This document shows positions 1 through 37,327 of a stretch of DNA of 37,327 nucleotides, piece after piece. Positions within the stretch are counted from its first letter, which is position 1; each line of letters opens with the position of its first letter. The DNA is from Frigoribacterium sp. GTDB taxonomy: Bacteria; Actinomycetota; Actinomycetes; Actinomycetales; Microbacteriaceae. The stretch is from contig JANYIZ010000135.1 of NCBI GenBank assembly GCA_025408445.1, positions 1 to 37,327 on the forward strand, given 5' to 3'. Under the pieces are notes generated by a model. The model worked only from the letters and a program-made list of their open reading frames with translations, was not told the DNA's origin and did not search any database. Position numbers and translations under genes: made by a program.

Positions 1-1
1 G

Positions 2-1192
2 GCCGTGCTCGGAGCGCTGCTGTTGGTGCCTCTCAGCGCGGCGGCCGCCAGTATTGGACCGGGGTACCAGCAGCCCGGAAAACCGCTCAATCACCTCGGT
101 GGCTATCTCACGCCGGGAGGCCGCGTCGCGTATTGCATCGACCCCGGGCTCCCCAGCGCGGTCGCTCGGGACACCGGCGATTCGGGAGTCGTCGGTTCGG
201 TGAACGGACTTGGCGCCGCAGAGATGCTCAGGCTGAACACCCTGCTGGACCGCTATGGCAAGACCTCGGATGCGAATACCGCGGCGGCAGTCGCCATGGC
301 GGTGTGGACTATTGCCGGCAACGCGGCCTACCAGGCCGAGGGAGGTGACGGGTACGTGCTCGTGCGCGCTCCGGCAGACCAGCGGATGGCGATCCAGGCA
401 CTCGCCGACCGGTTCCGTGCCGAGGCTGCGGCTGTCACGGCGACACCACCAACGGCGGTCCTGTCGATCAGCATCGACACGGGCGATGACTATGGCGGAA
501 TCCTCGCTCTGGACGCGACGCCTGGCGTTACCGGCACTGTCGCCCTGACCAATGCCGTGTTCGCCGATACCGGCGGGCACACTCGATCGCCAGTATCCGC
601 CGGCGCCAGGCTGGCCGTCGTTGCTGTGCCACCGAGTGGTTCGACCGCCTATCGAATTCTCGCGTCCAGCTCGGATCTCGTGGTTCCTGCCGCCCCGCCC
701 GCCTCCGTTCACGTGTACTCCACGTCCGGCGCGCAGACCCTTGTCGCCGCCGCAGACTCGTCATCGATTGTGCTGGCGGCGTCGGCGTCCGACCTTCGCG
801 ATCGGCTCACCCCTTCGCTGAGTACCACTGCCCAGTCAGCGGCCGAAGTCGGCGGAACCGTGATCGACACGGCCTCGCTTCTGGATGTGCCGTCGAGCGG
901 TGTGCACCTGCGCTGGTTCGGGTACCTCCAGCCGATCGGTTCGAGCACTCCGCAGTGTGCTGCGTCCACTCTTGCGTTCGAGTCGTCCGAGCCGGTCACG
1001 ATCACGACGGACGGTGTCGTCGCCTCTGAGCTGTTTGCCGTCACCGATCGCTCCGTCGGTACGGTGTTCTGGGTCGCGACGCTGACCAGAAACGATGTCG
1101 TTGTGGCGAAGGGGATCTGTGGAGACAGCGCCGAGACCACCGTGATCACCTCACCGGAAACCCCGCCCCACCTCCCGGTGGTGAGCGGATGA
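2..1192 (+). CDS. Secreted or surface protein, 5'-partial
   Basis: The frame is open from the first bases. It begins inside a hydrophobic stretch (LGALLLVPLSAAAA) that looks like the core and cleavage region of a signal peptide lacking its basic N-terminus, so the real start lies upstream of the window. The mature part begins near SIGPGYQQPG and carries an AYCIDPG motif about 40 residues in. That motif and the Ala-rich AVAMAVWTIAG stretch recall exported actinobacterial proteins with thioester-like (TQXA-type) N-terminal domains, but the similarity is weak and I do not assign a family. The rest is Ser/Thr/Val-rich and probably beta-sandwich. The C-terminus ends at PHLPVVSG with no membrane anchor or clear LPXTG signal. 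The stop overlaps the start of the L,D-transpeptidase gene (ATGA), so the two are probably translated together. An extracellular location is inferred; function is unknown. Confidence 0.75.
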   Translation, partial: AVLGALLLVPLSAAAASIGPGYQQPGKPLNHLGGYLTPGGRVAYCIDPGLPSAVARDTGDSGVVGSVNGLGAAEMLRLNTLLDRYGKTSDANTAAAVAMAVWTIAGNAAYQAEGGDGYVLVRAPADQRMAIQALADRFRAEAAAVTATPPTAVLSISIDTGDDYGGILALDATPGVTGTVALTNAVFADTGGHTRSPVSAGARLAVVAVPPSGSTAYRILASSSDLVVPAAPPASVHVYSTSGAQTLVAAADSSSIVLAASASDLRDRLTPSLSTTAQSAAEVGGTVIDTASLLDVPSSGVHLRWFGYLQPIGSSTPQCAASTLAFESSEPVTITTDGVVASELFAVTDRSVGTVFWVATLTRNDVVVAKGICGDSAETTVITSPETPPHLPVVSG

Positions 1193-2061
1193 CGCAGCGA
1201 AGAGTCGCGGCTGTGCTGGCGATTCTCCTCGCGGCTGCAGCGGGCCTGTCACTGCTTCACGTGCTGGCCGCTCGCCCCGAGCCGGTGATCCGGGCGCAGT
1301 CGAGGCAACTCGGAGTGCTTCCCGGGCTCTCCAAGCTATCCGCCGCCCAACTGGCGGCGCTCCCCGAAGCCCGCTATGACGCCGTGATCGCCGCCCTTCT
1401 TCCGGCCGCGGGCGCGGCGGACGCCGACACCGCGTATCGGCTCAAGAAAGACACCGTGGTGTACGCGGCGGACCGGGCCACCCCGACCGCCCGGCTCGCG
1501 GCGCGGGACTTTCTCGGCGAGCCCTCCATCGTGGTGCCGGTCGAATCCTCCGGCGACTGGCTACGGGTACTCACCCCGGCTCGCCAGCGGCTGCCTTCCA
1601 CCGGGGCTAATTCCGCCGGCACCAATTCCTTAGGTGCGCTGGCCCCTGCGCAGACCTCCGCCTGGCTCCGCGCCGACTCCCTCTCCACGCCAACAATGCT
1701 GGTGTCCCGCATTATCGTTTCCGTCTCGGCCCAGACGCTGCGCATCATCGGCGTCGGCAGCCGCACTTGGCCGGTGGGTGTCGGTGCGACGGGAACTCCC
1801 ACACCGGTCGGCGTCACCGGTTACTTACAGGCGCGTTACCGGGATGCGGTGCAGGGGCAGGCCGAGCATCCGATCCAGTTGACGTCGCTACATTCGACGG
1901 CAGCCGACGAGCCGTTCGGAGGCAACGACGGCGGACTGATCGGGATCCACTTCCAGGCGTCGGCATCCGGTGCGAGATCTCACGGATGCATCCGGGTTCC
2001 TCTGGAGGCGCTTGCGGCGGTGGACGCACTTCCCCTCGGAACTCTCATCACCATCGAATGA
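1189..2061 (+). CDS. L,D-transpeptidase (YkuD domain), exported
   Basis: The protein of 290 residues has an N-terminal membrane segment (about residues 5-28), a linker, and a C-terminal YkuD catalytic domain from about residue 170. The active-site motif SHGCIRV is complete, with His265 and nucleophile Cys267, and the upstream GIHF stretch is also typical. Family knowledge: such enzymes make 3-3 cross-links in peptidoglycan or attach proteins to it, outside the membrane. The middle part (about 80-160) resembles an SH3-like wall-binding region but is not clearly recognised. The ATG overlaps the TGA of the secreted-protein gene, so the two form an operon. One possible role is attaching that secreted partner to the wall; this is inference. 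Confidence 0.9.
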   Translation: MTQRRVAAVLAILLAAAAGLSLLHVLAARPEPVIRAQSRQLGVLPGLSKLSAAQLAALPEARYDAVIAALLPAAGAADADTAYRLKKDTVVYAADRATPTARLAARDFLGEPSIVVPVESSGDWLRVLTPARQRLPSTGANSAGTNSLGALAPAQTSAWLRADSLSTPTMLVSRIIVSVSAQTLRIIGVGSRTWPVGVGATGTPTPVGVTGYLQARYRDAVQGQAEHPIQLTSLHSTAADEPFGGNDGGLIGIHFQASASGARSHGCIRVPLEALAAVDALPLGTLITIE

Positions 2062-2068
2062 TGAGCGG

Positions 2069-2081
2069 GCGAGGCCCTCGC
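2069..2081. terminator. Short palindrome in convergent gap
   Basis: GCGAGGCCCTCGC is a perfect 13-bp odd palindrome in the 22-bp gap between the convergent L,D-transpeptidase and aminopeptidase genes. It could serve as a small bidirectional terminator. There is no T-run and the loop would be tiny, so the call is weak. Confidence 0.25.
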
Positions 2082-2083
2082 GG

Positions 2084-3442
2084 TCAAGCCGGCGCGAGGA
2101 ACGCGCACATTGCCGAGAACAGCGCGGCCGGATCATCGGCACCGCACAGTTCGCGGGCGGAATGCATCGAGAGGAGCGCGATACCCACATCGAAGGTGCG
2201 GATGCCGAGACGGGTTGCGGTGATGGGGCCGATGGTCGATCCACAGGCGATGGCGTTGTTCGAGACGAATTCCTGGTAATCAACGCCGGCCTGACGGCAG
2301 CTTCGTGCCCATTCCGCGGCACCGAGGGCATCCGTTGCATAGCGCTGATTCGCATTGATCTTGAGCAGCGGACCGCGATTCACGACGGGCCGATTGACAG
2401 GGTCATGGCGCTCCGGATAGTTCGGGTGCACCGCATGTCCGGCATCCGCGGAGAGGCACCACGAATCAGCAAAGGCACGAGCGCGGTCCGACGTGGAGGC
2501 GTTGGAAGCACTGCCGATGCGGGCGAGCACGCTCTCCAGGAACGGTCCGGCCGCCCCCGACCGGGTCTCGCTACCCACCTCCTCGTGGTCGAATGCGGCA
2601 AAGACCGCAATCGAGGGGACTGCGGTAGTGGGGACTGCGGCAGAGGGGACTGCGGCAGAGGCGACCTCGATCAGCGCGAGCAGGCCAGCGTGAACCGACG
2701 ACAGGTTGTCAAGGCGTCCCGACGCGAACAGCGCGCCGTCGAGGCCGAACACCCGGGGTTCCGCGGTATCCGCTGTGACGATGTCATAGCCAACGACATC
2801 CGAGCCTGCGCGGCCGGCAAGTGCGGCGAGGTGGGCGATCACATCCGTGTCCGCGACATCACCGACACCGATCACCGGATTCAGGTGCTGCTGAGGATTG
2901 AGGGTGAGGCCGTCGCTGTTGACCCCTCGATCCAGGTGAACGGCGAGTTGCGGAAAGCGCAGGAACGCTCCCGTGCGCACAAGCGCCGATGTGCCGTCAT
3001 CGAAGACGAGTCGTCCGGCGAATTCGAGCTCGCGGTCCAGCCAGGAAGTGAACAGCGGGGCCCCGTACACCTCGACTCCGGCCTGGAGCCAGCCGTGCAG
3101 GCCGGTCGTCGGTTTCGGCTTGAGTTTAAATCCGGGAGAGTCGGTGTGGGCACCGACGATGCGGAACGGTGTGGTTGTGGCTGCGCCCTCCGGTGTGATC
3201 CAGGCGACGATCGCACCATCCCGTACAGCGAAATATTTCCCCGGCGCCAGCGGCCACTCCTCGTTTTCCACGAGCTCGACGAACCCGGCAGCTGTCAACC
3301 GACGAGCTGCCTCCGCGACGGCGTGGAACGACGACGGAGACGCGCGCACGAACACGGCAAGGTCGGCCAGGTGGGAACGGGACGATCCGGCGGCGGCCGT
3401 TTCCAGGGGCGAGGCAGGCGAGGCGGTCATCTCCTCATTCAA
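2084..3442 (-). CDS. apeB: M18 family aminopeptidase
   Basis: At about 450 residues this has normal length for aspartyl aminopeptidase-type M18 enzymes, which are cytosolic dinuclear-zinc exopeptidases removing N-terminal residues from peptides. Diagnostic blocks are present in order: SPSSFHAV near residue 35, GAHTDSPGFKLKP (zinc ligand His99), FDHEEVGS (catalytic and metal-binding acidic residues), SADAGHAVHPNYPERH, and the C-terminal MHSARELCG with the last metal-binding His. The start is ambiguous. The listed frame opens at TTG (3442), while an ATG lies four codons in at 3430, directly after a GAGGAG with almost no spacer. A 15-bp tandem repeat sits in frame before FDHEEVGS and encodes an Ala/Val/Pro-rich insert. 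The gene is divergent from the Eis-like gene and appears monocistronic. Confidence 0.93.
   Translation of the reverse strand: MNEEMTASPASPLETAAAGSSRSHLADLAVFVRASPSSFHAVAEAARRLTAAGFVELVENEEWPLAPGKYFAVRDGAIVAWITPEGAATTTPFRIVGAHTDSPGFKLKPKPTTGLHGWLQAGVEVYGAPLFTSWLDRELEFAGRLVFDDGTSALVRTGAFLRFPQLAVHLDRGVNSDGLTLNPQQHLNPVIGVGDVADTDVIAHLAALAGRAGSDVVGYDIVTADTAEPRVFGLDGALFASGRLDNLSSVHAGLLALIEVASAAVPSAAVPTTAVPSIAVFAAFDHEEVGSETRSGAAGPFLESVLARIGSASNASTSDRARAFADSWCLSADAGHAVHPNYPERHDPVNRPVVNRGPLLKINANQRYATDALGAAEWARSCRQAGVDYQEFVSNNAIACGSTIGPITATRLGIRTFDVGIALLSMHSARELCGADDPAALFSAMCAFLAPA
2616..2660. repeat. 15-bp tandem repeat x3 inside aminopeptidase gene
   Basis: The unit GGGACTGCGGCAGAG occurs three times head to tail (2616-2630, 2631-2645, 2646-2660); the first copy differs at two positions. 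Because 15 is a multiple of three, the array keeps the M18 frame and encodes repeated AVPxx/AVPSA pentads just before the metal-binding FDHEEVG motif. Copy number could vary without a frameshift. Confidence 0.85.
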
Positions 3443-3455
3443 GCACGCGGCTTTC

Positions 3456-3511
3456 GATCGTCACCCCGGCATCGTCACCTCGGCATCGTCACCCCGGCAT
3501 CTTCACCCCGC
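3456..3511. repeat. 14-bp tandem repeat x4 in divergent promoter region
   Basis: Four near-perfect copies of CATCGTCACCCCGG run head to tail (3456-3469, 3470-3483, 3484-3497, 3498-3511), each differing from consensus by at most two bases. They fill more than half of the 98-bp gap between the divergent aminopeptidase and Eis-like genes, where both promoters should lie. They may be regulator sites or a slippage-prone minisatellite. Confidence 0.85.
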
Positions 3512-3540
3512 CAGTCTGCAGCGCCCGGTACCCTCGGACA

Positions 3541-4863
3541 GTGAGCTACGAATACGCTAAAGCCCCGATCGATGCCCTCTCCGCCGAACGACTCGCAGCA
3601 CAGGGACTCGACTTCGCCCTGGTCGATACCGCGGACAGCGAGGCCCTGACCAGCTGGCTGCAGGCCGAGAGTCGAGGTTTCCACGGTGGGCGCCTGCCGC
3701 AGGCGAAGCTCGACGCGCAACTGTCTCACGTTGCTCATCGCCGAACGACCGGCGTCTGGGACCCGGATGCTCCGGATGCCGCGTCCCCGGTCGCGACCGT
3801 GAGCACCTGGGTGACGAACCTCACTGTGCCGGGTGAGACGAGCATCCCGGCCTGGGCGGTGAGCGCGGTAACCGTCTCCCCTACTCATCGGCGACGGGGC
3901 ATTGCACGTGCTCTGCTCGAGGCCGAACTCCGCACCGCCGTCTCACTCGACGTGCCCGTCGCGATCCTCACTGTCACCGAGGCAACGATCTATGGCCGCT
4001 ATGGATTCGGGGCGTCGGTGATGAGTGCGGACTGGACGATCGACACCAAGCGGACGCGCTGGATCGGCACCGAGGCATCCGGCTCCCTGAGCTTTGTCGA
4101 ACCGCATTCGCTGCTTACGGAGGGGTACGACCTAGTAGAGCGGGTGCGCCTGCTGACTCCGGGCCAGGTCGAGTTCGCCGACTTTCTCTGGGAGCGCCTC
4201 CTCGGGTTCGATGGTGACCCCGAGTCCGCACAGACTCTCCGCGTCGTGCGTTACGACGACGAGGACGGCGAATTGCAGGGCTTTGCGACCTTCCGGGTCG
4301 TCGAAGTCGGCGATGACTTCACGAAGCACCGTCTCGATCTCCGCTTTCTGGTCTCGGCGACGGACGAGGCCTACTCGGCGCTCTGGCGATTCATGCTCGA
4401 GATGGATCTCGTCTCCTCGATCTCGGCACCGCTGCGCACCATCGACGAACCCGTGCTCTGGCAGCTGTCGGACCCGCGTGCCGTGCAGCGCGTCGGAGTG
4501 CGCGAGCACCTGTGGACGCGTATCCTCAACGTTCCTGTCGCTCTCTCCGCCCGCCGATACAGCGCTCCGGGCACCTTCGTGCTCGATGTGAGCGATGATC
4601 TCGGGTTCGCCGACGGCCTGTTCCTGCTCACCATCGCGGCCGACGGACGCGCGAGCGTCGACACTCTCGACGGTGAGGCACCGGATGCCGCGGCCGCCCT
4701 CTCCCTTACGGTTGACGACCTCGGCTCGCTGTACCTTGGCGGTGTATCCCCGATCACGCTCGCCCGCGCCGGACGCATTACGGAACTCCGGCCGGGCTCC
4801 GCGGTGGCGCTCGAGGCCTCGCTCCGCTCGCCGGTGACACCCTGGCTGAGCATCTGGTTCTGA
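3541..4863 (+). CDS. Eis-like GNAT N-acetyltransferase
   Basis: The 440-residue product matches the Eis (enhanced intracellular survival) architecture: an N-terminal GNAT domain, a second GNAT-like domain, and a C-terminal SCP2-like region of about 100 residues. Visible marks are the acetyl-CoA-binding stretch VSAVTVSPTHRRRGIARAL (about residues 100-120, containing RRRGIA), then IYGRYGFG, and a C-terminus ending in ...TPWLSIWF whose terminal carboxylate is expected to act in catalysis in this family. Members acetylate amines such as aminoglycosides, polyamines or lysine side chains; the substrate here is unknown. The start is GTG with no strong ribosome binding site. A 14-bp repeat array lies directly upstream. 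It converges on the DUF429 gene. Confidence 0.88.
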   Translation: MSYEYAKAPIDALSAERLAAQGLDFALVDTADSEALTSWLQAESRGFHGGRLPQAKLDAQLSHVAHRRTTGVWDPDAPDAASPVATVSTWVTNLTVPGETSIPAWAVSAVTVSPTHRRRGIARALLEAELRTAVSLDVPVAILTVTEATIYGRYGFGASVMSADWTIDTKRTRWIGTEASGSLSFVEPHSLLTEGYDLVERVRLLTPGQVEFADFLWERLLGFDGDPESAQTLRVVRYDDEDGELQGFATFRVVEVGDDFTKHRLDLRFLVSATDEAYSALWRFMLEMDLVSSISAPLRTIDEPVLWQLSDPRAVQRVGVREHLWTRILNVPVALSARRYSAPGTFVLDVSDDLGFADGLFLLTIAADGRASVDTLDGEAPDAAAALSLTVDDLGSLYLGGVSPITLARAGRITELRPGSAVALEASLRSPVTPWLSIWF

Positions 4864-4903
4864 AGGAGGTGTAGGAGATCGGGGGGAACGAGATCGAACG
4901 CGT

Positions 4904-5662
4904 TCAGGAGAACGGCCGCAGTTCGACCAGGTCTACGCTCGGCAGCGCGATCCAGCCCTCCCGGCTGGCGCGATCAAGGGATTCGGGCGGTGGCCGATGC
5001 CACTGTCCGAGAGCATGCGCCCGTGCCGCGAGAGCCGCGATAACCGCATCGAAGGCGTCATCGGACGCCGTCATCAGTTCGGCCATCGGGCCGGGTTTGA
5101 GCCAGGGCGCGCGTTCGAGGATCGCCGCGAGCAGCGTCGACCGGATCGTTGCATCCGTTTTGTACCCGACCGTTGAGAATCCCCAGTTACGAAGAGTGGC
5201 CGAAGGATAGACCTCCGCGGCAACACCGCCGCCGGCCCGATCCACACGCCCAATTCCGTCCGCGAGGGATTCGAGCAGCGCCGCGCAGTGCATGGCGGTG
5301 AGCCCAAGCCGATCGGTCGAGACGCTGAGTGGCCACCGCCCGGTGAGGACACGAATCTCGCGATCGGTCTCCCGGTAGGCGAGGCGTCGACGCCAGTCCA
5401 TTCCCGATCCTGCGCGCTCGGCGGGCGAACGATCCAGTTGCTCACCGGTCGAGTGTCCCGCGACGAACGCGACGAAGTCGTCCGGCCAACCGAAGGCACA
5501 GTCGATACCGAGGGAGGCAACGGTCGGGGCTACCGCAACGATCTGGGCGTCGCTTGCGCCCACCGTAAGTTGCACGACGCGAGCTTCAGACCCAGACCAG
5601 TCGATCACTGCAAGAGCGGTACCCCGTGGTTCTGCCGCGAGGTCGACGCCGGCTGTCAGCAC
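4904..5662 (-). CDS. DUF429 family protein (predicted RNase H-fold)
   Basis: A 252-residue protein with GTG start. It opens with AGVDLAAEPRGTALAVIDW, an acidic first strand as expected for an RNase H-like fold, followed by SLGIDCAFGWPDDFVAF, an RRLAYRETDREIR block, EVYPSATLRNWG, and a C-terminal SDDAFDAVIAALAARAHALG helix with an acidic pair. These are the landmarks of DUF429, a family predicted to be a nuclease but without a settled function. The gene starts 33 bp after the stop of the DarT-like gene on the same strand, so the two are probably cotranscribed. Confidence 0.82.
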   Translation of the reverse strand: MLTAGVDLAAEPRGTALAVIDWSGSEARVVQLTVGASDAQIVAVAPTVASLGIDCAFGWPDDFVAFVAGHSTGEQLDRSPAERAGSGMDWRRRLAYRETDREIRVLTGRWPLSVSTDRLGLTAMHCAALLESLADGIGRVDRAGGGVAAEVYPSATLRNWGFSTVGYKTDATIRSTLLAAILERAPWLKPGPMAELMTASDDAFDAVIAALAARAHALGQWHRPPPESLDRASREGWIALPSVDLVELRPFS

Positions 5663-5695
5663 CGGTGCATCCGCCGGTCGGTCGGTCGACGTCGC

Positions 5696-6499
5696 CTAGG
5701 CCTCGGGCTTTTGGAACCAGGGCGGGTACACCGAGACCTTCGGGCTGTGCGCCGACGACTTGAGAATCGCGCGCACCTCATCCCGCACGCGGTCGTTGGC
5801 AACCCCGACCAGCGTCACCGACTCGAACGGGAAGCTGTCTTTCACGAGAAGTTCGGCTTCGACGATGGTTTCCGTGTTGTCATCAGCACGGAGGCGGCGC
5901 AGCATCCGCTCGCTCGATTCGGTCGAGGCAGCAAACCGGGTGAGCACGTGGGCGGCATCGCCGTCCGCCACCACGATCGCGCCGTCATCAGTGTGCTCGG
6001 TCGCGTTTTTCACGGTACTCACGAGGAGCACGAAGTCGGCGGCGGTTATTCCGTGCCCATCAGCGGACAAGCGTGGGTCCGGGGAGTCCGAACGCAGGTC
6101 CTCCCACATCGTTGAGTTCGGCACAAGGAAAAATGGCACGAAGTCGGCAACGTTCGGGCTGCCGAGTCCGGAAACAGTCGTCGAACGGCGCGACTCGCGA
6201 GTCTCGGGAGCGGAGATGTCCACTGTGGGACGGGTCACCCAGGATTCGCTACCATCGGCGAGGATCGCGTCGGCGGCGAGGATATCCGCGAGATTGCGCA
6301 CGTGGGTCAGGTGGTAGATGCGCTGGTCACCGACGTTCTCGACGGTCTTCGAGGCAGCGGAAGCGGCACGACGTGTGACGGCCGCCTTTGCCCGCGCATT
6401 GCGCTGGCCAGCCGCGGTCACGATTTCCAGTACGGGGACGGCCTTGGGGAAGCACTGGTCGCACAGGCCCGCTTCGAGTCCGTGAATACATTCGGCCAC
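5696..6499 (-). CDS. DarT-like (DUF4433) ADP-ribosyltransferase-fold protein
   Basis: The start is set by a strong ribosome binding site: AAAGGAGAGG lies eight bases before GTG at 6499, whereas the ATG at 6520 would place that site inside the coding region. The 267-residue product begins AECIHGLEAGLCDQCF, a Cys/His knuckle suggesting zinc binding. It then enters the DarT/DUF4433 region with IYHLTHVRNLADIL (the NAD-binding opening), NVADFVPFFLVPNSTMW, and ETIVEAELLVKDSFPF, where the Glu of EAELLV fits the catalytic position. Family knowledge: DarT enzymes add ADP-ribose to thymidine in single-stranded DNA and are toxins neutralised by the DarG macrodomain protein. No DarG-like ORF is visible nearby. 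The downstream partner is instead a DUF429 protein. Target and activity are unproven. Confidence 0.8.
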   Translation of the reverse strand: MAECIHGLEAGLCDQCFPKAVPVLEIVTAAGQRNARAKAAVTRRAASAASKTVENVGDQRIYHLTHVRNLADILAADAILADGSESWVTRPTVDISAPETRESRRSTTVSGLGSPNVADFVPFFLVPNSTMWEDLRSDSPDPRLSADGHGITAADFVLLVSTVKNATEHTDDGAIVVADGDAAHVLTRFAASTESSERMLRRLRADDNTETIVEAELLVKDSFPFESVTLVGVANDRVRDEVRAILKSSAHSPKVSVYPPWFQKPEA

Positions 6500-6512
6500 A
6501 GCAGAACCTCTC
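6490..6512 (-). promoter_or_regulatory. Ribosome binding site fixing the DarT-like start
   Basis: On the minus strand, AAAGGAGAGG precedes GTGGCC with a spacer of about five to eight bases. The match to the anti-Shine-Dalgarno sequence is strong, and the protein then begins V-A-E-C-I-H-G. This is why the start is placed at 6499 rather than at the upstream ATG. Confidence 0.75.
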
Positions 6513-6710
6513 CTTTGCATCGGAGTCCGTGGTTGGCGAACTCCTTAGTTAAGGTTACGCAGGTTTAGGGGGCATGGTGCACCACGGCGACGATCTCCGC
6601 CGACAGATTTGCCCCGTTCGGTTTGTTTCTCTGCATTACGAGACAGCATGACATTCGATCATCGCGAACCTAACCTCGGATAAACAACGATGCACGGACG
6701 GGAGGCCAAC

Positions 6711-7070
6711 ATGTCTAATCTCACACCACCGGTGACCGATGCCATGCTGTGTCGACGTTCCGCGGCGGAATGCTGCATGTCCCCGGAGGCCGGCCATGTG
6801 GTGTCCGCCATTCGTGAGCGGGCGACGGCTGCGACCCCGAGCAAGTGGCGCGACGGAATCGTCGTCCACGCGCCATCCTCACGAGGGAATGGCGGCAGCT
6901 GGATCGGGATCGACCTACTCGACTCGCAAGACACCGTCTGGGTGTGGAATCATGCGGACCTCACCACGGCGGTATCCATGGGCGTACCGGTCGCGCTGCA
7001 CGAGTTGTACGACACGCTCGCCATCGGCGCGACGCGGTTCAGCGTTCTGCGCCTGCCCCGCTCCTCATAA
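6711..7070 (+). CDS. Hypothetical protein, 119 aa
   Basis: The ATG at 6711 is preceded by GGGAGG at good spacing; an in-frame ATG at 6690 would put that site in the coding region. The protein has a Cys-containing N-terminal stretch (LCRRSAAECC), then an ordinary soluble domain with GSWIGIDLLDSQDTVWVWNHADL and VALHELYDTLAIGATRFSVLR. No family is recognised and no membrane segment is seen. It is divergent from the DarT-like gene, sharing a 211-bp upstream region with it, and convergent with the Csp-like gene 16 bp away. Confidence 0.65.
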   Translation: MSNLTPPVTDAMLCRRSAAECCMSPEAGHVVSAIRERATAATPSKWRDGIVVHAPSSRGNGGSWIGIDLLDSQDTVWVWNHADLTTAVSMGVPVALHELYDTLAIGATRFSVLRLPRSS

Positions 7071-7086
7071 CTCCCCCGCCCCGTTC

Positions 7087-7494
7087 TTAGCCGACCAGCA
7101 TCGAATCGATCATCTTCTGACAGGCCATCGCGCACTGACGGCAGACCTCGGCGCACATCGCGCAGTCGGCGCTCATGCCGGCCATCGCTTCGCACTCATC
7201 GGCACAGCTCATACACATGACCACCATCGCCTGATGCATCGCCATCATCGCTGGCCCGTTCATGCCGTTCGGACGAAGCATCGTCCGCATCATTGTGTTG
7301 GCCAGATCGGCGGCGTTCTGGCACATGGCGGCACACATTGCCATTTCCGGTGTTATCGCCATGGCACCGGCACACATCGTGCAGGCCTGTTCGCAGGCCG
7401 CGCACGCTTCAATGCACTCCTGCATAACGGCAAGGTCCATGCCCTGCATGGCGTCGGAATGCATTTCCATCATCTGCATCGCGGTAGTTGACAT
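7087..7494 (-). CDS. Csp-like four-helix-bundle copper-binding protein (DUF326)
   Basis: The 135-residue product is dominated by Cys and Met arranged along predicted helices: CIEACAACEQACTMC, MCAAMCQ, MCMSCADECEAM, and CAMCAEVCRQCAMAC. This is the pattern of the DUF326/copper storage protein family, whose helix-bundle cores bind many Cu(I) ions through Cys. There is no signal peptide, so it should be cytosolic, like Csp3-type proteins. The N-terminus is Met/His-rich (MQMMEMHSDAMQGM), adding possible copper ligands. The ATG at 7494 has only a weak ribosome binding site. It lies near a thiol oxidoreductase gene on the opposite strand, and a copper ATPase lies about 16 kb away in the same window. 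Confidence 0.88.
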   Translation of the reverse strand: MSTTAMQMMEMHSDAMQGMDLAVMQECIEACAACEQACTMCAGAMAITPEMAMCAAMCQNAADLANTMMRTMLRPNGMNGPAMMAMHQAMVVMCMSCADECEAMAGMSADCAMCAEVCRQCAMACQKMIDSMLVG

Positions 7495-7665
7495 CGTCTT
7501 CGTCCAGCCTGGGCTGACTCGCGTCGGAGGGTCCGGCGGTGTTGAGTATCGGCCCGATCACTGTCAACCTACGCCTCGCCGGGTGCGGTGTCTGCCCCTC
7601 GACAGCGTTCTCTCGACGGATCCGGCAGTCACAGAGTTCACACTCGATCGTCGTAGGCTCGAGCC

Positions 7666-7953
7666 ATGCTGACCCGTGCCAAATTCATTCCTCCTGCTGG
7701 TGCCGTACTCATGTTCTCCACGACCTGGTGTGGGTACTGCAAGAACCTCAAGAGCCAACTCGACCGGGCGGGAGTGCCATATACCGAGATCAACATCGAA
7801 GAGGTCGAGGGCACTGCGGAGCTTGTCGCCGAGGTCAACGGGGGCAACCAAACCGTGCCGACCCTCGTCTTTCCCGATGGCTCCACCGCGACGAACCCGT
7901 CCCTGGCGACGGTCAAGGCGCGGCTGGTGGATGCGGCTTCCACTGGTCGATGA
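7666..7953 (+). CDS. Mycoredoxin / glutaredoxin-like protein
   Basis: A 95-residue thioredoxin-fold protein with the CxxC active site in TTWCGYCKNL (about residues 19-28), the cis-Pro motif QTVPTLVFPDG, and the C-terminal TNPSLATVKARL helix. These features match actinobacterial mycoredoxins, which reduce mycothiol mixed disulfides. It starts with ATG and has full family length. Its TGA overlaps the ATG of the downstream helix-turn-helix gene (ATGA at 7950-7953), so the two are translationally coupled. Confidence 0.9.
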   Translation: MLTRAKFIPPAGAVLMFSTTWCGYCKNLKSQLDRAGVPYTEINIEEVEGTAELVAEVNGGNQTVPTLVFPDGSTATNPSLATVKARLVDAASTGR

Positions 7954-8411
7954 CATCCCTGTCCAGTGAGTCCGACCTGTCCAGTGAGTCCGAGCACGCT
8001 CTCGGACTACTGTCCCGCGCCGCAGACCCCCTCGATCGCCTCCACGCGCTGCGGCTGCTCGCGATCGCCGTCGACCGGGATCCCGCGGTTTTGCGCAATG
8101 TGCGGGCTGCCCTGGACGCTGGAGAGAGCTGGGAGCGGATCGCGGATGCCGCGGGCCTGGGTCTCGCGGCCGCGAAGTGGCGCTGGCAGGGCACTGACGA
8201 GCAGATCGCCGCGCGACTCGCCGCGGGACGCAAGCGCTCCGCTCGCCCGAGCAGCGTTCCTACCGGCCTACCCGGACACTCTGTGGCCGACGCCGCACGC
8301 ATGCTCGGGGTTACGGCGCAGGCGGTCTACCTGCGCATCAGCCGCGGAACCCTCCAGGCCACCACGGTGACCATCGATGATGGCCGCAGCTACAAGCGTG
8401 TGCTGCTGTGA
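7950..8411 (+). CDS. Helix-turn-helix DNA-binding protein, 153 aa
   Basis: The start is the ATG at 7950 overlapping the mycoredoxin stop. The N-terminus carries two copies of LSSES from an 18-bp repeat. A helical region follows (ALGLLSRAADPLDRLHALRLL), then a first putative HTH (ESWERIADAAGLGLAAAKWRW) and a second, clearer one at the C-terminus (SVADAARMLGVTAQAVYLRI), followed by a short wing ending SYKRVLL. It is likely a small DNA-binding protein coupled to redox or copper functions by position. The specific target is unknown. Confidence 0.7.
   Translation: MTSLSSESDLSSESEHALGLLSRAADPLDRLHALRLLAIAVDRDPAVLRNVRAALDAGESWERIADAAGLGLAAAKWRWQGTDEQIAARLAAGRKRSARPSSVPTGLPGHSVADAARMLGVTAQAVYLRISRGTLQATTVTIDDGRSYKRVLL
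7958..7993. repeat. 18-bp perfect tandem duplication at HTH gene start
   Basis: CCTGTCCAGTGAGTCCGA occurs twice with no mismatch (7958-7975 and 7976-7993). The unit length keeps frame and adds one copy of the hexad LSSESD/E to the N-terminus. The perfect identity suggests a recent duplication. Confidence 0.9.
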
Positions 8412-8829
8412 ACAGGGGAATTCGACGGTGCTAGTGAACGGCACGGTGCCCTTGACTGGCTTTGTGTCCCGTGCCATTCAATCTGTCCGATTGACAGGTG
8501 AGTTATCCGCCAAGATCACCGCGTTTTCGGGGCAACGTGGTGTTGCAGGACAACGCACTGATAAGGGATCTGTGCCATTCATTTTGTCTAAATCGGAGAT
8601 CTCGGCAAACGCGACCCTGATGTTGATGGGCCGAACGCCGGCCTACTCAGCTCCTATTGTCGAGGTCCTCCGGCGAGGTGCTCCAGCGAGGAACTTGACG
8701 CTGTGACCGTCGAGCTCAGGTGCCCGTAGGCGGAACCCTCACCCCCGTCGTTCAGGCCGTGCGTGCCACCATCGACCCGCACGTCAAACTGACCTGAAGT
8801 AAAAACATCACAACGAAGAGGTGGTTTGT
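8412..8829. other. 418-bp gene-free gap with two related direct motifs
   Basis: No convincing gene is present. The stretch GTGCCATTCAATCTGTC at 8471 recurs as GTGCCATTCATTTTGTC at 8572, in the same direction about 100 bp apart. Such partly conserved direct copies resemble the multiple terminal sites left by decayed insertion sequences. Just before the hydrolase gene, an open stretch (about 8721-8799) reads like a short orphan C-terminus ending DPHVKLT, but it has no recognisable relative. Confidence 0.45.
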
Positions 8830-9744
8830 ATGCCCTCCCAACCCGTGGACTTCCACTCCGGCGCGCCGGTTGATCTCGACCTCTCGGTCGAATGGATGGA
8901 CGGCTCCGGCTTGAACGAGCCACTGGTCCAGGTTCACGCACTCGACGAACACACCTTTATTCTTCGCCAGTCTCTGAAGACACACTACGAGGGACCATTC
9001 GTCTTCCTCCTGCTCGGCAACACGGGCGCACTCCTGATCGATTCTGGCGCGACCTCTGACGAGGAGACATGGCCACTGCGCCACTTGGTCGACGGAATCA
9101 TCACGGACTGGCTCGTCGCGCATCCCGCCCCGTCGTATTCGCTCACCGTCGCCCACTCGCACGGTCACGGGGACCACACCGCCGGAGATGTGCAGTTCTC
9201 CCACCGTGCCAACACCAGGGTGGTGCCGGCGTCTCTTGAAGGCGTGAAAAGCTTCTTCGGATTCACGAGTTGGCCAAACGAGATCGTTTCTTTCGACCTG
9301 GGCGGGCGGGTCCTGCGCGTGATCGCCGGTCCCGGGCATGAAGAGGCCGCCACGCTTTTTTACGATCCGTGGACCGGTGTCCTCTTCACGGGCGACACCG
9401 TCTACCCCGGTCGCCTCTATGTCGTGGATATGTTCGCCTTCATCGCCACGCTGGACAGGGCCATCACCGTGATGGCCGAGGTTCCCGTCTCCTACCTTTT
9501 GGGATGCCACATTGAGATGTCGTCTACGCCGGGCCACGATCATCCACTCGGTTCGCTCAGCCATCCAGGCGAGGCGCCGATGCCCATGCGCCCAGGCCAG
9601 CTTGTGACCCTGCGCGAACGAGCTGTCGAGATAGCCCACGTCCCAGGCGTGTACAAGTTCGACGATGTCATCATCTACAACGGTAAGGCCGTGGTCGACG
9701 ACTACTTGAACCCGTCGTCAGGTACTGAGGGCGGTAGCGATTGA
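8830..9744 (+). CDS. MBL-fold metallo-hydrolase
   Basis: The ATG at 8830 is preceded by AGGTGG with a five-base spacer, which is preferred over the GTG at 8821. The 304-residue protein has the metallo-beta-lactamase signature HSHGHGDH (around residue 110), preceded by LLIDSGAT, with later metal-site regions IAGPGHEEAATLFYDP and FTGDTVYPG, and a C-terminal SYLLGCHIEMSS. The family includes hydrolases acting on thioesters, lactones and other esters; the substrate cannot be deduced. It stands alone, between an element-like gap and a region of broken genes. Confidence 0.88.
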   Translation: MPSQPVDFHSGAPVDLDLSVEWMDGSGLNEPLVQVHALDEHTFILRQSLKTHYEGPFVFLLLGNTGALLIDSGATSDEETWPLRHLVDGIITDWLVAHPAPSYSLTVAHSHGHGDHTAGDVQFSHRANTRVVPASLEGVKSFFGFTSWPNEIVSFDLGGRVLRVIAGPGHEEAATLFYDPWTGVLFTGDTVYPGRLYVVDMFAFIATLDRAITVMAEVPVSYLLGCHIEMSSTPGHDHPLGSLSHPGEAPMPMRPGQLVTLRERAVEIAHVPGVYKFDDVIIYNGKAVVDDYLNPSSGTEGGSD

Positions 9745-9875
9745 CCCAACAGAGGCGCTGTTAAACCAATCGCCACGGAACGATGAGAGATGCAGTACTA
9801 GCGCGAAAGCGGCCATCGCGACGGAGAGCTCGATGTGTGCCACAAGCGGAACGGCAAACGGTCATCGATCCGGAT

Positions 9876-10050
9876 TCAGAAGCGCGCAGAGAATCCGCCG
9901 TCTGCGTTGAGCAGCTGCCCCGAGATCCAACGACCCTCACCAGAGACTAGAAAAGCGACGACGCTTGCGATGTCGGCGGGCTGGCCGAGGCGCCCCGACG
10001 GGTGCCGGGGCGTGAGATCCTGCAATTCTCGACTGTCTGAAAGATTATTG
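9876..10050 (-). pseudogene. SDR oxidoreductase, C-terminal remnant
   Basis: Read on the minus strand, this stretch encodes [30 protein letters not shown] and [12 protein letters not shown] followed by TGA at 9876-9878. That is the standard C-terminal end of classical short-chain dehydrogenases/reductases. The frame is closed by a stop just upstream of [12 protein letters not shown], and the Rossmann motif, Ser and YxxxK catalytic parts are all missing. It is therefore a 3' fragment. It lies directly downstream of an alpha/beta-hydrolase head, consistent with a deletion that removed the tail of one gene and the body of the other. Confidence 0.8.
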
Positions 10051-10215
10051 AAAATTCACCCTGGTCGACTCCGCGCGCTCACGCTTCAGCGCTCCCGACC
10101 CTCTGCTGGCGGATCCCCGCAATCGACCACTGAACCGGTAAACGGAGCTCCAGTTACGCCAACCCAGCGCACAGAATCGGCTTAGCGTGTTATTTTTTCC
10201 GTTTCGTGAGCTGAC

Positions 10216-10563
10216 CCCGGCATCGACGGCAATGCCACCCCCTCGGGAGGCCCCGATCAGCGTTGCTCGTTCCACCCCTGTTCCGGCCATCACGGCGAGG
10301 AGGTCGTCGACATCGGAAAATACGACGTTCTCGGTCGTAGTTCGGCCGAATTCTCGGCAGTCGTACCGGATCACGTGATGATCACCAGAAAGAGCGGCGA
10401 CGATCGGATCCCACATACGGGCAGTCGCGATACCGGAATGAATCAGAATCAGGGCCGGATCGTTCTTGGAGCCGAGAGACTCGGCCCAGAAACTGGCACC
10501 GTTGAACTCCACTGTCTCCAGACCGAAGAAGCTAGTCGACCGCACGCGGAGGCACATCTCCAT
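10216..10563 (-). pseudogene. Alpha/beta hydrolase, N-terminal remnant
   Basis: The first about 115 residues match an alpha/beta hydrolase: LILIHSGIATARMWDPI, HVIRYDCREFGRT, and the nucleophile elbow LIGASRGGGIAVDA with the catalytic Ser in GASRGG. After AVDA the frame continues into unrelated sequence until 10045, and the catalytic Asp and His regions are absent. Normal members have about 270 residues, so this is a truncated gene. The break lies near 10216. Confidence 0.75.
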
Positions 10564-10606
10564 CCCGCGAAGACCAGAGAAGTTACCCGAGTGAAACCAC
10601 CGCGCG

Positions 10607-10622
10607 CAAGCCGAACGGCTTG
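10607..10622 (-). terminator. Hairpin downstream of GNAT remnant
   Basis: CAAGCC and GGCTTG form a perfect 6-bp stem around a four-base loop, 19 bp past the stop of the broken acetyltransferase gene. It has the position and shape of a terminator hairpin but lacks a clear T-run. Confidence 0.4.
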
Positions 10623-10640
10623 TGGGTCCAGCAGGTGGAG

Positions 10641-11114
10641 CTAGCGAGCAAGTCGGTAGATGTGCTCGACGACATCGCGGAACAGGAAATCAGCATGCGA
10701 TGTCTCGGAGCTAACCTTCACGAATCCCGCGCGGGCCAACACCCTGGCCGAGCCCAAATTATGTTTGGTCAGATGGCCAAAAATCGGTCGTATGGTCTCC
10801 ACGGTCAGAAATATCCGTAGCGCTGCGGATGCAAGTTCTTCGCCCTATCGAGCTGGATCGATCCAGGAGGTGACCTCACGGTCTCCCTCGATGGTGAAGC
10901 GTCCAACGGTTCACACCAGAGAATTTCTGTCATCGATCGCACCGAGGAACACTGAGGGATCCTTTTGGATGCGCTCGTAGTGGGCATCGAACGCGTTCCG
11001 ATCGGATGGATCCGCGCGGGTGAACGCCGCCATCTCAACCGCCGCACCATCCCGTTCCCCGTCGAAGAGTCGATCACGTTCAGCATCGTCACGCTCTCGC
11101 AGAATTATTCTCAC
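10641..11114 (-). pseudogene. GNAT acetyltransferase with two in-frame stops
   Basis: One uninterrupted minus-strand frame from GTG at 11114 to TAG at 10641 encodes a GNAT-family protein of about 157 residues: VRIILRERDDAERDRLF, MAAFTRADPSDRNAFDAHY, GDREVTSWIDPAR, GEELASAALRIF, IFGHLTKHNLGSARVLARAG and FLFRDVVEHIYRLAR. It is interrupted by TGA at 10911-10913 (after DDRNSLV) and TAG at 10845-10847 (between PAR and GEEL, where family members have Trp). No frameshift is needed to align the pieces. It is a recent pseudogene inactivated by point mutations, without a short alternative product. Confidence 0.85.
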
Positions 11115-11376
11115 GGGCTTACGGTGACGGTTCCTACTGACACCTACCCCTAAGCGGAACCTGGATCGCGGCGCTTATCAAGGTCGCCGCAGGCTGGTAG
11201 CCGAAAGGCGTCTACACCTAGCGCTTCGCTAATTTTCTGATGGCCGAAAGCCGGACGGATACTCGGCGGCATTTCAGGTCCTGGAGAAAGTGTGAGTGCA
11301 GCTGGATTTCGACCCGGATCAGGTAGTCACAGGGGAACTTGCACGGGCCGGTGTTGCGAAGCAGATCTGCCGTCGG

Positions 11377-12606
11377 TCAACCCTCCCGGTGGGTGATGGA
11401 GAACCAGGTGAGGATGCTGTATAGCCAGACGACACCCAGAACAAGTGTCAACAGCACGATATGCAGCCACGGCGGCGGGGCAAGCCATCCGATAAGAAGC
11501 GCGACCCCGGCCGCCACCCCCAGGGCCGCCGACGCCGGACGATAGATTCGCGCAAGCTCACGCCAGTCGGCGAGCGAGGTCGCGACCAGGACAAGGGCAA
11601 GGGCTCCCACCGCCACTGACAGCGACAGAACCATGGCCTGGGGTGGCGAAGCATGGCCTCCCGAAGCTTTTTCGATCATGCTGACCATAACCCCACCGGT
11701 CGCGGCGATCGTCAGTGTCACCAGGAAGTGCCCGACCAGCCACCGCGACAAGGCTCCACGATCTGCAGCTACCCGGCGACCTCCCACGAAGTCGAAATAG
11801 GTCCACCAGTATGCGAATCCGATCCCCAGCCCCAACACGCCGGTGACGACAGCGACCGGCGTGCGGTCGGCATCCGCGATGCCGTTGACGACACCGACGA
11901 CTACCTCCCCCAGAACGATGATGGTGAACAGGTCGAAGCGCTCGATCATCGATTCGCTCGCGTTAGCCCTGGGGGCCCCGGGTGCCCTGTCTCGCAGCTG
12001 GAGAACCGACATGCCAGCTAGCCAGAAGACAATGAGGATTGCCCAGACCGCCAGGCGTGGCCCGTCTGGCAGAAGGGCGCTAGCGCCAACAGCCGTGGCC
12101 GAGCCCAGGATGCCGATGAGGTACGGCGTCGTTGCCGAGCGAAAAGCCGGGTCGTCCTGACGACGCACTGAGTACCAGAGCCAGCCGAGGAGGAACAGGT
12201 ACGCGCTATAGACGGTGGCGAAAGCCGGCCCGTCACCCGAAGTGGCTTCGCCAGTGAATACTGCGAGTATCACCAGCACGCCCATTTGGACGAAGACATA
12301 GAACCGGGTCCGCGCATCGGACCGACCATGCAGGTCGTGGTAGACGGCCCCATTGATCCAGGCGAACCAGATCAGCCCGAACACGATGGCGAACCGACCC
12401 GCCCCCGCCCACGTCACGTCCCCCGCAAGATGGTGTGCGGCCTGGGAGACGACGACGACGTAGACGAGGTCGTAGAAGAGCTCGAGAAAGCTGACATCCC
12501 GCCCCTCGATGCCATCGCCGTGGGCTCGAGGCGGCTGCCAAAAGTGACGGCGCAACGCTGCAGCGGATGACCAGGATCGGCGCGCGCTTTTCTGTGGGTC
12601 CGGCAT
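11377..12606 (-). CDS. Low-temperature-requirement A (LtrA) family membrane protein
   Basis: The 409-residue product has about ten membrane segments and the LtrA landmark FLELFYDLVYVVVVSQAAHHL near residue 40, followed by IWFAWINGAVYHD and a later IERFDLFTIIVLGEVV. These blocks define the LtrA family, named from Listeria; the biochemical role is not established. AGGAG lies five bases before the ATG. It is transcribed away from the serine recombinase gene, and the 309-bp gap between the two holds both 5' regions. Confidence 0.9.
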   Translation of the reverse strand: MPDPQKSARRSWSSAAALRRHFWQPPRAHGDGIEGRDVSFLELFYDLVYVVVVSQAAHHLAGDVTWAGAGRFAIVFGLIWFAWINGAVYHDLHGRSDARTRFYVFVQMGVLVILAVFTGEATSGDGPAFATVYSAYLFLLGWLWYSVRRQDDPAFRSATTPYLIGILGSATAVGASALLPDGPRLAVWAILIVFWLAGMSVLQLRDRAPGAPRANASESMIERFDLFTIIVLGEVVVGVVNGIADADRTPVAVVTGVLGLGIGFAYWWTYFDFVGGRRVAADRGALSRWLVGHFLVTLTIAATGGVMVSMIEKASGGHASPPQAMVLSLSVAVGALALVLVATSLADWRELARIYRPASAALGVAAGVALLIGWLAPPPWLHIVLLTLVLGVVWLYSILTWFSITHREG

Positions 12607-12915
12607 ACGCGCTCCTCGCCTCGGCTGCCCTTCGTAGGACGATCATTACCCAGATACGGGCACCTGGCAATCGTGCGGCTGGGAGTTGAGCGCAATACCT
12701 GCACTGGCACAAAAAATTGCTTCGATACCGCGCGTGCGCTTGCCGACCAGAGCTGCCGATGCATCGTGGTCATCGGGACGATCAACCGGCCGCCGTTCAG
12801 GTACTCGCGAATGTTTGATCGCGGCTCGAGGCCGACCTTACTTAGGTGCCCGGGTGGGGGCCGCTTACGGGCGTATTCTTGCGGTCTCCATCGGGCGACG
12901 AGCACCGTTTCGGTT
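12607..12915. other. 309-bp gap between LtrA and recombinase genes
   Basis: This gap should contain the promoters of two divergent genes and possibly the recombination site of the recombinase. I see no convincing dyad-symmetric res-like site, no terminal inverted repeats and no additional gene. The recombinase frame stays open upstream to 12673 but shows no protein-like sequence there. Confidence 0.4.
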
Positions 12916-13512
12916 ATGAATGAATTCCTGATCGGATATGCACGCGTGTCCACGAACGAGCAAGATCTGACCGCCCAACGAAACGCCTTGGAAGCCCTCG
13001 GCGTTCGATCGAACCTGATCTACACCGACCACGGACTCACCGGCACTAACCGAGCACGACCCGGCTTGCGAGAAGCCTTGGCCGCCTGCCGGAACGGCGA
13101 CACCCTGGTGGTTGCCAAACTCGACCGACTGGCTCGCTCCCTACGAGATGCGAAAGACATCATCGACGAGCTCACCGCTCGAATCCAAGCCGTCAAAAGC
13201 GTCACACTCAGCATCGGCGGATCCGTGCACGATCCGACCGACCCGGTTGGGCGACTGCTGTTCAACGTTCTCGCGATGGTGGCAGAGTTCGAATCCGACC
13301 TCATCCGCGCACGAACCCGGGAGGGAATGCAAGTGGCCAAAGCGAAAGGTCACCTCCGGGGCAAGCAACCGAAACTGTCGACAGCCCAACAACACCACCT
13401 GATGGAAGTTCACCGGGCAGAGACGCATTCCACCGCCGAACTCGCCGAGCTGTTCAACGTCGCCCGCTCCACCGTCTATCGAACCGTCAAACGACAATCA
13501 GTCGACCGCTGA
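12916..13512 (+). CDS. Serine recombinase (resolvase/invertase family)
   Basis: The ATG at 12916 gives a normal small-recombinase N-terminus, IGYARVSTNEQDLTAQRNAL, with the catalytic Ser in ARVST. KLDRLARSLRD (active-site Arg region) and MVAEFESDLIRARTREGM (E-helix) follow, and a C-terminal HTH ends with ELAELFNVARSTVYRTVKR. At 198 residues it is full length for the Tn3-resolvase/Hin-invertase class. No transposase, invertible gene or integron is next to it, so it may be the survivor of a lost transposon or plasmid segment. The toxin-antitoxin pair just downstream supports a mobile origin. Confidence 0.92.
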   Translation: MNEFLIGYARVSTNEQDLTAQRNALEALGVRSNLIYTDHGLTGTNRARPGLREALAACRNGDTLVVAKLDRLARSLRDAKDIIDELTARIQAVKSVTLSIGGSVHDPTDPVGRLLFNVLAMVAEFESDLIRARTREGMQVAKAKGHLRGKQPKLSTAQQHHLMEVHRAETHSTAELAELFNVARSTVYRTVKRQSVDR

Positions 13513-13530
13513 AACACACACTCGCCGGCA

Positions 13531-13562
13531 CCCGTTGCCGAGCCACGCAACTCAGCAACGGG
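13531..13562 (+). terminator. Hairpin after recombinase gene
   Basis: CCCGTTGC (13531-13538) and GCAACGGG (13555-13562) form a perfect 8-bp stem starting 18 bp after the recombinase stop. The loop is 16 bases and no T-run follows. Confidence 0.5.
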
Positions 13563-13671
13563 ACAGCCGAACTGAGGGACCAGCAGCAATTATTCCGATG
13601 ATCAAGCTTTGTCAGAAGGGAACCCTCTGTAGGACGTCAGCGCCGCGGAAAGTGGATCCGCCTGAGGGTGC

Positions 13672-13929
13672 TCAGCGGTCGTAGACGTTGCTGCGATGAC
13701 CGAGCGTGATCACTGCGACAACGAGGATGTCGTCATCGACCGTGTAGATGATGCGGTAATCCCCGATGCGAACTCGGAGTCCGGAGCGCCCCTGAAGTGC
13801 TTTGGCACTTGGTGGCCGTGGATCCTCACCGAGGAGTGCAATCGCGCCGCGAATGCGGTCACGATCCTGATGGTCAATTTGCTTCAACGCACGAACCGCG
13901 GCAGGACGCAGTTCGACCTGGTAGGTCAT
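13672..13929 (-). CDS. RelE/ParE-family toxin
   Basis: The 85-residue product has the RelE fold landmarks VELRPAAVRALKQID, a central LQGRSGLRVRIGDYRIIY and the C-terminal VVAVITLGHRSNVYDR, with the Arg and Tyr residues expected for a ribosome-dependent mRNA endonuclease. Its start overlaps the antitoxin stop (ATGA at 13926-13929), the usual antitoxin-first order. The gene looks intact. Toxicity is inferred from the family. Confidence 0.93.
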   Translation of the reverse strand: MTYQVELRPAAVRALKQIDHQDRDRIRGAIALLGEDPRPPSAKALQGRSGLRVRIGDYRIIYTVDDDILVVAVITLGHRSNVYDR

Positions 13930-14174
13930 GTCCAGCCCAGATCGGCCTTCACTTGGGCCCAGGGAATATTGGGGCCCTCCTCTGCCATCGCTTCGTCAAA
14001 CGCGACGACATCTTCGGAGTCTTCGAGCGCTTCGAGCATCCGCTCGTAGCGCTCGGGACTGACAATCACCGCGGCACGTTGACCGCGGCGCTCGATGAAC
14101 ACCGCTTCGCTCTTTGAGCGTGCGATGACGTCGGAAAGGTGGTTGCGTGCGTCCGCGACGCTAACGATGGACAT
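13926..14174 (-). CDS. Phd/YefM-family antitoxin
   Basis: The 82-residue protein begins MSIVSVADARNHLSDVIARS, the standard Phd/YefM DNA-binding N-terminus, followed by EAVFIERRGQRAAVIVSPERYERML and an acidic C-terminal tail expected to bind the toxin. The ATG at 14174 is chosen because it gives the canonical N-terminus; the open frame extends further but is not protein-like. It is translationally coupled to the RelE gene. A palindrome 9 bp upstream is the probable autoregulatory operator. Confidence 0.92.
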   Translation of the reverse strand: MSIVSVADARNHLSDVIARSKSEAVFIERRGQRAAVIVSPERYERMLEALEDSEDVVAFDEAMAEEGPNIPWAQVKADLGWT

Positions 14175-14182
14175 GGCCCCAG

Positions 14183-14209
14183 TGTACATCCCAAATTTTG
14201 AGATGTACA
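14183..14209. promoter_or_regulatory. Palindromic operator of the toxin-antitoxin operon
   Basis: TGTACATC (14183-14190) and GATGTACA (14202-14209) are perfect inverted copies separated by 11 AT-rich bases, immediately upstream of the antitoxin start. Position and symmetry fit a site bound by the antitoxin/toxin complex to repress its own operon, as is known for Phd/YefM systems. Confidence 0.7.
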
Positions 14210-14310
14210 TGAATACTGCCCCGACCGGAACCTCCAGAGCGACATCACACCGAGTCTTTTGACGGACGATCACCGCACACGAATTGGTGCCCTCTCAAGA
14301 GCCTGCTCGA

Positions 14311-14325
14311 GACCACTTTTCGACC
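14311..14325. repeat. Insertion-sequence-like terminal motif, left copy
   Basis: GACCACTTTTCGACC recurs with a single change at 15047-15061 in the same direction. The motif resembles the repeated terminal sites of IS21-type elements in actinobacteria; that attribution is from memory and not tested. Confidence 0.4.
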
Positions 14326-14386
14326 GATGCGGCCGCCCGCAGGCAGAACCCTTCAACGGGGTCAGCCCTGCTGCGAGAATAGCGAC

Positions 14387-14950
14387 ATGAGCGCTGAGAT
14401 GGACGCGGAGCTGGACGCGGTTTTGATTGGCGGGCGAGAAACGCGTCCGATCGTGATCGTAGATTATGACAACGGATGGCCGGATCGATTCGAAGAACTG
14501 GCTCTCCAGGTCAAGAATGCACTGGGCAACGGGGCGCTCTCGGTCGAACACATCGGCTCAACTGCGGTTCCGGGGCTCGCCGCAAAACCGATCGTTGACA
14601 TGCTGCTCGTCGTCCACGATGTGACAGACGAAAGCGCGTACGTCACGCCGCTTGAGCAAGAGGGCTTTGCCCTCCGAGTCAGAGAACCACGGCATCGGAT
14701 GCTCCGAACGACCGAGAAAGACGTTCATATTCATGTCTTCGAGCCCGAGTCTCAGGAGATTAAGGACTACCGCGATCTGCGCGACTGGCTGCGGATCAAC
14801 GAGGCCGACCGTGATCTCTACGGGTCAACAAAGAAAAAGCTGGCGCAACAGCGGTGGAGCGACATGAACTACTACGCAGACGCCAAGAGCTCGGTCGTCC
14901 AACAGATCCTGGGGCGCGCGCGCGATTGGCGCAGGACCAGCAGGGACTGA
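14387..14950 (+). CDS. GrpB family protein (UPF0157)
   Basis: The 187-residue product carries the family blocks VDYDNGWPDRFEELA, VEHIGSTAVPGLAAKPIVDML, RTTEKDVHIHVFE and DYRDLRDWLRINEADR, and ends with a Lys-rich helix (STKKKLAQQRW). GrpB proteins share a nucleotidyltransferase-like fold, with GSTAVPGLAAKPIVD at the predicted active site. They are often annotated by similarity to the extra domain of some dephospho-CoA kinases; the activity is unknown. The ATG at 14387 precedes the conserved region by about 20 residues and has a poor ribosome binding site. It lies between two copies of an insertion-sequence-like motif, suggesting it may have been carried in. Confidence 0.85.
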   Translation: MSAEMDAELDAVLIGGRETRPIVIVDYDNGWPDRFEELALQVKNALGNGALSVEHIGSTAVPGLAAKPIVDMLLVVHDVTDESAYVTPLEQEGFALRVREPRHRMLRTTEKDVHIHVFEPESQEIKDYRDLRDWLRINEADRDLYGSTKKKLAQQRWSDMNYYADAKSSVVQQILGRARDWRRTSRD

Positions 14951-15495
14951 GAAGATCACCGGCCCGGCGCCGCGGAGCATCATCGGGCCTTCGCAAGCCG
15001 GACGATCAGCGGGCGGTATTTCCCGTCAACACGAGACCACGCTAGGGACCAGTTTTCGACCCGGGCGACCCTCGTGGGCGGGACCTTGGGCGGGACAGGT
15101 TCGCCGCGACACGTCCGGCCAGCGGTAGAATTTCAGTCATAAGAATTTGGCTAGTGGGCCCAGTTTTTTTGGAGGCGGTGAACTCGTTCCGGCTCTCTGC
15201 CTTTGCTCCCGCGCGATATTTAGGCCACCGCTTTTCAAGTGATTGAGCCTCGGTCTTGAGCTCCTGTACTTCCTGCGCAAGCGCTTTGAGTCGGGTACCT
15301 TCCGGGAAAGTCGGCTCCGTCTCGGTGCAGCAATTCTCTACGCGGTGCTCGATCAGCCAAGACCTCGCACTACGCCCGCACAATTCCGTTTACGGCTGTG
15401 GATCAGGTGAACGCGATACTCGATCGCGGCCAGTTTTCCTAGCTAACGCCCCTGGCGTGATCGAGCGCAATTACTCCGCGAAGCGGAACAATCCC
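14951..15495. other. 545-bp decayed intergenic region
   Basis: No intact gene is supported. A minus-strand frame (15042-15383) has a Glu/Lys-rich, coiled-coil-like stretch (ALAQEVQELKTEAQSLEKRW) but no recognisable relative or good start. Motifs containing CCAGTTTT occur at 15049, 15159 and 15429, reminiscent of repeated insertion-sequence ends. The region is probably the residue of one or more mobile elements. Confidence 0.45.
15047..15061. repeat. Insertion-sequence-like terminal motif, right copy
   Basis: GACCAGTTTTCGACC, a one-mismatch direct copy of 14311-14325, lies 97 bp after the GrpB gene. Looser versions follow at about 15157 and 15427. Confidence 0.4.
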
Positions 15496-16368
15496 TTATG
15501 TGGCGCGGTGATAAATCTGGTGTTCGGTGTTCGTCTTTTGTTCGATGATCGCTTGCTGTTCGGCCGTGATGGCGGTTTGAATCGCGGTAGCTAGCACCAC
15601 CTGTCCGGCAGCTGTCGGGTGAACACCATCGTCTTGCATGAGCTTTGGATGTGCGACGAGTGGTTGTCCGATGTCGAGGTAGTGGCCCCCGACCGCGGTG
15701 ACAGCCTGGTGCACTTGGGAATTGATATCCGCGAGTTGGGCCGGCGGGTCCGTCGTTGGCCAGATGGCGCTGAGGCCGATGATCTCGGCGTTCGGGAACT
15801 CGGAACGCAATATCGTGAGGGCGCTGGTCGTTGCCGCGAGCAGCTCGGAGTTCGGGTGTTCCAAGTCGTTGCTGCTGCCCTCAATGATTATGAGATCAGG
15901 GTGGAGGGTGGCGGCCGAACGGACTATGTCGACGAGGGTATCCCCGCACTCCGCCGGGTTGCCGAGGTCGACAAATCCGGCACCATCACAGGCGAGAGTC
16001 GTGAGGTCCCAGCCGTTGGCGGCTGAGATGAGCTCTGGCCAGGCATCCGCCGGACTAACCCCGTAGCCCTTCATGATCGAGTCTCCGATCGTCAGCACCT
16101 GCATTGGTGCGGCGGCGGCGGCGGGGATGGCAGACCGAGTAGATGCTGGGCTCGGTGTTACCGCGCTTTTATCGGCGGCACCAGCGCCAACGGAGGCGGC
16201 ACCAGAAGATGTGCTGACCGCGTTTGATTGGGCCAAGGCGCCGGTTGACGTTGATCGCGCAACGCCTGTCGAGAACAACACCACTACCGTGATGAGCGAG
16301 CCAGCAGCGATAGCCACGAGAGCAATTGCAAAAGTGAGGGACGGGCTGCGCGTTGGTGAAGCGGACAT
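15496..16368 (-). CDS. Secreted SGNH/GDSL-family hydrolase
   Basis: The 290-residue protein starts with a short basic N-terminus and one strong hydrophobic segment (LTFAIALVAIAAGSLITVVV), then a Ser/Ala/Thr-rich linker of about 50 residues, then an SGNH domain. The domain shows VLTIGDSIMKGYG (nucleophile Ser in GDS), CDGAGFVDLG, LIIIEGSSNDL (block III, Asn) and the C-terminal DGVHPTAAGQ with the catalytic Asp/His pair. All four blocks are present, so an active esterase or lipase-like enzyme outside the membrane is expected, tethered or released. Its context is decayed DNA on both sides, so its regulation is not visible. Confidence 0.88.
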   Translation of the reverse strand: MSASPTRSPSLTFAIALVAIAAGSLITVVVLFSTGVARSTSTGALAQSNAVSTSSGAASVGAGAADKSAVTPSPASTRSAIPAAAAAPMQVLTIGDSIMKGYGVSPADAWPELISAANGWDLTTLACDGAGFVDLGNPAECGDTLVDIVRSAATLHPDLIIIEGSSNDLEHPNSELLAATTSALTILRSEFPNAEIIGLSAIWPTTDPPAQLADINSQVHQAVTAVGGHYLDIGQPLVAHPKLMQDDGVHPTAAGQVVLATAIQTAITAEQQAIIEQKTNTEHQIYHRAT

Positions 16369-16748
16369 CGGACTCCAGTTGTTTCATCAGGCCAATAGGC
16401 CGAGCCCGACCCTCTGATGCTGCTTGCGCGTTCTTGATGATGAAGAGCTGCCCGATACGACTCACGGATGGGTCACATCCCGTGGAGTGGATTTCGCTTC
16501 TCCGTAAACGGTAGTCAGCCCTAGCCTATCCGGCGGTGAATTCGGATAAGCGAAATTACCCTCCACAGGACCTGCCCAACGCGAGCAGGTTCTAGGTTTA
16601 TTTTCCCGGGCGGTCGAGGGTCGCGACGACGATGGTGTCGCTCGCTCGACAACAAATCCTTCGACTGCAACCGATTCATCACGCCCGCGTGACCGGTCAG
16701 TTTGGGCGCGAGGATCTTCGTTGTCTCGCACCTAATAGGTAGCACCCC
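16369..16748. other. Gene-free stretch with a solo IS256-like end
   Basis: No coding region is convincing. GGGTCACATCCCGTGGAGTGG at about 16470 matches, with two changes, the sequence at 16749 that precedes the IS256-type transposase, suggesting a leftover or duplicated element end. A dyad TATCCG...CGGATA (16527-16548) is also present. The rest shows nothing I can name. Confidence 0.45.
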
Positions 16749-18156
16749 GGGTCACGTCCCGTGGATTGGTGTAATTCTCGGTAGCTGAGCGTCGCGTTGT
16801 CGACGTGGTGAGCCATCGTGCGACGGTCAGTGAGAACCGATCAAAGAACTCACTTAGGGACACAACTCACGATGGCTCTAGTCCAGTCTGCCCCTGCTCG
16901 AACTTCTCGCTCTACTGAAGCTCACCGACGTCTCCGTCCGGATCCGTTCCGCAACCGAATCTCTGTACGAGGAGCTGATCGAGGCGGAAGCGACTGCGTT
17001 CATCGGCGCCGCTCCGTTCGAACGCTCGAATGACCGAACCTCTCAGCGCAATAGGGCCCGCCCGCGGACCTTGACGACCACCGCGGGAGACCTGAACCTG
17101 CGGATCCCGAAGCTGTGAGCCGGGTCATTCTTCCCGGCATTATTGGAGCGCCGCCGCCGGGTCGACCAGGCCCTCTACGCGATCGTGATGGAGGCCTACC
17201 TGCACGGGGTCTCGACCCGGAAAGTCGACGATCTGCTGAAAGCACTCGGCGCCGATACCGGGATCTCCAAATCAGACGTGTCCCGGATCTGCGCGGATTT
17301 AGATCACGAGGTCGGCGCGTTCAGGGATCGGGACCTGTCGGCGATGGGCTACCCGTATGTGTTCCTCGACGCGACCTACTGCAAAGCACGGGTGGACCAC
17401 CGGGTGGTGTCCCAGGCAGTCGTCATCGCGTTCGGTGTTGCCGCCGACGGGCGCCGCGAGGTCCTCGGCTTCGACGTCGGCGACAGCGAGAACGAGGCCT
17501 TCTGGACCGGGTTCCTCCGCTCGCTGAAGGCCCGCGGCGTCGGTGGGGTGAAGCTCGTCATCTCCGACGCCCACACCGGGCTGAAGAAAACCATCGGGGT
17601 GGTCTTCCAAGGCGCCGCCTGGCAGAGACGCCGAGTGCATTTCTTGCGCAACGTGCTCTCTATCATCCCCCGCGCTTCCCAGGAGATGGGCGCCTCCATC
17701 ATCCACACGATCTTCGCCGAACCCGACGCGGAACATGTCAAAGCCCAGTTCTAGGAGGTCGCCCGGATGCTGGCCAAGTGGCATCCGAAGGTCGCGCAGA
17801 TGCTGCACGACGCTCGGGCCGACATCCACGCGTTGACCGGCTTCCCGACCAAACACTGGCGCCAGATTTGGAGCACCAACCCGATGGAACGAGTGAACAA
17901 GGAGATCAAACGCCGCACCGACGTCGTCGGCGTGTTCCCCAACCCCGCAGCCCTGCTCCGCCTCGCCGGCGCAGTCCTCGTCGAGCAACACGACGAATGG
18001 GAAGCCGCCGACCGCCGCTACCTCTCCGAAGCCTCCATGGCCGCGTTAGCAGTCTTGGAGGCCCCCGCCGCCGCTAAGAACCGGACACCAGCTGCGGACA
18101 TGGACCTGAGATACATGCGAAACCACCTTGAAAGAAGGTGTTGCTTCGATCAATAG
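16749..18156 (+). mobile_element. Degenerate IS256-family insertion sequence
   Basis: The element comprises a candidate left end (GGGTCACGTCCCGTGG at 16749) and a transposase pseudogene from 16872 to 18156. No inverted copy of the left end is found downstream, so the right end seems lost or has diverged. The transposase carries three lesions, so the element cannot move by itself. Confidence 0.7.
16872..18156 (+). pseudogene. IS256-family transposase, inactivated
   Basis: Starting with MALVQSA at 16872, the original frame is recovered only after removing one C from the CCCC run at 16891-16894. The product then reads LLELLALLKLTDVSV and DLNLRIPKL, is stopped by TGA at 17116-17118, resumes AGSFFPALLERRRRVDQAL, VSTRKVDDLLKALG, YVFLDATYCKARV (first catalytic Asp), KLVISDAHTGLKKTI (second Asp) and WQRRRVHFLRNVL, is stopped again by TAG at 17752-17754, and continues VARMLAKWHPKVAQML to IWSTNPMERVNKEIKRRTDVVGVFPN (catalytic Glu). 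These are the mutator/IS256 (DDE) blocks in order. One frameshift and two nonsense codons make it a clear pseudogene. The last 30 residues look unlike family C-termini. Confidence 0.9.
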
Positions 18157-18410
18157 AATCTCCCGGGCGTCTTATGGACACGCTCGAAGGTGTCGTTTCG
18201 CCATCCCGGTGTCTTCATCCGTAAGAAATCGGAACGTGCCGTAGGTTTGCAAATTGTTGATGGTTCCCATCTTGCACGATCGTTCGGATGTATTCGTGGC
18301 TGCTGATTCTGTTGTCTCTGTGTCTGTGTCTGAACTTTCCGGGTAATCCCGGAGTTGTTGTTCAAAATTTCAAGACACTCGAAACAGCCCCATCGCAGTG
18401 CAGCTGCGCG
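18157..18410. other. Gene-free gap after the transposase
   Basis: No recognisable gene. A minus-strand open frame (18150-18365) is rich in Gln, Arg and Thr because of a small TGTCTG-type repeat near 18310-18330, and is not protein-like. The region probably belongs to mobile-element debris. Confidence 0.35.
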
Positions 18411-18411
18411 G

Positions 18412-18548
18412 ACATGTCCTTTGTCCCAACGAACATGTCTGTGTCAACGCGGACAAGTTAGGTGTCAAGGGATACGAGGGGCCGACATCTCGGGAACGAC
18501 GCGCTACGCGACGACAAGTTAGGTGGCATAACGACAAGTTAGCTGGCA
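18412..18548 (+). repeat. Array of five ACAAGTTAGGTGGCA-like sites, ~20-bp period
   Basis: Related sites begin at 18412 (ACATGTCCTTTGTC), 18433 (ACATGTCTGTGTCA), 18453 (ACAAGTTAGGTGTCA), 18514 (ACAAGTTAGGTGGCA) and 18534 (ACAAGTTAGCTGGCA). All point the same way. Steps are 21, 20, 61 and 20 bp, close to multiples of two helical turns. This is how multi-site ends of some insertion sequences look, and the array ends exactly where a broken peptidase gene begins. I read it as a solo element end, possibly IS481-like. Confidence 0.6.
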
Positions 18549-18550
18549 CG

Positions 18551-18760
18551 GGACACTTTGAGCCCTTCGACGGTGCAGCATCCAACAGCTCTGCGGATGC
18601 CGTCGCTCTCGTCGCGTCGCGTTGGAGCTCCCCCGCGAAGGTCATTACCGCCGTTCGCCCGGTCGCCTTCGACGCGGCACCGGACGAGCTCGACCGCTTG
18701 GTTGCCAAGCACTCCCCCGATTTTGTGATCGCCACCGGGCTCGCGAACGGACGCGCCGAT
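18551..18760 (+). pseudogene. pcp: Pyroglutamyl-peptidase I fragment
   Basis: The stretch encodes HFEPFDGAASNSSADAVALV, VRPVAFDAAPDELDRLVAKH and PDFVIATGLANGRAD, matching the N-terminal third of pyrrolidone-carboxylate peptidases (compare the family's TGFEPFGG... and PDxVIxxG blocks). The initiator region is replaced by the repeat array and the catalytic Glu, Cys and His regions are missing. The fragment ends where the convergent Nudix gene's stop lies, so one deletion or element insertion probably truncated it on both sides. Confidence 0.75.
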
Positions 18761-19260
18761 CAGGGGTGGTGCGGAGCGGTGATCGCGAATGCCGGATGGT
18801 CGGATGCGGAAACGGTGCGCAGGTCCGCCCCGAATTCGAAGGTTGCTCTCACGAAGCGGCCGGCGAGGGCATCCCGCACCCAGTAGCGGGCGTCATCCCA
18901 CATCCGCGCGGTCGGAATATCGGCCACCGGATACCACTCGGGCGCGAGTTCGTCGGACTCCGTGGCCTCACCTTCCCACTCCCGGCAGACAAAGACCCAC
19001 GACTTCTGGCTCCAGGCTGGTTTGAACGGAAACGGGTAGGTGAGTTCCCCGACGAGCTCGATACCTCCGAGCACGAGCGAGGTCTCCTCTTCGACTTCGC
19101 GCCGGATGGCTAGCTCCGGAGTCTCAGCACGTTCAATTTTGCCGCCCGGACCGACGAGGTTGCCTTCCCCGAGCCCGAACTTCTTGCGCCCGAGCAGCAC
19201 TTCATCTCCGCCGGGCGCCGCCCGAAGCAGATAGCAGACGCAGACCTCGGGAAGTGACAT
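18760..19260 (-). CDS. Nudix hydrolase (MutT-like)
   Basis: The 166-residue protein contains a Nudix box, GGKIERAETPELAIRREVEE followed by ET (about residues 38-60), matching Gx5Ex7REUxEExxU, with the preceding LGEGNLVGPGG loop. The overall pattern resembles 8-oxo-(d)GTP diphosphatases, which clean the nucleotide pool or act on related nucleoside diphosphate derivatives. The C-terminus (ASDHPAFAITAPHHP) ends at the border with the peptidase fragment and could have been altered by that rearrangement. It is divergent from the first Pr6Pr gene. Confidence 0.88.
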   Translation of the reverse strand: MSLPEVCVCYLLRAAPGGDEVLLGRKKFGLGEGNLVGPGGKIERAETPELAIRREVEEETSLVLGGIELVGELTYPFPFKPAWSQKSWVFVCREWEGEATESDELAPEWYPVADIPTARMWDDARYWVRDALAGRFVRATFEFGADLRTVSASDHPAFAITAPHHP

Positions 19261-19405
19261 CCCGCCAGCCTAAAGCGTGACGACCGGCGAGAATGGCACC
19301 AAAAACAGCATCGCCCGGGGAGCCGATCCGGTGATTCCTGAGAAACTGCCGCGTGGCCACAGCTTCCCGTTCGAGCACGTCACAACCAGCCATTATTGTG
19401 AAGCC

Positions 19406-20092
19406 GTGACGAAGACCCTGGTGATTGACAGTCCGGTGCGCGTGAATGCGCCAACGTCGCGACGTGCTTTTGCGGTGATGCGCGTTCTCGTCGGCCTTCT
19501 GGTGCTTGCGGCGCTCGTCACCCAGATCACCGCCGACCTGCTCCACGACTCCTTCACCCCGGGCGAGTACTTCAGCTATTTCACCATCGAGTCGAGCATG
19601 ATGAACGTCGTTGTGCTGCTCGTCGGAGGCGCGATTGCCTGGCGGTGGGACCGCGACACCGAACTGTTCACGAGCGTGCGGGTCGCCATCCTGTCGTACG
19701 CCGTTATCACCGGGCTGGTGTACAACGTGCTGCTGCGCAACATTCCGGGTGACGGCGGCTATGAGCCACCTCGCTGGTGTAACGAGGTTATGCACGTGTG
19801 GGTGCCGGTTTTCATTCTGCTCGACTGGCTGCTCGCTCCAGGCCGCGCCCAGGTGCCGTGGAAGCGACTGTGGCTGGTGATCTCCTTTCCCCTCGCCTGG
19901 CTTGCTTTCACGATGATCCGGGGCGCGATCACGCTCTGGTATCCCTATCCATTCCTCGAGCCGGCCGGCCCCGGCGGCATCCCGAGTCTTCTCGTCTACG
20001 TCGTCGGAATCGCGGCCTTCATCATTATCGTCGCGTCGGCCGCGATCGGCCTCGCCCGTCTCACAGCCAGGCGCGAGGTCGTCGCTCCCTGA
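19406..20092 (+). CDS. Pr6Pr family membrane protein (copy 1)
   Basis: Start GTG 19406 is preferred because it gives a short soluble lead before the first membrane segment; an upstream in-frame ATG at 19277 is possible but its sequence is not conserved-looking. The roughly 228-residue protein has about six membrane helices and the family blocks FTPGEYFSYFTIESSMMNVV, CNEVMHVWVPVFILLDWLL and WLAFTMIRGAITLWYPYPFL. Pr6Pr (FAR-17a/AIG1-like) proteins are integral membrane proteins; relatives in animals hydrolyse fatty-acid esters of hydroxy fatty acids through Thr and His. The Thr in YFTIES and the His in MHVWVP are the candidate equivalents. A second, divergent copy lies at 21512-22222. Confidence 0.85.
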   Translation: MTKTLVIDSPVRVNAPTSRRAFAVMRVLVGLLVLAALVTQITADLLHDSFTPGEYFSYFTIESSMMNVVVLLVGGAIAWRWDRDTELFTSVRVAILSYAVITGLVYNVLLRNIPGDGGYEPPRWCNEVMHVWVPVFILLDWLLAPGRAQVPWKRLWLVISFPLAWLAFTMIRGAITLWYPYPFLEPAGPGGIPSLLVYVVGIAAFIIIVASAAIGLARLTARREVVAP

Positions 20093-20117
20093 GGAACGGG
20101 TCGCTCGGCCCGCGGGG

Positions 20118-20171
20118 TTCCGAGTACGGTGGCCGTTCCGAGTACGGTGGCCGTTCCGAGTACAGTGGCGG
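20118..20171. repeat. 18-bp tandem repeat x3 upstream of amine oxidase
   Basis: TTCCGAGTACGGTGGCCG at 20118-20135 is repeated exactly at 20136-20153 and with two changes at 20154-20171. The array fills the 83-bp gap between the Pr6Pr stop and the amine-oxidase ATG. Its last copy ends in the GGCGGTGAG that serves as ribosome binding site. Confidence 0.9.
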
Positions 20172-20175
20172 TGAG

Positions 20176-21573
20176 ATGTCGTTCAGTCGCCGTAGTTTCC
20201 TACTCGGGGCAGGGTCAGGTCTTTCCCTGCTGGTGTTAACGGCGTGCACGGATGAACCACCCCGTCCCACGAAGTCCTCGACGCCATCCCCCACCCCCTC
20301 GCAGACGGTCCCACGGCCGTCGGGAATCGAGCGAAGCGGGTGGTCGTCCGACCCCTTCGCTCGCGGGGCCCAGAGTTTCCTGGCGCCGGGCGCCACCCCC
20401 CAGCATCGGGATGATCTCGCCAAGCCGGTCGGCGGGAGGGTCTTCTTCGCCGGGGAAGCCACCTCTGCAGATCTGGCTGGCACCGTTCTTGGTGCCCAGC
20501 AATCGGGTGCCCGCGCCGCGGCCGAGGTGCTCGACGTTGTGAGGACCGGGGAAAAGATCGCGGTGATCGGAGCCGGTGCTGCGGGGGCGGAAGCTGCCCG
20601 GGCGCTCTTTCGGCGCGGATTCGACGTGGTCGTTCTCGAGGCCAGGGATCGCGTGGGTGGGCGCATCGACACCCGTACCCCCAAGTCGTGGCCCCTTGGC
20701 GTTGAGCTCGGCGCGTGGAGGCTCGGAAAGGTGACGGACGAGCCGTTGCTCGCGCGCCTCGCGTCCCTCGGGATCGCGACGAACCCACTCGCCGGTCTGC
20801 TCGCCGCGGGGATCGACGGCCACGCGGCCGACAACACTGTGGGCGCCCAGGCGCTGGCCACAGCTCGGACCTGGGCCGAGGCGCGGTTGGTCGATCCGAG
20901 CCTGAGTGCAGCCCTCGACGGCTCGGGTGCCACAGCCGGGGCGGCCGGGGCGGCGGTCGAGGGACTCTCCGATACCGGCCTCCTGAATGCGTCGCTCGCC
21001 TCACTCGCTGGAGTCACCGGGGCCAGTGCCTCGGAACTCTCCACCTGGTATGGGCTCGCTGACCTGCCGGCGCGCGATCGAATGGTCACTGGCGGATTTT
21101 CCGGCCTCATCCGCGACAGTCTTGACGGGGTGCGGGTATCTCTGTCGACCGCCGTGCTCGGCGTGTCTTACAGCGCTTCAGCCGTGAGTCTCAAACTCGG
21201 TACAGGCGAATCTCTCACCGTCGACCGGGTCGTGGTGACGGTGCCGCTCGGCGTACTCAAAAAGAATGCGGTGGCATTCGACCCGCTGCTGCCCTTCTCC
21301 CATCGCACCGCGATCAGCGCACTCGGCATGGGATCGGTCGAGACTGTCTGGCTACGCTTCGATAAGCCATTCTGGTCGACGGATGCCGCTGTCTGGAGCA
21401 TCGTCGGCAGCGACAGCGACATCACCGACTGGGTGAACCTGCAGGCAGTGACGGGAGAGCCGGTGCTCGTCGGTATTGTGGGCGGCAAAGCGGCAAGGCG
21501 AGTGGGGAAACTCAGCGACGACGAGCTGGTCGAAGCCGTGCGGACGGCCCTCGCCCCGTTCGCACAGGCCTGA
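20176..21573 (+). CDS. Exported flavin amine oxidase-like lipoprotein, permuted order
   Basis: Start ATG 20176 gives 465 residues. Residues 1-24 are a Tat plus lipoprotein signal: SRRSFLLGAG and lipobox LTAC with Cys24. After a Ser/Thr/Pro linker come WSSDPFARGAQSF (W56) and VFFAGEATSADLAGTVLG (FAGEAT at 91-96), which normally form the C-terminal end of flavin amine oxidases, and then GARAAAEVL. Only after these come the N-terminal-type FAD motif KIAVIGAGAAGAEAARAL (from K127) and VVLEARDRVGGRID. The body continues through VVVTVPLGVLKK and ALGMGSVETVWLRFDKPFW, and stops at ALAPFAQA, just where the WSSDPF/FAGEAT block would normally follow. Thus the order is permuted, or an extra N-terminal copy exists and the C-terminal one is lost. 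The 3' end overlaps the opposite Pr6Pr gene by 62 bp. Substrate unknown. Confidence 0.85.
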   Translation: MSFSRRSFLLGAGSGLSLLVLTACTDEPPRPTKSSTPSPTPSQTVPRPSGIERSGWSSDPFARGAQSFLAPGATPQHRDDLAKPVGGRVFFAGEATSADLAGTVLGAQQSGARAAAEVLDVVRTGEKIAVIGAGAAGAEAARALFRRGFDVVVLEARDRVGGRIDTRTPKSWPLGVELGAWRLGKVTDEPLLARLASLGIATNPLAGLLAAGIDGHAADNTVGAQALATARTWAEARLVDPSLSAALDGSGATAGAAGAAVEGLSDTGLLNASLASLAGVTGASASELSTWYGLADLPARDRMVTGGFSGLIRDSLDGVRVSLSTAVLGVSYSASAVSLKLGTGESLTVDRVVVTVPLGVLKKNAVAFDPLLPFSHRTAISALGMGSVETVWLRFDKPFWSTDAAVWSIVGSDSDITDWVNLQAVTGEPVLVGIVGGKAARRVGKLSDDELVEAVRTALAPFAQA

Positions 21574-22222
21574 GCACCGAACGCTCGGCCCAGCGCTCAG
21601 CAAGCGGCGTGGTGCGGCTCACTGCCACGAGAGCGCCTGAGATACCCCCGAAGAGAACAACCGCGATCGACGCGAAGAAGAAGAACTGGCCCGCATTCGC
21701 CAGCTGTGCCGGGTCGAGGAAGAAGTAGGGGTACCAGCCGACGATGGGCCCTCGCGCGAGCGTGACCAGTCCCCAGCCGGTCATGAAGACGAGTACAAAC
21801 GCGATGCTTCGCCAGGGCGACGTACCCCGGCCGGGCCCGATGATCCAGTCGAGTACGGCGACCGCGGGAAGCACGAAATGCAGCACGACATCGGACCACG
21901 GCACATCGATGCGGAATCCGCGCTCACCCGACTGCTCGATGATCAGGGCGAAGATGATCCCGCACGAGACGGTCAGGCTCAACACGGTGACCCGGGCCAG
22001 ATCCAACCAGACGGCGTCATCCTGCCCACGCAGAGCAACGACTGCCGCGATTAGTGTGACGACCAGGAACAGGATGCTGCTCTGGATCGTGAGATAGGCG
22101 AAGAAGTTGCCAGGGGTGAATGTCGCCGAACCGAGCCCCCAGAGGAATCGCGAGACGAGCGCCATCAGGCAGGCGGCTGCCATGAGCAGCCGCAGGGCGC
22201 CGAAGGTCGCCCGTACCTTCAC
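21512..22222 (-). CDS. Pr6Pr family membrane protein (copy 2)
   Basis: A 236-residue paralogue of the protein at 19406-20092, with GTG start. It shares FTPGNFFAYLTIQSSILFLV, SDVVLHFVLPAVAVLDWIIG and LVTLARGPIVGWYPYFFLDP in the same order, with about six membrane helices. The conserved Thr (YLTIQS) and His (VLHFVLP) are again present. The last about 30 residues (ERWAERSVLRPVRTGRG... to RRR) are basic and run antisense into the amine oxidase gene, so the natural C-terminus may have been changed by a rearrangement. Sequence identity with copy 1 is modest, so the duplication is old or the copies were acquired separately. Confidence 0.85.
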   Translation of the reverse strand: MKVRATFGALRLLMAAACLMALVSRFLWGLGSATFTPGNFFAYLTIQSSILFLVVTLIAAVVALRGQDDAVWLDLARVTVLSLTVSCGIIFALIIEQSGERGFRIDVPWSDVVLHFVLPAVAVLDWIIGPGRGTSPWRSIAFVLVFMTGWGLVTLARGPIVGWYPYFFLDPAQLANAGQFFFFASIAVVLFGGISGALVAVSRTTPLAERWAERSVLRPVRTGRGPSARLRPARRR

Positions 22223-22281
22223 CGTGTCTTCTCACCTCCGCCGCGGCGCCCGGTGCTCGAGGTCGGGCCGCACCCAGCAGT

Positions 22282-23433
22282 CTACGAAGTCATCACGGGG
22301 CGATCGCTGACCCCGCGCTCGCGCCGTGCCCGAAGGCTCGCGGCGACGGTGGTGGCTGCGATGGTGAGGAGCGCGCCGAGCAGGAGCGCGGCATCCTCTC
22401 CCGGGCGGAGCAGATGCAACTGGGTGCCCAGCGCGGCCGCAGCGACCGGCACCCCGAGTTGACCGGCGGCCACGACACCGAGGAGCAGCGGTTGCGAGAC
22501 GAGCCTGGCGACCAGGTGACTGAGGATCGCCGCGGCCCCAAGGCAGACGCCGAGCAGGATCATTGCGGGATGGCTGCCGAGCTCGGAGAGGCTGATCGAT
22601 GCGCCGAGCCAGACGAAGAACAGCGGCCCGAAAAATCCCTCGGTGATGCCGAAGAGTTGGCGGGCGAGGCGTCGCGGCTCACCGATCGCCGCGACGACGA
22701 GCCCGAGAGCAAATCCGGCGAGCAGCACGGACACCTGCGCGAACTGGGCAAGGGCGGCGAGACCGAACAGCAGGAGAACGTTGATGCGCAGCTCTAGCGC
22801 GAACTTGCGGCGCTCGGAGAGTCGATGGAGTCTTTTGCGGAGTCCGTCGCGGTCCAGGCGGCGCAGCACGAAGAAGACCAGACCGGCGCCGGCGACCACC
22901 GCAACGGCCCCGAGAGCGGTGGACGCCGCTCGGGCCGGGTTGATCGCGAGTGGCAGGGCGACGATGCAGACCGCGTCCGCGATCGCCACCTGCGCGGTGA
23001 GTTGGGCGATGCCATGAAGACCAAGTGAAGCAATGATCGGCAGAATGAGGGCGGCGGATGACGAGGCGATCAGCACCCCGTAGAGCGCGGCGTGACCGGT
23101 GCCGAACAGGGCGGCGAGACCGACGCCCGCGACAGCGGCCAGCACCCCGACGAGGAGCGCGCCGACGAGTCCGCGACGGAGCGCGCGCCGCACCGTGACA
23201 TCCCGCACCGGCACATTCGATCCGACAACGAACATCACCAGGGCGAAGCCGACTTGCGCAAGCACGGTGAAGGTCGGTTCGGTCGCGTCGAGCAGTCGAA
23301 GGCCGGAGGCGCCGACGAGCAACCCCCCAAGCAGCTCCCCCACCACTGCCGGAAGGTGCCAAGATTCCCGGCCGGCCAGCAGCGGACCGAGCAGGCCGAC
23401 GAGCACCACGAGCGCGAGCAGCGAGAAGCCCAT
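22282..23433 (-). CDS. Cation:proton antiporter (CPA2-type)
   Basis: The 383-residue protein is almost wholly membrane-embedded, with about eleven to twelve helices. It begins LLGPLLAGRESWHLPAVVGELLGG, matching monovalent cation/proton antiporter-2 proteins, and has AQVGFALVMFVVGSNV, a QVAIADAVCIVALPLAINPARA stretch bearing the acidic residue expected in the transport site, and GITEGFFGPLFFVWLGASI. It ends after the last helix with no TrkA-N or other regulatory domain. The transported ion is not predictable. Same strand as copy 2 of Pr6Pr, 59 bp upstream of it, so cotranscription is possible. Confidence 0.88.
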   Translation of the reverse strand: MGFSLLALVVLVGLLGPLLAGRESWHLPAVVGELLGGLLVGASGLRLLDATEPTFTVLAQVGFALVMFVVGSNVPVRDVTVRRALRRGLVGALLVGVLAAVAGVGLAALFGTGHAALYGVLIASSSAALILPIIASLGLHGIAQLTAQVAIADAVCIVALPLAINPARAASTALGAVAVVAGAGLVFFVLRRLDRDGLRKRLHRLSERRKFALELRINVLLLFGLAALAQFAQVSVLLAGFALGLVVAAIGEPRRLARQLFGITEGFFGPLFFVWLGASISLSELGSHPAMILLGVCLGAAAILSHLVARLVSQPLLLGVVAAGQLGVPVAAAALGTQLHLLRPGEDAALLLGALLTIAATTVAASLRARRERGVSDRPVMTS

Positions 23434-23725
23434 GGCGTCAGGCTAGCGCGGCCGGACTCGCGCGCCGGCCCCGGTAAAGATTCTCGGGCCAGATGAGAGG
23501 CGTATTCCCGTGCTCAAAAATTCCTGGGATAGAAAAGGAAGCACCCCATGGCAGTGATATCGACTGACATTGATCCGGTCGAACTGCTCACGGCAGGGGA
23601 ACTCACTGACTCGTGACCTACACGTTTCATTTCCCATGCGTTGAATGCCATGACCCTTGTCAAGAAGTTCAGATAACACCGGACGCGCCTGACTAGCCCG
23701 CGCTCCCCGCGAGTGCTCTCTCCTG
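23434..23725. other. 292-bp gene-free gap before the copper ATPase 3' end
   Basis: No gene is supported. The minus-strand open frame that crosses it (23443-23823) has an unnatural composition and no relatives that I recognise. No clear terminator hairpin was seen for the ATPase gene. Confidence 0.35.
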
Positions 23726-25842
23726 CTAGCTATCATTCCCCAGAGCAGTAAGAGATGGCCCGGACAACAGGGCACCGGCACTGACTTCGGGGCGGAGATC
23801 CAGGCGTCGCAGCAACTGTGCATTGAGAGCCACCACCACCGTTGAGGCCGACATCAGCAGAGCTCCGACCGCCATGGGGAGGATGAATCCGATCGGCGCG
23901 AGAACGCCGGCTGCGAGCGGCACGGCAATTAGGTTGTACCCGGCCGCCCACCACAGGTTCTGCTTCATCTTGCGATAGCTCTTACGGGACAGCTCAATGA
24001 CAGACAGCACCGACCGGGGGTCGTCGCTGGCGAGGATGACACCCGCGGACGCGATGGCGACGTCGGTGCCTGCACCGATCGCGATTCCGACATCCGCTTG
24101 GGCGAGGGCTGGCGCGTCGTTCACGCCATCGCCGACCATCGCGACCTTGCGTCCCTCCGTCTGAAGCTCGATAACCTTCGCGGCCTTATCTTCCGGGTGG
24201 ACTCCCGCGAAGACCCGGTAGATGCCGAGTTGGGCTGCGACCGACCGGGCGACCGCCTCGGCATCCCCGGTGATCATGACGACCTGGATGCCGAGGGTGT
24301 GGAGGGCGTCGACTGCCGGTTGGGATTCGGGCCTGATCTCATCGGCGAGCCCGATCGCCCCCACCACCGTGCCGTTGCGGAGCACGTGCAGGATGATTTC
24401 CCCGTCGTTCTCCCACGCTGTGGTTTTCGTCGTTGCCGAGGAGTTGTGGGAGGCGAGCATGCTCGGCCCACCGACGCTGATCCGGTTGCCGCCGCCAGTT
24501 CCCGTGACGCCGACCGCGGTAGAGGCCTGGAAGTCTGTGGCCCGAAGACCGGGGAGATTGCGTGTTTTGGCTGCCGTGATGATTGCTTTGGCGAGTGGAT
24601 GTTCGCTGTCGCCTTCGACCGCGGCCGCCCAGGAAAGCAATTCCCCTTCGGAGACTCCGTCGACGACGGCTACTTTTGAGACGATGGGTTCACCCTTGGT
24701 CAGGGTGCCAGTCTTGTCGAAGAGCACGGAATTCACGGTGCGCAAAGCCTCGAGGGCGAGTCGATCCTTGATCAACACGCCGCCTTTCGCTGCACGTTCC
24801 GTTGCAATGGATACGACCAAAGGAATAGCCAGGCCCAACGCATGCGGGCACGCAATGACCAGCACGGTGATCGTGCGGATGATCGCCTCATCCGGCGCCC
24901 CCAGTGATGTCCAAACGATTGCCGTAATCACGGCGGCCCCCAGTGCAAACCAGAACAGCCACCGCGCTGCGGTATCGGCCAAACGCTGGGCGCGAGATGA
25001 AGAGTTCTGGGCTTCACTGACCAGACGTTGGATTCCCGCCAGTGCAGTGTTGTCACCGACCGCGGTCACGCGTACACGCAGCGCATTATCGGTTGCAACG
25101 GTGCCAGCCACAACGTGAGAGCCGATGCCACGGCTCACCGGGCGAGACTCGCCGGTGATCATCGATTCATCGACATCCGCGATGCCCTCGGTAATTTCGC
25201 CATCGGCCGGAACGCGGCCGCCAGGGCGCACGACCACCAGGTCGTCCACTACGAGGTCGGAAGGGGCGACCGTGGTGGTGGTGTCACCATCGACCCGTTC
25301 TGCTTCGTCTGGAAGCAGGGCGGCAAGTGATTCGAGGGCGGTCGAGGTTTGCGCGAGCGAGCGCATCTCGATCCAATGCCCCAGCAGCATGATCACGATG
25401 AGCAACGCCAACTCCCACCAGAAGTTGAGCTGGTGATCGAGCAGCCCGAGGCTCGCACCCCCCGAGGCGAGGAACGCGACGGTTATGGCCAAGGCGATGA
25501 GAAGCATCATCCCCGGCTTTCGAGACTTCAACTCCGAGACTGCGCCGGTGAGGAATGCCGCCCGCCCCAGACGTACATCACCGTTCCAAAAACCGGCGAA
25601 ATCCACACCACCAACGGGAATCTGGGCAGCTGGTAACCCAGGATCATCGTAAAGGTGTCACTGAAGAAAACCACCGGCAGGGCAACGACCAGCATGATCC
25701 AAAAAAGCCGCCGGAACTGGGCGACATGATTGCCGTGCCCCGCGTGGTTCATGCCGGCGGAACCCGTCTGGGGATGCCCCGGCACTGTGTCGTGGTCATG
25801 TGCGTGAGATCCATTGATTGCACCCTGGCTAATTCGACTCAT
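23726..25842 (-). pseudogene. copB: CopB-type copper P1B-ATPase, frameshifted
   Basis: Two overlapping frames form one gene. The 5' part (start ATG 25842) has the His-rich metal-binding N-terminus GSHAHDHD...MNHAGHGNHVAQFRRLFW, the first two membrane helices, and FGTVMYVWGG. The frame then shifts within a GC-run (about 25558-25568, consistent with loss of one base), and the rest continues RAAFLTGAVSELKSRKPGMM in the frame open to 23726. That part has MITGES, the membrane motif ACPHALGLAIP (CPH, typical of CopB rather than CopA), DKTGTLTKG with the phosphorylated Asp, SEHPLAKAI and MVGDGVNDAPALAQAD. Family role: ATP-driven copper or silver export across the membrane. If the shift is real the pump is dead or needs frameshifting; if it is a sequencing error the gene is normal. 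A CsoR-type palindrome overlaps the promoter. Confidence 0.85.
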
Positions 25843-25850
25843 GCGATGAC

Positions 25851-25873
25851 CATATACCCCATAGGGGTATATG
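25851..25873. promoter_or_regulatory. CsoR-type copper operator upstream of copB
   Basis: CATATACCCC and GGGGTATATG are perfect 10-bp inverted arms around a three-base ATA centre, ending 8 bp before the copB ATG. The TACCC...GGGTA core is the known signature of operators bound by CsoR-family copper-sensing repressors. No csoR gene is seen in the window, so the repressor is presumably encoded elsewhere. Confidence 0.75.
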
Positions 25874-25911
25874 CGAAGCACTGAATCGGGTTGGCCGCCT
25901 AGCCTGGGCGA

Positions 25912-26163
25912 TCAGGCAGAACCCAGATGCTTGACGCGTTCGAGGTATTCCTCGGTCGTGAGGTCACCCTTCGCATATCTCTCATCGAGAATCTGACGCG
26001 GAGTCTGCACGGCTCCCGCAACTGGCGGAAGAGAAATCGAGGAATGATTTAAGCGCGTTGGCAGCAGACGGAGAACCCCGAAGACCGCGACAATCACCAG
26101 GGCCACAACGATGACCCCGGCCAGCAAACCCCAGCCCATCATGTTGTAGCCGTATCCCCACAT
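25912..26163 (-). CDS. SHOCT-domain membrane protein
   Basis: Start ATG 26163 is backed by AAGGAAA upstream and gives 83 residues; longer frames upstream are not protein-like. The N-terminus MWGYGYNMMGWGLL is Met/Trp/Gly-rich, followed by one hydrophobic helix (GVIVVALVIVAVFGVL). A C-terminal SHOCT motif follows: TPRQILDERYAKGDLTTEEYLERVKHL. Such proteins often accompany copper-resistance genes, and here it lies just upstream of copB on the same strand, 69 bp from its start, with the operator between them. The precise role is unknown. Confidence 0.85.
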   Translation of the reverse strand: MWGYGYNMMGWGLLAGVIVVALVIVAVFGVLRLLPTRLNHSSISLPPVAGAVQTPRQILDERYAKGDLTTEEYLERVKHLGSA

Positions 26164-26457
26164 GGTCAGATTTCCTTGCCTCGGTGGCACGCCCAGCTGC
26201 GGGCATGAGGGATCGAGGTTTTCCTCAACACCGCACCCAATGATGACTACCCCGCACCGATAGCGACGTACCTCTCTGCCGGCTTCGCTGTGAGAGATCA
26301 CGGCAGTTATTACGACCGTTTTGCGCGCCTCTATCGCTAAATTAGGTCCTCTCGTGGCGACCGACTGCCTGCACCGTAAGTTCAGTTTGGAGCGCACCGT
26401 TTGTCGTTCCGCGTGCGGGCGGCGGGGCCCGGTAATGGAGCGTGGGAGGCTGGTGGG

Positions 26458-26982
26458 ATGCTCGAGAACCTTTCGCTGCCCGTAGTGCTCGATTCCCGGG
26501 TTGGGTCGGTCACGCTGCGGCGCGCCTCGGCGGAGGATCTGGATTCGCTTATGATGCTCCTGTCCGACGACGCGGTCAGCGCAGCTCGAGGCGACGTAGC
26601 CTCGGAGACCGATCGTCCGGCGTATTTATGGGCACTCCAGCAGATAATATCCGACCCGGCCAATGAGCTTCTCCTGGCAATAGATGAAGAGCAGCGTGTG
26701 CTCGGAACTATGCAACTGACGCGCATCCCGGGGATGGCTCGGCGAGGTATCGCGCGTCTGCTCGTCGAGGCTGTGCGAGTTCAGAGCGATGCCCGTTCGG
26801 CCGGTATCGGGTCCGCGATGATTCGCTGGGTCACGGATGTTGCGGCCGCAGCCCTTGACGTGGGCCTCGTCCAACTCACCTCTGACGCCGTGAGAACCGA
26901 TGCGCACCGGTTCTACGAACGTCTCGGCTTTGTCGCTTCGCACGTCGGGTTCAAATACCAGCTGCCCTCAGCAGCCCGTTAA
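26458..26982 (+). CDS. GNAT family N-acetyltransferase
   Basis: Start ATG 26458 follows GGGAGG with about eight intervening bases and yields 174 residues. Features in order are TLRRASAEDLDSLMMLLSDD, LLAIDEEQRVLGTMQLTRIP, IEAVRV-like LLVEAVRVQSDARSAGIGSA (acetyl-CoA P-loop) and DAHRFYERLGFVASHVGFKY. This is the single-domain GNAT fold with intact cofactor site. The substrate is unknown. It is monocistronic as far as seen. Confidence 0.88.
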   Translation: MLENLSLPVVLDSRVGSVTLRRASAEDLDSLMMLLSDDAVSAARGDVASETDRPAYLWALQQIISDPANELLLAIDEEQRVLGTMQLTRIPGMARRGIARLLVEAVRVQSDARSAGIGSAMIRWVTDVAAAALDVGLVQLTSDAVRTDAHRFYERLGFVASHVGFKYQLPSAAR

Positions 26983-27080
26983 CCAGGAACGGCACGCTCC
27001 GCAGCGGCTGCCCTGATGATGTAGTCAGCCCGGCGGCATCGTGTCGGTGGCCTCTCAGCGGGTCGGCGCACGATGGGGCG

Positions 27081-27296
27081 ATGCAAGCAAACCGCCGTCT
27101 GCTGTTTTGGTTGCGCGTGCCGTACGCCGCGGACGTCGCGCTGGTAGTGATAGGTATCGCTCTGTTGCTCACGGGACGTGACGTTGGATGGTCGGTGCTG
27201 ATCTTTGCCGGGGTGCGAGCGGTCATCGGGACTTTCGCCCTCCTGGTGCTAGCTCCGCGAATCATCGCGCAGAGACCCAGTACGCCGCGGGAGTGA
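27081..27296 (+). CDS. Small two-helix membrane protein
   Basis: A 71-residue protein starting at ATG 27081: basic N-terminus MQANRRLLFWLR, then two hydrophobic segments (YAADVALVVIGIALLLTG and VLIFAGVRAVIGTFALLVLA) and a short polar tail. The ribosome binding site is weak. No family is recognised, and it may be an orphan or lineage-specific protein. Confidence 0.55.
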   Translation: MQANRRLLFWLRVPYAADVALVVIGIALLLTGRDVGWSVLIFAGVRAVIGTFALLVLAPRIIAQRPSTPRE

Positions 27297-27821
27297 TTCG
27301 CGTGGGATGAGTGCACGATATGGTTCTTCCGCCGGCACCTCTCGAATGTCCGACACAACCAGCGTTTTCCCTCTTCCGGACCCGCCGCGGACTTTGCCGC
27401 GAATCACGGCGAACTCTGGGATGGACGGTGTGGGGCGACGGGATGGACTCGAAAAATAGCGTGATGCCCCGGTTGCGGCCGACCTCCCTCCGTTGCTCTG
27501 GGATGATTCGGTTCGAAGACACACAAGAACCGAAGCCTCCGGCGGGCCGAAGACGTGGTCTGATGCGTGGCCGTTTCGCGATGCCTCGTAGGTGAAATGC
27601 TGTACGAGACCACGGATGGGTCACTGTAGCGTGTGGAGCTGCTGCAAGAGACTCGGAACGAACCAACACGGTACGCCGAACCCCTCGAGCTGTTCCGACA
27701 GAGGTTCCCAACTGAGAGGCATCAGCACGTTCGGCTGCCAGCTAGACCGGCCCCAGATCTGGCGCATTTGACGTCAGCTCCTGCAACCCCATCGGCTCGT
27801 ACCTCGCGCCGTGCGCATTCG
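27297..27821. other. 525-bp gap without a supported gene
   Basis: Several frames are open on both strands, but their sequences are Arg/Pro-rich and show no family resemblance or good starts. CACGGATGGGTCAC at about 27611 is shared exactly with 16463-16476, next to the solo IS256-like end, so this gap may hold another element remnant. Confidence 0.35.
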
Positions 27822-28208
27822 CTAAAAATCGAACCCACCGCGGATTATCGTTGGCAGCCATGGAATCGGGGACGGTGCGTTTCCCAACCCGAACAGATAC
27901 GCATCAGTAAGCGCCAGAACGAGAGCGATAGCCCAGCGAATCCACCAGGGCCGTACCCAGGGAGGTACCGCAACAGCGACCAGGATCAGAGCCGCGCACA
28001 CCAGCGGTGTGACGACTCCCCAGGTAAAATCGAATTCCCGATAATTTGCTGTTGGTCCAGAGCATCCACCGAATCCGCACCAGATAAGCCGAGCCGAAAT
28101 CCAGAGCGGGAATCCGATCAGCAGCGCGAGCGGCACGGTCCAAATCAGGTGCAGCGCCGCGATGCTGAAACCCGCTTGATTCTTTGCGGATACTGTCCTG
28201 TCAGCCAC
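27822..28208 (-). CDS. Hypothetical membrane protein, 128 aa
   Basis: Start GTG at 28208 overlaps the stop of the upstream small gene by eight bases (GTGGCTGA), suggesting coupling. Hydrophobic segments are AALHLIWTVPLALLIGFPLWI, VVTPLVCAALILVAVAV and WIRWAIALVLALTDAYLFGL. A Cys-containing loop (RLIWCGFGGCSGP) separates the first two and would be exposed on one side of the membrane, possibly forming a disulfide. No family recognised. Confidence 0.6.
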   Translation of the reverse strand: MADRTVSAKNQAGFSIAALHLIWTVPLALLIGFPLWISARLIWCGFGGCSGPTANYREFDFTWGVVTPLVCAALILVAVAVPPWVRPWWIRWAIALVLALTDAYLFGLGNAPSPIPWLPTIIRGGFDF

Positions 28209-28578
28209 AACTCACCGTTCCCGACGTGGCGTACGCGCCCGCTTGGATTGATGTACCCCGTGACGACGTTCCGTTGACAGTGACCGTGGCCGGCGTTAGG
28301 AGCAGCACCGTGATCCTCGAGTCGATCGTGGTGCCGGCCGTGAACGACTGATCCTGTTGAATAGAACCAGGCACTCGCTCTACTGTTATCGACACTGTGC
28401 GAGCGGCGCCGGGCGCAATCATGGGAATCCTTTGATCGGGGCGCGTTTCACGTGCATCGAGAAGCTTAGGGATTTGACTTCCGCTCGAACAGTCCCCGGT
28501 TAGGGCGTCAAGCGATGCGTGGCCGCGTGCCGTCCAAGTGTCTCCTTCGACTTTCCCAACTAAGACAAGGATCTTCAA
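28201..28578 (-). CDS. Hypothetical protein, possibly a truncated exported protein
   Basis: The frame opens at TTG 28578 without a clear ribosome binding site, so the true start is uncertain; part of the gene may be missing. The visible product is Thr/Ser/Val-rich, with ARTVSITVERVPGS and DSRITVLLLTPATVTVNG suggesting beta strands, a C-terminal Cys (TVSCG) and an internal Cys. It is coupled to the downstream membrane-protein gene. No known family. Confidence 0.45.
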   Translation of the reverse strand: MKILVLVGKVEGDTWTARGHASLDALTGDCSSGSQIPKLLDARETRPDQRIPMIAPGAARTVSITVERVPGSIQQDQSFTAGTTIDSRITVLLLTPATVTVNGTSSRGTSIQAGAYATSGTVSCG

Positions 28579-28717
28579 CGATCACGTGGTCTCACCTTCT
28601 CGGGACAGTCTCACCAGGATTGAGAATCCACACCCGCCAGCATCGAAGCGGGGCGTCGGAACTACACCTCTGGCGCCCCGCCGTGAGGGCGCCCAGCTAC
28701 AGAGGAATGACATCCCC

Positions 28718-29128
28718 TCATACTGTTGCGTCGGCGGCCCGGGTGCCGCCCTCAGCCTCCCGCTTGGTGAGCGCCCGTTGCCGCATGGCAAGGAACAGCG
28801 GGAACACGAAGGCGTAGGCAGTGAGCCCGGCGAGCACTACATAGATCCAGCCGCGTCTGAGACCGAGTCGGCGTGATTCCAAGATGATCAGGATGCTGCC
28901 AGCCACGGCGGCCACCAGCAGGTCCACCGTGAGAGACGAGACGGCCGGACCGCTGTTCACCCAGTCGCCGGCGAAGTTGCGCAGTTGCACGATCGCGAGG
29001 GCGTTGAAGGTCCAGGTGCCGATAAGCCCGATGAGGGCGAGCACCAGGTACGTGACGGCGAGAGGCGTCCAATACCGCGTGATCGAGAAGCGGGAGGCGG
29101 GTGACGTGATGCGGTCGGGAGGTGTCAT
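28718..29128 (-). CDS. DUF2834 domain membrane protein
   Basis: The 136-residue protein has a polar N-terminus, then about three to four membrane helices: YLVLALIGLIGTWTFNAL, SSLTVDLLVAAVAGSILIILE and WIYVVLAGLTAYAFVFPLFLAMRQRAL. The arrangement and the R-RLG-RRGW motif between helices fit DUF2834, a family of unknown function. Divergent from the gamma-glutamyltransferase-like gene; the 68-bp gap must hold both promoters. Confidence 0.75.
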   Translation of the reverse strand: MTPPDRITSPASRFSITRYWTPLAVTYLVLALIGLIGTWTFNALAIVQLRNFAGDWVNSGPAVSSLTVDLLVAAVAGSILIILESRRLGLRRGWIYVVLAGLTAYAFVFPLFLAMRQRALTKREAEGGTRAADATV

Positions 29129-29196
29129 GTCCCCATGATGGCCGGTTATCGCGGCATCCGGCGATCTTCACGGCCCGCGCCTAGAATCTGCAGACT

Positions 29197-31011
29197 GTGA
29201 CTTCTTCGACATCATTCACTCCGCCCGATCTCGACACCACACGCCCGACCCTCCGCGGTACTTTCGGCATGGTCGCCTCCACCCACTGGATCGCGACGGC
29301 GGCCGCCCAGGCGGTGCTCGAGCGCGGCGGCAATGCCTTCGATGCCGCCACCGCCGGAGCTTTCGTGTTGCATGTGGTCGAGCCGCATCTGAACGGCCCG
29401 GGAGGCGACCTCGTTGGTATCTTTGCGACCGCCGCCGACCCCTCACGGCCGCTCGTGCTCATGGGGCAGGGACCCGCGCCTCACAACGCTACGATCGAGC
29501 ACTTCCGCGCTGAGGGTCTCGACCTGGTGCCCGGCGCTGGGGCGCTCGCCGCCGCAATTCCCGGCGCCGTCGACGCCTGGCTGCTGCTGCTGCGAGACCA
29601 CGGCAGCTGGGAGCTCGGGGAGGTGTTTGCCTTCGCCCGCGTCTACGCCAGGCACGGGCATCCGCTGCTCGGCCGGGTGAGCTCGACGATCGCCGCGGTC
29701 TCTGAGCTATTCGAGACTCACTGGCCGTCCTCGGCAGCGCTCTGGATGCCGCAGGGCCGAGTTCCCCAAGCCGGCGAGCTCGTGGTGAACCCCGCCTATG
29801 CCGACACCCTCGACCGCCTCGCGGATGCTGGTCGGCACGCCGACTCCCGTGAGGGCAGGATCGATGCGGCCCGCGCCGAATGGAGCACCGGATTCGTGGC
29901 CGAGGCGGCGGCCCGGTTCGTGCGCGACAAGCATCGTCATTCCTCGGGCACCGACCATGCCGGCGTGATCGACGAGCAGGATTTCGCCGCTTTCCGGGCA
30001 AGCTACGAGCCAGCGGTCACCCTCGACTTCCGGGGCGTCACCGTCGCGAAATCCGCGGCCTGGGGCCAGGGTCCTGCCCTGTTGCAGTCCCTGGCGATAC
30101 TCGACGGATTCGACGACGAGCGGCTCGATCCGTCGACCGCGCTCGGTGCCCACACCATCCTCGAGGCGCAAAAGCTGAGCCTCGCCGACCGGGAGGCCTA
30201 CTACGGAGACGTCGAGGTTCCGCTCGAATATCTTCTTTCTGCGGGCTACGCGGAGGAGCGTCGCGCCCTCATCACGGACCGGGCCTCGAGCGAATTCCGG
30301 CCTGGTTCGGTACCAGGGGTGCTGGCCTATCACCCGCCGCTACGGGTCTCGTCCGACTTCACCGGGGCGAACGACGAATTTGTTGGAAGTGGCGAGCCGA
30401 CGGTCTCCCCCGCCGGAGTCACCGCGGGCGACACCTGCCACATCGATGTGGTCGACGCGTGGGGCAACATGATCTCGGTAACACCTTCGGGTGGATGGTT
30501 GCAGTCCTCCCCCACGATCCCCGAGCTCGGGTTCTGCCTGGGCAGTCGACTGCAGATGATGTGGCTCGACCCGAGTTCGCCGTCGGCCCTCGTGCCTGGG
30601 CGGCGTCCACGAACCACCCTCACCCCCACGCTGCTGTTGCGCGACGGGCATCCGATCGCCGCCCTCGGCACACCCGGCGGAGACCAGCAGGACCAGTGGC
30701 AGTTGCTGTACCTGCTGCGCACCCTGGTCGGCGGCTATTCCCCCCAGGAGGGGATCGACGCGCCGGCGTTCCACACGACCTCGTTTCCGGAGTCCTTCTG
30801 GCCGCGTACCTGGGAGCCCGGCGGCGCGGTGGTCGAGGGACGGGTGGGGGCGGATGTCATCGCCGAGCTGCGCAGGCGGGGTCATCGCATCACCGTGGCG
30901 GGTGACTGGAGCCTCGGGCGGCTCTCCTCCGTGGGCCGGGATGCCAGTACCGGGCTGCTCACCGCCGCGGCGAATCCGCGTGGTGCCCAGGGCTACGTGG
31001 CGGGTCGCTGA
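29197..31011 (+). CDS. Gamma-glutamyltransferase family protein
   Basis: The 604-residue product (GTG start) has the GGT Ntn-hydrolase layout: FGMVASTHWIATAAAQAVLERGGNAFDAATA near the N-terminus, HVVEPHLNGPGGDLV, and the processing site region AGDTCHIDVVDAWGNMIS, where Thr413 is the likely catalytic nucleophile exposed by self-cleavage. SPTIPELGFCLG, RPRTTLTPTLLL and GTPGGDQQDQWQLLYLL follow. Family role: transfer or hydrolysis of gamma-glutamyl groups, or related cephalosporin acylase-like amide hydrolysis. No signal peptide is evident, and the context after the Thr (DTCH rather than the usual TTH) suggests a GGT-like subgroup with an uncertain substrate. Confidence 0.9.
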   Translation: MTSSTSFTPPDLDTTRPTLRGTFGMVASTHWIATAAAQAVLERGGNAFDAATAGAFVLHVVEPHLNGPGGDLVGIFATAADPSRPLVLMGQGPAPHNATIEHFRAEGLDLVPGAGALAAAIPGAVDAWLLLLRDHGSWELGEVFAFARVYARHGHPLLGRVSSTIAAVSELFETHWPSSAALWMPQGRVPQAGELVVNPAYADTLDRLADAGRHADSREGRIDAARAEWSTGFVAEAAARFVRDKHRHSSGTDHAGVIDEQDFAAFRASYEPAVTLDFRGVTVAKSAAWGQGPALLQSLAILDGFDDERLDPSTALGAHTILEAQKLSLADREAYYGDVEVPLEYLLSAGYAEERRALITDRASSEFRPGSVPGVLAYHPPLRVSSDFTGANDEFVGSGEPTVSPAGVTAGDTCHIDVVDAWGNMISVTPSGGWLQSSPTIPELGFCLGSRLQMMWLDPSSPSALVPGRRPRTTLTPTLLLRDGHPIAALGTPGGDQQDQWQLLYLLRTLVGGYSPQEGIDAPAFHTTSFPESFWPRTWEPGGAVVEGRVGADVIAELRRRGHRITVAGDWSLGRLSSVGRDASTGLLTAAANPRGAQGYVAGR

Positions 31012-31067
31012 TTTGGCCCGGTGATTTTGCCCGGAACGCCGCTGCTCCCAACCGGTAGATTTGTTCC

Positions 31068-32000
31068 ATGCGGCTTGGCGTGCTTGACATCGGGTCGAAT
31101 ACTGTTCACATGTTGCTGGTTGACGCGCACCCCGGTGCCCGACCCATCCCGTTCACCTCACACAAACGCCCCCTGCAACTCATCGCCTACCTCGATGATC
31201 GCGGCGCGATTTCGGCTGCTGGCCAGCGAGTTCTGATCGAATTTGTGACCGCCGCCGCACAGCTCGCGGAGGTGCACGGAGCGGAGGACCTGATGGCCTT
31301 CGCCACCTCCGCCATCCGCGAAGCCAGCAACGGATCGGAAGTGCTGGGGCGGGTGCACGCTGAAACCGGTATCCGGCTCATCGAGCTGAGTGGCACCGAC
31401 GAAGCAGCCGCAACCTATCTCGCGGTGCGCCGATGGTATGGCTGGGGAGCAGGCAGAATCCTCAGTCTCGATATCGGCGGCGGATCGTTCGAAATGGCGA
31501 TGGGAGCTGACGAGCTGCCCGAACTCGCGGTGTCCCTTCCGCTCGGCGCGGGAAGACTCACGCGGGACTTTCTGGATGCGGATCCGCCGTCTGCTAAGAG
31601 CATCAAGGCGGTTCGTAAGCACATCCGCGCGGTACTCGAGGGTCCGATCACGGACATCGGGCGATTGACCGCACCGACACTCGTCGTGGCAACCTCGAAA
31701 TCTTTCCGCTCACTCGCCCGCGTCGCCGGTTCCGCTCCCCGCGCGGAGGGCCCCTTCGTGCGGCGTGAATTGCGGGTAAACGAATTGGCCCTGTGGACCA
31801 GCCGGCTGTCGGCCATGGCTTCTGCGGACCGTGCCGAGCTTCCGGGAGTATCTGTTCTGCGATCGCGTCAACTTCTGGCCGCCGCGTTGGTGGCACAGGC
31901 GGCCATGGAGGGCCTCCACATCGAATCAGTACAGATCTGCCCGTGGGCTCTGCGCGAGGGGCTGATTCTGCTCCGATTCGATCACCTCATGACCGCGTAG
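31068..32000 (+). CDS. Ppx/GppA phosphatase family protein
   Basis: A 310-residue protein with the ASKHA-type phosphate-binding loops VLDIGSNTVHMLLVD (residues 4-18) and LSLDIGGGSFEMAMG (about 137-151), and the central MAFATSAIREASNG. This matches exopolyphosphatase/guanosine pentaphosphatase enzymes, here in the short two-domain form common in actinobacteria, without the C-terminal HD-like domain of enterobacterial Ppx. Probable roles are polyphosphate or (p)ppGpp turnover. It follows the GGT-like gene by 56 bp on the same strand, so cotranscription is possible. Confidence 0.92.
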   Translation: MRLGVLDIGSNTVHMLLVDAHPGARPIPFTSHKRPLQLIAYLDDRGAISAAGQRVLIEFVTAAAQLAEVHGAEDLMAFATSAIREASNGSEVLGRVHAETGIRLIELSGTDEAAATYLAVRRWYGWGAGRILSLDIGGGSFEMAMGADELPELAVSLPLGAGRLTRDFLDADPPSAKSIKAVRKHIRAVLEGPITDIGRLTAPTLVVATSKSFRSLARVAGSAPRAEGPFVRRELRVNELALWTSRLSAMASADRAELPGVSVLRSRQLLAAALVAQAAMEGLHIESVQICPWALREGLILLRFDHLMTA

Positions 32001-32071
32001 CCACTCATCCCCGAGGGATTTCAATTAGCTTTGGACACAGCGCCTGGAAAAAAATGCGACGAGCAGGAACG

Positions 32072-32905
32072 TCATCTGTGTGGCGATAACGCCTCTTCGA
32101 TGCTGCGGGCGCGATGCCCGGAGACCCGCTCGACGTGATCGGTGACGCGGTCAGTCTGACCATCGGCGATGGCCGTGTAGGTGCTCACCCAGGCGTCGAG
32201 TTGCCACTGCTCCGCGCCGTAATGGGCTCGGGACGCGTAAGCCTCGTCCACGGTTTCCGGCGCGTAGCTGAGAGTGCGCCCGATTACGGCGCCGGCACGC
32301 GCGGCGACAACGTCGAGGGTGAGCGCTTCCGGTCCGGTGAGTTCATAGGTGACACCGGCGTGGGGCGCAGGGTCCCGCAGGATAACGGCGGCGACGTCGG
32401 CGACATCCGCTCGCGCAACCGCGGCGACGCGACCGTCTCCGGCAGGACCGCGGATTACCCCGGAATCATCAGCAAAATAGGGAAGCAGATCGGAGTAGAA
32501 ATTGTCCCGCAACAGTGTGAAATGCATTCCGCTCGCACGGATCGTGGCTTCGGCATCGGCATGATCGCGCCCGAGGGTGAAGACAGCGTCGGGATCAGCG
32601 CAAAAGAACGAGGTATAGACGATATGGCTGACGCCCGCGGCAGCAGCCGCTTCAATGAAGGTGCGGTGCTGCACGCGGCGAAACTTCGACTCGGCGGCGG
32701 AGACCATGAACAGCACGTCTACTCCCTCGAGTGCATGCACCGAATTGGAGGCTTCGGTGTAATCAGTCACCACCACCGGGGATCCCTCGATACGCGGGGC
32801 TTTCGCGGCATCGCGCACAACGAGTGTCGGGCTCAGATCGGCGAGCTGGTCGGCCACACGTCGCCCGACATGGCCAGTGGAACCGGTGATGGCGATGACT
32901 GTCAT
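32072..32905 (-). CDS. NmrA/QorB-like NAD(P)-binding protein
   Basis: The 277-residue protein starts MTVIAITGSTGHVGRRVADQL, a GxxGxxG dinucleotide-binding motif, then VVTDYTEASNSVHALEGVD, a VLFMVSAAES strand and HIVYTSFFCADPDAVFTLGRDH, with a C-terminal substrate domain containing YELTGPEALTLDVVAARAG. This is the atypical SDR group that includes NmrA and quinone oxidoreductase QorB; the classical YxxxK pair is not evident. It could be a redox sensor or a quinone/NAD(P)H reductase. Confidence 0.85.
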   Translation of the reverse strand: MTVIAITGSTGHVGRRVADQLADLSPTLVVRDAAKAPRIEGSPVVVTDYTEASNSVHALEGVDVLFMVSAAESKFRRVQHRTFIEAAAAAGVSHIVYTSFFCADPDAVFTLGRDHADAEATIRASGMHFTLLRDNFYSDLLPYFADDSGVIRGPAGDGRVAAVARADVADVAAVILRDPAPHAGVTYELTGPEALTLDVVAARAGAVIGRTLSYAPETVDEAYASRAHYGAEQWQLDAWVSTYTAIADGQTDRVTDHVERVSGHRARSIEEALSPHR

Positions 32906-32973
32906 TGCCCCACGCTAGCCAGCGAATGTGGGAGTTGCCTCCCCGTTTCGGTGCAATCGGCGCTGACCGCGCG

Positions 32974-33801
32974 TTAGCGGCTGCTGACGCTGGCGAACTT
33001 GCGGATCGCAAGAGGCACGAACACCACGAGTAGCAGCACAATGCCGATCAGCACGGTGATCTCAGGGTTCTGCTGTGCCCAGTTGTCGGCGATCGGAGAG
33101 TTCGGTGGGGTGTTTCCGAAGAGGTTACGCACCGCCGAGACGAGCGCAGATACCGGATTGAACTCGGCGAAGACGCGCAACGGCGTCGGCAGGGTGTTAC
33201 TCGGGACAAAGGCGTTGGAGATGAAGGTGAGTGGAAACAGGATGAGGAACGAGACGTTGTTAATGACCTCCGGGCTGCGCACACTCATTCCGATGAAGGC
33301 CATCACCCAGGAAAACGCGTAGGCGAAGAGCAAAAGGAGCGCAATGGCTCCCAACGCTTCGAGGAGGCTCGAACGGATTCGCCAGCCGACGATGAAGCCG
33401 GTAACCATCATGACGACGAGCGATAGTGCATTGATAAACAGGTCGCCGTTGGTGCGTCCGATCAGCACTGCCGACGGGCTCATCGGCAGTGTTCTGAACC
33501 GGTCGATGATGCCATCCTTCAGGTCCTGGGCCATGGCCGAGCCCGAATAGGTGGATCCGAACACGATGGTCTGGGCGAAGATGCCCGCCATGATGAATTC
33601 TTTGTAACTGCTGCCGGGGATGTTGATCACGCCCGCGTAGACGTAGGTGAAGAGCAGCACGAACATGATGGGCTGCAGCGTCGTGAACACGAGGATATCG
33701 GGCACGCGCTTGATCTTAATCAGGTTGCGCCTGGTAGTGATCCAGCCGTCAGAGAACCAGTGCGAAAGCGCTGAGCCCGAACCGGTGTTCGTCGTTGTCA
33801 T
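32974..33801 (-). CDS. ABC-2 type transporter permease (DrrB-like)
   Basis: The 275-residue membrane protein has about six helices and ABC-2 features: WITTRRNLIKIKRVPDILVF and PIMFVLLFTYVYAG in the first part, KDGIIDRFRTLPMSPSAVLIGR (the conserved coupling segment), and NVSFLILFPLTFISNAFVP. These match permeases of daunorubicin/multidrug-type exporters. Its start overlaps the stop of the ATPase gene (33798-33801), so the pair is translationally coupled. Confidence 0.92.
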   Translation of the reverse strand: MTTTNTGSGSALSHWFSDGWITTRRNLIKIKRVPDILVFTTLQPIMFVLLFTYVYAGVINIPGSSYKEFIMAGIFAQTIVFGSTYSGSAMAQDLKDGIIDRFRTLPMSPSAVLIGRTNGDLFINALSLVVMMVTGFIVGWRIRSSLLEALGAIALLLLFAYAFSWVMAFIGMSVRSPEVINNVSFLILFPLTFISNAFVPSNTLPTPLRVFAEFNPVSALVSAVRNLFGNTPPNSPIADNWAQQNPEITVLIGIVLLLVVFVPLAIRKFASVSSR

Positions 33802-34820
33802 GAGCGGCTCTTCTCCTTTTTCGCGGCACGCTTCATTTTCTTCGTTGGTACCGCATCCGATGTCTCGGCAGTGGCGGAATGGCCGGTGAGACGCAGGAAG
33901 ACGTCGTCGAGTGTTGGGCGCCGCATGCCCGCATCGAACAAACGGATGCTGCGACTGCCCAGCTCCGCGAGGATTCCCTGCAAAGCCGCCGGTGCATCCG
34001 ACGCATTGACCGTGAGCTCGCGACCCTCCGCTGCCGTCGTCGGCTCGGAATTGCCGAAGCGGCGCAATACTTCCACCGTTGTCGCACTGTCGCCAGGGTC
34101 AACGAGCGTGATCTCAACCCGCTGCCCGCCGATCGACGCTTTCAGCTCATCCGATGTGCCCTCGGCAATCACTCTTCCATCGTCGATCACCGAGATACTA
34201 TCGGCGAGTTGGTCGGCCTCTTCGAGGTACTGGGTGGTCAGCAGAACAGTCGTTCCCTGCGAGACCAGGCCGGTGATGATGTCCCACATTCCCAGCCGAC
34301 TGCGCGGATCGAGACCCGTGGTCGGTTCGTCGAGAAAGAGCACCTTCGGTCGTGTCACCAGTGCGCCGGCCAGGTCGATGCGGCGTCTCATCCCGCCGGA
34401 GAAGCCCTTCACCGGTCGGTTCTTGGCTTCCTCCAGGTCGAAAAGCGTGATGAGCTCCTGCGCCCGCACGCGCGACTGTGCGGCACCCAGATGGTAGAGA
34501 CGTCCAACCATGTCGAGGTTTTCGAAGCCGGTGAGATTCTCGTCGACGGCGGCGTACTGTCCAGATACCCCGATGATCGGGCGGATTCGTTCCGGGTGGG
34601 CGAGCACGTCGATCCCGTCGATCCGAGCGCTGCCCGCCGTGGGTTGGGTGAGCGTCGTGAGCACTTTCACGGTGGTGGTCTTGCCCGCCCCATTCGGCCC
34701 GAGTAACGCTGTGACCGTGCTCTGCGGCACTTCAAGATCGAGCCCGTCGAGCGCGTGCACGGGACTGGCCCCCTTGGGGGTGTAGGTCTTGGTGAGCCCC
34801 GCTGCTTCAATAAAAGCCAT
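33798..34820 (-). CDS. ABC transporter ATP-binding protein (DrrA-like)
   Basis: The 340-residue ATPase contains Walker A GPNGAGKTT, the Q-loop region GVSGQYAAVDENLTG, ABC signature FSGGMRRRIDLAGAL, Walker B VLFLDEPTTGLDPRSR and the H-loop region TTQYLEEADQLAD. The C-terminal extension (about 220-315) is the DrrA-type regulatory region. With the following permease it should form an exporter of hydrophobic drugs or lipids. The C-terminus is Lys/Arg-rich. Its ATG at 34820 begins the operon. Confidence 0.95.
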   Translation of the reverse strand: MAFIEAAGLTKTYTPKGASPVHALDGLDLEVPQSTVTALLGPNGAGKTTTVKVLTTLTQPTAGSARIDGIDVLAHPERIRPIIGVSGQYAAVDENLTGFENLDMVGRLYHLGAAQSRVRAQELITLFDLEEAKNRPVKGFSGGMRRRIDLAGALVTRPKVLFLDEPTTGLDPRSRLGMWDIITGLVSQGTTVLLTTQYLEEADQLADSISVIDDGRVIAEGTSDELKASIGGQRVEITLVDPGDSATTVEVLRRFGNSEPTTAAEGRELTVNASDAPAALQGILAELGSRSIRLFDAGMRRPTLDDVFLRLTGHSATAETSDAVPTKKMKRAAKKEKSRS

Positions 34821-34946
34821 GCCGTGACCGTACCGGCCGCCTCCGACATCGGCAACCGAAATTCCCCGCGGGTGATCCCTGGGATGCCGAGCATGTCGAC
34901 CGCTGGTCGTGAGGCACGGCCGGTGCGAAGCTCGCCATAACGAGCG

Positions 34947-36533
34947 TCAGTGGGCTGGCATCGTGAGCAGGGCGAGCAGAGCCGTCCCGTCGGGAACGCC
35001 GAGTCCGGTACATGCATCCCAACCGGGTTTCGCGGCAAAACTCCCGTTATTCCCAGAAGTGATGTCCCGAAAACCCTCCTGCTTCGGGGCCGCTGACACC
35101 GATCCGTAAAGGCGTGGATGCAGCAGACCGAAGGGTTGTCCGGCCGCTTGGGCAAGACGAGCGACGAGGGCCGCCCAGAGCGGCGCGACCGCGCTGGTGC
35201 CGCCGTAGATCTTCTTCTCGCCATCTACGAGTACCTCGTACCCCGTCGTCGGATCAGCGACGGCGGCGACATCCGGAACGCCTCGTCCGGCTGTGCCGCG
35301 AGACGACGCGGGTACTCCGGCCGACGCCTGCCAGTTCGGGATCGCGAAGACATCACTCACACCCCCTCCCGTCGCGCCGGCACCCTTGCCGTTGTTCCAC
35401 ACGACCTCCGACTGCACCGTGCCAGAAACCGCGTGCAGGCTCGTGCCGCCGCAGGCAAGAACATGGGGACTGGATGCGGGGAAGTCAGCGTGGTTACGAC
35501 CATCGCTCGCACCATCGGAACTGCCGTTATCACCGGCGGCGACCGTGACGGTGACCCCAAGGGTCGCAGCATCCACGAAGGCCTGGTCGAGGGCATGCCT
35601 GGCCTGGGCCGTCCAGGCATCCTCGTTCTGGCCCCAGCTGATGCTGATCGCGGTCGGTGTCACCGAGGCGTGAGTCGCCTCGCTCACCGCATCGACGAAG
35701 CCGGCGTCGGTGTTGGGGGCGAAGTAGACCACGATGTTGGCGCCGGGGCTGAGCGCCCCTGCCACCTCGATGTCGAGCAGGACCTCACCATCTGCCCCGG
35801 CGGCGTCTGCGCCAGGCACGTTCTTCCCGCCGTCAATGCCGACCGCGGTGACATGAGGCCCCGTGATGCCGAGACCGGCGAAATACGTGTCGAGCTCGGC
35901 CGGGGCGAATCCACCGCCCAGTTCGATGAGTGCGATCGTCTGGCCCGAACCGTCGAATTGGGCGGGGAAGTGATAGACCTCGGCGAGGTCGAGCGGCGTG
36001 TAACTCATCGCAACAGCCCGGGCTTCGGCGACGCGAAACTGGGCACGCGCCTGGGGGCGGTCGTCGAGGCCGAGCACGGCAGTGATGATGCCGTCGAGGG
36101 AGGCCGGCACCATCAGCATCCCGGTGCGGTTGCGGTGGTGCACCTCTGTGCCGTCGGTGGCGCGGCTGGTCACCGCTTCGAGGTGGGTGCCGAACACTCG
36201 GCTGAGCACGGCTGTGGTGCCGGCGACACGCATCCGTCGCGAGGGAAGGTCGGTCGAGAGCACCCGCAGCCCGAGCCCGCTGAGGGCAGCCGTTACCGAG
36301 GCGACGTCGGCGGCATCCGCTCCCATCCGGGCCGCGAAGTCCTCTCGGCTCAAGCGCACCGAAGGATCGAATGTGTCAGCGCCGGGCTGACGACGCAGGA
36401 TCACCGTCACCTCGATCTCCGCGCCCGAATCCTGCGGCACCGCTGCGGGGGCGATCACCTCGGCAGAGTAGCGATTGCTGCCGGGAAGCGGAACGAGCGG
36501 CAGGTCGACGGGGGTCTCTTCGTGTTCGGACAT
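34947..36533 (-). CDS. Sedolisin (S53) family peptidase with propeptide
   Basis: The 528-residue protein has an S53 activation propeptide (about residues 30-165: VTVILRRQPG, LSREDFAARMGADAADVASV, RVFGTHLEAVT) followed by the catalytic domain. Visible active-site elements are the Glu/Asp pair in GEVLLDIEVAG, the oxyanion Asp in TVAAGDNGSSDG, and the nucleophile Ser in YGGTSAVAPLWAAL; a Ca-binding end follows (FRDITSGNN, GWDACTGLG). This is the kumamolisin-like arrangement of acid serine proteases. No obvious N-terminal signal peptide is seen (MSEHEETPVDLPLVPLPG), as in several kumamolisin-type enzymes, so the export route is unclear. Confidence 0.93.
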   Translation of the reverse strand: MSEHEETPVDLPLVPLPGSNRYSAEVIAPAAVPQDSGAEIEVTVILRRQPGADTFDPSVRLSREDFAARMGADAADVASVTAALSGLGLRVLSTDLPSRRMRVAGTTAVLSRVFGTHLEAVTSRATDGTEVHHRNRTGMLMVPASLDGIITAVLGLDDRPQARAQFRVAEARAVAMSYTPLDLAEVYHFPAQFDGSGQTIALIELGGGFAPAELDTYFAGLGITGPHVTAVGIDGGKNVPGADAAGADGEVLLDIEVAGALSPGANIVVYFAPNTDAGFVDAVSEATHASVTPTAISISWGQNEDAWTAQARHALDQAFVDAATLGVTVTVAAGDNGSSDGASDGRNHADFPASSPHVLACGGTSLHAVSGTVQSEVVWNNGKGAGATGGGVSDVFAIPNWQASAGVPASSRGTAGRGVPDVAAVADPTTGYEVLVDGEKKIYGGTSAVAPLWAALVARLAQAAGQPFGLLHPRLYGSVSAAPKQEGFRDITSGNNGSFAAKPGWDACTGLGVPDGTALLALLTMPAH

Positions 36534-36747
36534 GCTTACGGTCTACCGGTCCGTCTACCAAGAATCAAGCTCTCAGGCGAATGCCGGAGGGAGCGGCGCA
36601 GTAATTTCTATCGCTACGCCACGTGCCCGCAGAGTTACCGCGCTCATCCACACGGATTGGCCGTCGGGATGCTGGCGGGCAGTTCCCGACAAAGAGTGCG
36701 ACCATTGCAGCATTGCGCTGTGCGGCAAATCGAGGGAGTCGGTCGCG

Positions 36748-37327
36748 GTGAAGGTACTAATCGTGGAGGACGACCCTCAGATGGGTGAGCTCATCCAGCG
36801 CGGCCTCACCGCGGAGGGCTACGAGACCCGCGTTGTCGACAATGGTGTGGATGCCCTGATCGCGGTCTCCACCGAGGAATTCGCCCTCGCCGCCATTGAT
36901 GTGATGCTGCCGCAGATGTCGGGATTCGAGATCTGTCGGCGCATCCGCCAGTCCGGAAGCTCCATGCCGCTGCTGTTGCTCACGGCACGGAATGCCGTGG
37001 AGGATCGAGTCTTCGGCCTCGACGCCGGGGCGGACGACTACCTCACCAAGCCGTTCGCATTCGTGGAACTGAGTGCGCGGGTGAGGGCGCTACTGCGCCG
37101 CGACGCTAATACCGACAAGCTCGTGGCGACCGTCGGCGCGCTGCGAATCGACTCGCTTGCCGTCGCCGTGACGGTTGCCGGGCATCCGCTATCGATGAGT
37201 CCGAAAGAATTTGCGTTGCTGAGGCTACTCGCGGCATCGGTGGGAGAGGTGGTGAGCCGGTCCCGCATCCTTGAAGAGGTGTGGGGCTCGACCCAGAATA
37301 TCGACCCGAACATCGTCGACCAGTACG
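36748..37327 (+). CDS. OmpR/PhoB-type response regulator, 3'-partial
   Basis: The gene starts with GTG at 36748, about ten bases after GAGGGAG, and runs off the window end. The receiver domain VKVLIVEDDPQMGELIQRGL has the acidic pocket, AAIDVMLPQMSGFEI the phosphoacceptor Asp, LLLLTARN the Thr, and AGADDYLTKPF the Lys. The DNA-binding domain begins near LRIDSLAVAVTVAGH, with MSPKEFALLRLLAASVG and SRSRILEEVWG in winged-helix positions. The last about 25 residues are missing; a sensor kinase gene likely follows outside the window. Confidence 0.93.
   Translation, partial: MKVLIVEDDPQMGELIQRGLTAEGYETRVVDNGVDALIAVSTEEFALAAIDVMLPQMSGFEICRRIRQSGSSMPLLLLTARNAVEDRVFGLDAGADDYLTKPFAFVELSARVRALLRRDANTDKLVATVGALRIDSLAVAVTVAGHPLSMSPKEFALLRLLAASVGEVVSRSRILEEVWGSTQNIDPNIVDQY

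Follow-up and report, generated by a model that had tools for sequence, protein, structure and literature searches.

The window, which is the whole stretch of 37,327 nucleotides analysed here, contains an ORF at 20176–21573 on the forward strand that encodes a putative permuted flavin amine oxidase-like lipoprotein of 465 aa. Residues 1–24 (20176–20247) form a twin-arginine (Tat-type) signal with a lipobox leading to Cys24, and residues 25–44 (20248–20307) form a Pro/Thr/Ser-rich tether, for which model confidence is mostly low. Residues 45–120 (20308–20535), delimited by PF01593 and LSD2 matches, comprise the transposed ‘C-terminal’ block of the FAD domain, with W56, FAGEAT and the closing helix; the block includes Gln66 (20371–20373), which the LSD2 alignment and the family table place where LSD2 and the usual-order relatives have a Tyr. 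A linker of residues 121–125 (20536–20550) bridges what were once the C-terminal helix and the first strand. Residues 126–461 (20551–21558), delimited in the same way, comprise the Rossmann start, the substrate domain and the last helix, which stand in front in the usual order; within them Thr390 (21343–21345) occupies the place of the flavin-side lysine. The WSSDPFARG, FAGEAT and GAGAAG (Rossmann) motifs start at residues 56, 91 and 132, respectively.

Downstream and tail-to-tail, on the reverse strand, lies a gene for a Pr6Pr family membrane protein (21512–22222; NF038065, E 4.2e-29), with which the permuted gene shares the 62-bp antisense overlap (21512–21573) reported in the preliminary description. 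Upstream, 19277–20092 on the forward strand encodes a second, divergent Pr6Pr family membrane protein (NF038065, E 2.6e-28), so that divergent Pr6Pr genes stand on both sides. Directly before the start codon (20117–20175) there is an 18-bp forward-strand repeat in 2.9 copies (20117–20169), with TACAGT at 20161–20166 in the last copy. TACAGTGGCGGTGAG, included in this last copy, also precedes the ATG with small changes in loci L021–L025, and not in L027 and L029; it is perhaps the −10 element of a leaderless transcript. Elsewhere in the window, 11377–12606 on the reverse strand encodes an LtrA (low temperature requirement A) family protein (PF06772). The ORF at 17143–17754 (forward strand) has a partial-length match to the Mutator-family transposase PF00872 and the ORF at 17767–18156 (forward strand) looks like the remainder of it, so that 17143–18156 is apparently a broken insertion sequence.

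In the usual linear order of PF01593 the Rossmann start comes first and the FAGE block last, while in the window protein the block, which makes up about the last 75 residues of the usual order, lies at residues 45–120 and the start at 126. Searched separately, as the preliminary description had proposed, block and core each matched PF01593, in swapped order. Residues 51–124, scanned alone, gave a single match, of profile positions 376–443 (of 443) to residues 52–119 (E 5.2e-15), and residues 125–465, scanned alone, matched profile positions 6–363 at residues 140–461 (E 3.6e-41). The match of the whole protein, at 192.1 bits with a curated cut-off of 19.8, was split in two swapped pieces. A phmmer search against PDB sequences likewise aligned LSD2 chain positions 337–685 with residues 126–453 and positions 697–773 with residues 42–118. 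A second copy of the block was absent from the whole window in a six-frame profile scan (pieces of at least 15 aa), where the next best match had an E of 0.58. The split PF01593 and LSD2 matches and the window scan bear out the earlier claim that the block precedes the Rossmann motif with no C-terminal copy. Judged by its sequence, the window protein is a PF01593 homologue, yet not an ordinary member of the family.

Relatives were collected from near genomes and from a scan of the whole of GTDB r220, of whose 357 relatives the best 80 were kept (79 distinct loci); the whole-genome samples are from Actinomycetota, and other phyla were covered by the GTDB scan, with the same best 80 of 357 relatives. 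Two separate profiles, run on all loci, detected block and core together in 136 distinct ORFs, 108 in the rotated and 28 in the usual order. Homologues with the block at both the N- and the C-terminus, which the preliminary description had suggested seeking, numbered zero among these 136, and the best second-block score was 2.2 bits. Within loci L001–L099 a permuted ORF is present in 93 loci (88 distinct), the block profile match is N-terminal in each, and the distance from the residue-456 column to the end is 8–51 aa, or 0 in the contig-cut L099. The block is N-terminal in all 79 GTDB-scan loci, among them L094, whose gene is divided between frames, and L099, which its contig end cuts short.

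The permuted gene was found across block, junction and core in 13 of 59 other near genomes. A junction alignment gave a one-stretch match over the permuted junction in 11 of 396 genomes of the phylum and 21 of 296 of the class; both counts include the window's genome, five genomes are common to both, and a further class genome (G482) is cut by a contig edge. Usual-order genes appeared in this search mostly as partial, one-sided matches; a few matches extended across a Tat signal. Judged by record titles, Lacisediminihabitans, Frigoribacterium, Cryobacterium, Microbacterium, Clavibacter, Rathayibacter and further Microbacteriaceae have the rotated form, as do Actinobacteria bacterium IMCC26207 and actinobacterial MAGs. 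Outside Microbacteriaceae it also extends to additional families of the class and to other Actinomycetota classes. The earlier, tentative mention of similar N-terminal segments in related actinobacterial proteins agrees with these relatives. The rotated form was not found (E 1e-20) in 23 genomes that belong to the same order but to other families. An artefact of a single genome was rejected, since 13 of the 59 other near genomes and the 79 GTDB-scan loci carry the permuted gene or a block on the N-terminal side.

Eleven plasmid records were matched, none with a single place covering at least 80% of the query; of the records opened, L151, L191, L192 and L193 follow the usual order, and L152 carries a fragment. 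The L152 fragment (1998–2261), a Skermanella rosea plasmid CDS (WP_203099291.1, 87 aa), encodes hardly anything besides the C-terminal block, and a weak piece of the Rossmann side lies in a different frame; it resembles the remnant of a usual-order gene. In L094 (3953–5406, Naasia aerilata) and L109 (1273–2418, genome G403) the permuted genes are split in two frames, by decay or by sequencing error. The permuted genes of L071 and L099, on contigs labelled as a Bifidobacterium breve MAG, are nearest to IMCC26207 in the tree, and these labels look wrong.

The start of the window protein bears the mark of a Tat-exported lipoprotein (R5 R6 ... LTAC24). Across 88 distinct homologues, the rounded conservation is 98% for R5, 99% for R6 and 98% for C24, which confirms the twin-arginine and lipobox signal first recognized in the preliminary description. 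In the wider set, twin arginines are present in 107 of the 108 permuted ORFs, and 99 of these 108 combine them with a lipobox-like pattern; the other nine are L041, L094 and L135, together with six from the deep group L137–L143. The same kind of start is found in seven of the 28 usual-order relatives, L191 included, which suggests that exported lipoproteins are older than the permutation. Given the twin-arginine start and, in most members, the lipobox, the protein probably crosses the membrane already folded and carrying FAD, and stays anchored on its outer side.

Structure prediction, also proposed in the preliminary description, gave confident models for two distant members of the family. 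The AlphaFold2 model of the window protein, built from 41 sequences, all permuted, has a pLDDT of 89.2 and a pTM of 0.86, with residues 1–40 below 50 and the successive tens of residues of the block at 84–98. The model of the deep member L093, from 22 sequences, again permuted only, has a pLDDT of 87.2 and a pTM of 0.85; in its block, residues 51–70 have a mean pLDDT of 78 and the remainder 86–96. A Foldseek search against the PDB returned LSD2 first, followed by LSD1 and MAO-type enzymes; the top match spans about 365 columns with a TM-score of 0.64 by query length, in a sequential alignment that is blind to the place of the block. All 108 permuted ORFs carry the FAD-binding motifs GxGxxG, GGR and [AS]GE. 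From sequence and models, the protein most likely folds like the usual enzyme but with its ends relocated, and it would bind FAD. In four pairwise comparisons dN/dS was 0.12–0.21 for the whole gene and 0.07–0.15 for the block, lower in the block than in the core each time, and the estimates are rough in the three comparisons with dS above 1.2. Selection is purifying, and strongest in the moved block.

All 21 permuted members displayed are cut at the same loop. Their homology stops just past the final helix of the substrate domain, at the point from which usual-order relatives continue into the block; the block starts shortly before the conserved Trp, usually with a VPxP-like stretch, and the former C-terminal helix and the former first Rossmann strand are connected via a few residues. 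The permutation appears to be old, because members of other actinobacterial classes have the same cut, and its conservation in many actinobacteria looks like that of an old working design, not of a broken gene. In the proposed mechanism, the break would have fallen in the loop that connects the substrate domain's last helix to the returning segment of the FAD domain, and a short linker of a few residues would have tied the old C-terminal helix to the old first Rossmann strand. The origin that we favour is a gene duplication in a common ancestor, followed by loss of the outer segments. A remote ancestor may have had block copies at both ends. A tandem pair of usual-order genes in the f22 and g52 genomes was considered as a surviving intermediate and dropped: some junction matches there (query 40–141 or 16–141) cross the start of the second gene, but the apparent block was judged a chance match to its Tat signal, and the ORFs are about 1 kb apart.

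The number of origins was addressed with a careful tree of 61 rows (33 permuted and 28 usual-order). It recovered a main permuted group of 25 rows (support 99/95) and, apart from it, a second permuted group of six rows from the f119, f112 and f116 genomes (96/86), with L108 and L110 unplaced. Unconstrained trees need four order changes, of which two are forced by starred branches, and a single change was found in none of 200 bootstrap trees (5–95% range, 3–5). The separate group and these counts speak for segments that were permuted more than once in Actinomycetota, each time at the same structurally favoured loop, and the free trees leave room for multiple origins or reversion as possible histories. 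On the other hand, constraining all permuted rows to a single clade lowers the log-likelihood by 6.64 units, which the AU test does not reject (p-AU 0.355), the breakpoint is common to the 21 members displayed, and the usual-order sampling is biased toward relatives that permuted profiles can find. We regard repeated origin as rather unlikely; the rotation is probably one ancient event, although the free trees lean the opposite way and the sampling is biased.

Beyond the rotation noted earlier, two catalytic signature positions are altered in the window protein. Functional amine oxidases have a lysine that is hydrogen-bonded via water to the flavin N5, and an active-site tyrosine; the window protein has Thr390 and Gln66 instead. 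In the phmmer alignment, the lysine within GIIEKIALQF of LSD2 corresponds to Thr390 and the tyrosine within IQMAYSF to Gln66, whose position we take to be that of LSD1 Tyr761. In the lysine column, K is present in 27 of 28 usual-order relatives (R in one) and in 16 of 17 deep permuted members (R in one; L099 has no letter). The Microbacteriaceae group of 90 rows, a few of which are labelled only Actinomycetales, retains K in 21, all Cryobacterium; the 69 remaining rows have no K (T 35, S 8, V 8, A 5, L 4, R 4, Q 3, M 1 and C 1). The tyrosine column has Y in 28 of 28 usual-order and 18 of 18 deep permuted rows, and in four of 89 rows of the Microbacteriaceae group, three of the four being Cryobacterium. 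A quick tree of 126 rows requires four changes at the lysine position and three at the tyrosine position. Lysine and tyrosine are kept in both usual-order and deep permuted relatives; therefore, the permutation preceded the loss of the signature residues. The permutation would then have arisen in a catalytically intact enzyme with the flavin-side Lys and Tyr, and the Lys would have been lost later in Microbacteriaceae except Cryobacterium, in the lineage of the window protein included.

In MAO A the equivalent lysine, Lys305, is described as key for O2 reactivity: K305S lowers kcat about 100-fold, K305M retains anaerobic reduction by substrate with impaired H2O2 production, and K305Q equals the wild type (PMC8009472). 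Since the K305Q enzyme is fully active, dehydrogenase behaviour is not proven by the loss of Lys alone. Going by the residues at these positions, the window protein most likely acts as a flavin dehydrogenase that reacts poorly with O2 and uses a changed substrate, as opposed to a classical H2O2-forming amine oxidase. The loss of both flavin-side signature residues in most Microbacteriaceae members might instead mark a decayed or purely structural flavoprotein, a pseudoenzyme; the low whole-gene dN/dS, the FAD motifs in every permuted ORF and the invariance of W400, N421 and G427 in alignment A1 (41 sequences) all argue against this, and we consider it improbable.

A Pr6Pr gene lies tail-to-tail downstream of the permuted gene in 70 of the 79 loci; in 62 the two are within 150 bp and in 33 they overlap (stop codons excluded). 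Because this arrangement is usual, the 62-bp overlap is explained by it, and it loses the value as a sign of rearrangement that the preliminary description had given it. In L066 the Pr6Pr gene is on the same strand as the permuted gene. Pr6Pr is absent from the flank in eight of the 79 loci, namely five deep GTDB-scan loci, two of Microbacterium and that of VKM Ac-2855; two of the eight, L067 and L099, end at or inside the permuted gene and are uninformative. A profile that picks up each of the 71 known positives in the 79 loci detected no Pr6Pr in the larger flanks of other deep lineages. The downstream Pr6Pr is conserved across Microbacteriaceae, and close counterparts of the upstream one (66–85% identity) are present, within the reach of the available flanks, in L021, L022 and L023 of the 79 loci.

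Thr45 and His115 of Pr6Pr are invariant in all 66 aligned neighbours. By analogy, they could be the counterparts of T47 and H131, the residues of ADTRP reported for its FAHFA-hydrolase activity (PMC8123165). The two Pr6Pr proteins of the window match FAR-17a/AIG1 weakly, below the curated cut-off (E 6.3e-5 and 0.021), and the literature search found no papers on Pr6Pr. A speculative and, in our view, unlikely reading is that in Microbacteriaceae the permuted non-oxidase flavoprotein and Pr6Pr, which may be a membrane Thr/His hydrolase akin to FAR-17a/AIG1, form a two-gene unit on the outer face of the membrane that acts on a lipid-linked substrate. The conserved adjacency may simply have been inherited vertically within a single family.

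In the standard textbook route, a permutation arises by way of a duplicated intermediate. A truncated protein, whose ancestor had the block at both ends and lost the C-terminal copy recently in a rearrangement with the next gene, as the preliminary description had offered in the alternative, would draw on this route and on the 62-bp overlap, but is highly improbable: no relative examined has both copies, the window holds no block remnant, tail-to-tail abutment or overlap is the norm of the family, and deep members with no Pr6Pr neighbour end at the same place. The permutation reading of the same description is supported by the 108 distinct rotated members, none with a second block, and by the confident fold prediction. 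We propose that the gene probably encodes a natural circular permutant of a PF01593 enzyme of the LSD/PAO/MAO-like kind, with the usual fold, new ends, export and altered chemistry.

Among the matches listed in the literature search, a permuted flavin amine oxidase (MAO/LSD/polyamine oxidase fold) is unreported, and a term search of the main text of ‘The tree of life of polyamine oxidases’ returned no word starting with ‘permut’ (PMC7576179). In a junction-profile search of the PDB, the best stretch spanned the permuted junction in none of the 60 sequences displayed (of 688), all being one-sided. An old and widespread permutation in one superfamily would provide a test of how chain ends can move with folding, FAD binding and export kept; the later loss of the flavin-side lysine is a natural oxidase-to-dehydrogenase experiment, and the new termini hint at engineering sites in amine oxidases.

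The PF01593 family (LSD1/LSD2, spermine and polyamine oxidases, MAO) provides the best PDB matches by sequence and by fold, and the window protein has all of its segments, including the Rossmann GxGxxG, GGR and the FAGE block. It differs from this family in its rotated order, in being a probable exported lipoprotein, and in having Thr390 and Gln66 for Lys and Tyr. Close usual-order relatives include the FAD-dependent oxidoreductase of a Haloarcula plasmid (WP_324760952.1, L151) and a protein of a Synechocystis plasmid (WP_223211231.1, L191). The latter shares the twin-arginine and lipobox-like start of the permuted form, yet both differ from the window protein in their C-terminal block and retained Lys and Tyr. 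Circularly permuted FMN-bind domains have been described from AlphaFold models in multi-flavinylated extracytosolic flavoproteins (PMC11334425). As described there, they resemble the present case as a natural permutation in extracytosolic flavoproteins, and they differ from it in involving another domain, with covalent attachment of FMN.
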